A DNA stretch of 64,000 bases from Streptomyces sp. NBC_01142 (GTDB taxonomy: Bacteria > Actinomycetota > Actinomycetes > Streptomycetales > Streptomycetaceae), in assembly GCF_026341125.1 (NCBI RefSeq), contig NZ_JAPEOR010000005.1:1-64000 (forward strand). The letters run 5' to 3'. Of this stretch, positions 1-64,000 are shown in pieces. The stretch's first letter is position 1. The number at the start of each line of letters is the position of its first letter. The translations under genes were made by a program, and so were the position numbers. Under the pieces are notes generated by a model. The model searched no databases, was not told the origin of the DNA, and saw nothing but the letters and a program-made list of their open reading frames with translations.

Positions 1-1
1 G

Positions 2-115
2 GAGTTGGGCGTCCAGCAAACCCTGACATCGACTCTGTCCAACGTTGTTGCTGGCCAGGGGAAGGGACCACGAGGCTGTGAGCGTGAATGTCAGCGATGT
101 GCGAGGGAGGGGTGA
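2..115 (+). CDS. Possible 3' end of an upstream ORF (partial)
   Basis: A frame open from the window edge ends in TGA one base before the next start codon. Its last residues are Cys-rich (CERECQRC). No family can be assigned from about 37 residues. The tight spacing to the radical SAM gene would fit an operon partner, but the frame may be open only by chance. Confidence 0.25.
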   Translation, partial: ELGVQQTLTSTLSNVVAGQGKGPRGCERECQRCAREG

Positions 116-116
116 C

Positions 117-1148
117 ATGCGGAAACCGCAAGTCCGGGTAACGGTTAACTCCCGCTGCAAGCGGAGCTGCTACTACTGCCGGCCGTCGGGTGAGGCCGTG
201 GCCACCGAGTCCGGCACCGACCTGGCGCCCGAACAGCTGATCGCCGTCGCGAAGGCCGTCCGGGCTCAGGGTGTGGAGAGCATCAAGCTGACCGGCGGGG
301 ACCCGGCTCTGTACGAGCCGCTCGTGGAGGTCGTGCGCCGCCTGCGCCAGGATGCCGGCATGAGCGAGGTCGAGGTGATCTCGCGGCACCCGAGGATCGG
401 CGAGCTCGCGCCTGCGCTCGCCGAGGCCGGGGTGACCCTGTTCAACGTCTCCCTGGACACCCTGGACGCGGGACTGCATCACGAGATCTGCGGCGTGAAC
501 GACCACGCCGACGTGCTGGCCGCGATCGAGGCGTGCGTGGCCACCGGCGTCCCCGTGAAGGTCAACGTCGTGGTGATGGACGGGATCAACGCCTCGGAGA
601 TCGACCCGCTGATCGCGTGGTGCGAGGAGGCCGGGGTCGAGAGTGTGAAGCTCCTCGACATCATCAAGGACCTCGGCGAGGGCAGCGAGAGCTTCGCCCG
701 GCGCCTGGAGATCAAGCGCAGCCGGAACCTTCCCGACCTCTACGTCTCCATGGAGGAGCTCGCGGGCGACCTGCGCGTGCGGGCCATCGACGAGGAGACG
801 GTGCAGCAGGGCGGCCTCGGCCACCCGATGACGGTGTTCACCATGCCCTCGGGCACCAAGGTGGTCCTCAAGGACTCCACCGCCGGCGCCTGGTACGGCT
901 CGGTGTGCCGCGGCTGCCCGCTCTTCCCGTGCCACGACGCGCTGATGGCACTGCGCCTGACCGCCGACGCCCGGCTGCAGTTCTGCCTCCTGCGCGAGGA
1001 CGTCACCGTCGACCTCGCCCCGCTGCTGGAGACGGACGACCAGGAGACGCTGGCCGCCCAGGTGGAAGCCGCGTTCGAGATGTACGCCGACGCCTACTTC
1101 CGGCCCGGCGACGCCACTCCGCAGGAACTGCTGGAGGCGCACCGGTGA
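117..1148 (+). CDS. MoaA-like radical SAM enzyme
   Basis: This is a radical SAM enzyme of about 343 residues. The CX3CX2C motif (Cys14, Cys18, Cys21) would bind the SAM-cleaving [4Fe-4S] cluster. The core KLTGGDP, FNVSLDTLD and VKVNVVVMDGIN segments resemble MoaA. Near residues 265-292 a second Cys set (CRGCPLFPC, then LRLTADARLQFC) recalls the C-terminal auxiliary cluster of MoaA, so a nucleotide or small cyclisation substrate is possible. I chose ATG 117 rather than the more upstream start at 45 because GAGGGAGGGG lies just before it. It is first in a tight operon and its stop overlaps the next start. No moaB, C or E genes are nearby, so molybdopterin synthesis is unlikely and the substrate is unknown. 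Confidence 0.85.
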   Translation: MRKPQVRVTVNSRCKRSCYYCRPSGEAVATESGTDLAPEQLIAVAKAVRAQGVESIKLTGGDPALYEPLVEVVRRLRQDAGMSEVEVISRHPRIGELAPALAEAGVTLFNVSLDTLDAGLHHEICGVNDHADVLAAIEACVATGVPVKVNVVVMDGINASEIDPLIAWCEEAGVESVKLLDIIKDLGEGSESFARRLEIKRSRNLPDLYVSMEELAGDLRVRAIDEETVQQGGLGHPMTVFTMPSGTKVVLKDSTAGAWYGSVCRGCPLFPCHDALMALRLTADARLQFCLLREDVTVDLAPLLETDDQETLAAQVEAAFEMYADAYFRPGDATPQELLEAHR

Positions 1149-2551
1149 GCGGCGTGTTCATGGGGCTTCCCTCCGGGCTGACGACCGTCCCGTCGCCCCC
1201 GGCCTCCGAAGCGCGGGAGGGTCTGCCGACGGTCATCCTGGTCTATCCGAAGATCGACCACGAGAAGGACTACGTCTACTTCTGGATGCCGTTCTCGCTG
1301 CTGACCATCGCCAAGCCGCTCATGGAGAGCGGCCTGGTGAACGTGGTCCTGTTCGACGGCAATCAGAGGGACGCCGCGGCGTGGGAGCGGCTGCTGGACG
1401 AGCACCTCGGGCGGACGGCGTGCATCGGGGTCAGCATCATGACCGGCGGGGGGCAGATCGGGCACGCCCTGGAGATGGTGCGGGCCGCGAAGAAGCGCCG
1501 CTTCTGTCCGCCGGTCGTCTTCGGCGGGCCGCACGTCAACGTGCAGCCCGAGCAGACCGCCGCGCACCCGCTCGTCGACGCCGTCCTGCAGGGCCCCGGG
1601 CAGAACTCGATGCTCGAGTACGTGAAGTCGCTCCTCGGCCGCGTGCCGCGCCGGCTGGTCCCCGGCCTGCGGATCGACAACGGCGAGTGCGTGATGTGCG
1701 GACGGGTGAACCCGCCGCGGACCGGGAACCTGGGCGCCTACCCCTGGGCACTGCTGGACGTCGCGAAGTACATCCGTGATGACCCCACGGTGGCCACCCG
1801 CACGCTGAACTACGTCTCCAGCCAGGGCTGCGTCTACAAGTGCCAGTTCTGCTTCGAACTCACCTACCAGCGCAAGTACTCGGCGATGGCCGCCCAGGAC
1901 CTCCTGGACGACGTGGTCGCGCTCAAGGCCGCGTACGGCATCAACGGGGTGAAGTTCTACGACGCGGACTGGTTCGTGAACCTGCGCCGGTCCATCGGCT
2001 TCTGCGACGGGCTGCTCGACCGCGGCGTGGACATCCGGTGGGCGGCCAGCATCAACCCCAACGACATCCTCAAGGCCCGCCGCGCCAAGCTCCCGTTGCT
2101 GGAGCGGATCGCGGAGAGCGGCTGCTCGCGGCTGCTGATGGGCGTGGAGTCGGGCAACGACCGCGTGCTGGCCGACGTGGTCCGCAAGGAGATCACCCGC
2201 GCGAGCATTCTCGATGTCGCGGCTGACATCGCCGCTCACGGCATTCTCGGCTCCTACACGTTCATCGTCGGGTTCCCCGGCGAGAGCGACGCGGAGATGG
2301 AGGACACCTACTCGCTGATCGAGGAGCTGCGGCAGCTCGACCCGCAGCCCGAGACGCGGGTGCACCTGTTCGCCCCGTACCCGGGCACCCCGCTGTGGGA
2401 ACAAGCCCTGGAAGCCGGATTCACTCCGCCCGCCTCGCTGGAGGAGTGGTCGAGCTTCGACTACTACACCTCCCTGACCCCCTGGACGACCGACGCCACC
2501 GCGGCCCGGGCCCGGGAGGCGACCCAGATGCGGCTGGCCCCCGCCCGCTGA
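1145..2551 (+). CDS. Cobalamin-binding-domain radical SAM protein
   Basis: A protein of about 468 residues. The N-terminal part (about 28-150) looks like a B12-binding Rossmann domain (TVILVYPK; VVFGGPHV). A radical SAM core follows, with CX3CX2C at Cys229, Cys233 and Cys236, then a GVESGNDRVL segment and an FIVGFPGES motif, the classic BchE/MiaB-like layout. Such enzymes methylate unactivated carbons or rearrange rings. GTG 1145 overlaps the preceding TGA (GTGA), implying translational coupling; ATG 1160 is an alternative start. With the first gene it gives the cluster two different radical SAM steps. The substrate cannot be read from the sequence. Confidence 0.85.
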   Translation: MSGVFMGLPSGLTTVPSPPASEAREGLPTVILVYPKIDHEKDYVYFWMPFSLLTIAKPLMESGLVNVVLFDGNQRDAAAWERLLDEHLGRTACIGVSIMTGGGQIGHALEMVRAAKKRRFCPPVVFGGPHVNVQPEQTAAHPLVDAVLQGPGQNSMLEYVKSLLGRVPRRLVPGLRIDNGECVMCGRVNPPRTGNLGAYPWALLDVAKYIRDDPTVATRTLNYVSSQGCVYKCQFCFELTYQRKYSAMAAQDLLDDVVALKAAYGINGVKFYDADWFVNLRRSIGFCDGLLDRGVDIRWAASINPNDILKARRAKLPLLERIAESGCSRLLMGVESGNDRVLADVVRKEITRASILDVAADIAAHGILGSYTFIVGFPGESDAEMEDTYSLIEELRQLDPQPETRVHLFAPYPGTPLWEQALEAGFTPPASLEEWSSFDYYTSLTPWTTDATAARAREATQMRLAPAR

Positions 2552-2640
2552 CACCCCTTACCGTCACGCTGTGCACCGGAATCATCACCCCTCGGGAGAC
2601 CGGTGCATGGCGGACGGCCCCAGCCAAGAGGAGACCTCGC

Positions 2641-3597
2641 TTGAGTACCGCACGTGTTCTGCCCGCCCCGCTCGCCAAGGGCGACCGCATCGGCGTCGTC
2701 GCCGTGTCCGCGCCCGAACCGGCTCAGAACCCCGACCAGTTCACGCGCGGGCTGGACGCCCTGCGCGGCCGCGGGTTCGAGCCGGTCACCGCCGCCCACG
2801 CGCTGGACACCCACGGCTACCGGGCCGGCAGCGAGGCCGCGCTCCTGGACGACTTCCACTCCTTCATCGCCGACCCCGGCATCGCGGCCGTGGTGTGCGC
2901 CGGGGGCGGCAAGAACGCCAACCGGCTGCTGCGCGGCCTCGACTACACGCTGATCGGCGCCCACCCGAAGCCGATCGTCGGGGTGAGCGACCCGACGGTG
3001 CTGCTGAACGCGATCACCGCCCGCACCGGCATGCCCACCTTCCATGGGCCCGCCGTCCTGTGGGACTTCGGCTCCCCTGACGCTCCCGCGGCCACCGGCG
3101 ACCACTTCTGTGCCGTCCTCGCCGGCGAGGCACACGCCGCCCGGATCAGCACCCCGCTGGGCTGGGCCCGCACCGGATCCGCGCAGGGGCCTCTGGTCGC
3201 CGGATGTCTGACCTCGCTGCGCTGCCTGCTGGGCACCGTGTGGGAACCCCACTGGCAGGGAGCGGTCCTCGCCTGGGAGGACGCCTTCAAGCCGATCGAG
3301 CAGCTGGACCAGACCCTGACCCACTTCCGGGATTGCGGCGTCCTCGACCAGATCTCCGGCATGGTCGTCGGTGAACTCCTCGGCTGCGAGCCCTCCGGCG
3401 GGACGGGCGCCCAGCAGATGGTCATGGACCTGTGCGCCGAGTACGACTTCCCCATCGCCGTCGGCCTGCCCTTCGGGCACACCCCCCTCAAGCACACCCT
3501 GCCCATCGGGGCCGAGGTCCTCCTCAACTCCACTGCTGAGCACCCCCTCACTATCACCTCCCCCTGGACCGGCCCGGCCGAAGGAGGAGAGCGGTGA
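2641..3597 (+). CDS. S66 family peptidase (LD-carboxypeptidase / MccF-like)
   Basis: A serine peptidase of about 318 residues. The S66 triad looks intact: Ser116 in GVSDPT, Glu213 in LAWED and His280 in PFGHTP, followed by the usual LPIG. Family members trim muropeptides (LdcA) or hydrolyse toxic peptidyl-nucleotides (MccF). The usual RGGYG segment near the active site is replaced by GGGKN (residues 88-92), so specificity may differ. The start is TTG 2641 with AGAGGAGA upstream; in-frame codons further upstream lack a ribosome site. Its stop overlaps the GTG of the ligase-like gene. It could process a biosynthetic intermediate or give self-immunity, and the Mur-type genes downstream make a peptidoglycan-like substrate plausible. 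Confidence 0.85.
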   Translation: MSTARVLPAPLAKGDRIGVVAVSAPEPAQNPDQFTRGLDALRGRGFEPVTAAHALDTHGYRAGSEAALLDDFHSFIADPGIAAVVCAGGGKNANRLLRGLDYTLIGAHPKPIVGVSDPTVLLNAITARTGMPTFHGPAVLWDFGSPDAPAATGDHFCAVLAGEAHAARISTPLGWARTGSAQGPLVAGCLTSLRCLLGTVWEPHWQGAVLAWEDAFKPIEQLDQTLTHFRDCGVLDQISGMVVGELLGCEPSGGTGAQQMVMDLCAEYDFPIAVGLPFGHTPLKHTLPIGAEVLLNSTAEHPLTITSPWTGPAEGGER

Positions 3598-4598
3598 CCA
3601 TCGCCCCGGAAGACCGGCGCCTGTACGGCACCCTCCTCAAGCAGCACCCCTCCGAGCGGACCCTGCTGCTGGCCAAGGCCGACATGGTGCGCGCCATGCG
3701 CGGCTGGCTGCACGAGACCGGCTACACGGAGGTCGCCACCCCCGTGCTGTGCCAGGACCGCGAGAGCGCCCCGATCCCGCAGTTCGCCACGCTCCACCCG
3801 CTGACCGGGCAGTCCTTCCACCTCCGGCACTCCGCTGAGGAACACCTGCGCCGCGTCGTCGTCAGCGTCGACCGCGTCTTCGACCTGTCCAAGGCGATCC
3901 GCGCCGAACAGGCCGACGACAGCCACGCGATCGAGTTCACCATGCTGCAGACCGCCGCCCGCGACATCGACCTCCAGACCGGAATCAGCCTGGTCACCAG
4001 CCTGGTGCAGCACACGGTGCAGACCACGTTCGCCACCCTGGCCACCCCCGCGGTCGACTTCACGGCCATCCGCACGCGGCCCGTCGACGACGCGATCGCC
4101 GAGGCGCTCGGTGTCACCGAGGCCCCGACCGGTGCGGCGCTGGTCGAGGCCGCCCGAGGCTGGCTCAAGGACCGCGGCCTGGAGGCGGACGGCACCGACT
4201 GGGCGGTGATGGAGGACTTCGTCAAGCACGCCGTGGAGAAGCCCGTCACCCAGCCCACCGTGCTGTACGGATTTCCCTGGGAGCTGCGGCACAACTCCCG
4301 CATCAATGAGGAGAGTGGCCGCGCGGAGCGGTTCTCCCTGATAGCGGCCGGCGCCGAGATCTGCGATGGCGGGGTGAAGCTGCGCACCGCCGACGACTAC
4401 CGGCCGATGGTCGAGGCGAACATCGCTCTGCGCACGCAGCTGCACGGCATCCCCGCGGACCAGGGGCCGGTCGACTTCTTCACCGACATCGACTGCGACC
4501 CCGCCGACGTGTTCACGTTCGGCCTGGGCGTCGAACGGCTGCTGGCGCTGTGCACCGGCCGGACCGTGTTCGAAGCCCTGACCTTCCCCTACCACTGA
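3594..4598 (+). CDS. Class II aminoacyl-tRNA-synthetase-like ligase (LysRS/EpmA-like)
   Basis: 334 residues, close to EpmA/GenX and far shorter than LysRS. It lacks the N-terminal anticodon-binding domain. Class II core elements are visible: motif 1 near 34-51, motif 2 in the FDLSKAIRAEQ...EFTML stretch (96-117, with Arg103 and Glu105) and motif 3 in GLGVERLLAL near 315. It should adenylate an amino acid and pass it to something other than tRNA: a protein lysine, an amine or a peptide. GTG 3594 overlaps the S66 stop, and AAGGAGGAG precedes it. A stand-alone aaRS paralogue within a biosynthetic operon commonly acts as an amide-forming enzyme, but the acceptor here is unknown. Confidence 0.8.
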   Translation: MTIAPEDRRLYGTLLKQHPSERTLLLAKADMVRAMRGWLHETGYTEVATPVLCQDRESAPIPQFATLHPLTGQSFHLRHSAEEHLRRVVVSVDRVFDLSKAIRAEQADDSHAIEFTMLQTAARDIDLQTGISLVTSLVQHTVQTTFATLATPAVDFTAIRTRPVDDAIAEALGVTEAPTGAALVEAARGWLKDRGLEADGTDWAVMEDFVKHAVEKPVTQPTVLYGFPWELRHNSRINEESGRAERFSLIAAGAEICDGGVKLRTADDYRPMVEANIALRTQLHGIPADQGPVDFFTDIDCDPADVFTFGLGVERLLALCTGRTVFEALTFPYH

Positions 4599-4617
4599 CC
4601 GAGAGGACCCGTTCCGC

Positions 4618-5028
4618 GTGACCAGCATGCGCGCCGTCGTCATCACGGAGAGCCTCACCGGCGGTGAACTCCCCGCTGGCTTCTCCGGCATGGAGGACCG
4701 CCGCTACCCGCATCTGCTCGACGAGCGCACCCCCATCGAGATCATCGAGCTGACCGTGCCGGGCGAGCGGGCGGCAGCGCTGGCGCTGGCTCTGTCGGCT
4801 GCGCTGAAGTCCCGGCTGTTCTACACCCACCTCATCGACGAGACGCGGATGCTCGTGGTCTTCCCGCGCACCGTCGTCGACATCCCTCGCGGCGACGAGG
4901 ACGCCATCGCCCACGCCCGGGCCGTCGGCGCCCTGTTCGACATTCCCGACGACCAGATGCGCTTCGCCGAGATGTGGGACACCGACCACCCCGACGCCCC
5001 CGCTCAGCCGGAGGCCGACGCCCGGTGA
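4618..5028 (+). CDS. Hypothetical protein, operon member
   Basis: A protein of about 136 residues from GTG 4618 that I do not recognise. It is soluble, with no membrane segment or signal peptide. A central alpha/beta-looking stretch (IEIIELTVP, then ALALALSAALKSRLFYTHLID) is followed by an acidic, Pro-rich tail. It lies 19 bases after the ligase gene, and its stop overlaps the GTG of the SDR gene. A pathway role is inferred only from that position; it might be a partner or acceptor of the aaRS-like enzyme. Confidence 0.7.
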   Translation: MTSMRAVVITESLTGGELPAGFSGMEDRRYPHLLDERTPIEIIELTVPGERAAALALALSAALKSRLFYTHLIDETRMLVVFPRTVVDIPRGDEDAIAHARAVGALFDIPDDQMRFAEMWDTDHPDAPAQPEADAR

Positions 5029-5768
5029 CCGCTCCCCCGTCCGCTGTCGCCCCGCTGGCCGTCGTGACCGGCGCCAGCGGGGCCCTCGGCGCAACGATCC
5101 GCACCCGCCTGGTCAAAGAGGGCTGGCAGGTCGTGGCCACCTACCGCACCCGCACCCGCACCCGCCCGCCCCAGGACGAGGACTCCTCCTGGGTACGGTT
5201 CGACGCCTCCGACGACGCCGCGACCGCCGCTTTACGGCATGCTGTCGACTCCTGTCCGGGCCGGCTGCACGCGGTGTTCGCCTGCATCGGTGCCCCCTCG
5301 ACCAAGCGGACCGTCGCGGACACCGAGGTCAGCGAGTACGAGGCGGTTCACCAAGCCAACGTCGTCAGCTTCGTCCGTACCTGGCACGCCCTCGCCGACC
5401 GGGCCCGGCACGACCGCGCCAGCGTTCTGGCGGTCGGCTCCGACGCCGGACAGGCGGCCCGTCCCGGCAATGGCCCGTACACCGCGGCGAAGGCTGCTCT
5501 CGCCTCCCTCGTCATCACCCTGGCCAAGGAGGAGCTGCGCCACGGCGTCCGGGTCAATCTCCTCGCGCCCTCGCTCATCGACTCGCCCCTCGCCCAGCAC
5601 GTCATGGCCCTCAAAGGCGTCACCGACCCCGACGCCTACTACGAGCAGCTGCCGTGGGGACGCCCCCTGTCCCTGGACGAGGTCGCCGCCACCTGCATCG
5701 ACCTGGCCACCGCTCCGCAGTGGTCGTACGCCACCGGCCAGATCTATCCGCTGGGGGCGACGGTCTGA
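5025..5768 (+). CDS. Short-chain dehydrogenase/reductase (contains TTA codon)
   Basis: A classical SDR of about 247 residues. The cofactor motif TGASGALG is at 15-22, a catalytic Asn at 112, Ser139, and Tyr152-x3-Lys156. NAD(P)(H)-dependent oxidoreduction of an alcohol or ketone is expected. GTG 5025 overlaps the preceding stop. Leu70 (bases 5232-5234) is encoded by TTA, rare in Streptomyces and read by the bldA tRNA, so translation may be delayed until development. Its TGA overlaps the ATG of the WYL regulator. The residue after the Gly motif does not settle NADH against NADPH. Confidence 0.85.
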   Translation: MTAPPSAVAPLAVVTGASGALGATIRTRLVKEGWQVVATYRTRTRTRPPQDEDSSWVRFDASDDAATAALRHAVDSCPGRLHAVFACIGAPSTKRTVADTEVSEYEAVHQANVVSFVRTWHALADRARHDRASVLAVGSDAGQAARPGNGPYTAAKAALASLVITLAKEELRHGVRVNLLAPSLIDSPLAQHVMALKGVTDPDAYYEQLPWGRPLSLDEVAATCIDLATAPQWSYATGQIYPLGATV

Positions 5769-6793
5769 TGGTCGACGCCGTCCGCGCCCGGCAGCTGGGC
5801 ATCGTGCACATGCTCCGCAGCCGCACCAACGTGCCCGCCAGCGAGCTGGCCGACCGCTTCGGCGTCACCGAACGCACCATCTACCGCGACATCACCACCC
5901 TCACCGCTCACGGCATCCCCATCCAGGCCCAGCCCGGGAAGGTCGGCGGATACCGGCTCTCGCCCGACACCGCGCTCGACCCGCTCACCATTGACTCCGA
6001 CCATGCCCTGCGCCTGTACGTCCTGGGATTCCTCGACCCCGACGCCGCCACCGCCGACGACCGCGCCCGCGCGGCCGGCATCAGCGACACCGTCCATGAG
6101 GTCATCCGGCGCCTGGCCCAGCGCATCCACTTCGACACCGCCGACTGGTACTGGCGCGACGAAGGCTCTGGACACCTTCCGGTCCTGCGCACCGCCATGC
6201 TCGCCGCGACCGCCGTCGAAGCAACCTGGCGCACGAAGACCGGGAGCCAGGAGACCGCCCTCCTCAAGCCATACGGCGTGGTGTGGAAGGCCGGCGAGTG
6301 GCACATGGTCGCCGCCCGCGCCACAGGCGGCCCCGCCCGGTACCGCCTCAACCTGGTCGACCGGCTCGTACCTACCGACCTGACCTTCGCCTACCCCGAG
6401 TCCTTCTCCGTCCGCGACTGGTGGACGCAGGCCATGGAGGACTACGGCAAGGGCGACGTACGCGTCACCTTGAACGTCACGGCCGCGGCACGCGACGAGA
6501 TGCTGCGCCTCAGCCTGAAGTCCACCTCCCAGGTCCACGAACACGACGACGGGTCCCTGACGATCATGCTGTTCGTCGACCGGTGGGAGTGGCTGATCCC
6601 GCTGGTCAGCAGCTATGGCCCGGACGTCATCGTCACCGAACCGGAAGAGCTGCGCACGGCGATAGCCGGCCAGCTGCGCCGCACCCTGGCCGTCTACGAC
6701 ACTGCCGCGCCCCCGGGCCCAGCGCCGCCGGACGGACTCCCCGACGATGACTCCCGCCTGAGATCCACCCACGGCCGCCACCCAGGAGCATGA
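5768..6793 (+). CDS. WYL-domain DeoR-like transcriptional regulator
   Basis: A protein of about 341 residues. The N-terminal winged HTH (about 8-60) contains VPASELADRFGVTERTIYRD, the typical start of this family, then GYRL. The WYL-like ligand-sensing region follows (YGVVWKAGEWHMVAA near 175). The C-terminal WCX-like segment ends in a disordered Pro-rich tail. These proteins bind DNA and sense nucleotide or nucleic-acid-like ligands. It is translationally coupled to the SDR gene and sits one base before the DNA glycosylase gene. It probably controls this operon, but no operator was identified. Confidence 0.8.
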   Translation: MVDAVRARQLGIVHMLRSRTNVPASELADRFGVTERTIYRDITTLTAHGIPIQAQPGKVGGYRLSPDTALDPLTIDSDHALRLYVLGFLDPDAATADDRARAAGISDTVHEVIRRLAQRIHFDTADWYWRDEGSGHLPVLRTAMLAATAVEATWRTKTGSQETALLKPYGVVWKAGEWHMVAARATGGPARYRLNLVDRLVPTDLTFAYPESFSVRDWWTQAMEDYGKGDVRVTLNVTAAARDEMLRLSLKSTSQVHEHDDGSLTIMLFVDRWEWLIPLVSSYGPDVIVTEPEELRTAIAGQLRRTLAVYDTAAPPGPAPPDGLPDDDSRLRSTHGRHPGA

Positions 6794-6794
6794 C

Positions 6795-7775
6795 GTGACC
6801 CCCCGCCACCTCGACCACGCCGACACCCTCGAACTGCCCGTCACCGGAGACGGCCCCTTCGACTTCCTCCACACCCTCTGGAAGCCGTCCCACTACGCCA
6901 CAGGGCTCGAGGCGCACACCATTACCCGCTCCTGGCGGACCTTCCGGGTCGGCGACCTCGTCACCGGCGTACGCCTGCACGCCGAAGACCGGCTCGTCAT
7001 CGCCGACATCTACACCGACGGCGACTACAAGCCCGCTCACCGCGAACACCTGGTACGCCGGCTGACCTCCTCCTACGGACTGGACGAGGACCTCAGCCAG
7101 TTCACCGAACTCGCCGCCGCCGTACCGCAGATGCGCGAGCCGCTCCGAGCGCTGTCCGGCATGCGGCAGAGCTGCCCCGAAGACCACTTCGAGATCGCGG
7201 TGGTCGCCCTGCTCCTGCAGAACGTCACCATCGCCCGCACCACCCAGATGACCCGCAACCTCCTCACCCACCACGGTCAGCTCGTCCACTTCGACGGCAT
7301 CACGCTCCGGGCCTGGTTCACGCCCGCGGAACTGGCTCACGTCTCCGCCGAGACCTTCAAGGAGAAAGACCGCCTCGGATACCGCGCCAAGACCCTCCCC
7401 CACTTCGCCGGATTCTTCCGTGATCACACCACCGAGGAACTCCAGAGCGCCGGCGACCTCGTGCAGACCTTCCAGCAGATCAAGGGCGTCGGCCCCTACA
7501 CCGCCGCGATCATGGCCTCCCACGCGTCCCGGAACACCGACTCCTTCGGCCTGGACGTGTGGAACCGCAAGATCCTCGCCCGACAACTCCTCGACGCCGA
7601 AGACGCCGCGCCGGAAGCCGTCACCCGCCGCCTGAACAAGCTCTTCCCCGGCCACGCCGGAACCGCCGGCCTGTACTTCGTCGAGCACGAGTACCTCACC
7701 ACCCCCGTCGCGCCACTCCTCGCCCCGGACGGCATCGACGCCTGGAACGAGGCCCTGGAAAACCCCGCACCCTGA
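6795..7775 (+). CDS. HhH-GPD family DNA glycosylase (AlkA/OGG-like)
   Basis: 326 residues from GTG 6795, with AGGAG upstream. The glycosylase core starts at the LLLQNVTIARTTQ helix (about 139-151). The helix-hairpin-helix IKGVGPYTA (229-237) and catalytic Asp254 in FGLDVWNRK define the HhH-GPD family, which excises damaged bases. The N-terminal 120 residues resemble the extra beta domain of AlkA. It lies immediately after the regulator as the last gene of the radical SAM operon, so self-protection against a DNA-damaging product is a reasonable inference. The alternative is an unrelated repair gene captured by the operon. Confidence 0.8.
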   Translation: MTPRHLDHADTLELPVTGDGPFDFLHTLWKPSHYATGLEAHTITRSWRTFRVGDLVTGVRLHAEDRLVIADIYTDGDYKPAHREHLVRRLTSSYGLDEDLSQFTELAAAVPQMREPLRALSGMRQSCPEDHFEIAVVALLLQNVTIARTTQMTRNLLTHHGQLVHFDGITLRAWFTPAELAHVSAETFKEKDRLGYRAKTLPHFAGFFRDHTTEELQSAGDLVQTFQQIKGVGPYTAAIMASHASRNTDSFGLDVWNRKILARQLLDAEDAAPEAVTRRLNKLFPGHAGTAGLYFVEHEYLTTPVAPLLAPDGIDAWNEALENPAP

Positions 7776-7778
7776 CCT

Positions 7779-7832
7779 GACCCCGCCACAGACCCCGCCA
7801 CAGACCCCGGCAGCGCCCCGGCCGACGCTGCC
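7779..7832 (+). terminator. 12-bp tandem repeat followed by hairpin (probable terminator)
   Basis: GACCCCGCCACA occurs twice in tandem (7779-7802) with a diverged third unit. A stem GGCAGCG/CGCTGCC (7809-7815 with 826-832) follows. It lies directly after the last gene of the first operon. There is no T-run, which is usual for Streptomyces terminators. The rest of 7833-8049 holds a short C-run/G-run hairpin near 7990-8005 and nothing else I recognise. Confidence 0.5.
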
Positions 7833-8049
7833 GTCACAGCCATGCGTCCACGGCCGCAAGGACAAGACCACGAACGGGTGACACACCGCGTTCGAGTGCA
7901 TCGTCCCCGCCGCCGGGCGCGGCCCCGACGCCCACCACCCACCAATAGAACATTCGTCCACGACCTGCCCCCGACCAAGCCGTTACGGACCCCCCACGGG
8001 GGCGTTCTTAGAGCACCAGTACCCCTCACGCGCCCAGACGGAGGACGCC

Positions 8050-8193
8050 ATGAACCCCGTACTCGCCCTTGCGCATCAGCCTCTCGGATTCGAACAGCGG
8101 CGCCCCTCGACTACTCCTCTCGCCCGCCACGCACAGCGGGTTGACGCCGTCGCCCACCGCTCAGTACGACCGGATACGAGGTGGACCGCATGA
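8050..8193 (+). CDS. Small peptide MNPV..., candidate precursor
   Basis: A 47-residue peptide starting MNPVLALAHQPLGFEQ and ending RPDTRWTA. A GGAGG-like site (8039-8043) lies 6 bases before the ATG. Its TGA overlaps the ATG of the next small ORF (ATGA), and that ORF overlaps the ABC exporter in the same way. It is basic and Arg-rich, with one Trp near the C-terminus and no Cys. A second peptide with the same start (NPV), length and Trp-x-Ala end lies at 18237-18386 upstream of the other ABC exporter. I infer a paralogous secreted or modified peptide. A leader peptide controlling the exporter is the alternative. Confidence 0.55.
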   Translation: MNPVLALAHQPLGFEQRRPSTTPLARHAQRVDAVAHRSVRPDTRWTA

Positions 8194-8372
8194 GCGAGCC
8201 CACCCATGCAGCGACCAGCCACCGCGGCAGGACGCAGGCGCGCCGGCACGCCCCTTCGTCGATGTCGCCCGCCACCCACGACGGTGGCTGCCGGGCGGCA
8301 TCTTCCAGGGTTCTGCCCATCAGCCAGCCTGTCCTGGCAACGCGGCACGCGGTCAGCGGGAGCCGATCATGA
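8190..8372 (+). CDS. Small ORF coupled to ABC exporter
   Basis: A 60-residue frame, MSEPTHAATSHRG..., overlapping the stop of the NPV peptide (ATGA) and the start of the ABC exporter (ATGA). It is rich in Ser, Arg, His and Ala, has a single Cys and shows no domain. The double overlap is the main evidence that it is translated. It could be a second peptide or simply a coupling ORF. A similar basic small ORF (18009-18185) lies beside the second NPV peptide. Confidence 0.4.
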   Translation: MSEPTHAATSHRGRTQARRHAPSSMSPATHDGGCRAASSRVLPISQPVLATRHAVSGSRS

Positions 8373-10378
8373 CCGATCCGTTGCGCCCGGCCGCACCGAG
8401 CGCCCGGTCCGTGCCGCACGCCCGTACCGAGCCCCTGCCGCTCCCTCCGGCATCTGCCCCGCCCTCGCCCGAAGGCGCTGAGCTCGGCGACGAACTCACG
8501 GATGCCTACTGGTCGGCCTGGGACGGTGAGGCCTCCCGCACCAGCATGTGGAAGATCTTCGCCAAGCTCCCCGCGATCATCCGCCGCGTATTGGGGATGG
8601 CGTGGCGCGCCGACGCACGGGCCACCTCGGCCGTGATCGTCCTGCAGCTGGGTTCGGCGGCGATGGCGGCGTTCGGGCTCCTGGCCTCGATCGGCGTCCT
8701 GCAAGCCCTCTTCGCCCAGGGCGCCACCCCAGACCGGATCCGCGCCGCGTTCCCGTCCCTGGCTCTGGTGGCTGGGCTGCTGATGTTCCGTGCCGTGCTC
8801 GATGCCGGGGTCGCCTTGTATCAGGCCCGGCTGACACCGAAGATCCGCCGCATTGTCGAGATGGATTTCCTTCGCCTGGCGGCCCACGTGCGGCTTGAGG
8901 CCGTCGACGACGCGAACTGGGCGGATGACTCCAACCGCGCCAACGACCGGGGGCTCTACTACGCGCGCCAGTCCATCACCCAGATCATGGAACTCGCGTC
9001 CGCGCTCCTCGGACTCATCGGTGCCGCCTCTGTTCTGACCCTGCTTCACCCCCTTCTTCTGCCGCTGCTTCTCGCCTCGGTGATTCCGCAGGGGCTCGCC
9101 TCGGTGCGCTCCGCACGCATGCGATTCCTCAGCCAGGTCCGCTACAGCACCCTCCAGCGGCGCGTGCGGCTGTTCACCTGGCTGCTGCTGGACCGGGACG
9201 CCGCCGCGGAGCTGCGCTCCTCGACCGCGCAGCCGGCGCTGCTGGGCGAGCACGAGCGCATCGCCCGGCGGATCGAGGAGGAGGACACCCGGCTGGGGCG
9301 GGCCGAGGCCCGCACGGCACTGTTCGGCCGAGCAGTCGGCGGTGTGGCCACCGGCCTGACCTACGCCGCGCTCGCCTGGATGACGATCGTGGGCTGGCTG
9401 CCGCTGGCCTCCGGCGGCGGCGCCGTTCTGGCAATCCGGGCCAGCCAGGGAACCCTGACCCGGATCGTCCTCGCGACCCACTACGTGTACGAGCACGCCC
9501 TGTGGGTGTCGGACCTGTACACCTTCCTGGAGAAGTGCCGCACGTTGCTGCCACGCCGCACCGGGCTCGCCGCACCCGGCCAGGTCAAGACGATCAGCAT
9601 CGAGAACGTCGCCTACACCTACCCCGACGGGAAGAAGCCCGCGCTCAACGGCGTGTCCCTGGAACTGGCCGCAGGCTCCACCGTCGCGTTCGTGGGGGCG
9701 AACGGCTCGGGCAAGTCCACGATGTCCAAGCTGATCGCCGGGTTGTACGAGCCGACGGCCGGCAGCATCACCTGGGACGGCACCGACGTGCTGACGATGG
9801 ACGCCGAAAGCGTGCAGGCCCAGGTAGCCATGGTCCTCCAGGACCCGGTGGAGTGGCCGCTCTCGGCCCTCGCGAACATCACTATCTCCACCGGGACGAT
9901 CACGCAGGCCGATCCGAGGCGGGCACACGAGGCCGCGACGGCGTCCGGCGCTGACCGGGTCATCGCCGGGCTGCGCCAGCAGTGGACGACCCCGCTCTCG
10001 AAGCGGTTCAAGGACGGTGAAGAGCTCTCCGGCGGGAACTGGGCGAAGTTCGCCGTGGCCCGCGGTCTTTACAAGGACGCCGCGGTCCTCCTGCTCGACG
10101 AGCCGACCGCCAGCATGGACCCGCGTGCCGAGCACGCCGCCTACACCGCTGTGCTGCGCGGCCGGCGTCGCGCGGACCGCATCACGATCCTGATCTCCCA
10201 TCGGCTGGCCAGCGTGATCGAGTGCGATCGGATCTTCGTGTTCCAGGACGGCCAGATCATCGAAAGCGGTGATCACACTTCGCTGATGGCTCAACGCGGC
10301 GAGTACCACCAGATGTTCACCCTCCAAGCCGCCGCCTATCAGGCCGAGGCTCCGAGCAGGAACGGGGACAGCGGATGA
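8369..10378 (+). CDS. ABC exporter, fused membrane and ATPase domains
   Basis: A half-transporter of about 669 residues. A disordered Pro/Ala-rich N-terminus (1-60) precedes a six-helix exporter domain (about 85-390). The nucleotide-binding domain has Walker A GANGSGKS (near 443), signature LSGGN (near 553), Walker B LLLDEP (near 573) and an H-loop ISHR. There is no C39 peptidase domain, so any cleavage of a peptide cargo needs another enzyme. It is translationally coupled to the two small ORFs upstream. A paralogue with the same N-terminal layout is at 19270-21207. The likely role is export of the cluster product or its peptide. Confidence 0.9.
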   Translation: MTDPLRPAAPSARSVPHARTEPLPLPPASAPPSPEGAELGDELTDAYWSAWDGEASRTSMWKIFAKLPAIIRRVLGMAWRADARATSAVIVLQLGSAAMAAFGLLASIGVLQALFAQGATPDRIRAAFPSLALVAGLLMFRAVLDAGVALYQARLTPKIRRIVEMDFLRLAAHVRLEAVDDANWADDSNRANDRGLYYARQSITQIMELASALLGLIGAASVLTLLHPLLLPLLLASVIPQGLASVRSARMRFLSQVRYSTLQRRVRLFTWLLLDRDAAAELRSSTAQPALLGEHERIARRIEEEDTRLGRAEARTALFGRAVGGVATGLTYAALAWMTIVGWLPLASGGGAVLAIRASQGTLTRIVLATHYVYEHALWVSDLYTFLEKCRTLLPRRTGLAAPGQVKTISIENVAYTYPDGKKPALNGVSLELAAGSTVAFVGANGSGKSTMSKLIAGLYEPTAGSITWDGTDVLTMDAESVQAQVAMVLQDPVEWPLSALANITISTGTITQADPRRAHEAATASGADRVIAGLRQQWTTPLSKRFKDGEELSGGNWAKFAVARGLYKDAAVLLLDEPTASMDPRAEHAAYTAVLRGRRRADRITILISHRLASVIECDRIFVFQDGQIIESGDHTSLMAQRGEYHQMFTLQAAAYQAEAPSRNGDSG

Positions 10379-10635
10379 GCGCCGCCGGCAGGTGGATCGC
10401 GCCCGCCCCACGCACTGGATGGCCGGAGCACTTCGAGGACCACCTGGCTGGGATCGGCTGCCCGATCTGCACCAACGACTTCACCGCCGAGGACATCGAG
10501 TGGGGCCTGCTGATCCGGCGATGTGCGCGACATGCCCAGCGCGAGGCTCGTCTTCCAGTGGCCGGGCCGAACCGCCGCCGGCGCGCCAGTTTTGCTCCCG
10601 GAGGGCGGACAGTGTGTCTGACTCCGACAAGCTGA
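10375..10635 (+). CDS. Small CXXC protein (possible HIT-family N-terminus remnant)
   Basis: An 86-residue frame coupled to the ABC exporter by ATGA. Residues 14-48 (WPEHFEDHLAGIGCPICTND...) resemble the N-terminus of actinobacterial HIT proteins, with a CPIC zinc-type pair. The HIT catalytic His triad is absent and the C-terminal half is basic and low in complexity, so it is either a short derivative or a decayed gene. It overlaps the GTG of the MFS gene by 22 bases. Confidence 0.45.
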   Translation: MSAAGRWIAPAPRTGWPEHFEDHLAGIGCPICTNDFTAEDIEWGLLIRRCARHAQREARLPVAGPNRRRRASFAPGGRTVCLTPTS

Positions 10636-11936
10636 TCCCGGCGAAGGCCGGGCCGGCCGAGGCCGGCGCGCCGCCGGGCTCGTTCTCGCTGCGGGCCCAC
10701 CCGGCATTCGCCGCGTACCTGACCGGGGAGGCGGCGAGTCTGCTCGGCACGTCGGCGCACGCCGTGGCGCTGCCCGCCCTCGCGGTTATCGTGCTGCACG
10801 CGAACCCCGGCCAGGTCGCCACTCTCGCGGTCCTCTCCCAGGCGCCGGCGTTCGTGCTGGCCCTGCCAGCCGGGGCGTACGTCGACCAGCACGGCAAGCG
10901 GCCGGTCCTGATCGGCACCGACCTGGTTGCTGCGGCGGCCGTGGCCGCGATCCCCCTCGCGGCGTTGGGCGGGTGGCTGTCCTTCGCGGTGCTCTACGCC
11001 GTCGCGCTGATCGTGGGGTCGGCGGCGGTGCTACACCTGGCGGCCGCGATCGCCGTGGTGCCCGAACTGGTTTCCGCGCCCCTGCTCCATGAGGCCAACT
11101 CGCGGGTCGGCAGCGCGTTCAGCCTCGCGGACGCCCTGGGTGCCTACGCTGGCGCCGGGGTGGTGGCCGCGCTCGGCGCAGTCCGCGCGTTCTGGCTGGA
11201 CGCGCTGTCATACGTCTTCTCCGCCTGGTGTGCGTCACGGATCCGGCTGGTCGAGCACCGGGCCCGTCCCGCAGAGGAGCGGGAGCGGCTGGGACCGGCC
11301 ATCTGGAAGGGCTTGGTCTTCGTCGCGCGCACCCCCGTGGTCCGCCCGCTGGTGCTGAGTCTGTCCCTGACCGGGGTCGGCGCCACCCTGATCGAGGTGT
11401 ACCGGGCGTACTACCTCCTCACCGCGCTGGACGCGGGCGCTCTCGGGCTGGGCGTCGTGATAGGCGTCTCCGGTATCGGCGGGGTCATCGGGGCGCTGAA
11501 GGCCCCAGGGCTCGTGAGGCGGTTCGGGCCGGGCCCAGTGATGCTGGTTGCCTTCGGGCTCTACCCGGTCATGGGAGTCCCGCTGCTCCTGGCCCATTCC
11601 GGTTCCGGGTGGCTGGGGGTGCTCGCGCTCACCGGCACCGTGCAGATGGCGGCCGCGACCTGTGCGGGCACGACGCAGCGCTCGGTGCGCCAGCAGTTGA
11701 CGCCGCCCGAGCTGCAGGGGCGGGCTCAGCAGACCTCGACGTGGCTGGTCTCCGGGGCCCGGCCGTTCGCCTCGGCCGGCGCCGGAGTCCTGGCCGGCTC
11801 CTTCTCGGTGCCCACGGCGATGTGGACTGGCACCGCCATCCTGTGCCTGCCGCCCCTCCTGCTGCTGGTGACCCACGTCGGCCGTCTGACGGCCATGCCC
11901 CTGGCTGCCGTCTCGCCCTTCCAAGAGGCAGCGTGA
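10614..11936 (+). CDS. MFS exporter
   Basis: A major facilitator protein of about 440 residues with about 12 hydrophobic segments. An A-like motif between helices 2 and 3 (GAYVDQHGKRPVL) fits the DHA/macrolide-type drug exporters. GTG 10614 was chosen because CGGAGGG lies just before it; the upstream extension is not hydrophobic and overlaps the small CXXC gene. It is a second efflux route beside the ABC exporter and may confer self-resistance. Its stop overlaps a 27-codon mini-ORF. Confidence 0.85.
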   Translation: MSDSDKLIPAKAGPAEAGAPPGSFSLRAHPAFAAYLTGEAASLLGTSAHAVALPALAVIVLHANPGQVATLAVLSQAPAFVLALPAGAYVDQHGKRPVLIGTDLVAAAAVAAIPLAALGGWLSFAVLYAVALIVGSAAVLHLAAAIAVVPELVSAPLLHEANSRVGSAFSLADALGAYAGAGVVAALGAVRAFWLDALSYVFSAWCASRIRLVEHRARPAEERERLGPAIWKGLVFVARTPVVRPLVLSLSLTGVGATLIEVYRAYYLLTALDAGALGLGVVIGVSGIGGVIGALKAPGLVRRFGPGPVMLVAFGLYPVMGVPLLLAHSGSGWLGVLALTGTVQMAAATCAGTTQRSVRQQLTPPELQGRAQQTSTWLVSGARPFASAGAGVLAGSFSVPTAMWTGTAILCLPPLLLLVTHVGRLTAMPLAAVSPFQEAA

Positions 11937-12016
11937 CGCCGCGCGTGGACGCCGCACCCGATGTCCCGGCCCCCGTGGTCCGGCTCACCAGAGACGACCG
12001 TCTCCCTGTCATCTGA
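11933..12016 (+). CDS. 27-codon mini-ORF
   Basis: A short frame from GTG 11933, overlapping the MFS stop (GTGA), with AAGAGG 4 bases upstream. It encodes VTPRVDAAPDVPAPVV... ending LPVI. There is no homology I recognise. It may be a coupling or leader peptide between the MFS and deacetylase genes, or chance. Confidence 0.3.
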   Translation: MTPRVDAAPDVPAPVVRLTRDDRLPVI

Positions 12017-12051
12017 ACCGTCCCAGCCCCCTGTGAGAGGGAAACCCGCCC

Positions 12052-12825
12052 ATGACATCCCCCGCAACACCTTCCCTGCTCGGTGTGTTCGCCCATCCCG
12101 ACGACGAAAGCCTCCTCGCCGGCGGGGTCCTCGCCCAGCACGCCGCCGCGCAAGCACGCACCGCTGTCGTCACCATGACGTGGGCGCCCGACACCCTGCG
12201 GGCCGCCGAACTCGCCAACGCGTTGAGCGCACTTGGCGCGGGCGCGCCCCGCATGCTCGGATACGGAGACGCCCGCAACCCGCAAGCGGCCCCCGACCGC
12301 CCGCGGCTCGTCGACGCACCGCTGGACGAAGTGATCGCCGCCCTGGTCCACCAGATCCGCTCGTTCCGCCCCGACATCGTGGTGACGCAAGACGCCCTGG
12401 GCCAGCTCACCGGTCACCCCGACCACCGCCGCACCTACCAGGCCGCTCTCCTGGCCGTTCAGGACGCGGGGCTCGCGCACCTGCACCCCGAAGCCGGTGA
12501 GCCCTGGCAACCGCGCGCCGTGTACTGCGCCACGCATCCCGAGTCCGGCGTCGGCGATCTCGGGCCGCTGCTGGAGGCCGTCGGCAAACGCGTACTCGCG
12601 ACCCCGAACGCGTACGCCACCACCGCGGTCGACGTCACCCCCTGGCTGGAGCAGAAGTGGGCCGCGATCCTCGCGCACCGCGGGGAGGTCGCCCGTGAAC
12701 GCGCGTTGCCCGGGATCCTTGCCCGCCTGCCTGCGGAGACCCGGCGAAGGATCATCGCGACCGAGTACTTCTCCCGGCTCGCGACCGGGCCTGTCCCGGA
12801 CGCACCGCATCGGCTCACCGCCTGA
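12052..12825 (+). CDS. PIG-L (LmbE-like) deacetylase
   Basis: 257 residues. The zinc-binding AHPDDE is at 14-19 and the second motif GHPDH near 124, so the site looks intact. Relatives remove acetyl groups from N-acetylglucosaminyl lipids, mycothiol intermediates or teicoplanin-type sugars. ATG 12052 follows GAGAGGGA. Together with the acyltransferase and MurA/MurB homologues in the same region it hints at amino-sugar chemistry, but the substrate is not defined. Confidence 0.85.
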   Translation: MTSPATPSLLGVFAHPDDESLLAGGVLAQHAAAQARTAVVTMTWAPDTLRAAELANALSALGAGAPRMLGYGDARNPQAAPDRPRLVDAPLDEVIAALVHQIRSFRPDIVVTQDALGQLTGHPDHRRTYQAALLAVQDAGLAHLHPEAGEPWQPRAVYCATHPESGVGDLGPLLEAVGKRVLATPNAYATTAVDVTPWLEQKWAAILAHRGEVARERALPGILARLPAETRRRIIATEYFSRLATGPVPDAPHRLTA

Positions 12826-12885
12826 CGGGGGCCAACCGCCTCCGTCCATCCCCGGCCCCACCGGCCCCTTCTGACTCGGAGAGCC

Positions 12886-13973
12886 ATGACGACCACATCC
12901 GTTCCCGGCGAACTGCCCGGCAGCGCAATGACCGATGAGGCGTACGGTGCCCTGCGTGCCTCGACCGCCCTGTGGGTCGGGACGTCCGTGCTGATCACCA
13001 ACCAGCTCGGGCAGGTCCTCGTCCAACACGTCGACTATCTCGACACGTGTCTCTTGCCGGGCGGTGCCGTCGGCAGGGGCGAGTCCCCCGCTCACGCTGC
13101 CGCCCGTGAACTGGTGGAGGAGCTCGCCATCACCGCTGTCATCGACCGGGGCCTGGCCGTCGACTGGGTCTCCGCCGACAGCACCGGCGCGCCGGCGGCC
13201 ATGGGGTTTCCCGGCGAGATTCTGCACGTTTTCGACGGCGGCACATGGGACGACGACCGGATCGGCGAAATCCGTCTGCCGCCAAGCGAGATCACCGCGA
13301 TCGAGTTCGTCGAGCCAGCACGGTTGCCCGACTTGCTCTCCCCGCACGACGCCCGACGCGCTGTCCGCGCTGCGTGCCCGGATCAACGCGGCCGGCACGG
13401 TACTTCTGGAAAACGGCTTCCCGATCGCCTCCACCGTCCTCGACCGCCTTGGCGTCCTGCAGACCGCCCGCCCCACCTACCGCTACCCCTGGCATCAGGG
13501 ACCGGCCCCGCACGACCTCGCCGTCACCCAGGTGTGGGCGTGGCTGTTCGCGCCGGACGGGCGCGTCCTCGTCCTTCTCGATCCCCACACAGGAGTCGCC
13601 ATCTTGCCTGGTGGCACGCCCGAGGAGCAGGACCAGGGCGACCCCGTATCTACCCTGTGCCGCGAAGCCGAAGAGGAGGCAGCAGCCCGGTTCGGGAGCC
13701 CGCTGCTCCTGGGACACGTAACCGACCTCGCCGCGCGGCGCGGATACCTGCGCTACGCCGCGGCACTCATCGGCGTCGCCCCGGCCCGATCCGGCCACCG
13801 GCCACACCTACACCCGCATCCTGGCCACCCCCGAACAGACCACGGACCTCTTCGACTGGGGGCCGGCGGCCGCCGACCAACTCGCCGCCGTCCACCAGGC
13901 TCGCCGACAGCTCGGCCTCCCCCGGGCCGCCCGCCAACCCGTCACCCAACTCACCGGCCCCACTGCCTGGTAA
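12886..13973 (+). pseudogene. Tandem double-NUDIX gene with two frameshifts
   Basis: The first NUDIX domain (LLPGGAVGRGESPAHAAARE...) reads in frame from ATG 12886 to about 13345. The protein then continues in the next frame (LSALRARINAAG) through a second NUDIX domain (ILPGGTPEEQ...REAEEEA) to about 13785. It shifts again in the same direction into TYTRILATPEQTTDLFDWG and stops at 13973. Both shifts equal one extra base. If joined, the product would be about 362 residues. Either the gene is decayed or there are sequencing errors in GC runs. The second box reads REAEEEA, weaker than canonical REXXEE. Confidence 0.7.
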
Positions 13974-14010
13974 CCGCCCGCTCCCCATCCACCACTGTCC
14001 CGAGGAACCC

Positions 14011-14529
14011 ATGAACCCCTTGCCCCGCACACCGTCCATGCCCGATGCCCCCGCTTCGCCCCCTGCGGCTGTTCCTAGCCCGTCCGCGCTCGCCCCGGGC
14101 ACTGCTGCCACGGGCCTGGAACCGGAGCGCCGCACGGGGCACTGTCAGTGCGGTCACATCGCCTACGAGGTCCTCGGCACGCCGGACGACCCTCACCTGT
14201 GTTCCTGTGAACACGAGACGCGCATCTCCGGCGGCCCCGCCGTGCTCTGGGTCGGCTTCCGCAAGGACGGACTGACCTGGACCGGCCCCGGCCACGAACC
14301 CACCTGGTTCGCGACCTACACCACCCTCAAGCGGGGCTTCTGCCCTCGTTGCGGAACCCATGTCATCTCCGTTGCCGCCGGCTCGGACATGATCATGGTG
14401 ACCGGGTTCAGCCTCACCGACCAGACAGGCATCGAACCCGTCGGACACAGTTACCGCGAGATGGCAGCACGGTGGATGACTATCACCCTCGCCCCCGACC
14501 CGCGCGCCCCACAGCCCGCGACATCGTGA
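14011..14529 (+). CDS. GFA-family zinc protein
   Basis: 172 residues. After a Pro/Ala-rich N-terminus (1-40) comes the glutathione-dependent-formaldehyde-activating fold: GHCQCG (near 47), CSCEH, and FCPRCGTH (near 110), which bind structural and catalytic zinc. Many members are not formaldehyde enzymes. ATG 14011 has CGAGGA upstream. It is 37 bases downstream of the frameshifted NUDIX gene. Its role in the pathway is unknown. Confidence 0.8.
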   Translation: MNPLPRTPSMPDAPASPPAAVPSPSALAPGTAATGLEPERRTGHCQCGHIAYEVLGTPDDPHLCSCEHETRISGGPAVLWVGFRKDGLTWTGPGHEPTWFATYTTLKRGFCPRCGTHVISVAAGSDMIMVTGFSLTDQTGIEPVGHSYREMAARWMTITLAPDPRAPQPATS

Positions 14530-14730
14530 CTCACTCCCGGGTATCCGGCCTCGCGCGCCCCGCTGACCAGCCGCTTTGTTGGATCGCGCCGTCGCCACTC
14601 AGCTGTGAGTCGACCCAGCCGTTCGTGATCCCCCCAGACCCGTACGGAGACAGGCAGGTGACCTCGAGTACATCGGCAAGGCAGTGCGTCGGCACAGCCC
14701 CGGCCGTGATGATCGGAGAGGAGACGCCGA

Positions 14731-15150
14731 GTGGCGAGCGATGACCCGGAGGTGCCTCTGGCAGGAGGACGCATCACCCAGGGCGTCGTTCGTGTCGGCG
14801 ACACTGTTCGTAGACCCACCACGCCCTCCTCGGCTTTTGTCGCCCAACTGCTCGGCCACCTGCAGCAAGCGGGGTTTGTCGGCGCCCCGCGATACTTCGG
14901 CGTTGACGAGGCGGGCCGCGATTCCTTCAGCTATCTGCCGGGCTTGGTGCCGGCGAGGTTCCAGCACTGGTCTGACGCTCAGGTGGCTGCCGCCGGCAAG
15001 CTCCTTCGCTCGTTCCACGACGCGACGGCCGGCAGCAGCCTCGCCGGAGAGCATCCGGTGGTCTGCCACCACGATCCAGGGCCGAATAATGCCGTCTTCC
15101 AGAGGGGGCTGCCCACGGCGTCGCCGGCGGCGGTGGCGTACGCCGTGGCC
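14731..15150 (+). pseudogene. Truncated APH-family phosphotransferase (5' part)
   Basis: From GTG 14731 the frame encodes an aminoglycoside-phosphotransferase-like protein through SYLPGLVPARF and the catalytic-loop segment CHHDPGPNNAVF (near residues 110-121). The expected IDFD metal-binding segment should follow but is missing. The frame then runs into sequence that is antisense to another kinase. The family is normally about 250 residues; only about 130 look genuine. It appears to be deleted and fused head to head with the minus-strand remnant. Confidence 0.7.
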
Positions 15151-15714
15151 GTCTGGCTGGTGGTGCGCGAGCTCGCGCACCGTCGCCGTCGCGGCCTGCA
15201 CCGTCCGGGACGGCAGAGCGTCCGGGAATTCCCGGGCGTCCCGCAGCAGTTGCTCTTTCCATCCGGCGGCCCGGTCTTGGAGCCGGGGCAGTCCGGCGGG
15301 CGCGGGGACGGCGAGGCGACGGCTGACACCCCCGGCGATCGCCGCCACCTCGTCGCCCTGCGCGGCCTGGGCCAACGTCGTGGGGTGTGCCCGCTCCAGG
15401 AGCATGGCGAACCGGTCGTCGTCCCGCTCGTGCAGCCGGACCGCTCCGCGCCCGCCCCAGGCCGAGAGCGCGTCCGGCTCGAACCGGTTCTCGGGATGAG
15501 GAAAGGACACCTTCAGCACCGCAGGCTCGGTCATCTTGCGCAGAACCGGGACGACGATCCCGACGCCCCCGTACAGCAGGTCACCGTCCGCCGTGCAGTC
15601 CCAGCGCTCGGCCACCTCCCGCACCGTGGCCGGGAGGGTGGAGAGCCATGCCGAGCCGGCCGCGCCTTCGCGGTCCACGGTGACCCGCACGAACGCCTCC
15701 GGAAGAACGATCAC
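15151..15714 (-). pseudogene. Truncated APH(6)/hydroxyurea-kinase-like gene (5' part)
   Basis: Read leftward from GTG 15714, VIVLPEAFVRVTVDREG... resembles streptomycin 6-kinase/hydroxyurea phosphotransferases, including LLYGGVGIVVPVLR, AVLKVSFPHPENRFEPDAL and MLLERAHP. The similarity stops at VRELAHHQPD, just before the expected HGDLH catalytic loop, after about 188 residues of a normal 300. Without the loop it cannot be an active kinase. The break meets the plus-strand kinase remnant. Confidence 0.7.
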
Positions 15715-15778
15715 CAGCGCACCGCCCGGCCCGGGTACGCGGCGCCGTGCCGGTGCGCTGCTCCTGCCGGTCGGCCGG

Positions 15779-17572
15779 TCACCGCCGTGCCGGCCACTGT
15801 CGCTCCAGGAAGCCCCGGAGCTCCGGGGTGGTCGGCGGGAGCTCGTCCAGGGCGCGCACCCACTGGTGGCGATCGTGCTCGGACAAGGTGATCGGGCCCG
15901 GCTTCTCCGGCGTGCAGGCGAAGACGAACTGGCGGCTGGTGCGGCCGCGGGCGTTGGTGTAGTCGAAGTGGCCCGCGTAGCGGTCGATGGTGATGGTGAG
16001 GCCGGTCTCCTCCATGATCTCGCGCGGGAGGGCGTCGATGATCGACTCGCCTCTCTCAAGCCTGCCGGCCGGGGTCTCCCAGGTGCCGCCGAGGTAGTCG
16101 TCCGGATTGCGGCGGACGACCAGGAGGCGCTCGTCGTGCACGATCAGGCCGCCGGCGACGAGGGTGTGGATTCCGTCGCGGTGGGCCTGGTCTTCGAGCT
16201 CGGCGGCAAGGCCGCGCAGGGCGGCGTAGCGGGCGAGCGGGCTCATGGGGCGCTCTCCGAGGCATCGTGGGTCGACGTAGGCGAGTGCCCGGCCTTCGGT
16301 GAGGGTCAGGGTGTCGGGGTCGCCGTCCCAGGTGCCGCGGAAGACGTAGGTGAGGTGCCCGTCGTCGGCGGTGTGGGTGAACAGGTGCGAGAGGCTCACT
16401 GCGGCTTCGTCGAGGCCGACCTCTTCGTGGACCTCGCGCACGATGGTGCCGCGCGGGCCGGCATCGGCGGCCTCTGGTTTGCCTCCGTTGGGTGACCACG
16501 TGTCCGGCCAGCAGGTTCCCGGGCTGTCGCCGCGCAGGTGCATCAGGAGATGCCCGCTTCCGTTGCCGATCAGGGCCAAGGTGCCGTATCCGTACGGCGG
16601 TTGGCGTGGCGTGATGAGCTCCAGGACGCGGTCGGTGTCCTGCCGTGTGGTGGGGTGCAGCGGGACGAGGTCGAAGTCGTTGCGCGGGATGAAGGCGAGC
16701 TTGCGGCCTTCGGTGAGAGTCAGCGTGTCGGGGTCGCCGTCCCAGACGCCGTGGAAGACGTGGCGGGGGTAGCCGTCGGTGTGGGTGGAGAACATGTGCG
16801 TCAGCCGGATGTTCTCCAGGCCGGTCTCCTCGCGCAGTTCCCGGCACGCGGTGGCGTGCGGGTCGAGGTCGCCGGGCTCGGCGCCGCCGCTCATCGGCGC
16901 CCAGGTACCCGGCGCCCAGATGCCCGGCTTGTTGTCGCGCAGGTGCATCAGCACCTTGGTCGCGTGCGGGTCCGTGAGTACGACGAGGGCGCAGTACGGG
17001 TCCTCGTCCGCCGGGCGGTCCTGGCGCGGCAGGCCCAGGCTCGACAGAACCCGGGCGCGCAGGACGGGGTCGCCGAGTTCCGAGGGCGAGCGCCATTGTG
17101 CCGCGCCGACCTCTTCGGGCTGCAGGGTCAGGGCGACCGGTCCGCGGGCGCGGAACAGGTAGCGGACGTCGTAGTGCACATGGGCGGGCTCGTTCCTGTC
17201 CGGCCGGGCCTCGATCAGGTGGACGTCGATGTGCACGGGGGTGCCGTCGCCGTACGCGTCCAGCTCGGTGACGCCGGTTTCTTCGGCGATCTCGCGCCGG
17301 ACGGCCTGCCCGAGCGTGCGGTCGGAGTCCTTCGGGTGTCCACCGGGCTGGATCCAGCGGCCGGAGGCGAGGTGGTGGATGAGCAGGACGTCGTCGGCGT
17401 CGTTGATGACGACGCCCGAGGTGGTGACGTGGCCGTCGAACTCCCGCCTGTCGGTCACATTCGCGCCGCCGGCGAGACGGTCCAGGAGGGGCTGGAGCAT
17501 CGGCTGTTCGTCGGGGTGCCCGCGCAGGTAGCCGGTGACGAGGTCCTGGAGGTGCTGGGCGGGGATGGTCAT
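15779..17572 (-). CDS. Four-domain NUDIX hydrolase
   Basis: 597 residues with four NUDIX domains in one chain. Boxes are at about 77-101 (REIAEETG, with Asp in place of the first Glu), 228-252 (RELREETG), 362-387 (REVHEEVG) and 502-525 (canonical GRLERGES...REIMEETG). Domains 2 and 3 share WDGDPDTLTLTEGR almost perfectly at DNA level (around 16290-16330 and 16707-16748), which indicates a recent internal duplication. NUDIX enzymes cleave nucleoside diphosphates linked to X. ATG 17572 has GGAGAG before it. Most NUDIX proteins have one domain, so four is unusual. The substrates are unknown; nucleotide-sugar or damaged-nucleotide hydrolysis would fit the surroundings. Confidence 0.85.
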   Translation of the reverse strand: MTIPAQHLQDLVTGYLRGHPDEQPMLQPLLDRLAGGANVTDRREFDGHVTTSGVVINDADDVLLIHHLASGRWIQPGGHPKDSDRTLGQAVRREIAEETGVTELDAYGDGTPVHIDVHLIEARPDRNEPAHVHYDVRYLFRARGPVALTLQPEEVGAAQWRSPSELGDPVLRARVLSSLGLPRQDRPADEDPYCALVVLTDPHATKVLMHLRDNKPGIWAPGTWAPMSGGAEPGDLDPHATACRELREETGLENIRLTHMFSTHTDGYPRHVFHGVWDGDPDTLTLTEGRKLAFIPRNDFDLVPLHPTTRQDTDRVLELITPRQPPYGYGTLALIGNGSGHLLMHLRGDSPGTCWPDTWSPNGGKPEAADAGPRGTIVREVHEEVGLDEAAVSLSHLFTHTADDGHLTYVFRGTWDGDPDTLTLTEGRALAYVDPRCLGERPMSPLARYAALRGLAAELEDQAHRDGIHTLVAGGLIVHDERLLVVRRNPDDYLGGTWETPAGRLERGESIIDALPREIMEETGLTITIDRYAGHFDYTNARGRTSRQFVFACTPEKPGPITLSEHDRHQWVRALDELPPTTPELRGFLERQWPARR

Positions 17573-18008
17573 GGCTCTCCTGGTGACCTCGTGCGCGGCG
17601 CAGCTCCGCAGGGGGCGCGGCGGGGGACGGCGCGTTCGAACGTAGCGGCCGATCTGCGGGCGCGGGCACGGATCGCGAGAACATCACCCGGGCGTGTGCC
17701 GGCCGCGTCGAAGGTGCCGATGCTAGCCGCCGTCGCGGCCGTCCGGGGGCGTGACGCTCCGGGTGCTCACCCGGCTGCGAACCAGATCGAGCCACTCTCG
17801 CGGGCGCCGGATTCCAGGCCGGCCCGGAGAGTTCAAGAATCCTTTCTCCCAACATCACCCCAGGTCAGAGCCCTCTCTTACGCGGGTGGCGGCTGACGGC
17901 AGGGGAGGCCGGGGATGACCGGATCACGGTGCTGGTGGCCGCGGATTGTCAGTGGCGTGGGCGAAGGTCCGTCCGCAGAGCACAGCCACACCACACCGAA
18001 GGAGACGG

Positions 18009-18185
18009 GTGCTGTCGACGCGTCATGCAAGCCGCCGCTCGGGCGACCGTCCCGCCGCCTTCCCCGTACGTGTGAATCGAACGAAGCGAGAGGAGCCTCC
18101 CACGCAGACGGCGCTTGCCGTCCGCGTCCCGGCGTCGAACCTTCACTCGACTCGTCGCCCGCGGCTGCCCGTAGCGGCCCTGTGA
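18009..18185 (+). CDS. Small basic ORF upstream of NPV peptide
   Basis: A 58-residue frame from GTG 18009 with AAGGAG 4 bases upstream, beginning VLSTRHASRRSGDRP. It is very Arg/Pro-rich with no Cys and no recognisable domain. It lies 51 bases before the second NPV peptide. Compositionally it recalls the 60-residue ORF of the first module. The stretch 17573-18008 holds only the promoter side of the NUDIX gene and nothing else recognisable. Confidence 0.35.
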   Translation: MLSTRHASRRSGDRPAAFPVRVNRTKREEPPTQTALAVRVPASNLHSTRRPRLPVAAL

Positions 18186-18236
18186 TCAGGTCCGTTGTCC
18201 GGGTGCTCTACCCCGTTCCACCACCGAGGAGAAACC

Positions 18237-18386
18237 GTGAATCCCGTCCGCTTGGTCACCCTTCACCCTGTTCTCGAGAACCCTCCTGCTGCGGCCGCCG
18301 AGGCCCTCGCGCACCGGCGGCCCGTCGACGTCCGCCGCGTCCTGTTCGCCGCAGCATCACGACCGTCATCGGGGTGGGGGGCATGA
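18237..18386 (+). CDS. Small peptide VNPV..., candidate precursor (paralogue)
   Basis: A 49-residue peptide from GTG 18237 with GAGGA 6 bases upstream. It starts VNPVRLVTLHPVLENP and ends SRPSSGWGA. It shares with the 8050 peptide the NPV start, an early LxxHxP-like segment, a V-D/R-x-V region, a late SxRP-like element and a final Trp-x-Ala. Its stop overlaps the start of the kinase gene (ATGA), and the kinase overlaps the ABC exporter. The repeated linkage peptide-to-exporter is the main reason to call it real. Confidence 0.6.
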   Translation: MNPVRLVTLHPVLENPPAAAAEALAHRRPVDVRRVLFAAASRPSSGWGA

Positions 18387-19273
18387 CCAACCCGATCACT
18401 CCGCCCCCGGCCCTGCTGGCGTGGGCCAGCCGGGCACTCGGCGCCCGTCCCGCCGTCAAGGACGTCAGCCATCCGCGCGAGAACTCCCGCGTCTGGCGGC
18501 TCGACCTGCCCGAGGCACTCCGCTTCTACCTGAAGATCTCCCCCAAGGCCGTGATGTACGAGCGCGAGACGCTCGCACTCCGAAGTGCCGCACCAGCCCT
18601 CGGCGCCGGCGGCGCTCCGCAGCTGCGCGCCTCCAGCGCGGAGCATCTGGCACTGCTGCTGACCGCTGTCCCAGGACGGCCGCTCAAGCAGCTGGAGCTT
18701 TCGCCCGTGGAGGAGGCCCGTGCGCACCGGCACGGCGGCGCCCTGCTGGCTCGCCTCCACGCGGCCGGTGATCTGTCCGGCCCTCGACGGGCCGAGGCGG
18801 AGCAGGCACTGCAGACCGCGGCCGAAGGCGCCGAGGGGCACCTGTCGGCGGCCGGGGACCGGCTGACCGCGCCGGAGCACAAGCTCGTGCGCCAGATGGC
18901 CGAGGAGCTGCGGACCTTTCCGCCGCTGCCGCTCGCGTACATCCACGGCGACGCGTGGGACCGCAACCTCATGTGGTCGACCTCCCGGCAGCAGGCCGGA
19001 TGGATCGACTTCGAGCGCTCCCGGGCCGCGACCGCCGTGCAGGACTTCGTGCTGATGGCCTGCTCCACCTGGACCGACCGGCCCGACCTGCGGGCCGCGT
19101 GCCTCCAGGGCTACGGCCGCAACCTCACCGTCGAGGAGCAGCACGCCTTGAGATGCCTCGCAGCGATCGACGCGGTGAGCTGCCTGGTCTGGGGACCGAA
19201 GCTCGACGACCCCCACGTCACCGCACGCGGACGGCGCACCCTGAACCGCCTGATGGCGGGGGTGTTCGCATGA
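18383..19273 (+). CDS. APH/choline-kinase-family phosphotransferase
   Basis: 296 residues with a kinase-like fold. A lysine in FYLKIS (Lys51) matches the ATP-binding site. The catalytic loop HGDAWDRN (188-195) and metal-binding IDFE (208-211) are intact. Family members phosphorylate aminoglycosides, macrolides, choline or homoserine. It sits between the NPV peptide and an ABC exporter with four-base overlaps on both sides. It may phosphorylate the product before export (self-protection) or modify the peptide. Confidence 0.8.
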   Translation: MTNPITPPPALLAWASRALGARPAVKDVSHPRENSRVWRLDLPEALRFYLKISPKAVMYERETLALRSAAPALGAGGAPQLRASSAEHLALLLTAVPGRPLKQLELSPVEEARAHRHGGALLARLHAAGDLSGPRRAEAEQALQTAAEGAEGHLSAAGDRLTAPEHKLVRQMAEELRTFPPLPLAYIHGDAWDRNLMWSTSRQQAGWIDFERSRAATAVQDFVLMACSTWTDRPDLRAACLQGYGRNLTVEEQHALRCLAAIDAVSCLVWGPKLDDPHVTARGRRTLNRLMAGVFA

Positions 19274-21207
19274 CCGCACCGCACAACCCGACCGACTCCC
19301 CGGCCATCGACGCAGCACGCGGTGGGGCGGCGTCGCTCCCGGCCGCTCGGACGGGCGCTCCGCAGCCCTCCGCACCGCCCGAGCTCGACTACAACGGGCG
19401 CAAACACCGGCGGGCGATGGACGACGCCACCTTGTGGGACATGGCCCGCCGCATCCCCGCGGCCCTGATCCAGACGGCCCGACTGGCCTGGAGCGTCGAC
19501 CGGCGCATGGCCCTGACGATCGTCGTGTGCCAGCTGCTGTCCGGCATCGGCACGGCCGTGATGCTCACCGCCGTCGCCAAGACCCTGCCGCAGCTGATGG
19601 TCGACGACCCCCGCCAGGGCCTGGCCCACGCGTGGCCGGCGCTGACCGTCGCCGTCGTCGCGATGGCCACCGGCGCGTCCATGTGGATCCTCGCGGACTG
19701 GGCGACCCGGCGCCTGAACCCGCAGATCGCCTCCGCTGCTGACCTGCAGCTCGTGGATCTCCACATGCGGGCCGAACTCGCCGCCTACGACGCGGAAGGG
19801 TTCGGCGACCGGAGCCAGGCGGCGGAGATCGGCGCGCTGCGCGCCGTCGACCTCGCCGACGACGCCAAGACCCTCACCAACGGGCTCATCCAGCTCGCCT
19901 CCGCGGCCGTGGTGCTCACCACCTTGCACCCCCTGCTCCTCGGCGTGCTGCTACTGTCCGTCGTCCCCCGCGGACTCGGCGGCGTCATCGCCGCCCGGGT
20001 CGACTACCGCGTCCACGACCAGACCATCTCCGCCCGCAATGTCCGCGGCATGATGCGCTGGTGGCTGACGACGGCCGAGCTCGCCGACGAGCTCCGGGCC
20101 AACACCATGCGCGGCTACCTGCACTTCTGGTACCGGTCGATGTGTGACCGCGTCGAGATGCGGGAGGTCGCCGGGGCCCGCCCGTACCTGCGGATCACGC
20201 TGCTGGCCGCCTCGCTCGGCGGCCTGTTCACCCTCGGCATGTGGGCCTCGCTCGCCGGCCTGGTCCTCGCCGGGGCCATGACGACCGCGATCGCAGGCAC
20301 CGCGATCGTCGCCTCGCAGACCGCCGGCCGCGCCCTGAACTCGATCATCAGGTACTCGACGGTCATGTTCCACCACGGCCTCTACCTCTCCGACTACTAC
20401 GACTTCATCGACGAGGTCCGCGCCATGACCACCGCGCGCGGCACCGTACAGGCCAAGCCCCCGCAGCAGATCCGCCTCGAAGGCGCCTCCTACACCTACC
20501 CGAGCAAGGAGACCCCGTCCGTACAGCCGATCACCCTCACCCTGAACCGCGGCGAAGTCGTCGCCCTCGTCGGAGAAAATGGCGCTGGCAAATCCACGCT
20601 AATCCGCATGCTCACGGGCCTCACGGTCCCCACGTCCGGCAAAGCACTCTGGGACGAAACCGACCTGTCAACCGCCGACGCGGAGACGGTGTGGCAGCAC
20701 GTCGGCCTGGTCCCGCAGAAGAACGGACATTGGCCGCTCACGGCCCGGGAGAACGTCACCCTGGGCCAGCCCCGCGAGTACGGCGATCAGCGGATCTGGG
20801 ATGCAGTCGAGCGAGTCGGGATGACCACGGCCCTGCATGAGCTCCCCGAAGGGCTGGAAACCTTGCTCGCCCGATCGGTCTGGGGCGGACACGAGCTGTC
20901 CGGTGGTCAGTGGCAGAGGTTGGCCTGCGCGCGAGCGATGTACAGGGAGCCGGCCGTGCTCGTCCTGGACGAGCCGACCAGCGAGATGGACGCCCGCGGA
21001 GAGCACCAGATCTTCCGGGAACTCCGCGCTATGGCCCCGGATCGGATCACCGTGGTGGTCACCCATCGCCTCGACAACGTGCGGATGGCCGACCGGGTGA
21101 TCGTCCTCGACCAGGGAACCGTCCGGGAGCAAGGCTCCTTCGACGAACTCGTCGCGACCGAGGGGAGTTTGCTCGGCGAGCTGTACGCCCTCGCCCAGGA
21201 CCGCTGA
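19270..21207 (+). CDS. ABC exporter, fused membrane and ATPase domains (paralogue)
   Basis: 645 residues. A disordered N-terminus (1-45) precedes a membrane domain with about six helices (about 70-380). The ATPase domain has GENGAGKS (near 435), LSGGQ (near 542), LVLDEP (near 563) and THR. The segment LWDMARRIPAALIQTARLAW matches the corresponding part of the first exporter, so the two are paralogues. There is no peptidase domain. The Walker A codons (20571-20600) are unusually AT-rich for this DNA. It is translationally coupled to the kinase. Confidence 0.9.
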   Translation: MTAPHNPTDSPAIDAARGGAASLPAARTGAPQPSAPPELDYNGRKHRRAMDDATLWDMARRIPAALIQTARLAWSVDRRMALTIVVCQLLSGIGTAVMLTAVAKTLPQLMVDDPRQGLAHAWPALTVAVVAMATGASMWILADWATRRLNPQIASAADLQLVDLHMRAELAAYDAEGFGDRSQAAEIGALRAVDLADDAKTLTNGLIQLASAAVVLTTLHPLLLGVLLLSVVPRGLGGVIAARVDYRVHDQTISARNVRGMMRWWLTTAELADELRANTMRGYLHFWYRSMCDRVEMREVAGARPYLRITLLAASLGGLFTLGMWASLAGLVLAGAMTTAIAGTAIVASQTAGRALNSIIRYSTVMFHHGLYLSDYYDFIDEVRAMTTARGTVQAKPPQQIRLEGASYTYPSKETPSVQPITLTLNRGEVVALVGENGAGKSTLIRMLTGLTVPTSGKALWDETDLSTADAETVWQHVGLVPQKNGHWPLTARENVTLGQPREYGDQRIWDAVERVGMTTALHELPEGLETLLARSVWGGHELSGGQWQRLACARAMYREPAVLVLDEPTSEMDARGEHQIFRELRAMAPDRITVVVTHRLDNVRMADRVIVLDQGTVREQGSFDELVATEGSLLGELYALAQDR

Positions 21208-21286
21208 CCCGCGGCCCCCAGCAGAGGTCCACGCGGGGCCGCGCAGCCGGCGCGGCCCCGCCACTCCCCCGACGCCAAGGAGCGCC

Positions 21287-21415
21287 ATGCACCGCCCCGA
21301 GCCCGAAGCAGTCAACACGCGCCCCTGGACCACGCACGGCACCCGCCATCTGCAACGCGGCACCGACGGCCGCTGTGCGCAGCTGCTCCCGTGCAACGGG
21401 TTGGTGTTCCGGTGA
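21287..21415 (+). CDS. Small Cys-containing peptide downstream of ABC exporter
   Basis: A 42-residue frame from ATG 21287 with a perfect AAGGAG 4-5 bases upstream. It begins MHRPEPEAVNTRPWTTHG and ends with two Cys in CAQLLPCNGLVFR. It lies 79 bases after the second exporter and converges with the XRE gene. There is no similarity to known families by eye. The strong ribosome site and the position make it a candidate secreted peptide; chance is still possible. Confidence 0.45.
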   Translation: MHRPEPEAVNTRPWTTHGTRHLQRGTDGRCAQLLPCNGLVFR

Positions 21416-21437
21416 AGGTGGGCAAAGCCCTACGAAA

Positions 21438-22802
21438 TCAGATGAGAACGCCACTGCGCTCGGCGAGGCCGCGTAGCTCCGTCGAGGTGGGCCCGGAGAC
21501 CAGCAGACTGGAGATCAGCGACTTTGTTGCCGGGCGGGCGTGGGTCTCCTCGGGAGCGCACCTTTCGGCCGCCAGAAGGGTTCGAACACAGTCGCTGCGC
21601 CGGCCGAGGCGGTCGTAGGTGACGGCGATGTCGCCCAGGGCTCGGGAGCGGCGCTCGACGCTGGGGAGTGCCTTCAGTGAGATCGTGCGGGCGGCGGCCA
21701 GCGCGGCCAGTGGGTCCCCGGCGTGGTTCTCGGCGCTGATCTTGTGGAGCTGCACCGTGAGGGGGCTGAAGCCTCCGCCGTGGTCGCGCAGCAGGGTGGC
21801 GCCGCCGAGTTCCTTGGCGATCGCGGCGGCCTCGTCGGTTAGTTCTCGCATGCCGTCGCGGTCTCCGCGGCGGGCGAGGGTGTAGGAGGCGCTCTGGACG
21901 AGGAGTCCTCTCAGGGCTGCTCCCGCGCGTCCGGCGCTGCGGAGGTCTGGGTGGTCAGCGGCCGTGAGGGCGATGGACAGGGCCTCCTGATGCCAGCCGG
22001 CCTTTCGTGCGAGGACGGCTAGTTGCCGGGCGGACTCGGCGACCGTGAGGGCTTCGCCGCCGGCTTCTGAGAGCTGGCGGGCGCGGTCGGCGGCCATCCA
22101 GCCGAGCTGCTGTTCGTCCATTTTGACGAGCATGCGCGTCGCCAGGAGGTAGCTCTTGGCGAGGAGTACGTAGTCCTGCGCTTCGTTGGTGTTGGCGGTG
22201 CGGGCGTGGCCGACTCGGATAAGGCGGGGCAGGCGGACGGCGAGGCTGGCGTAGCGGCACGCGTCGAAGTCGGCGAGCGCACGGGTGAGGTCCGTGGCGA
22301 GCGTCGCGGTCGGCGGCACTGCAGGAGCCTGGCCGAGGCCGAGCATGGCATCGCGCAGGCTGGTGACGAGCAGATCGCCGAGCAGGGTCTCGTCCGTTTG
22401 GGCGGTGGCTGTGCCGGGCCCAAGGAGTGGGGATGTGGCGGCTGTGGCGGCCGTGGCTGCCAGGCCCGCGATCAACTTCCTGCGTCGCAAGGGATCTTCA
22501 CCGTCCTCCCGGCCATGGCTACCCACCCTAGGGGCGGGCATCCGGGGGAAGGCGGCAGTTGCCCCGATCGGCTGACCGTGTCGGACTTCGGGGCGGGGTG
22601 GGGGCGGTGCGAGCCCGAGTGCCTGGTGCGGGAGGTCGAGAGCGTCAGCGAACCGGCGGCGTACGTCGACGTCGTTCATCGGGGAGACGCCTCGCTCGTA
22701 TCGGGAGACCTGGGCGCCGGAGTATCCGGTCTTCTCGCCCAACTGCGCGAGGGTGAGGCCCTTGGCCTGACGGGTCTGCCGCACCAGTTCCCCGGGCTTC
22801 AC
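21438..22802 (-). CDS. XRE-family regulator with TPR-like sensor domain
   Basis: 454 residues. An N-terminal HTH_3 domain (8-62; TLAQLGEKTGYSGAQVSRYERG) is followed by a basic linker RRRKLIAGLAA and an alpha-helical repeat region (about 140-440) typical of Streptomyces pathway-specific XRE/TPR regulators. These often sense small molecules or peptides. It is transcribed away from the acyltransferase/MurA operon, with a TTTGCA dyad in the shared upstream region, so it may control that operon and the exporter module. Confidence 0.85.
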   Translation of the reverse strand: MKPGELVRQTRQAKGLTLAQLGEKTGYSGAQVSRYERGVSPMNDVDVRRRFADALDLPHQALGLAPPPPRPEVRHGQPIGATAAFPRMPAPRVGSHGREDGEDPLRRRKLIAGLAATAATAATSPLLGPGTATAQTDETLLGDLLVTSLRDAMLGLGQAPAVPPTATLATDLTRALADFDACRYASLAVRLPRLIRVGHARTANTNEAQDYVLLAKSYLLATRMLVKMDEQQLGWMAADRARQLSEAGGEALTVAESARQLAVLARKAGWHQEALSIALTAADHPDLRSAGRAGAALRGLLVQSASYTLARRGDRDGMRELTDEAAAIAKELGGATLLRDHGGGFSPLTVQLHKISAENHAGDPLAALAAARTISLKALPSVERRSRALGDIAVTYDRLGRRSDCVRTLLAAERCAPEETHARPATKSLISSLLVSGPTSTELRGLAERSGVLI

Positions 22803-22916
22803 GTCGGCCCCACAGGTCGCTCGTGCCCTGATGACCGCATCGGTACCTCGTTCCCGCCGATAGCCGAGGCTGCGCCGACCTCACCGTAGTCCTAGGACTG
22901 CCTCCCGGACAGAGGC

Positions 22917-22943
22917 TTTGCACCGTATGCAAACCGCTTTGCA
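22917..22943. promoter_or_regulatory. TTTGCA dyad plus third half-site, candidate operator
   Basis: TTTGCA-CCGTA-TGCAAA (22917-22933) is a perfect six-base-arm dyad, and a third TTTGCA follows at 22938-22943. It lies in the divergent region between the XRE regulator and the acyltransferase gene, an obvious place for the XRE protein to bind. Binding is inferred only from position. Confidence 0.45.
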
Positions 22944-23045
22944 GGCCAGGACAGCGCCCCTCCCGCCGACAGGGCGACAGCGCCGACCGTCAACGGCAGA
23001 CGGTTCGCCTCCCAGAACCGTCCCGGTCGGACTCTGGAGGTCCTG

Positions 23046-23771
23046 ATGCACTCTGCGTCTCCCGCCCCGTCCCCCGTGCTCGTCACCGACCCCCGACTCG
23101 CCCCCTCCTACTACATCGAACCCGACGCCTTGGGCCCGTACGTCACCGCCCTGCTGGAGCGGTGCCGCAGCGTCTTCGACATCAAGCGCGCCATGACCGC
23201 CGACCTCGACGACGGGACCCTTCTGCGCAGCACGGGCGGCGGCATTGTCGAGACCGGTGCCCTGATCCAGGGTGAGGTCATCGTCCAGACCGGTGCCCGC
23301 ATCGAGGCGGGTGCGCAGGTGATCGGTCCGGTCCTGGTGTGCTCCGGAACCGTCATCTCGGCCGGTGCTCTGGTCCGCGACCACAGCGTGATCGGCCCCG
23401 GCTGCCGCATCGGCTTCGGCGCGGAGGTCACCCGGAGTTTGATCGCCGGGCAGGTCTTCATGAAGCACCCCGGCTTCATCGGCGACTCGGTGATCGGGCG
23501 GCGCGTCAACATCGGGGCGTTCTGCTCCACCACCGGACTGCGGTGCGACCGTGGCCCGGTCGCCGAACCGGCGCTCGAGGAGATCACCGTCAACCTGGAC
23601 GGCCAGCGCATCGCCACCGGGCAGACGAAGTTCGGCGCCGTCATCGGTGATGAGGTGGCGCTACCTGCCGGAACCGTGCTGTCGCCCGGCACGCTGATCG
23701 GGCCCGGCACCGTGGTCTACCCCCGCGACCACGTCGGCGGCTTCCTGCCCGCCGGCTCCCGGATCCGGTGA
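23046..23771 (+). CDS. Left-handed beta-helix acyltransferase (GlmU C-domain-like)
   Basis: 241 residues. From about 60 on, hexapeptide repeats (GALIQG EVIVQT GARIEA ...) form a left-handed beta helix. The segment KHPGFIGDSVIGRRVNIGAFCSTTGLRCD resembles the acetyltransferase half of GlmU-like sugar-nucleotide enzymes, but the nucleotidyltransferase domain is absent. CoA-dependent N- or O-acylation of a sugar or sugar nucleotide is the likely reaction. GGAGG precedes ATG 23046. Its stop overlaps the GTG of the MurA homologue, linking acylation and enolpyruvyl transfer. Confidence 0.75.
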   Translation: MHSASPAPSPVLVTDPRLAPSYYIEPDALGPYVTALLERCRSVFDIKRAMTADLDDGTLLRSTGGGIVETGALIQGEVIVQTGARIEAGAQVIGPVLVCSGTVISAGALVRDHSVIGPGCRIGFGAEVTRSLIAGQVFMKHPGFIGDSVIGRRVNIGAFCSTTGLRCDRGPVAEPALEEITVNLDGQRIATGQTKFGAVIGDEVALPAGTVLSPGTLIGPGTVVYPRDHVGGFLPAGSRIR

Positions 23772-25089
23772 GCGCCGTGACCGCCACCTCCGTCCGCACC
23801 GCCGCCGACGCCTCCGTCGTCCAGGTCAACGGCGGGCGCCCGCTGTCCGGCCGCATCTCGGTGCAGGGCAGCAAGAACATCGCCCTGCACCTGTACGCGG
23901 CCTCCGTCCTGTCTGATGTCCCGCTCGTCCTGACCGGGGCGCCGGACATCGTCGACACAAGGGTCTGCGCGGAGATCCTGCGCCGTGCTGGAGCCGACGC
24001 GGCCTACCGGGACGGCCGCTTCACGGTGTCCCCGGCCCGCCGCGTCCGCCCGGTCATCGGCCCAGAGCTGGGTCGACAGGTCCGTACGACCGCGGTGCTG
24101 GCTGCAGCGGTGCTGGCGCGCGCCGGCCAGGTCACCTTCCCCTATCCCGGGGGCGACGCGTTCTGTCCACGGCTGATCGACCGGCATCTCGCGGCGATGC
24201 AGGCCGCCGGCGCCGAGGTCATCACGGATGACGACAGCATCCGCGCGGTGTGCGGGCCCCGGGGGGTGAGGGCGTTCACCGTGGACGTGAACACCCCGTA
24301 CGGGCCGAGCCTCGGGGCGACGGTGACCGCGATCATGCTCGCTGCCCGCGCCCGCGGCACCAGCCTGATCACCCACCCGTCGATCGAGCCCGAGGTCACC
24401 GAGACCGTCCGCTTCCTCGCCGACCGGGGCGTCCTCATGCACTTCGACCAGGAGGGCCTGCACGTCAGCGGCAGCGACTGGATCGCCGGCGGCGCCTTCC
24501 CGGTGGCCGGCGACCGCATCGAAGCAGCCACCATGGCCATGGCCACCGCCGCGACCGGCGGCAGCATCCACCTCGACAACATCACCGCAGCCGACTTCCC
24601 CGACGGTCTCGCCCGCCTCCTCGCTCAGACAGGCGTCGTTCTCTCCGAGGAGCTGGACGGCGGCGTGCGCGCCCAGGCTCACGGACCGCTCCAGGCAGTC
24701 GAGGCAGCGACCGGGCCGCATCCGGGTCTGCCGACCGACACCGCACCGCAGCTGGCCGCGCTGCTCACGCAGGCCGACGGCCCTTCGGTGATCGCCGAGC
24801 GCGTCTACCCCCGCCGCGACACCCACACGTCCAGGGCCTGCGCGCCTTCGGCGCCGACATCACCACGACCGGCCCGGTGATCGGCGTTCGCGGGCCCGGA
24901 CGGCTGCACGGCGCCGCGGTGGAGGCCCGAGACATCCGTGCGGTGACCGCGCTGCTGATCGCCGCTCTCGCCGCCGACGGCCCCTCTACGATCCGGGGGA
25001 TGTTCCATCTCCGGCGCGGCTACGACCACCTGCTGCCCAACCTCGCCACGCTGGGAGCCGAGATCACCACCACCCCCGGAGGCCCTTGA
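23768..25089 (+). pseudogene. murA: MurA-like enolpyruvyltransferase, frameshifted near the 3' end
   Basis: From GTG 23768 it reads as an EPT-family enzyme: GSKNIALHLYAAS (Lys36-Asn37, PEP site) and VRTTAV (Arg106). The active-site loop GGDAFCPRLIDRHL has Asp130 where fosfomycin-sensitive MurA has Cys. After RVYPRRDTH (about 24830) the conserved HVQGLRAFGADI continues one frame back, to a stop at 25089. The site CACACGTCC looks like a two-base AC insertion. Unshifted, the frame stops at 24880. Joined length is about 440 residues, normal for MurA (about 420). The cause could be a sequencing error, since its neighbours are intact. NikO/PolA-type enzymes of nucleoside antibiotic pathways belong to the same family, so a non-cell-wall acceptor is possible. 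Confidence 0.75.
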
Positions 25090-26126
25090 TGCCCGTCCCG
25101 TTCACCACCGACGACAGCGCCCGCCTCACCGAGACCTTCGAAGCCGTCGTGGCCGACGGTGCCACCCCGGGCGGTGTCATCGCCTGCGGCACTCGCGGTT
25201 CCACCCCGCACTACATCAGCACGGGCATGGTCGCACCGGAGTGCGGCGACGAGACCCCCACACCCTCCACGGCGTACGACATCGCCTCGCTGACGAAGGT
25301 CGTTGCCACCTGGCCACTGGTCGGTCAGGCCCTCAGCAACGGCCTGCTCGACCTGAACGCGCCCATCCGCGACTTCCTGCCAGCGATGACCGGTGAGAAG
25401 CCCAGCGCCGAGGCGACCGTACGCCAACTCCTCACCCACACCTCGGGGCTTCGCGCATCCACCCGCCTCGACCACTACCGCGGTTCGGACCTGCCCCTGC
25501 ACGAACTGTTGTGCCGGGAGCCGCTGGAGGACGCCCCCGGCACCCACCGGTACATCAACCGCGGCTACATCCTGCTCGGACTGGCGCTCGCCCACGTCAA
25601 CGAGCTTCCTCTCCACGACTTGGGCAGCGTGCTGTGGGACAGGCTCGGCATGACCGAGACGATGTACGGGCCCCTGGCTCGCTCCCACCGCGTCGCGCCG
25701 ACCGAGCAGCGCATCCCGGGCGCACCGCGTATCTGGGGCGCGGCTCACGATGACAATGCCGCCCTGCTCGGCGGAGTCGCCGGGCACGCCGGCGTGTTCT
25801 CCACCCCCGCCGACCTCGCGCTGTACGCCGACCGGCTGCTGACCATGTACGCGGACGATGCCGATGCCGCCCTGGGCGAATGGCTGCGTGCCAGCCTCGT
25901 CCCGCAGGCGGCGGTCGAGCCGGGCCTGGACCGCGGGCTGTCCTGGATCCTGGCCGCCGGCGGGCGCGTCGCGTACCACCACGGCTTCACTGGCACGAGT
26001 CTCTATCTCGCCCCGGACACCGGCCGCTACCTGGTGATCTGCACCAACGCCGTCTACCACGGCAACGCCCGGAGCAAGATCGCCCCGCTCCGCGCCCTCG
26101 CGCTGAAGACAATCTCCGCGACCTGA
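25089..26126 (+). CDS. Serine beta-lactamase-fold hydrolase (class C/PBP-like)
   Basis: About 345 residues from ATG 25089, overlapping the MurA-frame stop by one base. Class C/DD-peptidase motifs are present: SLTK (Ser67, Lys70), YIN (155-157) and a late HHGFTG segment equivalent to KTG. There is no signal peptide, so it probably acts in the cytoplasm, unlike true beta-lactamases and PBPs. Esterase, amidase or transpeptidase activity on a Mur-like intermediate is possible. It lies between the MurA and MurB homologues. Confidence 0.8.
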   Translation: MPVPFTTDDSARLTETFEAVVADGATPGGVIACGTRGSTPHYISTGMVAPECGDETPTPSTAYDIASLTKVVATWPLVGQALSNGLLDLNAPIRDFLPAMTGEKPSAEATVRQLLTHTSGLRASTRLDHYRGSDLPLHELLCREPLEDAPGTHRYINRGYILLGLALAHVNELPLHDLGSVLWDRLGMTETMYGPLARSHRVAPTEQRIPGAPRIWGAAHDDNAALLGGVAGHAGVFSTPADLALYADRLLTMYADDADAALGEWLRASLVPQAAVEPGLDRGLSWILAAGGRVAYHHGFTGTSLYLAPDTGRYLVICTNAVYHGNARSKIAPLRALALKTISAT

Positions 26127-26143
26127 CGAACCGGAGGCACCCT

Positions 26144-27211
26144 GTGGGTGAGCTGCTGGCCGACCACACCACCCTGCGCCTCGGCGGCCCCGCCGACCAG
26201 TTCCTCACGCATGCCGACCCCGGCACCTGGTTCGACCTTGTTCGCAGCGTCCAGGGCACCAGGGCCCCGTTCGTCCTCGGCGGCGGCAGCAACACCCTGG
26301 CGGACGACGCTGCGTACCCCGGCGCCGTCATCCGCATGGCGACATGCGGCATCGCCCTGCGGCCGTTGGCCGACGCGTCCGTGGAGGTGGTCGTCCAGGC
26401 GGGAGAGCCGCTCGCCAAGGTTGTCGAGTTCGCCGTGGCCCATGGCCTATCCGGCATCGAATACCTCGGCGGCATCCCGGGCACCGCCGGCGCCGCCCCG
26501 GTCCAGAACACCGGCGCCTACGGACAGCAGATATCCGACACCCTCACCCGCATTACGGCCTACGACTGGGACCTGCTGCGACTGGTCGAACTGCGGTCGG
26601 CCGAGTGCGGCTTCGGCTACCGCACCAGCACGTTCAAGACCCGGCCCGGCCGGTGGACGATCCTCGAGATAGCCCTCCGCATGACACGAAGCGCACTCGC
26701 TGCCCCCGTCATTTACCCCAACCTCGCCGACGCGCTCGCGTCACCTCTCGGCGCCCGGCCGCCACTCGCCGAGGCGGCCCAGACCGTCCTCGACGACCGC
26801 CGCCTGCGCGGGCTCAACATTCCCGACGACGGGCCGGACTCCCGCCAGGTGGGGTCGGTGTTCCTCAACCCGACCGTCACCCCAGCCCAGGCGACCACGA
26901 TCCGCAGTTCCGGCGGGCCCGTTCAACGTGGCCCGGACGGCTCCCTGCGCGCGAGCGCCGGCTGGCTGCTCGAACAGGCGGGGTTCTGCCCGGGGCTCCG
27001 GATCGACGCGGGGGTGTACTGCTCCAGCGGCCGCACCCTGACCCTTGCTGCGCGCGAAGCGGCCACGGCCGCCTCCTTCACCGCCGCCCTGTGCACTCTT
27101 GCTGATGCCGTCTTCGCAACCGACGGCATCCGGCTGAGGCCCGAGCCCATCCGGCCTAACGCAATGGCGACTACCTCATCACGTCATCTGCGCGCGCCGG
27201 AATGCTCCTAG
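26144..27211 (+). CDS. murB: MurB-like UDP-N-acetylenolpyruvoylglucosamine reductase
   Basis: 355 residues from GTG 26144 with CCGGAGG upstream. FAD-binding signatures TLRLGGPA (10-17), VLGGGSNTL (44-52) and GIPGTAGAAPVQNTGAYG (110-127) are clear. Catalytic residues are conserved: Arg160 (YRTSTFK), Ser238 (GSVF) and Glu334 (LRPEP). It should reduce an enolpyruvyl ether to a lactyl ether with NADPH. The partner MurA homologue is three genes upstream. This pair is either an accessory copy of the wall pathway (self-resistance) or makes a lactyl-ether product. Confidence 0.9.
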   Translation: MGELLADHTTLRLGGPADQFLTHADPGTWFDLVRSVQGTRAPFVLGGGSNTLADDAAYPGAVIRMATCGIALRPLADASVEVVVQAGEPLAKVVEFAVAHGLSGIEYLGGIPGTAGAAPVQNTGAYGQQISDTLTRITAYDWDLLRLVELRSAECGFGYRTSTFKTRPGRWTILEIALRMTRSALAAPVIYPNLADALASPLGARPPLAEAAQTVLDDRRLRGLNIPDDGPDSRQVGSVFLNPTVTPAQATTIRSSGGPVQRGPDGSLRASAGWLLEQAGFCPGLRIDAGVYCSSGRTLTLAAREAATAASFTAALCTLADAVFATDGIRLRPEPIRPNAMATTSSRHLRAPECS

Positions 27212-27286
27212 TCCCTGTCTCCCCGCTCAGGACCACCAGCGCATCGAGAGGCCCAGGGACAGGGTGTCTGGCGATGATCGCTGACG

Positions 27287-27877
27287 TCACATTCGGACCC
27301 GTACAGGGGCGGCAGTACTCAGGAGGCGGCCTGGGCCTCTTCCGCGGCGGCCACAGTCCAGAGTCAGCGTTACCGAGTACTCCTCGGGGCCGCTGCCGCC
27401 CTCCGGGGTAACGAGTGAGACGAGGAATCGGTCCACGTCACAGCGGTCGACCAACTGGCTCGCACTGAGTTGGTAGCTGCCCTCCTGCCGCGGGATCCGG
27501 ACTCGATACGCAGAAGTGGGACGGATCTGCTCCGTCTGTCGCCGGTCGGCCCAGGTAGGGAGCCGAAGCCGAGCGTGGCGGTCCGGAACCCGTGAACGCT
27601 CCTCGGGCGAGTGGGCCGGAGAAGCACTAGTGATCTTCTTCAGTTCGACGTGTATCCGCCGCACAACGTGCTGGTGGTCACCGCGGTTCCGCACGGACAC
27701 GTCCAGAGCGGGATGGTGCAGGCTCATGTTGCCGAGTTCTTGAGGCAGTGTGCCGTCCATCTCCGCCAGGACTGCCTCGGCGTCGGTCACAGCGACGCGC
27801 GTCAGAGCGAGGGGCTTTCCCCTGTGCCATCGGGCTCTCCATGCGGCCCCCCGTGCAGCTTTCCCGGATCCGTCCAT
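27287..27877 (-). CDS. Hypothetical protein
   Basis: About 196 residues from ATG 27877 (GGGGGG-ACC before it). It is rich in Arg and Ser. A DUF-like stretch (LALTRVAVTDAEAVLAEMDGTLPQ...) and a beta-rich C-terminal half (YRVRIPRQEGSYQLSASQL, YSVTLTLDCG) are visible, but I do not recognise the family. It converges with the murB homologue, and the 75 bases between them contain only a weak CCCTGTC/GACAGGG dyad. Confidence 0.5.
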   Translation of the reverse strand: MDGSGKAARGAAWRARWHRGKPLALTRVAVTDAEAVLAEMDGTLPQELGNMSLHHPALDVSVRNRGDHQHVVRRIHVELKKITSASPAHSPEERSRVPDRHARLRLPTWADRRQTEQIRPTSAYRVRIPRQEGSYQLSASQLVDRCDVDRFLVSLVTPEGGSGPEEYSVTLTLDCGRRGRGPGRLLSTAAPVRVRM

Positions 27878-27956
27878 GTTCGGTCCCCCCGTATTGGGCG
27901 TCGTTTCTGGTGTTCGGGACGGCCAGGGTGTGCGCCGTCCGCCTCTCACGGCTGGT

Positions 27957-28322
27957 TCAGCCGGAGGAGTCTGCCAGCCCCGATGCAGGTGTCGGAACGT
28001 TCGCGGGAGTTTCGCCAGCCGCCTGCGCATGCCATTCCGGCGGGACCGCGACGGCGGCTGCTCTGCCCCGGTAGGTCACCGCGACATGCTCGCCGGCCTC
28101 GGCGCGATCGAGTAGTTCTGCCAAGCCGCGAACGGCGACCTGCGCGGTGATCGTGTCCGCCAGTTTTCCTCCGGCCTGCGCATGCCAGTCAGCCGGCACG
28201 AGTACAGCGGCCGCGCGTCCGTGTCGGGTCACCACGTGGTGGCCCTTCTTCAGGCGCACCCGGGCGAATACGGGACTCCACCCCGAGCGGGTGTCATCGG
28301 CGCTGCTGCTGGTCGTCTCCAT
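27957..28322 (-). CDS. Tandem Phd/YefM-like antitoxin
   Basis: About 121 residues from ATG 28322; GTG 28367 is a longer alternative. Two copies of the same unit are fused: VRLKKGHHVVTRHGRAAAVLVPADWHAQAG and LLDRAEAGEHVAVTYRGRAAAVAVPPEWHAQAAG. Both match the prevent-host-death antitoxin fold (xxGexvxvtrxGrpvAvlvpxxxy). No Doc, YoeB or PIN toxin gene is adjacent, so this may be an orphan regulator or antitoxin. Confidence 0.65.
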   Translation of the reverse strand: METTSSSADDTRSGWSPVFARVRLKKGHHVVTRHGRAAAVLVPADWHAQAGGKLADTITAQVAVRGLAELLDRAEAGEHVAVTYRGRAAAVAVPPEWHAQAAGETPANVPTPASGLADSSG

Positions 28323-28617
28323 GGGCCGGAAGTGTACGGACTGCCAGGACTTCAAGGACACCCACACACTTCCCGAACTTCCATAACTTCCCGAACTTCA
28401 AGGTTTTGCGCTACGGTCTTCCACGTCGGAGCGAAAGCCCCGTCGGCGCCACCTCCGCCTCGAACAGGCCGAGTTCGTCGTGCCCTTGAACCCATCTGGG
28501 CACCTCACAGCACCGCCAGAGGAGGAATCACCCCTCCCCCTCATCCGCCCCGGCCGGCGTCTTCAGCGCCGGTCACGGGCGAGCCCGATCAACCTCACGA
28601 ACCGAGGAGCTCCACCG

Positions 28618-29178
28618 ATGAACAGCACCAGCCAGCGCGCGACCGTCGCGGCCGTCGCGGCCGCCGGAATGCTCGGACTGCTCGCCACCACCGCCCAGGC
28701 CGACACCGCCGACCCCAACAAGCCGACCCGCACCTACACCGAGGAGCGCACCAACCCGGTGACCGGTGAGAAGGAGACGGCGACGATCTCGGAATACCCG
28801 GACGTCATCAAGCGCGGCGACGGGGGCAGCTCGGACAAGACGGGCCGCAGCTACACGACCGACACCAACCCGATCACGGGCAAGCGGGAGACGACCAAGG
28901 TCACGGAGTACCCCGGCACCGATCGCCGGCCGAGCACCCCCTCCGGCACCACGGCGCCCGCCCCGGGCACCGGCGGCCTCTTCCTCCGCGATGCCGGAGG
29001 ATCCATCAAGGGCCTCATGGGCGAGGGCGACCGCGCGCGGATCATCGCGTGTCACCCCAGCAACCCCAACCTGGTCAAGGTCGAGCAGATCTCCAGCGGG
29101 CACGGCGGATGGGGCGCGTACATCGGCTACGTGAAGATCGCCGCGACCACGGCCCCGAGCCGTATCGCCTGCGGCTGA
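28618..29178 (+). CDS. Secreted protein with internal repeat and SH3-like C-terminus
   Basis: 186 residues from ATG 28618 with GAGGAG upstream. An N-terminal signal peptide (about 1-30, ending TTAQA-DTA) is evident. Two imperfect repeats follow (RTYTEERTNPVTGEKETATISEYP and RSYTTDTNPITGKRETTKVTEYP). The C-terminal 65 residues (HPSNPNLVKVEQISSGHGGWGAYIGYVK) look like a small SH3-type domain. It is exported; function is unknown. A cell-surface or extracellular binding role is likely. Confidence 0.7.
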   Translation: MNSTSQRATVAAVAAAGMLGLLATTAQADTADPNKPTRTYTEERTNPVTGEKETATISEYPDVIKRGDGGSSDKTGRSYTTDTNPITGKRETTKVTEYPGTDRRPSTPSGTTAPAPGTGGLFLRDAGGSIKGLMGEGDRARIIACHPSNPNLVKVEQISSGHGGWGAYIGYVKIAATTAPSRIACG

Positions 29179-29195
29179 TCCCCCACGCCCAACGT

Positions 29196-29232
29196 CGTGA
29201 CCGGCCCCGCGCTCGCGCGGGCGGCGGTCACG
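29196..29232 (+). terminator. Hairpin terminator
   Basis: Nested stem CGTGACCG ... CCGCGC-TC-GCGCGG ... CGGTCACG located 17 bases after the secreted-protein stop. It has no T-run, as is usual in Streptomyces. Confidence 0.65.
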
Positions 29233-29329
29233 GCACCGGCCGCCGGGCAACGCCACCAACTGCGGTACGGAAGTGCACCCGACGGCAGCCCCCGCATCCC
29301 CCTCACACGTACAGCAAGAGGAGAGGCCC

Positions 29330-29539
29330 GTGCCCGCTGACATTCAACGACTGGCCGAACGCCGTGCGGACCTCGTCCGTCAGCTCCTTGCATCGAGCGA
29401 GAACTTGCCGGTCTTGAGCGCCGGGCCTGATCGAGCGGACACCGATTACGCCCGCACCCTTCTGGCCGCGGACGTCGCTGCACTCGAAGGAGTGCTGCTC
29501 GCCGGCCTCGCCGACCCTGAGCACCGTCACAGTCGCTGA
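29330..29539 (+). CDS. Small hypothetical protein
   Basis: 69 residues from GTG 29330, with AAGAGGAGAGG upstream. It is helical and acidic-to-neutral (PADIQRLAERRADLVRQLLASSEN...), with a coiled-coil-like N-terminus and no known domain. The ribosome site is the best evidence. Confidence 0.5.
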   Translation: MPADIQRLAERRADLVRQLLASSENLPVLSAGPDRADTDYARTLLAADVAALEGVLLAGLADPEHRHSR

Positions 29540-29752
29540 CTGCCGATCGCCGGACCTCGTCCACCGACAGTTACGCGGGCGACTGGCGCGCTCTTCCGCC
29601 AGGGCGCTCACCCGCGCCAGCACATGCGATCCCCGCCCGGCTCAAGGGAACGCGCCGAGCTTCCCCGCCTCGATGAAGGCGACCGACCCCCTGCCAGGGC
29701 CAGTCCTTCGTCCCGTGAAGCGATCCCACTCCCGGGCCTTCACCAACGAAAC

Positions 29753-29789
29753 GGCCCTGGCCTGGTGTCTTCAGCACCTGGCCAGGGCC
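29753..29789. terminator. Strong hairpin between small genes
   Basis: Stem GGCCCTGGCC-T-GGTG with CACC-T-GGCCAGGGCC around a 7-base loop. It lies between the 29330 gene and the 29835 gene. It may end the first transcript or act as a leader structure of the second. Confidence 0.55.
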
Positions 29790-29834
29790 TCGCCAACCGA
29801 GCCACAGACCACGAACCGGTAGGAGCTCAGCAGC

Positions 29835-29996
29835 ATGGCCAACCGTACCCGCGGCCGCGACTTCGAACGCCGCGTCCGGCGGATCAGCACCGCCGCGCAG
29901 GGCGCCGAGAACGCCCGCTCCGCCGCCGCCCGCCTCAGCCGGGAGCGCGCGAGCAACTCCACCAGGAGCAGCAACTCTCCGGACGGGGCTGCGTGA
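29835..29996 (+). CDS. Small basic hypothetical protein
   Basis: 53 residues starting MANRTRGRDFERRVRRIST, with AGGAG 9 bases upstream. It is strongly basic and helical at the N-terminus and Ser-rich at the end, so nucleic-acid binding is possible. Its stop overlaps the next ATG (TGATG). Confidence 0.5.
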   Translation: MANRTRGRDFERRVRRISTAAQGAENARSAAARLSRERASNSTRSSNSPDGAA

Positions 29997-30169
29997 TGAA
30001 CTTCGGACGCAGCAAGGACGACAGCACCACCAGTTCCACGCAGGGCGGTTCCTCCTCGCCGAGCGGCTTCACGGCCGAGCAGAGGGCCGGCCAGCAGGCA
30101 CTCAATGACCGGCTGACCTGCAGCCGCCTGGAAGATCGCGACAAGGACGCGCCTCCCGGCAGCTTCTGA
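29996..30169 (+). CDS. Small hypothetical protein, coupled
   Basis: 57 residues, MNFGRSKDDSTTSSTQ..., overlapping the stop of the previous small gene by one base. It has a Ser/Gly-rich N-terminus, then FTAEQRAGQQALNDRLT. No family is recognised. A perfect-stem terminator follows at 30212. Confidence 0.5.
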   Translation: MNFGRSKDDSTTSSTQGGSSSPSGFTAEQRAGQQALNDRLTCSRLEDRDKDAPPGSF

Positions 30170-30211
30170 CTTCCAACAGTCCCCCTGGATCACCTCGTTG
30201 AACGCAGCGCC

Positions 30212-30239
30212 CGCCGTCCCGGCTTCAGCCGGGACGGCG
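30212..30239 (+). terminator. Perfect-stem terminator
   Basis: A 12-bp perfect stem (CGCCGTCCCGGC with GCCGGGACGGCG) closed by TTCA. It lies 43 bases after the stop at 30169. The remaining 30240-30392 shows nothing else. Confidence 0.75.
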
Positions 30240-30392
30240 CTCTGGCTTCACGCCTGCCGAGCCCGTCAGCGCCCGCGCCTCAACCCCGTGGGGCCGAAGG
30301 CGCCTCCCGCCGCGCACGGAAGGGAGCCACGCCGCGGACCATCGTCGGGACACCAGCTGGGACACGGATCGCTCCTTCTGCGGCAGTCCGCC

Positions 30393-31400
30393 TCAGCCTG
30401 CGGCGGTCCTCCGGCAGGCTCGGAGATAGTCCTGCATCGGCTCCAGGCCGACCTCGAGCCGCCGCTGCTCGACCCGCTCGGCGTCCCAGATTGGCGCTGG
30501 CGACAGCTCGCCCGCCTCGTCCGCAAGAAGTTGCGTGCCGTACACCTGCGGGCGTCCTTGGGCGACGCGGACGCGGTCCTCCAGCAGCGCACCGTGGTGC
30601 GGGTCCGCCTCGCCGGCCAGGATCGCGTCCGCGAGCAGATCGCGGCACTGCCGCTGGAAGTCGGGCGCGGGATCGCTGTGTTGAGCCAGGAGCCACAAGG
30701 CCGCGGCGGCAGGCTTCCCCACTTCCGAGATGCCCGGCCACCCCCGCGCGGCGACGAGTTGCTCCAGCCAGATCCGGTTGTCCAGGTCAATCTGCTTCCA
30801 CCGCTCCATCGCCTCCGGCGTGCGGGCCGCCCGCGGCAGCAGCCGCACCTCCTGGTCCAGCTCCTGTCGCCGCAGTAGCTCAGCGGCCAGCTCCTCGTCC
30901 GGAGCGCCAGCGGCATGCGGCCGCACGGCCGCGTCGATGACCTTGAAGAGGTGAGCCCCGAGGACCCTCGTGTCCATCGGAGTGTCCAGGACCTCGAGCT
31001 CGTCACGATCCACCCAGCGCACCGGAAGCTCCGGCGTGCCCTGCGGCTCGTACGGCAGTGCCACGACGCCGACGAAGATGTGGTCCCGGTGCAGATGGCG
31101 AACGTCGGCACGGCCATCGGGGCCGGCGCCCATGTCCACCGTCCACCACGGACCGGCGACGCCGGGGTGCGGGTAGCCGCTGGGGAGCGGGGCCGGCAGG
31201 AGGCGCGGGCGGTATCCGGATTCCTCGACCGCTTCGCGTACCGCGGCGTCTTCCGGCGGCTCGTTGCGCTCTTCCCGGACGTGTCCGCCCGGAGCCAGGT
31301 ACCCGCCGTGTCGAGGGTGCTCCACCATGCACATACGCCACAGGGCCCCGAAGCGCGCGAAGAAGTACGTGCTCGCAGTCGTGTGCCGAATCTGCTTCAT
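30393..31400 (-). CDS. NUDIX domain fused to DUF6624-like domain
   Basis: 335 residues from ATG 31400. Residues 1-150 form a NUDIX domain (APGGHVREERNEPPEDAAVREAVEESG box near 36-62). Residues 160-335 match the DUF6624 pattern: IDLDNRIWLEQLVAARGWPGISEVGKPAAAALWLLAQHSD, then RVRVAQGRPQVYGTQ and ERVEQRRLEVGLEP. The combination suggests a nucleotide-derived ligand handled by a two-module enzyme. It is transcribed divergently from 31517. Confidence 0.75.
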   Translation of the reverse strand: MKQIRHTTASTYFFARFGALWRMCMVEHPRHGGYLAPGGHVREERNEPPEDAAVREAVEESGYRPRLLPAPLPSGYPHPGVAGPWWTVDMGAGPDGRADVRHLHRDHIFVGVVALPYEPQGTPELPVRWVDRDELEVLDTPMDTRVLGAHLFKVIDAAVRPHAAGAPDEELAAELLRRQELDQEVRLLPRAARTPEAMERWKQIDLDNRIWLEQLVAARGWPGISEVGKPAAAALWLLAQHSDPAPDFQRQCRDLLADAILAGEADPHHGALLEDRVRVAQGRPQVYGTQLLADEAGELSPAPIWDAERVEQRRLEVGLEPMQDYLRACRRTAAG

Positions 31401-31516
31401 GCCGATCCTCCGGTGCCAGTGCGTCACGGGCCGCACGAGGTCCTACCCGCGCCGCCTCTGTCCACAGCTTCGCGCCCGTACGGTCCGGTTCCTGATCAAG
31501 GAACGGAGGGCCACGT

Positions 31517-31966
31517 ATGTCCGCAATAGCCTGGCTTCGACTGTCCGACGACCGGCTAGTTCGAGCCGATCGTGTGATCGCCGTCGACCTCTGGGGTCCG
31601 GTCGCCGACAACGCCGAGCACACCGGGCCGCTCACGAAGGCAGTCGAGGGGCAGCCGGCGCGGATCGTGGCTCAGCTCGCCGGCCCCGACACCTCCTGGG
31701 TGCATGTCGCGACCTGCACCCCCGTTCGCGGTGGCGAGTTGATAACCGGGCTGCTTGGCGCGCTCGCCGCGGCCGCCGCACGGCCCTCGGGCATCGCGAT
31801 CGTCTACGGGCTCCGGCACGGAGGGGAGCTCTCGCGGTGGACCTTCGGGGCGACGATCCCGCTCACCGATCCCCGCGTCGTGCCATTCCATGAGGTCCGG
31901 GACCTCGCCCCCGGACGGTGGCTGGTGCGTCCGCTGCAGCGGGGTGGGGCGCAGGAAGGTTCCTGA
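31517..31966 (+). CDS. Hypothetical protein
   Basis: 149 residues from ATG 31517. Soluble, alpha/beta-looking (MSAIAWLRLSDDRLVRADRVIAVDLWGP...), with no signal or membrane segment. I do not recognise it. It is divergent from the NUDIX-DUF6624 gene and convergent with the GNAT gene. Confidence 0.55.
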   Translation: MSAIAWLRLSDDRLVRADRVIAVDLWGPVADNAEHTGPLTKAVEGQPARIVAQLAGPDTSWVHVATCTPVRGGELITGLLGALAAAAARPSGIAIVYGLRHGGELSRWTFGATIPLTDPRVVPFHEVRDLAPGRWLVRPLQRGGAQEGS

Positions 31967-32001
31967 GCCCCGTCGCTCCGCGGCCGGCAGCTGCGAGACG
32001 G

Positions 32002-32568
32002 TCAGGAGGCGTGATCTCCAGGCGCCTGGTTCTCGCCCGCCGGTTGGAGTTGGAAGGGGAGTTCGCATCGCATGGCGGGCCGTTGGGCGACCCATCCGGA
32101 CTCATACGCGGCGGGATCGTGGACGGTCCGTATGTGCGTGAACCCGAGCCGCTCGTAGTAGGCGTGGAGCCGGGTGTTGCTCGTCCAGGCGTCGAGCCGC
32201 AGCCACTTCATTCCGCTGCGGGCGGCCCGGTCACCGCACCAGTCCAGAATCCTGGCCCCGAGTCGGTCTCCGCTGCCGGGCCGCGCCAGGGTCAACTTGT
32301 GGACGTAGAGGGAGGGTTCGCACCGCTCGTCCGCGGACCACAGGACTGGTTCGGCCCTTCGGTCGAGGGTGACTGTGGCGACGGGCGGAGCCGCCTCTGC
32401 CGGGCGAAAGAGATAGACCTCGCCGGCCGTCACGGACTCGGTGAGGAGCTCGGGCGGGTAGGGCGTGGACCACTGGTCGCTGCCCTGGTCACGCAGCCAT
32501 TTCGCCGCGTCCGTACGGAACTTCAGCAGTCGGGGGATGTCGGCCGGCTCGGCCCGGTCAACGATCAC
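32002..32568 (-). CDS. GNAT-family N-acetyltransferase
   Basis: 188 residues from GTG 32568. The GNAT core is seen in VHKLTLARPGSGDRLGARILDWCGDRAARSG (the acetyl-CoA P-loop area, R-x-x-G-x-G/A-like) and LRLDAWTSNTRLHAYYERLGFTHI. The substrate is unknown. The start overlaps the stop of the GntR repressor (GTGA), so it is co-transcribed with and autoregulated by that repressor. Confidence 0.8.
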   Translation of the reverse strand: MIVDRAEPADIPRLLKFRTDAAKWLRDQGSDQWSTPYPPELLTESVTAGEVYLFRPAEAAPPVATVTLDRRAEPVLWSADERCEPSLYVHKLTLARPGSGDRLGARILDWCGDRAARSGMKWLRLDAWTSNTRLHAYYERLGFTHIRTVHDPAAYESGWVAQRPAMRCELPFQLQPAGENQAPGDHAS

Positions 32569-33368
32569 TCGCCGCCTCGCTCGGTGGTCCGGAAACGCTC
32601 GTACACCGTGATGTTGCGGTGCGCCGGCAGCGTGAAGAGGGTGACCTGGACAGGCGTGTCGTTGGCGTCGTAGTTGGTGCTCACGATCTTGATGGCGGGC
32701 ACCGAGTTGCCTTCCCCGAGGCCGAGACGAAGGTTCTCGCCCGGGGTGGTGGTGTGGGGGTGGATCTCGTCGATGGAGCGGACGATCTCGTGTCCCAGCT
32801 CGGCGAGGACCCGGTTCGTGCCGCGTTCGACGTTGTCCTGGAGCACCCAGTCGCTTCCCTCGACGATGCGGAGCGCCACGTACGAGTCGTCGGTGTGCGC
32901 CGCCGTGCCGTCCACCATGTTGGTTCTGCGCCGCACGGCCACGTACTCGCCGTCCCGCAGGTCGAGCCGACTGCGCACCAGCTCCTCCGCCGGCTCGCGC
33001 GTGATCTCGTCCATGCGCGCGTCGCCCTTGCGGTGCGCGGCATCGAGCAGCGACGTGTAGATGTCGACGTTGGGTGCCTTCTGGTGGAACTCCGACTGGG
33101 GGAAGAAGATCAGCGGCTTCCAGTCGTGGACCCAGGCGCCCGAGCCTTTGCGTGTCCGGACAATGCCCTCGGCCTTCAGCTTCTCCAGCACGCGCACCAT
33201 CGACTGCCGGCTCAACCCGTACTCGTCACCGAGGATCTGGGCGGAGGGGAGTTTGTCGGGAGAGCCGTCCGGCTTGCGGAAGTCCCCAGCTTGGATGCGT
33301 TCGCGCAGCTGGGCGACGACGTCGTCGACTGTCGCCTTCTCCGCTTTCTGCGGGCGATTTGTACTCAT
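32565..33368 (-). CDS. GntR/HutC-type repressor (Kor-like)
   Basis: 267 residues. The N-terminal GntR winged HTH (about 12-85; LPSAQILGDEYGLSRQSMVRVLEKLKAEGIVRTRKGSGAWV) is followed by a UTRA ligand domain (about 105-260). Such repressors (KorSA of pSAM2 is an example) control Streptomyces conjugation genes. A palindrome repeated three times in 33383-33562 lies directly upstream, covering its own promoter and the divergent one. It therefore likely represses itself, the GNAT gene and the transfer operon. Confidence 0.85.
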   Translation of the reverse strand: MSTNRPQKAEKATVDDVVAQLRERIQAGDFRKPDGSPDKLPSAQILGDEYGLSRQSMVRVLEKLKAEGIVRTRKGSGAWVHDWKPLIFFPQSEFHQKAPNVDIYTSLLDAAHRKGDARMDEITREPAEELVRSRLDLRDGEYVAVRRRTNMVDGTAAHTDDSYVALRIVEGSDWVLQDNVERGTNRVLAELGHEIVRSIDEIHPHTTTPGENLRLGLGEGNSVPAIKIVSTNYDANDTPVQVTLFTLPAHRNITVYERFRTTERGGE

Positions 33369-33382
33369 GGCCGCACCTTAGC

Positions 33383-33400
33383 AACCTGTCGCGACAGGTT
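33383..33400. promoter_or_regulatory. Palindromic operator 1 of the GntR repressor
   Basis: AACCTGTCG-CGACAGGTT, an 18-bp perfect palindrome 15 bases upstream of the repressor start. It shares the ACCTGTC...GACAGGT core with two further sites on the other side of the intergenic region. Autoregulation is inferred. Confidence 0.75.
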
Positions 33401-33482
33401 AGCAAGAGTCACAGCGGGCCGTACAGCCCGACCGCCAAGGCATTTACCTTCCCACAGCCTCATTGCGCCGCCATTCAACTCA

Positions 33483-33562
33483 ACCTGTCAAGACAGGTGT
33501 TGACGGACCGCCAAGTGATCGCCTACCTTCGTGATCGACGCCACAACCTGTCTTGACAGGTT
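33483..33562 (+). promoter_or_regulatory. Operators 2 and 3 flanking the transfer-operon promoter
   Basis: ACCTGTC-AA-GACAGGT (33483-33498) and AACCTGTC-TT-GACAGGTT (33545-33562) have centres 63 bp apart, six helical turns. Between them are TTGACG (33500-33505) and TACCTT (33524-33529) with an 18-bp spacer, a plausible -35/-10 pair reading right into the 33907 operon. Site 2 abuts the -35 and site 3 lies just past the -10, a layout suited to repression by looping or occlusion. Confidence 0.7.
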
Positions 33563-33740
33563 TGGGTGTCTGCGACCTCATTTCAGGTCTAAGCAACTCA
33601 ATTCGGCGCACTGCCGGGGCTCGCGCGATGGGGCCCGCTCCTTGAGAACTGCACAGCGGACACAGGACTGAGCGCCCGCGGGCTGCCGATCGGCATCGCC
33701 GGACGGCCACTCGACCGGGCGCAATCGACAGTCCAGGCAA

Positions 33741-33830
33741 CCAAGGCCCGGCACACCTCATGTGTGCCGTGGCCTTGGCCGTCTGGCCAACACGACGGCC
33801 CCGACCAGGAGTTAATCCCGGCCGGGGCCG
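33741..33830 (+). promoter_or_regulatory. Two strong hairpins in the transfer-operon leader
   Basis: Hairpin 1 (33741-33778) pairs CCAAGGCC and GGCACAC with GTGTGCC and GGCCTTGG around CTCAT. Hairpin 2 (33796-33830) pairs CGGCCCCG with CGGGGCCG, with AGGAG inside its loop. The leader from 33563 to 33906 has no other recognised gene. The pair could be an attenuator or transcript-stabilising structure ahead of the small genes. Confidence 0.5.
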
Positions 33831-33906
33831 CCCTCGGCCCCTCTGGGGAGTCGCCACTCCCGCCAGGGCCTCATCCGAACACCTCACTCAGCGAGGAGTC
33901 CGAACT

Positions 33907-34095
33907 GTGTCCCAGATTAGTGATCACCCCGCTCGCCCCGCCGGCCAGGTCGGATCGACGAGCTCCGCACACTCCAAGACGATCGCCGCCGCGGTGGACA
34001 CCGCTACTCGGGCCCGCGCCGCCGAGGTCGCGGGGGCATACCTGTCCAACCTGGCTCTGGCCGCCCAGACGGCGGCCGCCAAGGGGGCGTGCTGA
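33907..34095 (+). CDS. Small plasmid protein, first gene of transfer operon
   Basis: 62 residues from GTG 33907 with GAGGAG upstream. VSQISDHPARPAG... then an Ala-rich amphipathic helix (AAAVDTATRARAAEVAGAYLSNLALAAQTAAAKG). No family is recognised. Its stop overlaps the next start. Confidence 0.55.
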   Translation: MSQISDHPARPAGQVGSTSSAHSKTIAAAVDTATRARAAEVAGAYLSNLALAAQTAAAKGAC

Positions 34096-34613
34096 TGTCC
34101 GCGCCCGCTCCCTTCGAGCCCGTGCACCCGAGCCTGGTCGAGTTCGTGGGGATGGCCCGCAGTCGGCTCGGCAACCTGAGTCCGGCCGAGCGCCGGGTGA
34201 AGGCGGCCGAGGCTGCACGCGACGTGCTGCGCCGCGTAATCAAGCTCGATCTGAAGAGCATGTCGGCGGACGAACTCGTCCTGGAAGTAATGGAGATGCG
34301 CGGCGCCCTGGCCGGTCTGCTGACCGTCACGGTCCCGGCCGCCACGCCGCCTGCTCGGCCCGAGGCCGGTGGACTCACCGACGACGACCTGGTCGCCAGC
34401 CTCTTCGACATGATCAGCGACGTGGCGCCGCTGGAGGCCGACGTGGCCGTCCACATCGGCCGCCCGCTGCCCAACCCGCTGATCGACTCTCTGGTCAGGG
34501 CGATCAATGCGCCGGGCCTGCAGTACGCGGGCGAGTACCTGGAAGCCCGCGGGCACTGCGGGACCTCCACCGTTCACATCACCGCCATGGCTCTTGCCGG
34601 AGGTGCGCAGTGA
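34095..34613 (+). CDS. Hypothetical plasmid protein
   Basis: 172 residues from ATG 34095. It is alpha-helical and soluble (LSPAERRVKAAEAARDVLRRVIKLDLKSMSADELVLEV...), with a C-terminal GHCGTSTVHITAMAL. No domain is recognised. Coupled on both sides by overlapping stops and starts. Confidence 0.6.
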   Translation: MSAPAPFEPVHPSLVEFVGMARSRLGNLSPAERRVKAAEAARDVLRRVIKLDLKSMSADELVLEVMEMRGALAGLLTVTVPAATPPARPEAGGLTDDDLVASLFDMISDVAPLEADVAVHIGRPLPNPLIDSLVRAINAPGLQYAGEYLEARGHCGTSTVHITAMALAGGAQ

Positions 34614-34774
34614 CGACGCAGACTCCGCCCGAGGAACCGCAGCCCCGCACGACCGAGATCCTCGCCGAACCCGCCACGGTCGACCAGTGCCGGCAGGACT
34701 ACATCCGCGGCGCCGCCGACCGGGCGACCGCCTTCAAGCAGATGCGCCGGGCGGGGGCGCCTGGCCCCTCGTGA
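34610..34774 (+). CDS. Small hypothetical plasmid protein
   Basis: 54 residues from GTG 34610, overlapping the previous stop. VTTQTPPEEPQPRTTEILAE, then a helical CRQDYIRGAADRATAFKQMRR. No family is recognised. Confidence 0.45.
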   Translation: MTTQTPPEEPQPRTTEILAEPATVDQCRQDYIRGAADRATAFKQMRRAGAPGPS

Positions 34775-34953
34775 CGACGGCGCCTCCGGCCTCCCCCGCT
34801 CCGGCCGCCACCGCCAAAGCCCGGCGGCAAGGCCGGGGGCGGCCGGACCGCCGGCCAGGGCCCCTCAGCAACTCGCGGGGGACGGCAGAACCCCGTTGTC
34901 CCCCTTGCGACTCCGCCCCCTCGGAGCCGCCTCGCACAGGAGAAGTACGGTGA
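34771..34953 (+). CDS. Small Pro/Arg-rich ORF
   Basis: 60 residues from GTG 34771, overlapping the previous stop (GTGA) and the DUF2637 start (GTGA). It is Pro- and Arg-rich with CPPC near the end and no domain. The overlaps are the only support; the next ribosome site, AGGAGAAG (34938-34945), lies inside it. Confidence 0.35.
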
Positions 34954-36626
34954 CCACCACCTCCAGCACTCCCCCTACGACATCCCCGGCGGCCTCGGCC
35001 GACGAGCCGGACCGGCAGCCGCTCAACAAGGCGCAGCGCGTGATCGTCGGTGTCGTGGTCGGCGGCGCGGTGGTGATCGCCGGAATCGGCTTCGCCGGCT
35101 CGTACGCCGCGGTCAGAGACCTTGCGATCCGCAAGGGCTTCGGCACGTTCGCCCATGTGTTCCCGCTCGGGGTCGACGCGGGGATCCTCGTCCTGCTCGC
35201 GCTGGACCTGCTGCTGACCTGGCTCCGGATGCCGTTCCCCATGCTTCGGCAGACCGCGTGGCTGCTGACCAGCGCGACGATTGCGTTCAACGGCGCCGCG
35301 GCGTGGCCCGACCCGCTCGGGGTCGGCATGCACGCGGTGATCCCGATCCTGTTCGTCGTGACGGTCGAGGCCGCCCGGCACGCCATCGGCCGGATCGCCG
35401 ACATCACCGCGGACAAGCACATGGAGGGCGTCCGGCTGATCCGGTGGCTGCTGTCGCCGCTCCCCACGTTCAAGTTGTGGCGGCGGATGAAGCTGTGGGA
35501 GCTGCGCTCGTATGACCGGGTCCTCGAACTCGAGCAGGAGCGCCTCGTCTACCAGGCCCGACTGCGCACCCGGTTCGGTCGCGCCTGGCGCCGCAAGGCC
35601 CCGGTCGAGGCCCGGCTACCGCTGAAGCTCACCCGCTACGGCGTCCCGCTCAACTCCGGCCGCGCCCTCGCCCCGGCCCCTCCTGCGGCGCCGGCGCCGG
35701 AGGGCAACGCGCTGGAGGCCCACGTCGCCGACGCCCTCGCGCTCACCTCGACCGCGGATGGAGCGCCGGGCCTTCCCGCCGGTGAAGGCATGAACGTTCC
35801 TTCGTACCCCGTGAACGCCGACGTCGACGCCGGCGTGAACCCTCGCGTCGGGCAAGCGCCGGCGCCGCGGCCGGCAGCCGTGAACGCGGCGGCCGGGCGT
35901 GAACCGGGCACCGTGAAACCGGACGCCGGGCAGCGCGTGAATCCGCAGGTTCACGCACCGGCCGGCCGCCCCGTGAACGGTTCACGCGGGCACGGTTCAC
36001 GGCCAGGCGTGAACGGGTCGGCGAGCGTCGCCGATTCACGCATGAAGCCGTTCACACCCTCCGTGAACGACGCCAGCGTGAACCGCGTGAACTCCGTAAA
36101 TCCGCTGTTCACAGGCACCGTGAACGGATTCACGCTGATCGTGAAGCCCCGTGAATTCACGCGTGAAGCCGAGACCGTGAATCGGCCGGAGTGGAGCGTG
36201 AAGCAGCCGGCGCAGCTGCGCGTGAACCACCCCGCCGACCGTGAATCAGGCGGCGTGAACGACGGCGGCGGCACCGTGAACTCGGCGCCGGACAAGGCCG
36301 TGAACGAGCACCCCGACGATCGTGAAGAGGAGCGCGTGAACGGCGGCGACGACGGCGTGAACGACCGCGCCGTGAATTCACGCCGCACCCATCGCGCACA
36401 CGCCGCGAAGGCGCCGGCACCGAGCTCGGTTCACGCCACCGTCGGCGCCCCGAGCCCGGAGGAGGCGGAGCGGGCCAAGGCGGCCGCCGACTGGTTCGCC
36501 GCGAAGAAGGCGAACCCGAGCCTCACGCAGAAGGACTTCGTGAAAGAACTCGGCCGCTCGCCGGGCTGGATGACCAAGGCCCTCAAGGAGGCGGCACGCA
36601 AGGCCGCGGCCGCGGCCGATGGCTGA
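34950..36626 (+). CDS. DUF2637 membrane protein with repeat-bearing C-terminal region
   Basis: 558 residues from GTG 34950. The N-terminal DUF2637 domain (about 25-180) has four predicted membrane helices ([70 protein letters not shown]) and then a basic [20 protein letters not shown] segment. Residues 278-495 are low in complexity and dominated by VN, RE and FT pairs, because the DNA carries a dense CGTGAA array. The last 60 residues form a small helical, HTH-like domain ([25 protein letters not shown]). DUF2637 genes are typical of Streptomyces conjugative elements and likely act in plasmid spread. Confidence 0.8.
35782..36434. repeat. Dense CGTGAA/TTCACG array inside the DUF2637 gene
   Basis: GTGAA occurs 27 times and its complement TTCAC 10 times in 653 bp; about one or two would be expected by chance. 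Most copies read CGTGAAC. They fall in different reading frames (GTG AAC as Val-Asn, CGT GAA as Arg-Glu, TTC AC as Phe-Thr, GTT CAC as Val-His, GGT TCA CG as Gly-Ser) and in both orientations, including palindromes at 35972-35986, 36151-36160 and 36372-36381. This indicates selection on the DNA rather than the protein, as for an iteron, clt or partition site. Confidence 0.85.
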
Positions 36627-36822
36627 GCCGACCCGCGAAGACCTTTCCAGCGCGGCCCGTCTGGGGTCGGGCGTCCCGCCCGGCCCCAGGCCTCACGCCA
36701 GCTCCACAGCAGGGCCGCTGACCTGCCACGACGCCGACCACAACGAGAAGTTCATACGCATGCTGATCCACTTCGCCCTTCAGGGCGAGCGGATCACCGG
36801 AGCCTCCGAGGAGGGAGGGAAT

Positions 36823-37914
36823 ATGACCACCGCAGACGAGAAGACCGACCCGTTCCACGTGCCACTGCCGGCCGAGGTGCCCGTACCCGCGCCGCACCCG
36901 GAGGCAGCGGGCCGTGACGGTGGCCAGGTGACGGCCACGACGTCGGTCCCAGCCCCTGCAGACCCGCATGTAGATGCCCCTGTAGATGCTGTAGATGCGC
37001 AGGTCAGCGCCCCAGAAGAGGGTGTGCCCGCTCCCCGGGGGAGCGGGGCGGAGCCTGCCCTTCCGCCCATGCCGGAATCGCCGCCCGCGACGCCGGAGGA
37101 CGACCCGGATTGGTGGCGCGTCTCCCGGGACGAGCCGAAGGCCGCGCCTCCTGCGAAGGGGTCGCCGCGCGACACCATGTCCGGCTGGTGGGACCGCCTC
37201 TACAAGGACCAGGACGCAGACCTCGACACCTACACCGGGCACGTGCTGACGGTGCCGGCCGACGGCGGACCGGTCCTCATCGAGGTCCAGAAGAGCCCCG
37301 AGCCCGAGGCCCCGGAGCCGGATGAGGCCGCGGGCGAGGAGCCCTCCGCCCGCCCGCAGGTCCTCGATGTCCGCAAGCCGCAGCCGACCCTCCAGATCCG
37401 TACGCAGCCGGTGAAGCGGTGGCGCCCGACCAGGTTCTGGCGCGTCATCACCTTCAACGGGACCGCGGCAGCGGTCGGCAGCGCCATCGGTCTGAACGCC
37501 TACCTGTCCCAGTTCCCGCCGGCCGCCGTCACCGCTGCCGGCGGGCTGCTCGGGGCGGGCATGGCGCTCGGCGGGGGGTTCACGGCGTGGAAAGTCGCGG
37601 GCAGTGAAATGCTCGCGCCGTTCGTGCCGTTCGGCGCCCTGGGCCGCCTCGGCGCGGTGTTCGTCTCCGCCGAAGTCGGGCGTCGCCTCGGCCAGGCGCT
37701 CCTGCCGTACACCTCCGACACGATCGCCCGCTACGTCGGCCTGAGCCAGGCCGACACCTCCCTGCTCGTCGTCGGCCTCACCATGTGCGGCGCCTCGGGC
37801 TGGCTGGTGTGGCGCACTCGCCACGGCGGCCTGCTCAAGCGCTGGCTGGCGCGCATCCCGCTGGCCACCTCCCTGCTCGTCTGCGCGCTGTACTCCAACG
37901 GCCCTGTCATCTGA
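36823..37914 (+). CDS. Spd-like membrane protein
   Basis: 363 residues from ATG 36823, chosen for GAGGGAGGG just upstream (ATG 36619 is an in-frame alternative). An acidic, Pro-rich cytosolic N-terminus (1-200) is followed by about four membrane helices (FNGTAAAVGSAIGLNAYL, VTAAGGLLGAGMALGGGFTAW, LVVGLTMCGASGWLVW, LATSLLVCALYSNG). Plasmid-spread proteins of Streptomyces have this composition. The GTAGATG repeats at 36970 lie in its coding sequence. The 196 bases upstream of the start hold no other gene. Confidence 0.65.
   Translation: MTTADEKTDPFHVPLPAEVPVPAPHPEAAGRDGGQVTATTSVPAPADPHVDAPVDAVDAQVSAPEEGVPAPRGSGAEPALPPMPESPPATPEDDPDWWRVSRDEPKAAPPAKGSPRDTMSGWWDRLYKDQDADLDTYTGHVLTVPADGGPVLIEVQKSPEPEAPEPDEAAGEEPSARPQVLDVRKPQPTLQIRTQPVKRWRPTRFWRVITFNGTAAAVGSAIGLNAYLSQFPPAAVTAAGGLLGAGMALGGGFTAWKVAGSEMLAPFVPFGALGRLGAVFVSAEVGRRLGQALLPYTSDTIARYVGLSQADTSLLVVGLTMCGASGWLVWRTRHGGLLKRWLARIPLATSLLVCALYSNGPVI
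36970..36997 (+). repeat. Three GTAGATG direct repeats
   Basis: GTAGATG at 36970, 36982 and 36991 (spacings 12 and 9) within the spd-like gene. The same heptamer recurs as CATCTAC at 39417-39461. A shared protein-binding word is likely. Confidence 0.6.
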
Positions 37915-37927
37915 AAGGCACACACCC

Positions 37928-38401
37928 GTGATCCCCATGAACACCGTGCTCGCCGCGCCCGCTTCCGGCGCCAGCTTCACCCAGGGCCTGGGAGCGGTCG
38001 GTCTCTCGTCCCTCGCGGCCGCCGGTTTCATCGTCCTGATCATCGCCATCCGCAACAAGTCGAAGCTCACCCGGAAGTACTTCGACGACCGCCGCTACCT
38101 CGCCGGACTCGCTGCCGTGATCGGCGTCCTGTTCATGATCGCTGGGGGGACCTGGAGGAATCTGGCCGAGGGAGTCCACGGCACAGCGGCCTCGACCCTC
38201 ACCGATCCGAATCTCATCGCCGGCGCTTCACCTGCCGGTCTCGCCTTGGTCCTCGGCGTCCTGGCCTTCCTGCCCGAATGGCAGCGGCGTCTTCCCCCTG
38301 CGCTCTTCGGCCTGAGCTTCGGCGTCGCGTGCGGCGTCGCGGGTGCGTTCTGGGGGATCCTCTTCAAGGTGACCAGCGCGTTCCTGGAGAAGCTCGCATG
38401 A
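37928..38401 (+). CDS. Small Spd-like membrane protein
   Basis: 157 residues from GTG 37928 (ATG 37937 is possible). Four hydrophobic segments are visible: SSLAAAGFIVLIIAIRN, LAAVIGVLFMIAGGTW, AGLALVLGVLAFL and FGVACGVAGAFWGILF. No enzyme motif. Its stop overlaps the next ATG (ATGA). A role in intramycelial plasmid spread is inferred from context. Confidence 0.65.
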   Translation: MIPMNTVLAAPASGASFTQGLGAVGLSSLAAAGFIVLIIAIRNKSKLTRKYFDDRRYLAGLAAVIGVLFMIAGGTWRNLAEGVHGTAASTLTDPNLIAGASPAGLALVLGVLAFLPEWQRRLPPALFGLSFGVACGVAGAFWGILFKVTSAFLEKLA

Positions 38402-39405
38402 GAGCGCTGCTCAAGGAGATCAGCATCCCGTTCCAGGGCGCCAGGCAGACGCCGCGGCTGCTCCTCCTCCCACTGTTGACCGGGTCGCGCCTCATCGCGT
38501 CATTCCTGCTGCGCAGGGTGGCCCGGGTCGTCAAGCTCGGCTGGACGGCGGCCATGAACCTTGATGCTCCGCCGGCGAAGGCCGCACCGGAGCAGGGCGG
38601 CGAGCCCGCTGACGATGGCTCCGCAAACAAGTCGGGGCCGAGCACCACCAAGGTCTCCAAGAAGACGGCTCCGGCCACCTCCGATGACGCGATCGAGCGG
38701 GTCGGCCTGGGCTGCCTGATCATCCTGTTCGCCGCCGTCGTCATCGCGGGGGTCATCTGGCTGTTCATGTGGCTCGCCTGGCCGTACATCGCTCCGTTCG
38801 CGCCGGTCGGCGGTGCCGTCCTCGGGGTGGTGTGGGTGATCGCCGCGTGGATGATCGCTCCCCCGCTGCAGGAGACCGCCACCCAAAACGATCATGAAAA
38901 TTCTGCGGGGGAGCAGGATCAGGAATCCGACCAGGACCGGTTCGCCCGTGGGCTCGCGCGGTTCATCGTGGCCGCTGTCCGGGATGCTGCGCCGGAGCAC
39001 ATGGGCGTGCACATCGCCGAGCTCCTCGAGCGGCTTCAGAAGGAGGCGCAGGGCTTCGGCGGCTGGGATCAGCCCCGGCTGCGGGAGTGGTGCACTGCTG
39101 TCGGGATCCCCGTCAGCAGGAACGTTCGGGCGAAGGGGAAGGGGCCCACCTGGGGGGTCCGCGCCGACGAGCTGCAGGAGGCGTTCGGCACCTCTCTGGA
39201 CGAGGCCCTGGAGGCCCTCGCCCGACCCGCCCTCCCGGCCCCGTCGGAGGGGCCCCCGACCACCCCCGGCCAGGCCGAGGAAGCGGGCCCCGTCGCACCC
39301 CTCACCGCACCCCCCGCTGAGGCCCCCGTGCCGGCCGGGCACAGCACCCCCGTTCACCCCCACCTCCAGGCTGTTCCCGACCCCTCCCCTGGCGCCGTCG
39401 CATGA
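38398..39405 (+). CDS. Spd-like membrane protein with C-terminal helical domain
   Basis: 335 residues from ATG 38398, overlapping the previous stop. An amphipathic N-terminus is followed by a Lys/Ser-rich linker and two or three membrane helices (GLGCLIILFAAVVIAGVIWLF and GGAVLGVVWVIAAWMIA). A soluble domain (about 180-280, FARGLARFIVAAVRDAAPEHMGVHIAELLERLQ ... WCTAVGIPVSRNVRAKG) and a Pro/Ala-rich tail complete it. The soluble part resembles uncharacterised Streptomyces plasmid proteins. Its stop overlaps an ATGA at the GTAGATG palindrome. Confidence 0.65.
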   Translation: MRALLKEISIPFQGARQTPRLLLLPLLTGSRLIASFLLRRVARVVKLGWTAAMNLDAPPAKAAPEQGGEPADDGSANKSGPSTTKVSKKTAPATSDDAIERVGLGCLIILFAAVVIAGVIWLFMWLAWPYIAPFAPVGGAVLGVVWVIAAWMIAPPLQETATQNDHENSAGEQDQESDQDRFARGLARFIVAAVRDAAPEHMGVHIAELLERLQKEAQGFGGWDQPRLREWCTAVGIPVSRNVRAKGKGPTWGVRADELQEAFGTSLDEALEALARPALPAPSEGPPTTPGQAEEAGPVAPLTAPPAEAPVPAGHSTPVHPHLQAVPDPSPGAVA

Positions 39406-39416
39406 TCCGGCCCTGC

Positions 39417-39461
39417 GGGGGTGTAGATGTCATCTACACCCCCATCTACCAGGGCATCTAC
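39417..39461. promoter_or_regulatory. 27-bp perfect palindrome plus CATCTAC repeats
   Basis: GGGGGTGTAGATG-T-CATCTACACCCCC (39417-39443) has perfect 13-bp arms. Two more CATCTAC copies follow at 39443 and 39455. It sits between the last spd-like gene and the small zinc-ribbon gene; 39462-39649 contains nothing else identifiable. An operator or a transfer/replication site is likely. Confidence 0.65.
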
Positions 39462-39649
39462 CGCTCATCTCACCGCCGTCGACGGCCCGTCGACACCCTC
39501 GCCTACGGCCTGTCGACATCGCGTCTACAGGCTGGACCCCACCCAGGACGACGCCCTCGCCGGCGGCGAGAAAGAGCCCCTGCCCGCCCACGGCCACGGC
39601 CTTTGCCCTCTACGATCCGGGTGACCACCGATCGGATCAGGAGGCGGCC

Positions 39650-39913
39650 GTGCCGTTCACGTACAACTGCCCGCGCTGTGGCACGGCGTCCCGGCCCTAC
39701 ACCTTCCGGGCCGGCGCGGAAGGCCACGGCGTACGCCACCGCCGCCGGCGTCACGATGGCGACTACCCCGTGGGCGAGTGCGTCCAGCGCATCGCGTGGA
39801 TCAGCCCGTTCGCCCGCACTGCTGCCTGGCGGCCCTCCCGAGGCGACGCCGTCGCCGCGGCGGTCGCCGGCCTACTCGTCCTCTGGAGTGTCTGGCACGC
39901 GTTCACGAACTGA
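39650..39913 (+). CDS. Small zinc-ribbon membrane protein
   Basis: 87 residues from GTG 39650 with AGGAGG upstream. CPRCGTA (7-13) plus a later Cys may bind zinc. A basic stretch (GHGVRHRRRRHDGDYP) is followed by one C-terminal membrane helix (AAVAGLLVLWSVWHAF). It is the last gene before the strong terminator. A 29-base stretch of it (39722-39750) is repeated exactly in the kinase-remnant junction at 15122-15150. Confidence 0.6.
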   Translation: MPFTYNCPRCGTASRPYTFRAGAEGHGVRHRRRRHDGDYPVGECVQRIAWISPFARTAAWRPSRGDAVAAAVAGLLVLWSVWHAFTN

Positions 39914-39970
39914 CCCCAGGTCGCGACACATCACGCAAGGTGTGTCGCTACCTGGGGTCAGTTCGTTTTT
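39906..39970 (+). terminator. Strong rho-independent terminator of the transfer operon
   Basis: CGAACTGACCCCAGGT and GCGACACA pair with TGTGTCGC and ACCTGGGGTCAGTTCG, about 24 bp with one mismatch, followed by TTTTT (39966-39970). It begins inside the last codons of the preceding gene. The 39971-40135 stretch has nothing else. Confidence 0.9.
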
Positions 39971-40135
39971 GCGGCTCCCGAACCCTCAACCGCCCGCTGC
40001 ACGGGAGGCGGTGGGACGTCGGTGGACGGCGCGTTGCCGGCTCGGGTCTCGGACTTCGGGCTCGTCCTCTCCTTCGTCGCCGGTGCTGGTCGCGCGGCGT
40101 GCCGGTGCTGGGCAATCGGGGTGGCCGCGGGCTGT

Positions 40136-40516
40136 TCAGGGCGCGAGCGGGAGGCTGTCCCGTACGGCCAGCGGCAGCGGGTAGGCGGCGGCCAGGGCGG
40201 TGATGAGCTGGTGGGCCGTTTCCCGGTCGGCATCGGGGTCGGCCTTCTCGATGAGGACGCCCTCGCCGGCGCCGAAGAGTTCGGCGAGTTCGTCCTGGAG
40301 GTCGTCGGCGTCCATGTCGTCGAGATGCGCGTTCTCGGCCCGCTCGTCCAGATGCCGGTGGACCCGGCTCAGGCTTGCCGGATTGGCCGCCTCACCGTTG
40401 ATCTCGGTGCCGGTGGCGAAGACCGTCGGGTGAGGTTCGGGACCGCTGGGCGGGATGAGGAGTGCGAGTACCGCGTTCTTCAGATCGGTGCGGTCGAGGT
40501 AGACGCTGGCGTCCAA
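40136..40516 (-). CDS. Hypothetical plasmid protein
   Basis: 126 residues from TTG 40516, with AGGAG 9 bases upstream. Acidic and soluble (HLDERAENAHLDDMDADDLQDELAELFGAGEG), with no known domain. It is the last gene of a leftward series of plasmid genes (44376 to 40136). Confidence 0.55.
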   Translation of the reverse strand: MDASVYLDRTDLKNAVLALLIPPSGPEPHPTVFATGTEINGEAANPASLSRVHRHLDERAENAHLDDMDADDLQDELAELFGAGEGVLIEKADPDADRETAHQLITALAAAYPLPLAVRDSLPLAP

Positions 40517-40556
40517 AGGGATGGCTCCTGGTCGGGTTGCGGATCTGGGGTGTGGT

Positions 40557-41360
40557 TCAGCCGGTCAGCTGGAAGGCGTGGTCCAGGCGGCGGGTGTAGT
40601 CGGGGGCCAGGAGGTCTCCCAGGGACAGGGTGGATCCGAACCGGTAGTCCGCCCAGTCGGGGGTCATCTCCAGAAGCTCTGCCGTACGGCTGCGCAGTGC
40701 CTCCATCCCGCGCGTCCATTGCTCGGCCGGGGTGAGCGCATCCCACATCTGCTCGGCCTCGTCGCCGTCCAGGTCCTCGCCGTCCGGTGTCCGCAGGCGG
40801 GCGGTCCACCATGTCGGGAAGGACTCGCTGGCGGAGACGACGACGGGGTGGTTGTCGCGCTCGCGCAGGAGGCGCTGTACGTCCGCCCAGCCGCACTCCG
40901 CGCGGAAGTGACCCGAGTCGAGACCCTCGTCGATGACGTTGGCCAGCCAGCCGCGGTGGGGTCCGTCGACCCAGGTGTTGATCTCGCACTGGCCCATCAG
41001 GCGGGCGGCGAGGCGCAGCGGGTCCGGGCCGCTGTCCATTGCGGTGTTGAGGAGCAGGGTCAGGGGCCGGACCTGGTGACCGCGGTAGTCGACGATCGGG
41101 TCGTCGAAGATGACGTTGTGCAGCGAGCGGGCGTACACGCCCAGCCATCGATACGGGCTCACCTGGTGGCCCAGCGGGATCTCCCGCAGTTCGTGGTCCG
41201 CCGGCAGCAGGTCGAACAGGGTGTGTGCCCGTTCGCCGGCGTCCGGAGAGTCGAAGAGCAGTCCACGGGCGTGGTCGTGTATCTGGCTGTGGAGCCAGGG
41301 GCGCTCGTGGCCGGTGAGGTGGGCGGAGCCGTGGGGGTCCTGAAAGCGCATGTAGCTCAC
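40557..41360 (-). CDS. Hypothetical plasmid protein
   Basis: 267 residues from GTG 41360. Soluble, Trp-rich (ERPWLHSQIHDHARGLLFDSPDAGERAHTLFDLLPAD..., then WADVQRLLRERDN). No signal, membrane or catalytic motif is recognised. The next minus-strand gene starts 40 bases on. Confidence 0.55.
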   Translation of the reverse strand: MSYMRFQDPHGSAHLTGHERPWLHSQIHDHARGLLFDSPDAGERAHTLFDLLPADHELREIPLGHQVSPYRWLGVYARSLHNVIFDDPIVDYRGHQVRPLTLLLNTAMDSGPDPLRLAARLMGQCEINTWVDGPHRGWLANVIDEGLDSGHFRAECGWADVQRLLRERDNHPVVVSASESFPTWWTARLRTPDGEDLDGDEAEQMWDALTPAEQWTRGMEALRSRTAELLEMTPDWADYRFGSTLSLGDLLAPDYTRRLDHAFQLTG

Positions 41361-41451
41361 GGAGGAGTCCTTCTGTGGGTCGGTCGGGATGATGTTCTGC
41401 GGCGCGTCAACTCGGTTGTGCGGGCAGTCGGATGCGGCGGCTCGGGCCGGG

Positions 41452-41997
41452 CTAGTGCCAGTCGTGGCCGGCGGAACAGTTCGCGGGCAGCGGGGCGCCG
41501 CTGACGAGGTGGTGCACCAGCCCGAGACCGATTCGTACGCAGCCGAGTGCCGCTTCCTCGTCGGTCTCCCGGGCGAAGAAGCCCTGTGCCGCCGAGGTGT
41601 TCTCGATCTTGTAGGCCTGCTCGAGGAGCTGGCTGCGGGTGAGCCGTTGGCCGTGTGCGCCGCGCGGACGGCGTACGACGGCCGCGGCCTTCAACAGGCT
41701 GAGCATCCTGCCTTCCGTCTTGAAGAACTGTTGATAGTGGTCCCGTCGAGTGTCGCGGGCTTGCCAGCCCCTGCCGCTGATTGCCTCGTGGAGTTCGCCG
41801 CCGGCCGCGACCGTGCGCAGCGCGGCCCGCAGGAGGATGCTTCGCCAGGAGTGCTCGCGCAGGACGTCGCGGGTGGTGTCCCAGTCCGGGGCGCCCAGGG
41901 ACAGAGCGTCGACGGCCTGCTGGGCGCGCGCCAGGTCGGTGGCCCGGGTCGGCCGGGGCGGGCGGTGGGTGGGCGGCACGGTGTCGGTTCCCCTCAC
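41452..41997 (-). CDS. Hypothetical plasmid protein
   Basis: 181 residues from GTG 41997. Helical and basic (LARAQQAVDALSLGAPDWDTTRDVLREHSWRSILLRAALRTVAAG). A short C-terminal CSAGHDWH ends it. No family is recognised. Confidence 0.5.
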   Translation of the reverse strand: MRGTDTVPPTHRPPRPTRATDLARAQQAVDALSLGAPDWDTTRDVLREHSWRSILLRAALRTVAAGGELHEAISGRGWQARDTRRDHYQQFFKTEGRMLSLLKAAAVVRRPRGAHGQRLTRSQLLEQAYKIENTSAAQGFFARETDEEAALGCVRIGLGLVHHLVSGAPLPANCSAGHDWH

Positions 41998-42092
41998 GGT
42001 GTTGGTTGGCGGGCGGGTGGCGCCCCTGGGGCTGGTCCGCCGGCCTCGGAGTTCCTTCTACCAGCCGGGTGTGACAGCGGGGCGGGCGGTGC

Positions 42093-42995
42093 TCAGTGAC
42101 TGGCCAGGGCGGGCCGGGTGCTGGTCTCCAGGGCGGCGATCGCCTCCTGGGGGACGGGGATGACGCTCTCGATCAGGGTCAGTGCGCGGCGCAGGGCGAG
42201 CTGGCGCTGGGGTGCGTACCCGCGCTCGTCGCGGGCGACGGCAAGTGCTGCCTGGGCCTGTTCGATGTTGCGGCGCTCGGTGCGCGGAAGGTAGCCGGCG
42301 CCGGTGGTGCGGGCGTGGTGGTCGGCGCTCTTCCAGGCGAGTTCGAGGGCGGTGACGGCCTTGCGGTAGGTGTCGAGGGCTTCGGGGGCGGTGGAGATGC
42401 GGGCGTCGCGCGCGGCGTCGAGGGCGTCGATGAGGCGGGCGGTCTGGGGCACGTTCACGTCGCCCAGGGCCAGGCGGTGGAGGTTGTCGAGCAGGTTCAT
42501 CTCGAAGTCTCCGTAGGCGTCACGCACCGCGTCGTGACGCGCCTCCAAGTCGGCGCGCCGCTTGGCGAGTTCGCCGGAGCGGCGCGTCTGCTGCTGGGTG
42601 CGCTCGCGGCGGCGGCGCAGGCCGGCGGCGAGTGCGAGGGCGGCGAGCAGCAGAGCGACGGCGGCGGCCGCGATGCCGAGGACGAGCGCGATGGTGCCCC
42701 ATGGCGGGCCGTCCGCGTGTCCCAGACCGTCCGCGCTGGTCGTGTCGTGGTCCGTAGGACCGGGGTCGGCTTCGAGGTCCTTGCGGAGGGACGCCCGGAG
42801 CTTGGCCGCCAGCTCGAGGGGAAGCGTCGGGCGGAACACCACCGTCGAGACGACCACGACCGCGACCAGGGTGCTGCACACCCGCGGCCAGTCCTGGGCT
42901 ATCCAGAATCGGAAGGCCTGCGCGGCGAGGAACAGGCACATCCCCGAGCCGGCGACGGAGAGAATCCAGGCGGCGGTCGTGGACATCGGTGACAT
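42093..42995 (-). CDS. Membrane-anchored hypothetical protein
   Basis: About 300 residues from ATG 42995 (GTG 43013 is possible). Two N-terminal membrane segments (ILSVAGSGMCLFLAAQAF, STLVAVVVVSTVVF) and a third (IALVLGIAAAAVALLLAALAL) precede a long helical cytosolic region (ERTQQQTRRSGELAKRRADLEARHDAVRDAYGDFEMNLLDNLHRLALGDVN...). It resembles membrane-bound helical proteins of conjugative elements. Its upstream region carries two DnaA-box-like sites. Confidence 0.55.
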   Translation of the reverse strand: MSPMSTTAAWILSVAGSGMCLFLAAQAFRFWIAQDWPRVCSTLVAVVVVSTVVFRPTLPLELAAKLRASLRKDLEADPGPTDHDTTSADGLGHADGPPWGTIALVLGIAAAAVALLLAALALAAGLRRRRERTQQQTRRSGELAKRRADLEARHDAVRDAYGDFEMNLLDNLHRLALGDVNVPQTARLIDALDAARDARISTAPEALDTYRKAVTALELAWKSADHHARTTGAGYLPRTERRNIEQAQAALAVARDERGYAPQRQLALRRALTLIESVIPVPQEAIAALETSTRPALASH

Positions 42996-43103
42996 CGGCC
43001 GGGTGCCTTTCACGAGGTGCGTCCCGCCGGACCGAATCCGTGTCGGTCGGCCCGGCGGTGTCCTGTGATGGGTCAGGACCGGATCACGATGTGCCGGGTG
43101 GCC

Positions 43104-43144
43104 TGTGGACAGAGTCCGGCGTTCGCGCGTGCACCTGTGGACAG
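43104..43144 (-). promoter_or_regulatory. Two DnaA-box-like nonamers
   Basis: TGTGGACAG at 43104-43112 and 43136-43144 is the complement of CTGTCCACA, matching the Streptomyces DnaA-box pattern YYNTCCACA. A third copy is at 43766-43774, and single copies are at 47113-47121 and 31458-31466. A plasmid origin or DnaA-regulated promoters are possible. Confidence 0.4.
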
Positions 43145-43159
43145 CGGCGGCCGCCTGGC

Positions 43160-43684
43160 TCAGATGCGGTCGCCGACCTTGATCGTGCGCCACTTCGCCT
43201 CGGTGACCGGCTTCCAGCGGGAGCGGTCTCCCTTGACGATCAGGACCTTCCAGGCTTCCGGGGTCTTGTGCACGCCGGTCTGCACGCGTCCGAGGTACTG
43301 GCGGTCGCAGACCCGGCGGCTCCCGCCGCCGCCCGATCCGCCGCTGGATCCGTTGGAGTTGCCCTTGCCGACCTTGTTCGGCGTCCCCGGCTTCACCTTC
43401 GACACGCCCCCTCCGCCGGTGGTGGACGAGCGTCCGCCGGAGCCGCCGGTCGTCGACGGCCGGCTGATGCCGGTAAGGGTGAGCGCGTTGGTGGTGACGC
43501 TGCGGCAGTTGGTCTCGCGGTAGCGGTCCTGGTAGATCGGCGTCTTGGTCTCCGCATCGTGGTGCTTCTTCTTCACCGTGCCGTGCTCCAGCGGCTCGGG
43601 CTGGTGGGAGCCGCAGGCCGTGAGCAGGAGCGCGGCGGCGACGGCGGTCGTGGTGATCGTGAGCTGGCGGGCGGTGTGGGACAT
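43160..43684 (-). CDS. Lipoprotein with Gly-rich linker
   Basis: 174 residues from ATG 43684. The signal peptide ends in a lipobox (LLLTAC near 20-25), so it should be lipid-anchored outside the membrane. A Ser/Gly-rich linker (GGSGGRSSTTGGGG; GSSGGSGGGG) joins to a C-terminal domain with VCDRQYLGRVQTG and EAWKVLIVKGDRSRWKPVTEAKW. No enzyme motif. It probably belongs to the leftward plasmid operon. Confidence 0.7.
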   Translation of the reverse strand: MSHTARQLTITTTAVAAALLLTACGSHQPEPLEHGTVKKKHHDAETKTPIYQDRYRETNCRSVTTNALTLTGISRPSTTGGSGGRSSTTGGGGVSKVKPGTPNKVGKGNSNGSSGGSGGGGSRRVCDRQYLGRVQTGVHKTPEAWKVLIVKGDRSRWKPVTEAKWRTIKVGDRI

Positions 43685-43803
43685 CGCGGGGTGGATCTCA
43701 CTTTCTGCTTCGGGTAGGGGAGTTGGCGGGCCGGGGGCGGCGGCACGACTGTCCGCCAGGTGGCCTGTGGACAGCGGCCGGCCGCCGCGCTCCGGGCGGG
43801 CTT

Positions 43804-44016
43804 CAGTCGCCGGTGTCGTCCTGGAACGTCTCGGCGTAGACGGGCTTGAGGGCGTGCCAGACGGTGAGCTCTGCCGAGCGGCCGTCGAGCCGGTGGAAGA
43901 CGCCGGCGCGGATCTTCGGGTCCTCGATGCGCCTGACGGCTGCGGCGAAGGCCGCCCGGTCGTCGCGCAGGTGCGCGTGTGTGCCGCGGCGGTGACGTGC
44001 CCGTCCGTGATCGCGT
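43804..44016 (-). pseudogene. Small ORF remnant with probable frameshift
   Basis: The stretch after the 44376 gene reads as coding in two frames. NAITDGHVTAAAH reads first; then, after CACAC, the frame shifts to HLRDDRAAFAAAVRRIEDPKIRAGVF and ends VYAETFQDDTGD at 43804. A two-base AC insertion would explain it. If real, the start would be a CTG overlapping the previous stop. No other gene explains this interval. Confidence 0.35.
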
Positions 44017-44376
44017 TCAGCGGCCCAGGGTCTGGATCTCGTGGATCACCTGGGGGCCGTGGGAGTCGTGGACGACGCGGTGGACCAGGAGGTCGCCCCG
44101 GTGGAGGGCGAGGTGGCGGGCCTTGTCCTCGATGGCGGCGAGCTTGCTGCCGGAGTCGATGACGTCGCCGCAGCTGCAGAGCACGCCGTAGCCGTTGCGG
44201 CCGCCGAGCGCGGCGCACTCAGGGTTGAGCGGCCTGCCCCGGTGGTGCCGGTGCTCGTCGTCGCCGGTGAGGTGGCACGGTGAGCGGTCCTTGGCGTGCA
44301 GGGCCACGACGTCGGCGGTGTAGAACTGGCCGTCGTTGCCGTCCGTGTCCCCGGTGCTCGTGCCGTGCGCGTCCAC
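44017..44376 (-). CDS. Hypothetical plasmid protein
   Basis: 119 residues from GTG 44376, with GGGGG upstream. His/Asp-rich N-terminus (GTSTGDTDGNDGQFYTADVVALHAKD), then PECAALGGRNGYGVLCSCG (possible zinc site) and a helical end. It lies about 60 bases downstream of the minus-strand promoter-like element at 44438-44456. Confidence 0.55.
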   Translation of the reverse strand: MDAHGTSTGDTDGNDGQFYTADVVALHAKDRSPCHLTGDDEHRHHRGRPLNPECAALGGRNGYGVLCSCGDVIDSGSKLAAIEDKARHLALHRGDLLVHRVVHDSHGPQVIHEIQTLGR

Positions 44377-44437
44377 CCTGGCCCCCTGTCGTAGATGGGC
44401 ACCGGCAGGCGGTGCCGTCGGTGTCGAACCAACCCTG

Positions 44438-44491
44438 TTGACGCAATAACGTTAACTTGAGATGATCCATTGAGTCAACTTATTTGCGTCA
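44438..44491. promoter_or_regulatory. Divergent pair of the recurring promoter element
   Basis: Minus strand: GTTAACGTTATTGCGTCA (44456-44439). Plus strand: GTCAACTTATTTGCGTCA (44474-44491). Both match the element repeated upstream of other plasmid genes in 45-51 kb and stand out as AT-rich. They point toward the 44376 gene and the 44558 wHTH gene respectively. Confidence 0.65.
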
Positions 44492-44557
44492 TCCCGGAAG
44501 GTGGCCGCACCCGCGATCTCCCGTGCGCCACCGTCAGTTCGACACCCTGGAGGTCCC

Positions 44558-44953
44558 TTGACCCGCCCGCTCGGCCGTCACCAGCTCACCGTCCTCGGCG
44601 CCCTCGCACGCCTCAACGGCGGCACCTGGAGCGCCGGTTGCGCCTGGCAGCTGCGCTCTGCCACGTACACGGCCCGCGTCCTGGACACCCTGGTGCAGCG
44701 CGGCTACGTGACGCGGACGAGCGAGAGTGCCCGGTACGCGATCACCGAGGACGGCCTCAACGCGCTGGGCTGGTACACCTGCGAAGGCTGCACCCGCCTG
44801 ACCCGCTCCCCGGCGATCGAGCAGCCCTCCGCCTCGGAGCGGCGCGTGCGGTGCTCCTGGTGCCACGCCCCCGACAGCCCCCCGCCCTCCGTCGGGTCGC
44901 GCCCCGGGCGGACGCGGCCGCACGCCGCACGGGCGCACCGGGTGCCGGCCTGA
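44558..44953 (+). CDS. Winged-helix (MarR/PadR-like) protein with zinc pairs
   Basis: About 131 residues from TTG 44558, with CTGGAGG 4 bases upstream. An N-terminal winged helix (RHQLTVLGALARLNGGTWSAG...TARVLDTLVQRGYVTRTSESARYAITEDGLNALG) precedes CEGC and CSWC pairs that may bind zinc. It is divergent from the 44376 gene across paired promoter elements and could be their regulator. Its stop overlaps the next ATG. Confidence 0.65.
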   Translation: MTRPLGRHQLTVLGALARLNGGTWSAGCAWQLRSATYTARVLDTLVQRGYVTRTSESARYAITEDGLNALGWYTCEGCTRLTRSPAIEQPSASERRVRCSWCHAPDSPPPSVGSRPGRTRPHAARAHRVPA

Positions 44954-45552
44954 TGTCCGCCGTCACCCTCACCCCCGCCTCGTCGGCCGCGGCTGAACCC
45001 CGCCGCACGAGGAGGTGGTCACCCATCGCCCCGATCAGCACCCAGGAGGTACCGGAAGACTCCTTGCGCCTGGAACGGCAGGTGACGTGGTCGGTGTCCG
45101 TCTACCGCCGGTCGGACGACGCCGAGGTCCACGAGTACACCAGCCACCGCCTCGCCTCCCCCGCCCTGGCGCGGGAGCACGTGACACTCGCGCGGGAGCG
45201 GCCGTGGGTGTCCCGGATCGCGCTGACCGAGCACATCCGCGAGGTGACCCGCCGCACGATCGCCGAGCGCGATCTGCCGGTCGAAGGGTTGCCGGAGCCG
45301 GTCCCTTCCGCCCCTCCGGGCGGACGTGTCGCGGCACGGTTCTACGAGATCGAAGGGCTTCAGGCTCACGGGCTGCTGAGCGCCGACGACGTCCGCTGCC
45401 ATCTGGGGCGGCTGCGCCCGCAGCGGGCGGACGCCGCGCAGCCGGGCAGGAACCCGGGGCCGGCGGGTACGACTCTGCGGGAGACCACGGTCGTCGACTT
45501 CTCACGGCCCACGACCGAGGACGAGCTTCCCCACATCCCGACTGACGCTTAA
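44953..45552 (+). CDS. Hypothetical plasmid protein
   Basis: 199 residues from ATG 44953. A beta-rich central domain (LRLERQVTWSVSVYRRSDDAEVHEYTSHRLASPALAREHVTLARERPWV) looks like a small alpha/beta fold of unknown type. Co-translated with the wHTH gene. The last codons overlap the next promoter element. Confidence 0.55.
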   Translation: MSAVTLTPASSAAAEPRRTRRWSPIAPISTQEVPEDSLRLERQVTWSVSVYRRSDDAEVHEYTSHRLASPALAREHVTLARERPWVSRIALTEHIREVTRRTIAERDLPVEGLPEPVPSAPPGGRVAARFYEIEGLQAHGLLSADDVRCHLGRLRPQRADAAQPGRNPGPAGTTLRETTVVDFSRPTTEDELPHIPTDA

Positions 45553-45593
45553 AAGGTGACGCATGTTTTGATTTGGATTAAGTTATAAGGGTC
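45541..45593. promoter_or_regulatory. Recurring promoter element, divergent copies
   Basis: Minus strand: GTCACCTTTTAAGCGTCA (45560-45543). Plus strand: GGATTAAGTTATAAGGGTC (45575-45593). The plus copy lies upstream of the 45755 gene; the minus copy reads back into the preceding gene. Confidence 0.5.
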
Positions 45594-45754
45594 GACCGGT
45601 GGGGTGCTCCACACGCCGGGGCGCGGCCTCACCGCCGCGCCGGGAGAGGGCGCAGCACGCTTCCTCTCCCCCGCAGTCCCGGGGCGGCAGGAACTTTCCG
45701 AGCTGGCTGCTGGCCCTGCCGCCCCCGACCCCACTTCGTCCCCTGGAGGAGACC

Positions 45755-46381
45755 CTGCCCCCGTCTGCCCACACCCACGACGCCGCGAGCCGGCACGCGC
45801 CGGTCGCCCAGGCGGAGCGGTGGGACATCCGCCGCGCGCGCACCCTCCTCGCCGAGCACACCGGGCTGAACGACTTGGACGCCGACGGCACCTCGGCGAC
45901 CGGCTACTTCGTCAGTGCCGACGGCTGGCGTGTCCAGGTCGTCTGGACGCACAACGGCAGCCTCACCTTGCCGAGGGCCGGCACTGCGGCGCGCAAGCAG
46001 TGGGACGCGGCACTCGATGCGGTCGGAGACGCCTTCCACGGCGCCGAGTTCACCGGCATCCGGCGCAACCGGTACTGCGTGTCCGCGGCCGCGGTTGTTC
46101 CTGACGAGCCGCAGTGCACCGCGCGCATGCGCCGCGTCGGCCCGCTCGACGCGTTCCGCCGCGAGGTGACCTTCGACGGGTACGCACCCGAGTCCACAGG
46201 GGGTGCAGTGGTCCTCGCCTCGCACGGCCCCTCGCCGACGTCGACCCTGATCGTCACCGATGCGGCGGGCGCCGAGGTGGGCCGCGGCTACGAGGACCAC
46301 CAGGACGCGATCGAGTCCCTGGCCCACCACTACGGCCTGCCCATGCCCCTCGCCGTGATCGACGAGGGACGGCGCCCGTGA
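45755..46381 (+). CDS. Hypothetical plasmid protein (probable CTG start)
   Basis: About 208 residues. GGAGGAG (45745-45751) lies just before CTG 45755, which I take as the start; GTG 45599 would need a leaderless message. RRARTLLAEHTGLNDLDADGTSATGYFVSADGWRVQVVWTHNG starts a beta-rich domain. RYCVSAAAVVPDEPQC and HGPSPTSTLIVTDAAGAEVGRGYEDHQDAIESLAHHYGL complete it. Unknown family. Its stop overlaps the following GTG. Confidence 0.5.
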   Translation: MPPSAHTHDAASRHAPVAQAERWDIRRARTLLAEHTGLNDLDADGTSATGYFVSADGWRVQVVWTHNGSLTLPRAGTAARKQWDAALDAVGDAFHGAEFTGIRRNRYCVSAAAVVPDEPQCTARMRRVGPLDAFRREVTFDGYAPESTGGAVVLASHGPSPTSTLIVTDAAGAEVGRGYEDHQDAIESLAHHYGLPMPLAVIDEGRRP

Positions 46382-47091
46382 ACCACCCGTCACCTAACGG
46401 AAGTTCACGCAGGTCAGCGGTCGCCGTGGCCTCGCTCAGCGCCCCGCAGCGCGCAGGGCTTCATGCCGCCGCGGTGCACGCCGAAGGGCATGTCCCGCCG
46501 TCCCTGCCGGTCGCCGAGGTGCACCGGCTCGCCGCTCTGGGCCTGGTCGAGGTGCTCGCCACGGACGCCCACCCCCGGTTCGGGCCCCTGACGCGCGCTC
46601 CGCGCCACCGCATCACTGGTGCCGGCCGCCGCAGGGCCCGCTGGGAGCCGCTGCCGCAGGTCCTGCTGGTGCCCTGCTCGATGGGCAAGCTCGACGTACC
46701 TGTCGCCCCGGCCGCCGAGATGTACGTGGGCCCGTACCATGTCGCGGCCCGCAAGGCCGCGGCCGCCGCCTCCGCGGACGGCTCGGCCCTCGTCCTCACC
46801 TTGTCGGCGAAGTTCGGGCTGCTGCGCGACGAGGACCGGATCCTGCACTACGACCTGCGCGCCGGACAGAACGGCACGGTGTCCCCGCGGGTTCTTGCCC
46901 GGCAGGCCCACTTCCTCGGCGTGAGCGCCGCGCGTGTGACGGTCTTCGCCGGCAGGGCGTACGCGGATCTCGCCCGCACGATTTGGCCCGCCCTCGAGCA
47001 CCCGCTGGCGGGCCGCGGGATCGGCGAGCACCTGGCCTACTTCGCCGACCTGTACCGGCCCTCCCGCGTCGGCGGCCGCGTGCGCCCGTAG
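46378..47091 (+). CDS. DUF6884-like protein
   Basis: 237 residues from GTG 46378. The C-terminal two-thirds follow the DUF6884 pattern: VLLVPCSMGKLD (near 97), EMYVGPYHVAARKAA, LVLTLSAKFGLL and YDLRAG. The N-terminal region is a winged-helix-like segment (HAEGHVPPSLPVAEVHRLAALGLVEV). DUF6884 proteins are common in phages and plasmids and have no established activity; a nucleotide or base-modification role is sometimes suspected from their fold. Confidence 0.65.
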   Translation: MNHPSPNGSSRRSAVAVASLSAPQRAGLHAAAVHAEGHVPPSLPVAEVHRLAALGLVEVLATDAHPRFGPLTRAPRHRITGAGRRRARWEPLPQVLLVPCSMGKLDVPVAPAAEMYVGPYHVAARKAAAAASADGSALVLTLSAKFGLLRDEDRILHYDLRAGQNGTVSPRVLARQAHFLGVSAARVTVFAGRAYADLARTIWPALEHPLAGRGIGEHLAYFADLYRPSRVGGRVRP

Positions 47092-47186
47092 ACGCCGCTC
47101 AGCGTCCGGACTCTGTCCACAGGCCGCGGCGCGCACCGTTCATAGATCAACTCCACGGCCCTCCCGGCCCGATGACAGGAATACCC

Positions 47187-47918
47187 ATGTTCAAGAAGCT
47201 CTTCACCAACTCCTCCGCCCCCGTCTCCTCCGCCCCCGCCGCACAGCCCGCGGCGCCGGTGCGGACCTCGCTCGCCGACCTGACCAAGAAGGCAGCCCAC
47301 AGCCTGCAGAAGTCCGGGCTGACCGGCCAGCGGGCGGCCGTCTATCTCGTCCTGGACCGCTCGGGCTCCATGCGCCCGTACTACAGCGACGGCACGGTCC
47401 AGTACCTCGCCGAGCGGATCCTGGGCCTGGCACGGAACTTGGACGACGACGGCTCGGTTCCGGTGACGTTCTTCTCCACCGAGGTCGACGGCACGATCAC
47501 GCTGAGCGTGGACGACTACGCAGGCCGGATCGAGGAGGCACACAGCGGGCTCGGCCACATGGGCCGCACGTACTACGAGAAGGCCCTCCGGGCGGTGCTC
47601 GAGCAGCACCGGCAGTCCGGAGCCACGGTGCCCGCGCTGATCGTCTTCCAGACCGACGGCAACCCGGACGACCGGTCCGAGGTGGTCTCGCTCATGCACG
47701 AGATCGTCAACGAGGACGAGGACGCGTTCGTGGCCTTCGTCGCCTTCGGCAAGAAGGTGGACTTCCTGCGCACCCTCGACGTTCTCGGGCTGAAGGCCGA
47801 CCACGTCTCGCTCTTCCCGGCCGACGACCCCACGAACATCGGCGACGAAGAGCTCTACGACGGCATCACCCACGAGTTCGCCCCCTGGCTCCGGGAGCGC
47901 CAGTCGGTCAGCAGCTGA
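47187..47918 (+). CDS. VWA-domain protein (TerY-like)
   Basis: 243 residues from ATG 47187. The MIDAS motif DRSGSM (near 59-64), a later conserved Thr in GRTYYEKALRAVLE and FQTDGNPDD complete a metal-binding von Willebrand A fold. Relatives occur in tellurium-resistance and phage-defence (Ter-type) modules and in plasmids. It has no membrane anchor. No TerD or TerC gene is nearby. A hairpin with GCCGGCCG/CGGCCGGC follows at about 47935-47966. Confidence 0.8.
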   Translation: MFKKLFTNSSAPVSSAPAAQPAAPVRTSLADLTKKAAHSLQKSGLTGQRAAVYLVLDRSGSMRPYYSDGTVQYLAERILGLARNLDDDGSVPVTFFSTEVDGTITLSVDDYAGRIEEAHSGLGHMGRTYYEKALRAVLEQHRQSGATVPALIVFQTDGNPDDRSEVVSLMHEIVNEDEDAFVAFVAFGKKVDFLRTLDVLGLKADHVSLFPADDPTNIGDEELYDGITHEFAPWLRERQSVSS

Positions 47919-48026
47919 CCGTCAGCCGGGCAGCCGGCCGCCTCCCCGCGGCCGGCCCGTCGGCCCCTTTAGCCTCAGCGGAGCGCGCGGATCTCCTCCG
48001 CGCCCGAGCGAAGAATGGGACGCACG

Positions 48027-48410
48027 ATGAGCAACCCGCCTTTCTACGCGACCTACAGCAGCGCCTCCCGGTCGGCCGGAGAGCAAGCCGCGGCGCTGCA
48101 GCTGCTGCTCACCCGCGCCGCCGCCGAACCGGACCTGGCTCTCGCGCTGGCCCAGGTCGACACCACCGAGATGAAGGGCGTGCTGGATACGGCCGGACTG
48201 CTGGCCGCGCTCGCGGAGGCGGAGGCGGAGCGCGACCTGAATGCGGGGCTCGCCGAGCGGCACCAGCGGCGCGCGGTGGCGGGTGCCGCGCTGGGCGATC
48301 CGTGCGTCTGCGCGCACTCGGCCGCCACCCACGCCCCCCGCCTGACCGCGGACGGTCGGCTGCCCTGCCGGCACGACGACTGCGGCTGTTCCGACCTCGT
48401 CTTCAGCTGA
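48027..48410 (+). CDS. Hypothetical protein with Cys-rich C-terminus
   Basis: 127 residues from ATG 48027 (ATG 48015 is also possible). A helical N-terminal half (LLTRAAAEPDLALALAQVDTTEMKGVLDTAGLLAALAEAEAERDL) is followed by CVCAHSAATHAPRL...PCRHDDCGCSD, a likely zinc site. This type is common among Streptomyces plasmid and phage genes. Unknown function. Confidence 0.55.
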   Translation: MSNPPFYATYSSASRSAGEQAAALQLLLTRAAAEPDLALALAQVDTTEMKGVLDTAGLLAALAEAEAERDLNAGLAERHQRRAVAGAALGDPCVCAHSAATHAPRLTADGRLPCRHDDCGCSDLVFS

Positions 48411-48471
48411 CCGCCACGGGACGACCTGCCTGCGCCGGGTCACCCTGAAGGTCCTTTCCCCGCCTGTCCTT

Positions 48472-48500
48472 AAGCCCCGGGCCCCCGTCCCCGGGGCTTT
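48472..48500 (+). terminator. Hairpin terminator
   Basis: AAGCCCCGG pairs with CCGGGGCTT around a 10-base loop, 61 bases after the previous stop, ending in TTTC. Confidence 0.7.
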
Positions 48501-48585
48501 CGGCGCTCCACGACTGGGCGGCGGCGTGCACAGACGCGCCGCGCAGCGCAGTACCTGACCCATATAAATTGCCGTACCATCGGCC

Positions 48586-48606
48586 GTGGATTTATTTATT
48601 AGCGAC
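48586..48606 (+). promoter_or_regulatory. Recurring promoter element
   Basis: GTGGATTTATTTATTAGCGA followed by CA, directly before AAGGAG and the start at 48618. It shares the TTATTAGCG-CA end and the upstream GTACC word (48574) with the 49354 copy. Confidence 0.55.
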
Positions 48607-48617
48607 AAGGAGCCGTG

Positions 48618-49310
48618 ATGGCCCGCAAGGACGAACTGCTGACCCTAAACGAGATCGCGAAGCTAGCCGGCGTGGGCCGGCAGGCCGCGCAGAAGTGGCA
48701 CCAGGTGGCGCGCAAGACGGGCGGGGAACCGCCGCTGCGCATGGTCGCCAAGGCGATGGACGTCAAGGTCCCGGAGGCGAACGACGAGTCGCCGCGCTAC
48801 CCCCGCAAGGTCGTGGTCGCCTTCCTGAAGGCCGTGGGCTACATGAACGCGGACGAGAGCCTCATGGAGCGGCGAGGCGGAAGAGGGAAGTGGGCGCCGG
48901 CCAAGCCGACCATCGACCCCCGCCGGGCCGAGCAGCCCGGTCCCGATTCCGGCGAGAAGCCGCTCGAGGTGGATCGCGAGACCGGGGGACGGCTCCGCTA
49001 CTACAACGCGCACGCGTGGGAGATCGCCGGCTTCGGCTCGGAGAACAGCTTCACCTCCTCCCGCACCCTCGGCCGCGCCCCCGCGCCCGACGGGATCGAC
49101 GAGCTCGAGCGTCCGTACTGGTTCCGGGAGACGCTGGAGGAGTGGGCAGCCGGCGCCGATGAGCGGAAAGCAGAGCGGTACGCCGGCCGCCAGCCGGACG
49201 GCTTCACGCCGGAGGGACAGCCCTTCCGCCTACTGCCCGGCGACAACTACTACGCGAAGAAGGCGGCCGAGCAAACCGGCCAATCCGACAAGGAAGAGCC
49301 CTCCAAATAG
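48618..49310 (+). CDS. Excisionase/MerR-like HTH protein
   Basis: 230 residues from ATG 48618 (GTG 48615 is adjacent) with AAGGAG upstream. The N-terminal 80 residues contain a MerR/Xis-type HTH (LLTLNEIAKLAGVGRQAAQKWHQVARKTG...PRYPRKVVVAFLKAVGYM). The rest is charged with an aromatic core (RLRYYNAHAWEIAGFGSEN, PYWFRETLEEWAAG). Similar proteins act as plasmid or phage regulators. It is a candidate controller of the recurring promoter elements, one of which lies immediately upstream. Confidence 0.65.
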   Translation: MARKDELLTLNEIAKLAGVGRQAAQKWHQVARKTGGEPPLRMVAKAMDVKVPEANDESPRYPRKVVVAFLKAVGYMNADESLMERRGGRGKWAPAKPTIDPRRAEQPGPDSGEKPLEVDRETGGRLRYYNAHAWEIAGFGSENSFTSSRTLGRAPAPDGIDELERPYWFRETLEEWAAGADERKAERYAGRQPDGFTPEGQPFRLLPGDNYYAKKAAEQTGQSDKEEPSK

Positions 49311-49353
49311 CTGGCAGGACACCCACTGACCAGCCATTTTCCAATGTACCTGT

Positions 49354-49372
49354 GGTAAACTTAATAGCGTCA
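49354..49372 (+). promoter_or_regulatory. Recurring promoter element
   Basis: GGTAAACTTAATAGCGTCA, preceded by CCAATGTACCTGT. The whole block aligns with the 51232-51273 element. It lies 97 bases before the TTG start of the ATPase gene. The intervening leader has a CCCCCGGGGG run and a short AACACC-GA-GGTGTT dyad. Confidence 0.65.
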
Positions 49373-49468
49373 GAGGGAGTCGGTTCCGGCCCCCGGGGGC
49401 GCCTCGCGCTCCCGTGCGCGGCCCCTGCGGACCGGACCCTGAAACACCGAGGTGTTCCCGGAGGTCTC

Positions 49469-50440
49469 TTGACGGACACCATGACGCACCCACAGGAAGC
49501 CCCCGCCGCTCGTCCGCTCCACCCGCAGTTCCCGTTCAGCCCCGCGGTCAACACCCAGATCCTGGGACGCATCGCGCTGATGGGGCCCAGCGGTTCCGGA
49601 AAGTCGTTCACCGCACTGGAGTTGGCCTCCGCGCTCGGGTCCTCGACCGCGGTCATCGAGGCGGTCCACGGACATGCCTCGAAGTACGCCGGCCGGTTCG
49701 ACTTCCACACCTGCCCGCCCCTGGCGTACTGCTCGCCGGAGGCGCTCGTCGCGGCTCTGGCCGAATGCGCGGCGCAGGGCTACGAGACCGTGATCGTCGA
49801 CCCGTACACGCTGTTCTGGTCCGGCCACGGCGGCGTTCTCGAACAGGTCGACGACGCCTCCAAGCGCGGCTCCAGCGGCAACAAGTCCGGCTGGACCGAG
49901 GTCAGGCCGCGTGAACGCCGGATGTGGGACGCCCTGTTCGCCTACCCCGGCCACGTCATCGTGACGCTGCGCTCGAAGACCGACTACCACCTGGAGGCCG
50001 ACGAGCAGGGCCGTCACGCCATGCGGCGCTTCGGCGGTAGGCCCGAGCACCGCGACGGCGCGGAGTACGAGTTCAACTTCGTCGGCGCGATGGACAGCGA
50101 CAACACGCTCGTCGTGGTCAAGGCGCTCTCGCCGGACCTGTCCGGCGCGGTCGTCGCCCGGCCCGGGGCCGAGTTCGCCGTCCGCGTCCGGGCCTGGCTG
50201 GAGGACGGCGAGCCGTTCACCCCGCAGGCGCCCGTCACGGAACTGATCACACAGGCCCGCCACCCCGAGGCCACCCATGCCGGACTCGGCCAGCTGCGCG
50301 ATACCGTCCGCCGCCGCTGCCTGGAGGACGTGCTGATGACCGACGACGACGGGCTGACCCTCGTCCGCCTGGACGACTACATCACCCGGCGCGGCAGGTC
50401 CCTGACGGCCACCGCCCCGCAGGACGCACACGCCTCGTGA
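49469..50440 (+). CDS. P-loop ATPase (RecA/AAA-like, phage-plasmid type)
   Basis: About 323 residues from TTG 49469 with CGGAGG 6 bases upstream. Walker A GPSGSGKS is near residue 37, and a Walker-B-like VIVDPY near 108. The pattern TEVRPRERRMWDALFAYPGHVIVTLRSKTDY resembles AAA_24-type phage nucleotide-binding proteins, with an arginine-rich sensor region. It has no helicase motifs. It probably takes part in plasmid DNA metabolism. It lies behind a recurring promoter element. Confidence 0.75.
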   Translation: MTDTMTHPQEAPAARPLHPQFPFSPAVNTQILGRIALMGPSGSGKSFTALELASALGSSTAVIEAVHGHASKYAGRFDFHTCPPLAYCSPEALVAALAECAAQGYETVIVDPYTLFWSGHGGVLEQVDDASKRGSSGNKSGWTEVRPRERRMWDALFAYPGHVIVTLRSKTDYHLEADEQGRHAMRRFGGRPEHRDGAEYEFNFVGAMDSDNTLVVVKALSPDLSGAVVARPGAEFAVRVRAWLEDGEPFTPQAPVTELITQARHPEATHAGLGQLRDTVRRRCLEDVLMTDDDGLTLVRLDDYITRRGRSLTATAPQDAHAS

Positions 50441-50599
50441 CGCCGGCGCGGCGGCCGCATGCGCGGCCGCCGCGGCGCCGCCGCTCAACTACCGCCCCCA
50501 CGGGCCCCACATCTCCCCACCAGCAGGAGGACGCGTGCACATCGCCCAAGCGGCCCGCCTAGGCCGCGCACCACCGCGACCCCGACCTCTGGAGCCCCC

Positions 50600-51133
50600 T
50601 TGACCGCGTCCCCCTACGCCCCGTCCCGCGTCTTCTCCCTGCTGCTGGACCACACCGCCCGCGCCCTGGTCTTCCTCGCCGACCACGCCGCCCGCCGCTC
50701 CAGCATCCCCAACCCCATGGCCGCGACCCGCGTCGTGCTCACCCACATCGCCGACCAGAACCTCTCGGGCGGCGACATGTACGACGAGGTCACCTGGGCC
50801 CTGCGCAAGCTCGGCTTCACCTGGCCGGCAGGCCTGTGCGACAACTGCAACGGACCGCTCGACGACGACCAGGCCGAGAGCACCGGCCTGTGCGGCGACT
50901 GCGACACCTGGATCTGCGCCTGCGCCTTCGAGAACCCGGGCACCGAGGAGCGGTGCCGCGGCTGCCACCTGACCCACAACGGGCAGGGCGAGCCCATGTC
51001 CCCGTGCACCTGCGGATGCGACACCGCCTTCGGGCAGTTCGGCGACTACGACACCGAATCCTCCGTCTCCCGCCAGCACTTCATCGACACCGGCCGCTTC
51101 CTGCGCCCCGGCGAGACCCTCGACGCCGGCTGA
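50600..51133 (+). CDS. Zinc-ribbon hypothetical protein
   Basis: About 177 residues from TTG 50600 with TGGAG upstream. The N-terminal helical part (VFSLLLDHTARALVFLADHAARR...EVTWALRKLGFTW) is followed by three Cys pairs (CDNC, CGDC, CRGC) and CTCGC, several zinc ribbons. No enzyme is recognised. A nucleic-acid or protein adaptor role is plausible. Upstream 50441-50599 is unremarkable. Confidence 0.6.
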   Translation: MTASPYAPSRVFSLLLDHTARALVFLADHAARRSSIPNPMAATRVVLTHIADQNLSGGDMYDEVTWALRKLGFTWPAGLCDNCNGPLDDDQAESTGLCGDCDTWICACAFENPGTEERCRGCHLTHNGQGEPMSPCTCGCDTAFGQFGDYDTESSVSRQHFIDTGRFLRPGETLDAG

Positions 51134-51216
51134 CCCGCCGCCACCGTCGGCCGCGCGCCGACAACCCCGCACCGCACCCGCCGAGCCGCACACGAACCAG
51201 GGACCACCACACCCAC

Positions 51217-51273
51217 GGTGACGCTTTTAGCTTTACCAATGTCACCTCTATTGGTAAACTTATAAGCGTCACC
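51217..51273. promoter_or_regulatory. 24-bp-arm inverted repeat made of two facing promoter elements
   Basis: The left arm (51217-51240, GGTGACGCTTTTAGC...AAT) and right arm (51250-51273, ATTGGTAAACTTATAAGC...ACC) match at 21 of 24 positions around a 9-base spacer. Each arm is one copy of the recurring element, on opposite strands. It lies between the 51133 stop and the 51334 gene and could be a bidirectional promoter/operator or a terminator-like structure. Confidence 0.7.
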
Positions 51274-51333
51274 AGGCGGTAGCCCCGGCTGCTGCTCGTA
51301 CGCGACCCCAGGAGGGCACCCATTTCCGACACC

Positions 51334-51780
51334 GTGATCGAGAAGGCACTCCGGGCGGCGAACGAGCAGCAGGAGGAGGTCGTTCGTGAGGTCTTCCGCG
51401 CGGCCGGCCTGCTCTGGCAGTGCAAGGGCCCCGACTGCCGGTTCGACAACACCGCCGCTCAGGAACTGTGCGAGGGATGCGGCCGCCAGCGCAACGGACA
51501 CCGCGTCGGCGACGAGGTTCCCCCCTCCGCGCACCCGGACGACTTCGAGCTGCTGCGCGAGGCCCTCAAGGAGTACTTCGCGCAGGTCGGCACGGAGCTG
51601 CCCGACGCGGTGACCTTCTCGCTCAACTCCGAGAAGCGGTGGCGCCGTTACGACACCACCCTGCACTTCGGCCCCCGCGTTGAGAGCCACGACTTCGACC
51701 GTGAGGTCGGCATGGCCCTCGACGACCTCGGCCGCGCCTACGACTTCGGCGAACGGCTGCGCGTCGCCCTGTACCGCTGA
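51334..51780 (+). CDS. Zinc-ribbon hypothetical protein
   Basis: 148 residues from GTG 51334. AGGAGGG (51310-51316) is better spaced from ATT 51322 in the same frame, so the true start may be that rare codon. An N-terminal helix with CKGPDCRF and CEGCGRQ (zinc) is followed by an alpha/beta region (YFAQVGTELPDAVTFSLNSEKRWRRYDTTLHFG). Function is unknown. Confidence 0.55.
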   Translation: MIEKALRAANEQQEEVVREVFRAAGLLWQCKGPDCRFDNTAAQELCEGCGRQRNGHRVGDEVPPSAHPDDFELLREALKEYFAQVGTELPDAVTFSLNSEKRWRRYDTTLHFGPRVESHDFDREVGMALDDLGRAYDFGERLRVALYR

Positions 51781-51796
51781 CCACCGGAGAACCGAC

Positions 51797-52582
51797 ATGC
51801 CGACCTTCCTGGCCGCCGATCCCAACACCCCGCCTCCGAACGCCCGTCAGCGCACCTGGCTGCTCGCGGCCCTCCGCGCCGCCGACGGCCTGCTGCCGGT
51901 GGGTGTTCCCACCCGCTCGCTGAACGTCCTGCGCGAGCGCGGGTGGATCACGACCGCCCCGGCCGGCGACGACGACCCGATGCTCATCCGGCACAAGATC
52001 ACTCCCGCTGGCCGTTTCGCCCTGCTCAGCGTCGCCAAGGCCGACGCTCTGCTCAGCACCCTCGTCTCCGTCGAACCCGGCCGCATCGAAGCCCCGGTTC
52101 AGGAACGCATCCTCGACTCGCTCGTCCGCGAGGGCCTGGTCACCCGCCTCACTCGGCGCGGCCAGCAGGCCGAGGACGAGGAGCAGCATCCGTACATCAC
52201 CAACCTCGGCCGCCGCCTGGTCTCTCTGCCCGAGGCCGATGACACCCCTGCGGGCGACTACCTTCTCGCCGCCCTCGCCACGAGCGGCCTGGAGGCGCGT
52301 GTCGAGACCGACAGCAACGGCGACAGCCGCATCGTCTACCGGCGCGGGGACGTCGAGGCGCTGTTCTACCGCGAGGTCTGGAACCCCGGCTTCTACACCT
52401 ACAGCGCCCGGCACCCGGCCTGGATGCACACCAAGCCGTGGACCGCGCTGGTCACGCACGCCGAGGACACCGTCGAGGAGCACATGCCCAGCGGTCTCGG
52501 CGTCCAGGAGGAGAGCGCCCGTATGGCGGCCTCCTTCGCCGCGTGGCTCACCCACCGGGACGACCGCGCCTTCACCCTCTGA
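51797..52582 (+). CDS. Hypothetical plasmid protein with winged-helix-like repeats
   Basis: 261 residues from ATG 51797. Two related segments (LLAALRAADGLLPVGVPTRSLNVLRERGWITTAPAG and VQERILDSLVREGLVTRLTRRGQ) look like tandem wHTH units. The C-terminal half (YREVWNPGFYTYSARHPAWMHTKPW...) is unknown. It may bind DNA. Coupled closely to the neighbours in the same direction. Confidence 0.5.
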   Translation: MPTFLAADPNTPPPNARQRTWLLAALRAADGLLPVGVPTRSLNVLRERGWITTAPAGDDDPMLIRHKITPAGRFALLSVAKADALLSTLVSVEPGRIEAPVQERILDSLVREGLVTRLTRRGQQAEDEEQHPYITNLGRRLVSLPEADDTPAGDYLLAALATSGLEARVETDSNGDSRIVYRRGDVEALFYREVWNPGFYTYSARHPAWMHTKPWTALVTHAEDTVEEHMPSGLGVQEESARMAASFAAWLTHRDDRAFTL

Positions 52583-52617
52583 CGCGCTGCTCACCGACCA
52601 CCCAAGGAACTGCCGCC

Positions 52618-53889
52618 GTGCACCTCAGCACCCGCCTGCACCTGCTCGACCTCATCCGGATCTCGGCCAGCGCCGAGAGCGCCTGCCGGGCCGCCGACCG
52701 GGCCGCTCGCAAGGCCTCGATCCGCCGCAAGGAGGCCGCCGCCACGCGCCGCCAGCGCCGTCTCGCGCTGCGCAGTGCCCCCAGCGGCGGCGCGGTGGAT
52801 GCGCTCGCCGACGCCGAGCGCGTCTACCGCGAGCGCGCGGCCGACGTCGATGCCGCAGGTGCCCGGTGGCGCCGCGCCTTCACCGCGAGCGCGCGGGCAG
52901 ATGCCCGGCTCGGGGGCGAGCTCGCCTCCGCCCGGGTGCTGACCGGATCGGACCGGCCCCGCGCCAAGGGCGGCCGCACCAAGGCGGAGACCGCGCTGCT
53001 GGCAGAGCTCGCCGCGATGCCCGCGACGCTGATCGAGGCCGCGCACGCCATCCTCGTGCAGTCCAGCGCGGGCAAGGACTCGGTCGTGGCGCTCGATCGC
53101 GTGGTGCGGTGGGCGAAGGCCGCCGGCTGCCTCGACAAGGTCGTCGTGGTCCACGCCGATATCGGCGAGGAAGCGGAGTGGCCCGGGGTCCGTGATCTTG
53201 CCCAGCAGCAGGCCGAGCGGTACGGGCTGCGCTTCGTGGTGGTCAAGGCGTCCGTCGGGTTCCTCGGCATGGTCGAGAAGCGCGGTCTGTGGCCCGACGC
53301 CCAGAACCGGCTGTGCACCTCCACGCTGAAGCGCGACGAGGCGGCCAAGCTGTTCACGCAGATCGTCGACGAGCTCGGCCTCGACGACCAGGCGCTGATC
53401 GTCAACTGCCTGGGCATCCGCGCCGCCGAGTCGCCCTCGCGCCGCAAGAAGCACGAGCTCGCCATCGACCACCGCGCCAGCAACGGACGCCGCCTCGTGC
53501 TGACGTGGCACCCGGTGTTCCACCTCTCCGAGACGGATATCTGGCAGGAGATCGCCGACCAGACGCTCGACTACCACCCGGTGTACGACACGCTCATCCC
53601 CCGTCTGAGCTGCATCTTCTGCATTCTGGCGTCCTTCGAGGTGCTGGTGCGGGCAGTCCGGCTGTGCTGGGTGCTCGGCCTTCCGACCCCGAAGACGTAT
53701 GTCGACCTGGAGCAGCGGATCGGGCACCGCTTCAAGAACCAGTTCAGCCTGGCCCAGGTCGTCGAGGAGGCCTCCCGCCGGGAGGCCGCAGAGGGCCCGC
53801 TCATCTGGCGCCGTGGCGACGCAATCCGCCACCACCTCGGCGAGGACGCCGCCGCCGCCTACCTCCACCGCCTGGCACTCGCCGCCTGA
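52618..53889 (+). CDS. PAPS-reductase-like PP-loop protein with coiled-coil N-terminus
   Basis: 423 residues from GTG 52618. Residues 1-130 form a charged coiled-coil. The PP-loop SAGKDS is at 150-155. NRLCTSTLKRD and CIFC later supply cysteines as in PAPS reductases and DndC-like proteins, which adenylate and reduce or transfer sulfur. It is larger than CysH (about 250) because of the coiled coil. No dndA, B, D or E genes are present. A second PP-loop enzyme lies at 54970. Plasmid- or phage-borne DNA or nucleotide sulfur chemistry is a guess. Confidence 0.75.
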   Translation: MHLSTRLHLLDLIRISASAESACRAADRAARKASIRRKEAAATRRQRRLALRSAPSGGAVDALADAERVYRERAADVDAAGARWRRAFTASARADARLGGELASARVLTGSDRPRAKGGRTKAETALLAELAAMPATLIEAAHAILVQSSAGKDSVVALDRVVRWAKAAGCLDKVVVVHADIGEEAEWPGVRDLAQQQAERYGLRFVVVKASVGFLGMVEKRGLWPDAQNRLCTSTLKRDEAAKLFTQIVDELGLDDQALIVNCLGIRAAESPSRRKKHELAIDHRASNGRRLVLTWHPVFHLSETDIWQEIADQTLDYHPVYDTLIPRLSCIFCILASFEVLVRAVRLCWVLGLPTPKTYVDLEQRIGHRFKNQFSLAQVVEEASRREAAEGPLIWRRGDAIRHHLGEDAAAAYLHRLALAA

Positions 53890-53906
53890 CAACGAGACGG
53901 ACCCTC

Positions 53907-54071
53907 ATGACGACCACCATCCCGAGTGCCTGCCGGCACTGCGGCATCGGTCACCGCGAGCACGCACAGCGGTGGACCACGGCGGCCGGATGGCACCAGT
54001 GGACCCCGCCCACCCAGCAGCAGATCAAGACCCGCATGCTCGCCCGCCGCGCCCGCACCGGCCGCCCCTGA
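53907..54071 (+). CDS. Small zinc-finger protein
   Basis: 54 residues from ATG 53907. CRHCGIGHREHAQRW (Cys9, Cys12 with His/Cys partners) makes one zinc site; the rest is basic (TRMLARRARTGRP). Tiny proteins with this N-terminus are frequent in Streptomyces plasmids and phages. Confidence 0.55.
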   Translation: MTTTIPSACRHCGIGHREHAQRWTTAAGWHQWTPPTQQQIKTRMLARRARTGRP

Positions 54072-54080
54072 CCGCGCCCG

Positions 54081-54569
54081 GTGCCCGAAGTCCCTGCCCC
54101 CGTACGAAAGGCCTCGTCCTTGCTCCTCACTCCCGCGCCCTCGCCCGCCGCCCTGGTCCCGCTCGTCGGCACCACCGACTTCGACGCCGAACTCGCCCGG
54201 CTTCTGGACACCCTCGACGCCTCGCAGCTCAACGACATCGAGATCGCGTGTGTCCGGCGCCAGAGCGCCCACTACGCCGACAAGTTGGTCACCGCGCTGC
54301 GCCACCGCACCCGCGAGGTGGTCGCGAACAAGGAGACCGACTCGCGTTGGCCGGTGGTCGCCGTCGCCTTGGACACCTGGGAGTGGGAGAACGGCTGGTT
54401 CTGGTGCGAGTACAGCGCCGAGCTGCGCCACCTCGACGGCACGGTCAGCACTGTCGACCTCGCCTTCGACGACGTGAGCGAACTGCTGGCCGACCTGGCC
54501 GGCACCGACCAGCCCCTGAACGGCGACACCCTCACCGTCGACCTGCTCACCGGCGACGTCACCCAGTGA
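54081..54569 (+). CDS. Hypothetical plasmid protein
   Basis: 162 residues from GTG 54081. TTG 54120, with GAAAGG upstream, is the alternative and better supported start. An acidic, helical protein (FDAELARLLDTLDASQLNDIEIACVRRQSAHYADKLVTAL) with a Trp-rich beta segment (VALDTWEWENGWFWCEYSAEL). Unknown. Its stop overlaps the next GTG. Confidence 0.5.
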   Translation: MPEVPAPVRKASSLLLTPAPSPAALVPLVGTTDFDAELARLLDTLDASQLNDIEIACVRRQSAHYADKLVTALRHRTREVVANKETDSRWPVVAVALDTWEWENGWFWCEYSAELRHLDGTVSTVDLAFDDVSELLADLAGTDQPLNGDTLTVDLLTGDVTQ

Positions 54570-54919
54570 ACCCCCGCCCCGCTCCGGCCCCCACCGCCCG
54601 CCGCGCTCCCGCCGCCGGGCCCCGGCGCGGCGGCCAACCCCGCACGACCACCACGGTCGTCTACGACTGCGCGCACCTGCGGGTGCGTGCACGCGAGGGC
54701 GACGTGCTGTGGTTCGTGCGCGACGTCGCCGCCGCTCTCGGGTTCCGGCTGCCGCTCACACCGGGCGCCGCGGTGCCGCAGGTCCTGGTGACCACCGACG
54801 AGCTGCGCGCGGTCATGACGGCCGCCGGCTTCCGCCCGCCCGCCGCCTTCACGGCCTGGGTGGCCGAACTGCCGCACCGTCTGCCCCGCCCCGGATCCGC
54901 CCCCGTGCCACGGCGTTGA
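54566..54919 (+). CDS. BRO-N-like (antirepressor-type) small protein
   Basis: 117 residues from GTG 54566. After a basic Pro/Arg-rich start, VVYDCAHLRVRAREGDVLWFVRDVAAALGF matches the opening of BRO-N domains (fE...LRv...dG.pWFva.DVa..LG). BRO-N proteins of phages and plasmids bind DNA or act as antirepressors. The C-terminal KilA/ANT part is missing. Confidence 0.55.
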   Translation: MNPRPAPAPTARRAPAAGPRRGGQPRTTTTVVYDCAHLRVRAREGDVLWFVRDVAAALGFRLPLTPGAAVPQVLVTTDELRAVMTAAGFRPPAAFTAWVAELPHRLPRPGSAPVPRR

Positions 54920-54969
54920 CTTTCCCGCCCCCGTCGCGCCGGCGCCCTCAACTCCCAAGGAATCTGCCC

Positions 54970-56502
54970 GTGTCCACCGCCGCCCCCGTCCTGTTCTCGC
55001 TGCCCGCCCCCCGCGGGCCGGCCCGGCCCGTCAAGCCGAGGACGGTCTTGTCGTACGGTCTCGGCGCCGACTCGACCGCGATCCTGCTGATGTTCCTCGA
55101 GGACCCCGCTCGCTACGGACTCGAACCCGACCTGTCAGATTTGATCGTTTTGCATGCCGTAACGGGCAATGAGTGGCCGGATTCTCTCTCGTACGTGGAC
55201 CGGTTCGTGCTCCCGCTGCTCGCCGAGCGCAGGGTGCGCGTGGTTCAGGTGGCGAGGATGGGCCGGTCCGACTCCGACGGGGTCCTGGTCCTTGATGACT
55301 CACGCGCCACCCGCCGCATCCATCAGGCCGGCCCGTGGCGGCTGTCGGACTGGCTGCTGACCGGCGGCACCGTGCCCCAGATGGCTTCCGGGCGTAGGAC
55401 CTGCTCAATTCGGTTTAAGGGATGGTGCCTTGACCACTGGGCCTTCGCCGAGTTCGGCCAGGAGACCTTCCGCCGCGTCATCGGCTACCACGCCGGGGAG
55501 CGGCCGCGGATGGAGAAGGACTCGAAGATCCAGGACCGGCTGAACGAGAAGGCCGGGCGGGTGATCTGCGAGCCCTCGTATCCGCTGGTGGACGCCGGGA
55601 TGGACCGGGCCGCGGTGGAGGCGTACGTCCTTCAGCGCCTCGGCGAGCCCATCAAGAAGAGCTATTGCACCTTTTGCCCCTTTAGTGGCGTGTGTGCATC
55701 GCGGGATCGGCACGAGGACCGGCTGCGCGAGCACCCGGACCTCGCCGCCGATGCGCTGGCGATGGAGTACGCCTCGATGGCGCTGAACGAACCGATGTCG
55801 CTGTACGGCACGCGGTCGCTATACCAGCAGCTCGCCGAGGACGAGCGCAACGACGCGGTGCTCACCGCCTTCGAGGAGCGCCTGGACGCGGCGCCGTTCT
55901 CCCTGTACGAGGTGCGCCGCCTGTACCTGCCCGGCCGTACGAAGGACTGCCGCCGCCATCACGGGACCCGGTGTCCCCGGCCGCGCTGGTGGTGCCGCAC
56001 CGAGCGGACCACCGCGTGCCGGCGCGCGCACTCGTCGTACGAGATGGGCGACGACGACGAGCGGACCGAGCTGGCGCCGCAGTGCGCCGGTCTCGACGCC
56101 GGCTGCCGCGGCGACCAGGTCAAGGGCGCGGCGTGGCGGTCGGTGCGGACCGTGTGGGAGGGCTCGCGACTGGAGGCGGAGTTCACCCTGCTCGACTGGT
56201 CCCGTGAGGAGGGCGTACGGCTGCGCCACGGCGAGCGCTCGCAGATCAAGCGTCTGCACTATCTCGACCGGGGCGAGGGGTATCCCGCGGCGGAGGCGTA
56301 CCTCGTGGCCGCGCCGAGCGGCGCCGACGACAAGAACAGGGATTCCTTCGAGCGCAGGTGGGTGGAGATCACCGGGCTCATCGGGACCCGGTGGGATCCC
56401 ATCCGGCCGCTCGTTCGTCACCCGCTCAGTCGCGGCTCGCGCGTCGTGCCGGTCATCCGTCCCTCGGGCGTGACGCGTGTGCCCGCACTGGAGGCGGCCT
56501 GA
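54970..56502 (+). CDS. PAPS-reductase-like PP-loop protein (second copy)
   Basis: 510 residues from GTG 54970. PP-loop SYGLGADST (near 28-36), CSIRFKGWCLD (near 150) and YCTFCPFSGVC (near 240) give the ATP-binding site and a probable four-Cys cluster. The last 200 residues contain many more Cys/His (CRRHHGTRCPRPRWWC, CAGLDAGCRG). It is divergent from the other PP-loop protein. AT-rich codons cluster exactly at these motifs (55131-55170, 55405-55425, 55660-55700). Confidence 0.75.
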   Translation: MSTAAPVLFSLPAPRGPARPVKPRTVLSYGLGADSTAILLMFLEDPARYGLEPDLSDLIVLHAVTGNEWPDSLSYVDRFVLPLLAERRVRVVQVARMGRSDSDGVLVLDDSRATRRIHQAGPWRLSDWLLTGGTVPQMASGRRTCSIRFKGWCLDHWAFAEFGQETFRRVIGYHAGERPRMEKDSKIQDRLNEKAGRVICEPSYPLVDAGMDRAAVEAYVLQRLGEPIKKSYCTFCPFSGVCASRDRHEDRLREHPDLAADALAMEYASMALNEPMSLYGTRSLYQQLAEDERNDAVLTAFEERLDAAPFSLYEVRRLYLPGRTKDCRRHHGTRCPRPRWWCRTERTTACRRAHSSYEMGDDDERTELAPQCAGLDAGCRGDQVKGAAWRSVRTVWEGSRLEAEFTLLDWSREEGVRLRHGERSQIKRLHYLDRGEGYPAAEAYLVAAPSGADDKNRDSFERRWVEITGLIGTRWDPIRPLVRHPLSRGSRVVPVIRPSGVTRVPALEAA

Positions 56503-56953
56503 TCCGTGCGCGCGGGCCGGCCCCGTTCAGGGTGTGGTGCGCCGGATCGGGCAGCGGCTGCCGAAGGTGTCGACGGCGAGGCGCACATGTACCGAGGACT
56601 ACACGAAGCTGGGCGCGATCCGGTCGAGGAGCGCAGGCCGCGTGCAGGGCAACTCCGGCGAGCTGCTGCCGTAGCTGAGAGCAGTCTCCAGCGAGTGCGC
56701 GGCTGCGCGGCGAGGGGGGCGCACGGGAGCACGGAGCTCGGATTCCGGCAGTCGCCGGGGTGCGGCATCGCTACGATGACGGCCTGGCCAGACACGTACT
56801 GCCAAGGCCGCCGTCATCGCCGTCCACGCCCGCTGATGACATTGCCGGCAAGGGTTTGCGGACCCCGTGGTGAGCGACTCCGCCTTGTTGGTCTCTGATT
56901 CCGCTGTGGCACGCGGCGTGGGTCTCGGTGTCACGGCCGAAGGAAGCGACCTC
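56503..56953 (+). other. Intergenic interval, no confident gene
   Basis: Several short frames are open but none has a ribosome site plus a plausible protein. GAAGGAAG near 56939 serves the next gene. No hairpin of note. Confidence 0.5.
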
Positions 56954-58345
56954 GTGACCAAGAAGCGCACGACCGCAAAGCAGCGTGCCCGGGAACTCCA
57001 AGCCCTCATGCCACAGCTCTCCTTGAGCGAAGCCCTCGCCCTCGTCCGCTCCGGATCCACCACCGCAGTGCCCACGCGCCAGGAGGCCCGCGTCGCTCTG
57101 CAGGAGCTCGCCGCCGACGCCGCGGTGCACGCGAGTTGGCGGGAGCGGATGCGGCATCACCTGGTTGAGGCGGCCGATTCCGGATGGCCATCGCCTCAGA
57201 CCTGTCGGGAGTTCTGCACCGACCTGCACGCCGCGGCCGGCGGGGGCCCGATCGAGATGTGGGACCGGCTGCGGGTCCCGATGGCGATGATGGACATGCC
57301 GCTGCCCCAGGTCCTCCAGGCCATCGCCGCCATGGCGCGGGCCGCCGGCGTTCAGCGCTACGCGAGCTGGTTCGGAGTGCAGCCGCCGGAGGGGACGCAA
57401 TCACCCTGGGACACGGCTGGTCCGTGGCACCATGCCGCGCAGCAGTACGTGTTCGCGGTCGTGCTCGCCTTCGCCGGCCCGCTGCGCGATCTGTTGCGGC
57501 ATCCGTACGGACAGATTCCGCTGGCGGACGACGTGGTCTACGGGATTGCGCCGGTCCCGGGCCGACGCTCGTTCCGGCAGATCTGGACCTACACACCGCA
57601 CGGGCTGCGGATCCAGGCCGTGACGTACCCGCGGCCCTGGGGAACCGAGCCCGTGCACGGCAGTTTCGCGGTCACCGCGGCGGCTGACCGGGTCCTCGTG
57701 GCCAGGGCCCTCCTCGCGCACGCCCTCGGCGGCAGCGCCCCGGCTGCTCAGGGGGCGTGCTCCGGTTGCCAGGGCACCGGCTGGCTCGAGGCCCTCGACG
57801 ACCAGCACGCCGCGCACCGGCCTCACTACCACCGTGGGGAGCCGTCGGTTCCGGTGGCATGCCTGTGCGGTCTCTGCCGCGGCAGTGGCCTTCGCGGCCT
57901 GCCCGCACGGGAGTTCGCCGACGCGTTCCTCACGCCCCTCCCGTCATCGTGGAGGATGCGCCGCAGCGACGTCCTCCAGTGGGTGGCCGGCCGGATGGTC
58001 CCGACCGAGGTGGAGGTGCCGGCGACCTGCGCGCCCGGCCTGCAGACGGCCTATGTCGACTCCGTGGTGTCCGCCCTGGTCCAGGCGGAGTTCACCGTCG
58101 ATGACCGGGACGACGGGTACGGCGTCGACTTCGACACCGCCGGCAATCTCGGCGCCTGGGTCACCCTGCCCGGCCACCCCTTCCCCGGCCCGAACGGCTC
58201 CAAAGGGTCCTTCCTGACCTGGGCCGACGACCGGGGCTGGTGCGTCACCGCCCACAATGCCGACCCGTCCGCCCCCGCCAGCCTGATCACGACGCGACCG
58301 CGCCGCGCGCTGTGCCCGGGAGTCCTGGTGCCTGCTCCGGACTAA
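56954..58345 (+). CDS. Hypothetical protein with DnaJ-type Cys motifs
   Basis: 463 residues from GTG 56954, chosen over ATG 56867 for GAAGGAAG upstream. Helical N-terminal half (LSEALALVRSGSTTAVPTRQEARVALQELAADAAVHASW...). The mid-region has CSGCQGTG and CLCGLCRGSG, the CxxCxGxG pattern of DnaJ-like zinc domains (near 270 and 305). C-terminal beta-rich domain ends RALCPGVLVP. No J domain. Unknown function. Confidence 0.6.
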   Translation: MTKKRTTAKQRARELQALMPQLSLSEALALVRSGSTTAVPTRQEARVALQELAADAAVHASWRERMRHHLVEAADSGWPSPQTCREFCTDLHAAAGGGPIEMWDRLRVPMAMMDMPLPQVLQAIAAMARAAGVQRYASWFGVQPPEGTQSPWDTAGPWHHAAQQYVFAVVLAFAGPLRDLLRHPYGQIPLADDVVYGIAPVPGRRSFRQIWTYTPHGLRIQAVTYPRPWGTEPVHGSFAVTAAADRVLVARALLAHALGGSAPAAQGACSGCQGTGWLEALDDQHAAHRPHYHRGEPSVPVACLCGLCRGSGLRGLPAREFADAFLTPLPSSWRMRRSDVLQWVAGRMVPTEVEVPATCAPGLQTAYVDSVVSALVQAEFTVDDRDDGYGVDFDTAGNLGAWVTLPGHPFPGPNGSKGSFLTWADDRGWCVTAHNADPSAPASLITTRPRRALCPGVLVPAPD

Positions 58346-58505
58346 CTTGTCGCGGCGCTGGCCGGCATGGACCGCGAGGAAGCCCGAGGGAAGTGGGAGC
58401 CCCCTTCCGACTTCACGTCCGACTCCTACGCCCAGGTCCTCGCCTATCTCCCGTGACCTCTGCGAGCCCGCACGCGGCGGTCATATCGGCCCGGCAGCCG
58501 AAGAA

Positions 58506-59099
58506 TCAAGCCCGGCGCAGGCGGGCGGAGTCCTCCCACTCGCGCCATGCGGCGTACTCCTGACGCACGTACCCGCGCAGTCCCTCGGGCGACTGCCACT
58601 GGGGCGATTCGGCGCCGAGAAGGCCTTCGACGTGGACCTGGTCGAGCTCGAGGTCGAGGTGCAGGAGCAGGTCGGCGGCCATCACGGCCGCGTCGTCGGC
58701 GTCGGCGGCCTGCTCCTCGTCGATCAGGGCGCCGTGCGCGGCGACTTGCATCGCGTGGGCGGCCCGGTCGAGGTAGGCGGCCTGGCGCAGGTAGAAGAGC
58801 CGGTATCCGCCGTGGTCGACCGCGGGCCCGCGGCCGTCCCGGGCCGCCTGGGCGCGCAGGTTGATGCCCTCGGCCCACAGGGCCAGGGTCAGTTCCTCCT
58901 CGGCCAGGGCGGGGGCCGTGCCGTACGCCTGGTCGTAGTCGGGCGCGAGGAGGTGTGGGAGTTCGGCGGGATGCCAGCGGTGGCCGCACAGCAGGCAGGC
59001 GAACGCGGCGACGGACGGGGCGCCTTCAGGCGGGTCGAGCTGGGCTTCGACTTCGTCGCTCGGGCACTTCGGGCAGTGGATCACGAGGTGGTCGGGCAT
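58506..59099 (-). CDS. Zinc-ribbon hypothetical protein
   Basis: 197 residues from ATG 59099 with GAAAGGGA upstream. HCPKCPSDEVEAQL and CLLCGHRWHPAE form a zinc ribbon at residues 7-45. The rest is helical and acidic (LLHLDLELDQVHVEGLLG). Common plasmid type; function unknown. Confidence 0.6.
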   Translation of the reverse strand: MPDHLVIHCPKCPSDEVEAQLDPPEGAPSVAAFACLLCGHRWHPAELPHLLAPDYDQAYGTAPALAEEELTLALWAEGINLRAQAARDGRGPAVDHGGYRLFYLRQAAYLDRAAHAMQVAAHGALIDEEQAADADDAAVMAADLLLHLDLELDQVHVEGLLGAESPQWQSPEGLRGYVRQEYAAWREWEDSARLRRA

Positions 59100-59178
59100 T
59101 GGTGTCCCTTTCGCCGTGCGGGTCATGTCAGCTGCTCCCCTCCCGCCTGGCGGCGGACAAGGGGCCGGTGCATGACGA

Positions 59179-59212
59179 CGGCCCCTGACCACAGCTGATG
59201 TGGTCGGGGCCG
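59179..59212 (-). terminator. Hairpin terminator
   Basis: CGGCCCC-T-GACCACA pairs with TGTGGTC-GGGGCCG around GCTGA. It lies downstream of the leftward MFS/small-peptide transcript and upstream of the 59099 gene. Confidence 0.7.
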
Positions 59213-59243
59213 CCGACGTGAGTCCGGGAGATCCTCATTGCGC

Positions 59244-59393
59244 TCAGCCGGAGGACGAGGCCGTGTCCGGTCCGCTCGGGACGGGCTCCGCGATCGGTGC
59301 CGGCTCCACGGGCGATGTGGCCTGCCCTTCGGCCGGTGGCGCGTCCGGCGGGGTCGGGGAGGGCCAGGGCAGATTGGTGAACTTCGCGGTCAC
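59244..59393 (-). CDS. Small Pro/Ser-rich ORF after the MFS gene
   Basis: 49 residues from GTG 59393, two bases after the MFS stop, with TGGAG 7 bases upstream. VTAKFTNLPWPSPTPPDAPP... is disordered and contains no domain. It may be a coupled small protein or chance. Confidence 0.4.
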   Translation of the reverse strand: MTAKFTNLPWPSPTPPDAPPAEGQATSPVEPAPIAEPVPSGPDTASSSG

Positions 59394-59395
59394 GG

Positions 59396-60631
59396 TCAAC
59401 TCCAGGTGTCAGGGCGGGTGGCGGTGCCGGGACGCAGCGAGCGGGCGAGGGGGTAGCAGGCGGCCACGGCGAGCGCGGCGCTGGCTGCGAGGAGGACGGC
59501 GACCAGCGGGCGGCCGCCGGCTTCGAGGGCGAGTGCGATCCCGAGCGGCGGCAGGGAGGCGAGCGCAGTCGCCCCGCTGACGACGGCCTGGTAGCGGCCG
59601 GTGGCGCCGGGCGGGGCGGCGGTGGAGATGTAGGCGCCGACGGCGACGCTGTAGAGGACTTCGCCCGGGACCAGGACGACGGCGGCGATCGCGTAGCCGA
59701 GGGCGGTGTGCTGGAAGGCGGCGATGGTGATGCCGAGGCCGAGGATCGCGGATCCGGTGGCGAGCACGGGCACGAACGGGAACCGGACGGCGTCGCCGCG
59801 GCCGACGAGCAGGCGCATCAGGGGCGGGGTCAGGGCGAGGACCGCGACGGTGTTGGCGACCATGGCCACGCCGAAACTCGTGGCCGGGAGATGGTCGCTG
59901 GTCATCAGCAGCGGGAGGACCGAGACGAGCCCCCAGGCGCAGAACATCGAGCAGACGGCGACCACGGTGATCCAGCGCAGCGTCGGATCGCCCAGGACCT
60001 GCCGGTAGGTGAGCGATGGGGCGCCGGCGGCTGCCGCCTTGGGGGCCAGGGTCCGGCGGGCGACGAGCGCGAAGGCCAGGCACACGACGGCGTTGACGAC
60101 GAACAAGGCCCGGTAGCCGTGGTGGTGGGCGAGGTAGCCGCCGGCGCCACCGCAGATCGCGACGCCCACGTTGCTTGCGAAGTACGTCCAGGTCTGCGCG
60201 CGGGTGCGGCCAGCCTCGGTGGGGATCGCCTCGTTGATGGTGGCCGAGACGGCCGGCCGGTGGGCTTCCATGGTCAGTCCCAGGCACACGGCGACGGCCA
60301 GCAGCGCGGGCAGGGAGGTGGCGACGGCAAGCGCGAGGCACGCGAGCGCGGAAAGGATCATCAGGGCGACCAGGGCGGCGCGTTGGCCGAGCCGGTCGGT
60401 CAGCGCGCCGGCCGAGGCCTGGCCCAGGCACCAGCCGATCCCGAATGCGGTGAGGGCGGCGCCGGCCGCGGTGGTTCCATGTCCGGTGCCGTCGGCCACG
60501 TAGTAGCCGAGGAAGTCCCAGCTGAACCCGCCGGCCTTCACCGCGAGCGAGCTGATGATCAGGATCCGGACGACGGAGCGCGCCGTCGGCGCGGTGGGCA
60601 CGGCGGTGGTGGCCGGTGCGTGTGTGGCCAT
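59396..60631 (-). CDS. MFS transporter
   Basis: 411 residues from ATG 60631 with GGGAGACG upstream. About 12 hydrophobic helices and an A-like loop (GALTDRLGQRAALVALM near 70-86) indicate a drug/metabolite exporter; CLGLTMEAHRPAVSATINEAIP near 120 is typical of one MFS subfamily. Substrate unknown. Confidence 0.85.
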   Translation of the reverse strand: MATHAPATTAVPTAPTARSVVRILIISSLAVKAGGFSWDFLGYYVADGTGHGTTAAGAALTAFGIGWCLGQASAGALTDRLGQRAALVALMILSALACLALAVATSLPALLAVAVCLGLTMEAHRPAVSATINEAIPTEAGRTRAQTWTYFASNVGVAICGGAGGYLAHHHGYRALFVVNAVVCLAFALVARRTLAPKAAAAGAPSLTYRQVLGDPTLRWITVVAVCSMFCAWGLVSVLPLLMTSDHLPATSFGVAMVANTVAVLALTPPLMRLLVGRGDAVRFPFVPVLATGSAILGLGITIAAFQHTALGYAIAAVVLVPGEVLYSVAVGAYISTAAPPGATGRYQAVVSGATALASLPPLGIALALEAGGRPLVAVLLAASAALAVAACYPLARSLRPGTATRPDTWS

Positions 60632-60685
60632 GCGGCGTCTCCCTGCAGGTCCCACCTGCGGTCGTCACGATGGGGGCGGACAGCC

Positions 60686-60720
60686 CGAAGGCGGCCGAAC
60701 CAGAGGTGCGGCCGCCTTCG
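60686..60720 (-). promoter_or_regulatory. Perfect 12-bp-stem hairpin upstream of MFS gene
   Basis: CGAAGGCGGCCG pairs with CGGCCGCCTTCG around an 11-base loop in the leader of the leftward MFS gene. It may be an attenuator or a leftover terminator. Confidence 0.5.
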
Positions 60721-60886
60721 GTGTGCTGCTCGTGCCTTACGGGCGCACGAAGCGGACGGAGCGAACGGACCGGACGGAACTCTTACGGCAAGGGCGCATG
60801 AGCCTCTCCTCTTCAGTGGTGCCGACCCCCCGAAAGCCGGGGATGTGGTGAACGTATGGGCAGGTCAGCCGCACAGTGGCCGGTCC

Positions 60887-60934
60887 GGTGCACCCCGGAC
60901 ATGCTTGAAAGGCGAAGCATGTCCGGGGTGCACC
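60887..60934 (-). terminator. Perfect 20-bp-stem terminator
   Basis: GGTGCACCCCGGACATGCTT pairs perfectly with its complement at 60915-60934 around GAAAGGCG. It lies 22 bases beyond the stop of the leftward 60956 gene. Confidence 0.85.
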
Positions 60935-60955
60935 GATTCCCGGGCGCGGGCTCGG

Positions 60956-62200
60956 TCACGCCGCTGCGCGGCGGGGGTCCTCCGGAGCCGGCGGTGCGGC
61001 GGACGCGTCGGTGCGCAGCAGATGAGTGGTGTCGGAGCGTGGGATGCCGAACCGCAGCGCGGCCTGCTCGGCGATGGCGGTGACGGTCTGCTCGGCCGCG
61101 TGGGGGTGGTGCTGGGTGAGCCAGCCGAGGACCTGGTCGACGGAGGGCGAACGGGCGTCTCCGGCAGTGAAGTTGGCGAGGGCGGCCTGTGTGAGGACTT
61201 CGGCGAGCGCCTGGGCGGGCGGGGTGTCCTGCAGCCGGTCGGCCACGAGGTGCGCGAGGTCTGCGGCGACGTCCCGGACGGCGTCCGGGGTGCGGTGGCG
61301 CAGAGCCCACCGGGCGCGCCGCTCGGGGTCGTCCCACAGTGCGGCGAACAGGACCGGGTCGAGGCGCCGTCGGATCTGCTCGGCGCCCGCCGGTAGGACC
61401 GGGCGGTCGCGGTGGGCCGGCCAGCGGGCGGCGGCGGGGCGGCGCCGGTGGGCGGCCCAGTTCTCGGCGACGGGACGGGACCACATCGGCCGGCCTGCGA
61501 CGATCGCCTGCGGCTCGGGGACGGCGCCCTGTCCGCGGCTGATGTAGGCGCGCAGCGCCGAGGCGCTGATGGAGGCGGTCGCGGCCAGGGCAGTGGTGCC
61601 GATCAGTTGGTCGCCGGTCAGCTCGGGGGCGGTGAGGGTGACCACGCAGGACTCCGGCGGCAGTTGCCCGTCGGCTGTGGTGCGGTGGGCGGCCCAGCGG
61701 GCCAGGTCGTGACGCCATTGCGCAGTGTCCACGGCCGCGCTCTCCCCGGTCAGGGCGGCCGCCCGGTGCAGGTGCCCGCGGCCGGCGTCGGCCAGCGGGT
61801 CGTCGAGGAGGTCGGCGGCGGTGACGGTGGCTGCGGCGGGCACGGGCTGCTGCTCGAAGGCGCCCGCGGCCTCGTCCCACAGCTGGGACGGCCGGTGCCA
61901 GCGGGTGCCGTCCCACCAGTAGCCGCCGGCCCTGGACACCAGGGGCCAGTCGCTCTGCCAGTCCCACGGTCCGGTGCCGTCGGGGCCGGCTTCGTACAGC
62001 AGGACGGTGCGGCCCAGGTGCGGGTGGGCGTGGACGATCCACACGAGGCCGGCGCACTCCGGGTCCGGGGTCCGGGTGGGGCGGGGCGCGGTGGCGGCCG
62101 GGGGCGGGCCGGCGCCGAGGTGGGTGTCGTCGACGAACGGCAGGCCGGGGACGGGGTGGTCGGTGTTGGCGCCGTTCGCGAGGAGCCGGTGTGCAGCCAT
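60956..62200 (-). CDS. Hypothetical plasmid protein with HTH-like segment
   Basis: 414 residues from ATG 62200. The first 150 residues are a mixed, Trp-rich domain (VWIVHAHPHLGRTVLLYEAGPDGTGPWDWQSDWPLV...WWDGTRWHRPSQLW). Residues 205-245 (LTGDQLIGTTALAATASISASALRAYISRGQGAVPEPQAI) read like an AlpA/MerR HTH with a DNA-sequence-specific loop. The C-terminal region is helical. Probably a DNA-binding plasmid protein. Confidence 0.6.
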   Translation of the reverse strand: MAAHRLLANGANTDHPVPGLPFVDDTHLGAGPPPAATAPRPTRTPDPECAGLVWIVHAHPHLGRTVLLYEAGPDGTGPWDWQSDWPLVSRAGGYWWDGTRWHRPSQLWDEAAGAFEQQPVPAAATVTAADLLDDPLADAGRGHLHRAAALTGESAAVDTAQWRHDLARWAAHRTTADGQLPPESCVVTLTAPELTGDQLIGTTALAATASISASALRAYISRGQGAVPEPQAIVAGRPMWSRPVAENWAAHRRRPAAARWPAHRDRPVLPAGAEQIRRRLDPVLFAALWDDPERRARWALRHRTPDAVRDVAADLAHLVADRLQDTPPAQALAEVLTQAALANFTAGDARSPSVDQVLGWLTQHHPHAAEQTVTAIAEQAALRFGIPRSDTTHLLRTDASAAPPAPEDPRRAAA

Positions 62201-62241
62201 GGTCGTGGGTGTCCTTCGGGCAGGTTCGGTGAAAGAGGCGG

Positions 62242-63093
62242 TCAGGCGACGCGGCGGGCGGGCGCGGGGGCCGGATCCCGGCGGCAGGGGCCGGCTGCCC
62301 GGCTGGCCGCCCGGCGCAGCAGGACCGCGAACTCCTGCGCCCGAAGCGGCTCGTGGAACAGCGGGTCGGCCCCGGTGAGGCTGAGGACGGCGACCAGGTG
62401 TGGCCCGCGCAGGACGGGCGTGGCCAGGGTGCAGATGCCGGGACATCGGCGCAGCGCGATCCGGCTGGAGCGGATGGTGTCCCGCGTGGCGGCCGGCAGT
62501 ACGAGCGGACGGTCGTCGGCGTTGACGGCGAGCTCGGCGGGAACGTACGCGAGCGCGGCGCGTCCGGCGGCGGTCGTGCGCGGGTCGTCGTCCTGCTGCG
62601 CGGCCGCGGTGCGCAGCTCGGGGTGGGGGCACGCCAGGTCGACGAGCGTGAGGTGCAGTCCGAGGCCGAGCCTGAAGTGCGGCTCGTGCCAGGCCACGGC
62701 GAGCCCGGTCTCCTGCTGCAGGTCCTCGACGACGCGGCGGACCGGCGCGGTGGCTGCGGCCGTGCCGGCGGGGTTCGTGGTGAGCGGTGCGGCGTCGCGG
62801 GTGATCCGGTAGGTGCCGCGGCGGGTGCCGTGCTCGACGAGGCGCTCCAGGGCGGCGGCCTTGAGGAGCTTGGAGGCGTGTGAGGGCTGCAGGCCTGCGG
62901 CGCGGGCGATGTCGGCGAGCTGGTGCTCCTGGTCGGCGCCCAGGCTCAGCAGTGCGTGAAGGACGCGGAAGCCTCGGCCGGCGGACTGCGGCGGCTGCCG
63001 GCCGTCGCTCACGGCGGCGAGGAGCGGGGGCACGGCGGGCGGGGACCAGTACGCGGACGAGGAGGGTCTCGGCGGGACGTCGATGCGGGACAT
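62242..63093 (-). CDS. IclR-like regulator
   Basis: 283 residues from ATG 63093. The N-terminal HTH (about 38-90; GFRVLHALLSLGADQEHQLADIARAAGLQPSHASKLLKAAALERLVEHGTRRGTYRIT) is of IclR type. The C-terminal GAF-like effector domain (AVAWHEPHFRLGLGLHLTLVDL ... PVLRGPHLVAVLSLTGADPL) senses a small ligand. It is upstream of the 62200 gene and may control it. Confidence 0.75.
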   Translation of the reverse strand: MSRIDVPPRPSSSAYWSPPAVPPLLAAVSDGRQPPQSAGRGFRVLHALLSLGADQEHQLADIARAAGLQPSHASKLLKAAALERLVEHGTRRGTYRITRDAAPLTTNPAGTAAATAPVRRVVEDLQQETGLAVAWHEPHFRLGLGLHLTLVDLACPHPELRTAAAQQDDDPRTTAAGRAALAYVPAELAVNADDRPLVLPAATRDTIRSSRIALRRCPGICTLATPVLRGPHLVAVLSLTGADPLFHEPLRAQEFAVLLRRAASRAAGPCRRDPAPAPARRVA

Positions 63094-63205
63094 GCAACCT
63101 CCGGGTCAGTGCGGCGCGGTGAGGCTCCAGACGTCGAGGGGGGAAGCCGGGGAGCCGGCCTGGGCGCGGCTCCGAGTCGGCGACATCGGGGGCGGTCAGG
63201 GTCGG

Positions 63206-63433
63206 TCAGGGTCGGTACGGGCGGCGGCTCGGTCGGAAGGCCGGCGGCTCGGTGGGGGCCGGCACGGCGACGTCGTCGAAGTCGTCGTCCCCCGCCGTGC
63301 TGAGGTTGAAGTAGCGGGGTTCCACGAACAGGTGCTGGGCCCGCCATTCCGGCGGCGGGGACAAGGGCGCGGGCCGGGGCCGTCGCACGGCCCCCTCGGT
63401 GCGGCCCGGCGGGATGCGGCGTTGGGTGTGCAC
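63206..63433 (-). CDS. Small hypothetical protein
   Basis: 75 residues from GTG 63433 with AAGGAG 6 bases upstream. VHTQRRIPPGRTEGAVRRPRP... is basic and Pro-rich at the start and acidic in the middle (AGDDDFDDVAVP). It follows the HNH gene by 13 bases. No family. Confidence 0.5.
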   Translation of the reverse strand: MHTQRRIPPGRTEGAVRRPRPAPLSPPPEWRAQHLFVEPRYFNLSTAGDDDFDDVAVPAPTEPPAFRPSRRPYRP

Positions 63434-63446
63434 GACGTCTCCTTCT

Positions 63447-64000
63447 CTACTTCTGGCCCGGCAGGGCGACGCCCGTGCTGGCGTCGGTGGGCAGCACCTG
63501 GTTGGGGCAGCCGGCCAGGACGCGGGTCATGGCGGTCTTCTCCGGCGGTGTGACCCACAGGTGGTACTTGGCCTTGACCGCGATCTGCCGTGCGACGTAC
63601 GAGCAGCGGAAGGTCTTGTTGGGCGGAAGCCAGGTGGCCGCATCCGCGTCGGACTTCGCGGAGTTCGCCGGGCCATCGGCGGAAATCAAATTCAAGGGGT
63701 CGTTGCCTACTGCACGCCTTTGTTCCTGGGTGAGTTGGGCGGCGCCGGTGCGCCAGCTCGCGCCGAGCGCGACGGCGTGGTCGATCTGCACCTTGGCGCT
63801 CTGCGGGCCGCGGACGAAGTTGATGCGCTTGCCGGTGTAGGGGTCCTCGAGAGTGCCGGTTGCGATCACGCAGCGGGAGGTCCCCTTGAACGTGATCTTG
63901 TGCAGGTCGCGGCGAAGAACATCGTTTCGGGTATCGCACGAATTGCCCGATCCGGGCGCGGTGGTGGTGTCCGACCAGGCGGGCCCGAACTTGGCTTCGC
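63447..64000 (-). CDS. Secreted HNH nuclease, GmrSD/DUF1524-like (partial)
   Basis: The 5' end lies outside the window. At least 184 residues are visible: SCDTRNDVLRRDLHKITFKGTSRC, then DPYTGKRINFVRG, VQIDHAVALGASWRTGA (the HxxP/HH-type DH motif), NDPLNLISADGPANSAKSDADAATWLPP and CSYVARQIAVKAKYHLWV. This is the usual layout of actinobacterial exported HNH nucleases. Two Cys pairs may form disulfides, which fits secretion. The usual signal peptide would be upstream of the window edge. Confidence 0.85.
   Translation of the reverse strand, partial: EAKFGPAWSDTTTAPGSGNSCDTRNDVLRRDLHKITFKGTSRCVIATGTLEDPYTGKRINFVRGPQSAKVQIDHAVALGASWRTGAAQLTQEQRRAVGNDPLNLISADGPANSAKSDADAATWLPPNKTFRCSYVARQIAVKAKYHLWVTPPEKTAMTRVLAGCPNQVLPTDASTGVALPGQK

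Follow-up and report, generated by a model that had tools for sequence, protein, structure and literature searches.

The locus described here raises the question of why the gene for a predicted membrane protein should hold, within its own reading frame and on both strands, a dense array of the six-base word CGTGAA, and of which protein would read that word. The window that we analyzed is the whole stretch of 64,000 nucleotides from the beginning of contig C5 (162,192 bp) of Streptomyces sp. NBC_01142, and the gene in question, at 34950 to 36626 on the forward strand, encodes 558 amino acids, counted from a GTG at 34950, with a DUF2637 domain (PF10935, E=3.7e-44; 150.9 bits, the curated cut-off being 22.8). 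Its start codon is not certain, as the database version of the protein (P0001, 528 amino acids) begins 30 residues later. A scan of the DUF2637 proteins against NCBIfam assigned no family, and DUF2637 is annotated as a domain of unknown function.

Results

A dense hexamer array lies within the DUF2637 coding sequence

The initial annotation had reported 27 copies of GTGAA and 10 of TTCAC between 35782 and 36434, and a direct count of their starts returned exactly these numbers. Its headline figure of about 37 CGTGAA/TTCACG copies was slightly high, though the dense array itself is real: the interval holds 34 whole hexamers, 26 CGTGAA and 8 TTCACG, the last TTCACG ending at 36435. The gene as a whole contains 35, of which 33 fall entirely within 35782 to 36434, and from counts, recoding, and alignment the array is placed on both strands of the linker-coding region at 35810 to 36435. 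In 2000 sequences simulated from the first-order base statistics of the array itself, the mean number of copies was 0.76 and the maximum 5, compared with the 33 seen, and chance or composition, so modeled, is excluded as the source of the array. The copies had been described as lying in all frames and on both strands, which is true of every usable frame, since within the gene CGTGAA occupies two frames (22 and 5 copies) and TTCACG three (2, 4, and 2), each of these five strand-frames being free of an in-frame TGA, and the sixth would place TGA in frame. Spacing within the array is irregular, from 6 to 53 bp, with G or C preceding the hexamer in 32 of 35 copies and C or T following it in 29 of 35. 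Only two extra copies lie between 32000 and 35800, and C5 overall, window included, contains 106. When the whole genome was scanned for triple GTGAA, 28 matches were forward and 32 reverse; on visual inspection, the dense clusters among them are two, on C5 and on contig C4, and the remainder resemble short tandem repeats or scattered triples.

The constraint acts on the DNA

That the constraint acts on the DNA, as initially claimed, is borne out by the use of five strand-frames and by recoding. When the same protein was recoded 5000 times with the codon usage of nearby genes, the hexamer appeared 6.1 times on average and never more than 14 times, compared with the 33 observed. In 5000 permutations of the synonymous codons of the region itself, the average was 10.6 and the highest count 19. 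Several rare codons are over-used in the array region, with TCA encoding 5 of 15 serines (0.3 expected), CGT 5 of 20 arginines (1.1 expected), GAA 6 of 11 glutamates (2.4 expected), and GTT 3 of 28 valines (1.0 expected), and GGT is not over-used there, at 3 of 23 (2.2 expected).

Homologous genes allow the same point to be seen in evolution. Relatives of the window gene include one more in the same genome, on contig C4, and four on linear Streptomyces plasmids of 312 to 560 kb, and these six genes were aligned by codon, a column being counted as motif if at least one of the two sequences compared has the motif there. Among the four closest genes, the hexamer columns are 97 to 98% identical, compared with 66 to 82% in other columns. 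In pairs with the two distant plasmid genes, which retain 45 and 33 copies, the motif columns are 68 to 82% identical and the others 50 to 58%, and 16 to 27 sites lie in the same place, though each gene has 33 to 45 copies. The motif is thus kept by homologs at positions where equivalent codons could have replaced it, and, with the DNA-level constraint, this behavior fits the earlier suggestion of a recognition element nested in coding sequence, the site itself being putative. As a separate observation, the DUF2637 genes of loci L126 and L127 contain in-frame duplicated segments within the array region, and arrays may therefore grow by local duplication.

A membrane domain is joined by a disordered linker to a predicted helix-turn-helix tail

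The DUF2637 domain, encoded at 35052 to 35513 on the forward strand, was located by the Pfam match and has three strongly hydrophobic segments, and its predicted structure is helical, though of low confidence (mean pLDDT 57). It is followed by a predicted linker, with pLDDT below 50 over residues 215 to 468 of the 528-residue version, and it is this disordered linker that the array DNA encodes. The C terminus, encoded at 36456 to 36620 on the forward strand (residues 473–527 of P0001), is modeled by AlphaFold2 as a three-helix domain in a helix-turn-helix (HTH)-like arrangement, with block pLDDT values of 86 to 92 over residues 471 to 520, and we predict that this tail is an HTH and presume that it is the array reader.

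The window tail had no match in Pfam, and the tail of L124 gave weak HTH matches. A database search with the tail returned 18 proteins at E≤0.01, including the window and C4 proteins, of which 17 carry PF10935 and one, of 346 residues, is without a precomputed domain. In profile comparisons with the PDB, the best match of the tail was the HTH of P1 ParB, which is weak (E=0.046), and the best match for the CGGTCA-class tail described below had E=0.13. A fold search with the full model returned nothing at E≤0.001, and the repeat look, which covered mainly the low-confidence membrane part and carries no information on the tail, brought up no recognizable tail relative. In gapless comparison of the tail with the host ParB, the best window was the ParB HTH for all three members tried, a result that is not significant alone, as 137, 52, and 662 of 1000 shuffles scored as high.

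Tail class and array word correspond across DUF2637 loci

DUF2637 genes differ in the class of their HTH, and four classes each have a dense word of their own, CGTGAA, CGGTCA, GTTGGA, or TGCGCA, at densities reached in no locus of another class and in none of 108 chromosomal controls. For this comparison the four tail profiles were searched alone in 392 genomes of the genus, and five words were counted up to 1500 bp from the tail, with L001 to L009 and L025 to L043 excluded. The resulting class table, in which each distinct matched sequence has a single row, comprises 84 rows, with thresholds chosen after seeing the data and class counts that are not independent because loci within a class are related. 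The controls were 108 chromosomal-type DUF2637 loci with the same membrane domain and a different tail, ending in HIA, the group as a whole, rather than each locus, being called chromosomal because many of its members lie on large contigs, and their maxima were 3 for CGTGAA, 3 for CGGTCA, 7 for CGGCCA, 2 for GTTGGA, and 3 for TGCGCA. Many DUF2637 loci are of this core type, with a tail ending in HIA and no class array.

In the window class, CGTGAA reaches at least eight copies per 700 bp in 7 of 8 loci, compared with 0 of 76 in the other classes and 0 of 108 controls, the exception being L245 (tail E=9e-10), which is without a CGTGAA array. The second class reaches at least eight CGGTCA per 700 bp in 18 of 22 loci (0/62 in the others and 0/108 in controls). 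GTTGGA attains at least five copies per 700 bp in 8 of 15 loci of the third class, or 8 of 10 at E≤1e-20, compared with 0/69 and 0/108, and in this class L257 has 10 copies of a related word, GTGGAA. For TGCGCA the same density is found in 17 of 39 loci of the fourth class, or 16 of 38 if L264, apparently the same place as L088, is left out, and in 0/45 others and 0/108 controls. About half of the members of the GTTGGA and TGCGCA classes are thus without the word. In the first wide scan, 14 of 47 non-core DUF2637 loci, including the window, reached a −log10 p of 14 for some word, as did 1 of 108 core-type loci (L199, AAGGAC, 14.8), and for both reasons the lesser arrays are not clean of background.

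Three comparisons bear on whether the tail or a neighboring gene is the reader. First, in the second class, all 15 loci with a Lys before TGQR have CGGTCA (12–23 copies), and an Arg at this position goes with CGGCCA at 15 to 19 copies in 3 of 4, these four being the second-class loci below the CGGTCA threshold; the fourth, L187, has 7 CGGCCA, which equals the control maximum and is not above background. By analogy with LacI-type HTHs, this Lys/Arg position is presumably base-contacting. The variants L226 (Glu), L227 (Ser), and L229 (Lys in a changed context) have 12, 23, and 8 CGGTCA, L227 being also rich in GGTGAC and AGTCAC, and weak matches to the CGGTCA-class tail (E 1e-5 to 1e-3, L230 to L240) have at most 4 per 700 bp. 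Second, the CGGTCA word is alike beside parAB (L203, L204, L205, and L208) and beside GntR (L207 and L129), where parAB is absent from the stretch shown; the L129 tail lies in a different frame from the annotated DUF2637 gene. Third, L244 is a membrane protein with no DUF2637 match and a window-class tail (E=2e-16), and its linker region carries CGTGAA-type hexamers on both strands, at 8 per 700 bp. Because of these three tests, which are correlations among related sequences, the tail rather than a neighbor is indicated as the reader, and we consider it very probable that the tail reads the array.

The array need not lie within the gene

Counted over the gene and 1500 bp on each side, nearly all sites of the window class lie in the gene, with 36 of 38 inside it in L124 and 45 of 52 in L126. 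The 1500 bp downstream of the gene hold most copies in the other three classes (CGGTCA, GTTGGA, and TGCGCA), as in L203 of the CGGTCA class, with 26 sites downstream compared with 6 in the gene, and the downstream sites of that class are partly intergenic and partly inside the next gene. In L128 yet another word, CCGAC(C/T), forms an array inside coding sequence, with all three frames used. A coding location is thus optional, and it is the DNA that is kept. Adjoining the CGGTCA array of the DUF2637 gene on contig C3, near 1641930 to 1642090 (L043), is a second repeat, GGCTTGCCC(A); similar words occur in L177, and these may be iterons or another site.

Plasmid neighborhood

In the window, a GntR/UTRA regulator gene (32565–33368, reverse strand; PF07702 and PF00392) and a GNAT acetyltransferase gene (32002–32568, reverse strand; PF00583) precede the DUF2637 gene. 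Three genes without Pfam matches follow it on the forward strand, the first (36619–37914) with one hydrophobic segment and the others encoding membrane proteins with four (37928–38401) and with two (38428–39405, start not certain). The order with the acetyltransferase is the same in L124 and L125, and the plasmids from which L124 to L127 come likewise have a GntR gene upstream of DUF2637. To cover the classes, 22 plasmid regions (H1–H6, H61, H63, H65, H66, H70, H83, H86, H91, H96, H98, H112, H116, H124, H136, H138, and H139) were picked from 330 matched records and from further searches of similar size. An annotated ParA gene is nearby in 13 of the 22, eight of these having the order parA-parB-DUF2637, a GntR gene is upstream in 7, and 2 have neither. 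The window locus is of the GntR type, with the gene order of L124 and, in part, of L125. Contigs C5 and C4 are taken as plasmids because of their synteny with plasmid regions. The window gene has neither parA nor parB next to it, and on C5 the AAA_31 match closest to it is at 90102 to 90557. Several of the plasmid DUF2637 genes have annotated conjugal-transfer genes downstream, and C5 has a likely conjugation module at about 70.5 to 83.3 kb (L025), with TcpC, AAA_10, and a weak FtsK match (E=0.0033, below the cut-off), its translocase-like gene being about 45 kb from the array.

C5 also carries a second DUF2637 gene, beside a ParA gene. The approximately 2.2 kb between this gene and a parA/parB-like pair (C5:86433-88593, L026) is full of GGGTACCCgGGGTACCC units and at this locus probably serves as the parS array. 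A rule by which the DUF2637 tail reads whatever array lies near its gene does not hold for the L013 type: L200, L201, and L202, with a similar tail, have the upstream words GTGGGTACCCAC-like, GTCCCAC/CCACCAG, and AAGACCC. Because the upstream words of these relatives differ and their tails are similar, the GGGTACCC array beside parA on C5 is more likely the site of the ParB-like protein.

Elsewhere in the window, a phosphoadenosine phosphosulfate reductase-like gene (52438–53889) also resembles BrxP of a defence library (E=5.2e-11), a short open frame (63447–63869) matches the GmrSD restriction endonuclease C-terminal domain, and the protein encoded at 15779 to 17572 matches the NUDIX domain model in four stretches. 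On the reverse strand at 24464 to 24552, ARAGORN calls a tRNA without an assigned type, which overlaps a predicted gene and is probably spurious.

Discussion

A candidate membrane tether with its sites in its own gene

We propose that the gene carries, in this array, the cluster of sites that its own protein product recognizes. This protein would sit in the membrane by its DUF2637 domain, its linker of about 250 residues would tolerate almost any sequence, so that the DNA encoding the linker could hold the sites, and its C-terminal HTH would read CGTGAA followed preferentially by C or T. Many such proteins, anchored in the membrane and occupying about 34 sites, would then tie the plasmid locus to the membrane, as a static, centromere-like tether that would serve the segregation of a low-copy plasmid or its spread along the hypha and would act beside a separate ParAB locus. 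From the array, its DNA-level conservation, the domain layout, and the match of HTH class to word, all of which are read in the sequences, we infer binding, tethering, and a role in maintenance, the last two resting on gene order and analogy. On balance we think it fairly probable that the protein is a membrane-anchored plasmid tether with its site array nested in its own gene.

The main alternative, which we regard as unlikely, is that the array is a parS-like centromere for a ParB-type protein encoded elsewhere, on the plasmid or the chromosome, and that DUF2637 is a mere neighbor. Canonical parS is an inverted repeat with the core TTCACGTGAA, plasmid ParBs can use other sites, and CGTGAA is the first part of the canonical half-site. 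The weak resemblance of the tail to the P1 ParB HTH, the many plasmid DUF2637 genes near parA/parB, and the L013-type upstream arrays, which differ while the DUF2637 tail stays similar, would all suit this explanation. The full TTCACGTGAA core, however, occurs 0 times on C5 and C4, CGGTCA arrays accompany the matching tail in stretches without parAB (L207 and L129), and in L244, which has the tail but no DUF2637 match, the word is present too.

The initial annotation had turned to the TraB recognition sites of Streptomyces conjugative plasmids, in which short repeated words (TRS, in clt) are read by a plasmid-encoded FtsK-like translocase. The array resembles TRS in consisting of short repeated words, and a loading or recognition site for a conjugative translocase of the TraB/FtsK or TcpA type would be in keeping with the conjugation module of C5, weak as its FtsK match is, and with the conjugal-transfer genes downstream of several plasmid DUF2637 genes. 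But the TRS word that the annotation named, GACCCGGA, occurs 0 times in the array (it is found 18 times on C5 and 35 times on C4 overall), the translocase-like gene is some distance off, and the word covaries with the DUF2637 tail, including the Lys/Arg difference, so the TraB idea is not upheld, and a translocase site seems improbable.

Comparably improbable is a cluster of operators, bound by the tail or by the divergent GntR regulator for transcription control: a GntR gene is upstream in 7 of the 22 plasmid regions, the window type among them, but the sites of the window class fill the second half of a coding region, which is not a promoter, and equivalent arrays stand in non-GntR neighborhoods (L203–L205 and L208). 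Short repeated words in clusters are typical of iterons, and the array was also initially compared with these; an iteron-like replication origin or copy-control element is nonetheless very improbable, since ten scanned proteins, some of them not neighbors, included no replication domain, the spacing is irregular, and the word tracks the tail of a membrane protein, the HTH of the same gene, even where the membrane domain is different. That the words are a by-product of a Val-Asn protein repeat or of neutral repeat expansion deserves almost no weight, because, although 21 of 33 copies are in the Val-Asn/Lys frame and L126 and L127 have their duplications, synonymous recoding and frame use exclude a protein-repeat artefact, the motif columns hold while the remainder drifts, and related classes place most copies downstream of the gene.

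Relation to known maintenance systems

The closest comparators to the proposed tether are other Streptomyces plasmid systems. SpdA2 of pIJ101 binds a short site, sps, inside its own coding region, and loss of SpdA2 or of sps lowers segregational stability and leaves transfer unaffected (PMC4170104). The likeness is that a plasmid protein has its site within its own gene, the window having 34 hexamers in the interval for a presumed reader. In that system, sps is a 12-bp palindrome present in two to three copies in most plasmids, with one site conserved across plasmids, and SpdA2 is a small protein with a zinc-finger-like N terminus, whereas in the window the sites are six bases long and number about 34, the words vary by class, and the protein has a membrane domain. 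The sps palindrome CGTCACGTGACG occurs 0 times in the array, 0 times on C5, and once on C4. In the ParA-ParT-parS partition system of the Streptomyces plasmid SCP2, parS lies in the coding sequence of its HTH protein (PMC12260392). There the site is one 18-bp inverted repeat, and the protein diffuses along DNA and works with ParA; the accessible portion of the account makes no mention of a membrane, unlike what is predicted for the DUF2637 protein (PMC12260392). The linear plasmid SCP1 has dual ParABS systems with strict site specificity, and Spd1 of SLP2 is described there as redundant with ParABS for movement within the mycelium (PMC13245405). These Streptomyces plasmids resemble the present case in being large and linear and in having more than one maintenance system, but the SCP1 systems use ParB CTPases with three parS sites each, and DUF proteins go unmentioned in the portion of the source available (PMC13245405). 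A literature search on DUF2637, membrane-anchored plasmid partition, and Spd proteins, with most subscription papers outside its reach, returned no description of such a system. Given the neighborhood of these genes and the SpdA2/sps and ParT/parS precedents, a membrane tether for maintenance or spread is the most likely role.

Implications for the DUF2637 family

The DUF2637 membrane-domain profile was matched in 147 of 150 sampled genomes of the genus, weak matches included, and tblastn found relatives of the window protein in 330 of 72,556 plasmid records. Judging from these sequences, there is about an even chance that the DUF2637 proteins of plasmid type make up a family not described so far, one of centromere-binding proteins that are sequence-specific and anchored in the membrane, acting as a third component beside ParA and ParB or, as in the window, as a stand-alone tether. 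In such a family, exchangeable HTH tails and site arrays would diverge together as a specificity code, as with Lys and Arg for CGGTCA and CGGCCA, and the window class would have its whole array folded into the reading frame of the linker. The window gene is a clear case of one DNA stretch that is coding sequence and dense site array simultaneously, a double use that is possible because the linker is disordered. If our proposal is true, the plasmid DUF2637 proteins would gain a function, a naturally occurring collection of HTH-site pairs, one residue-base correlation among them, would become available, and a membrane tether would join the parts list of plasmid inheritance in hyphal bacteria.
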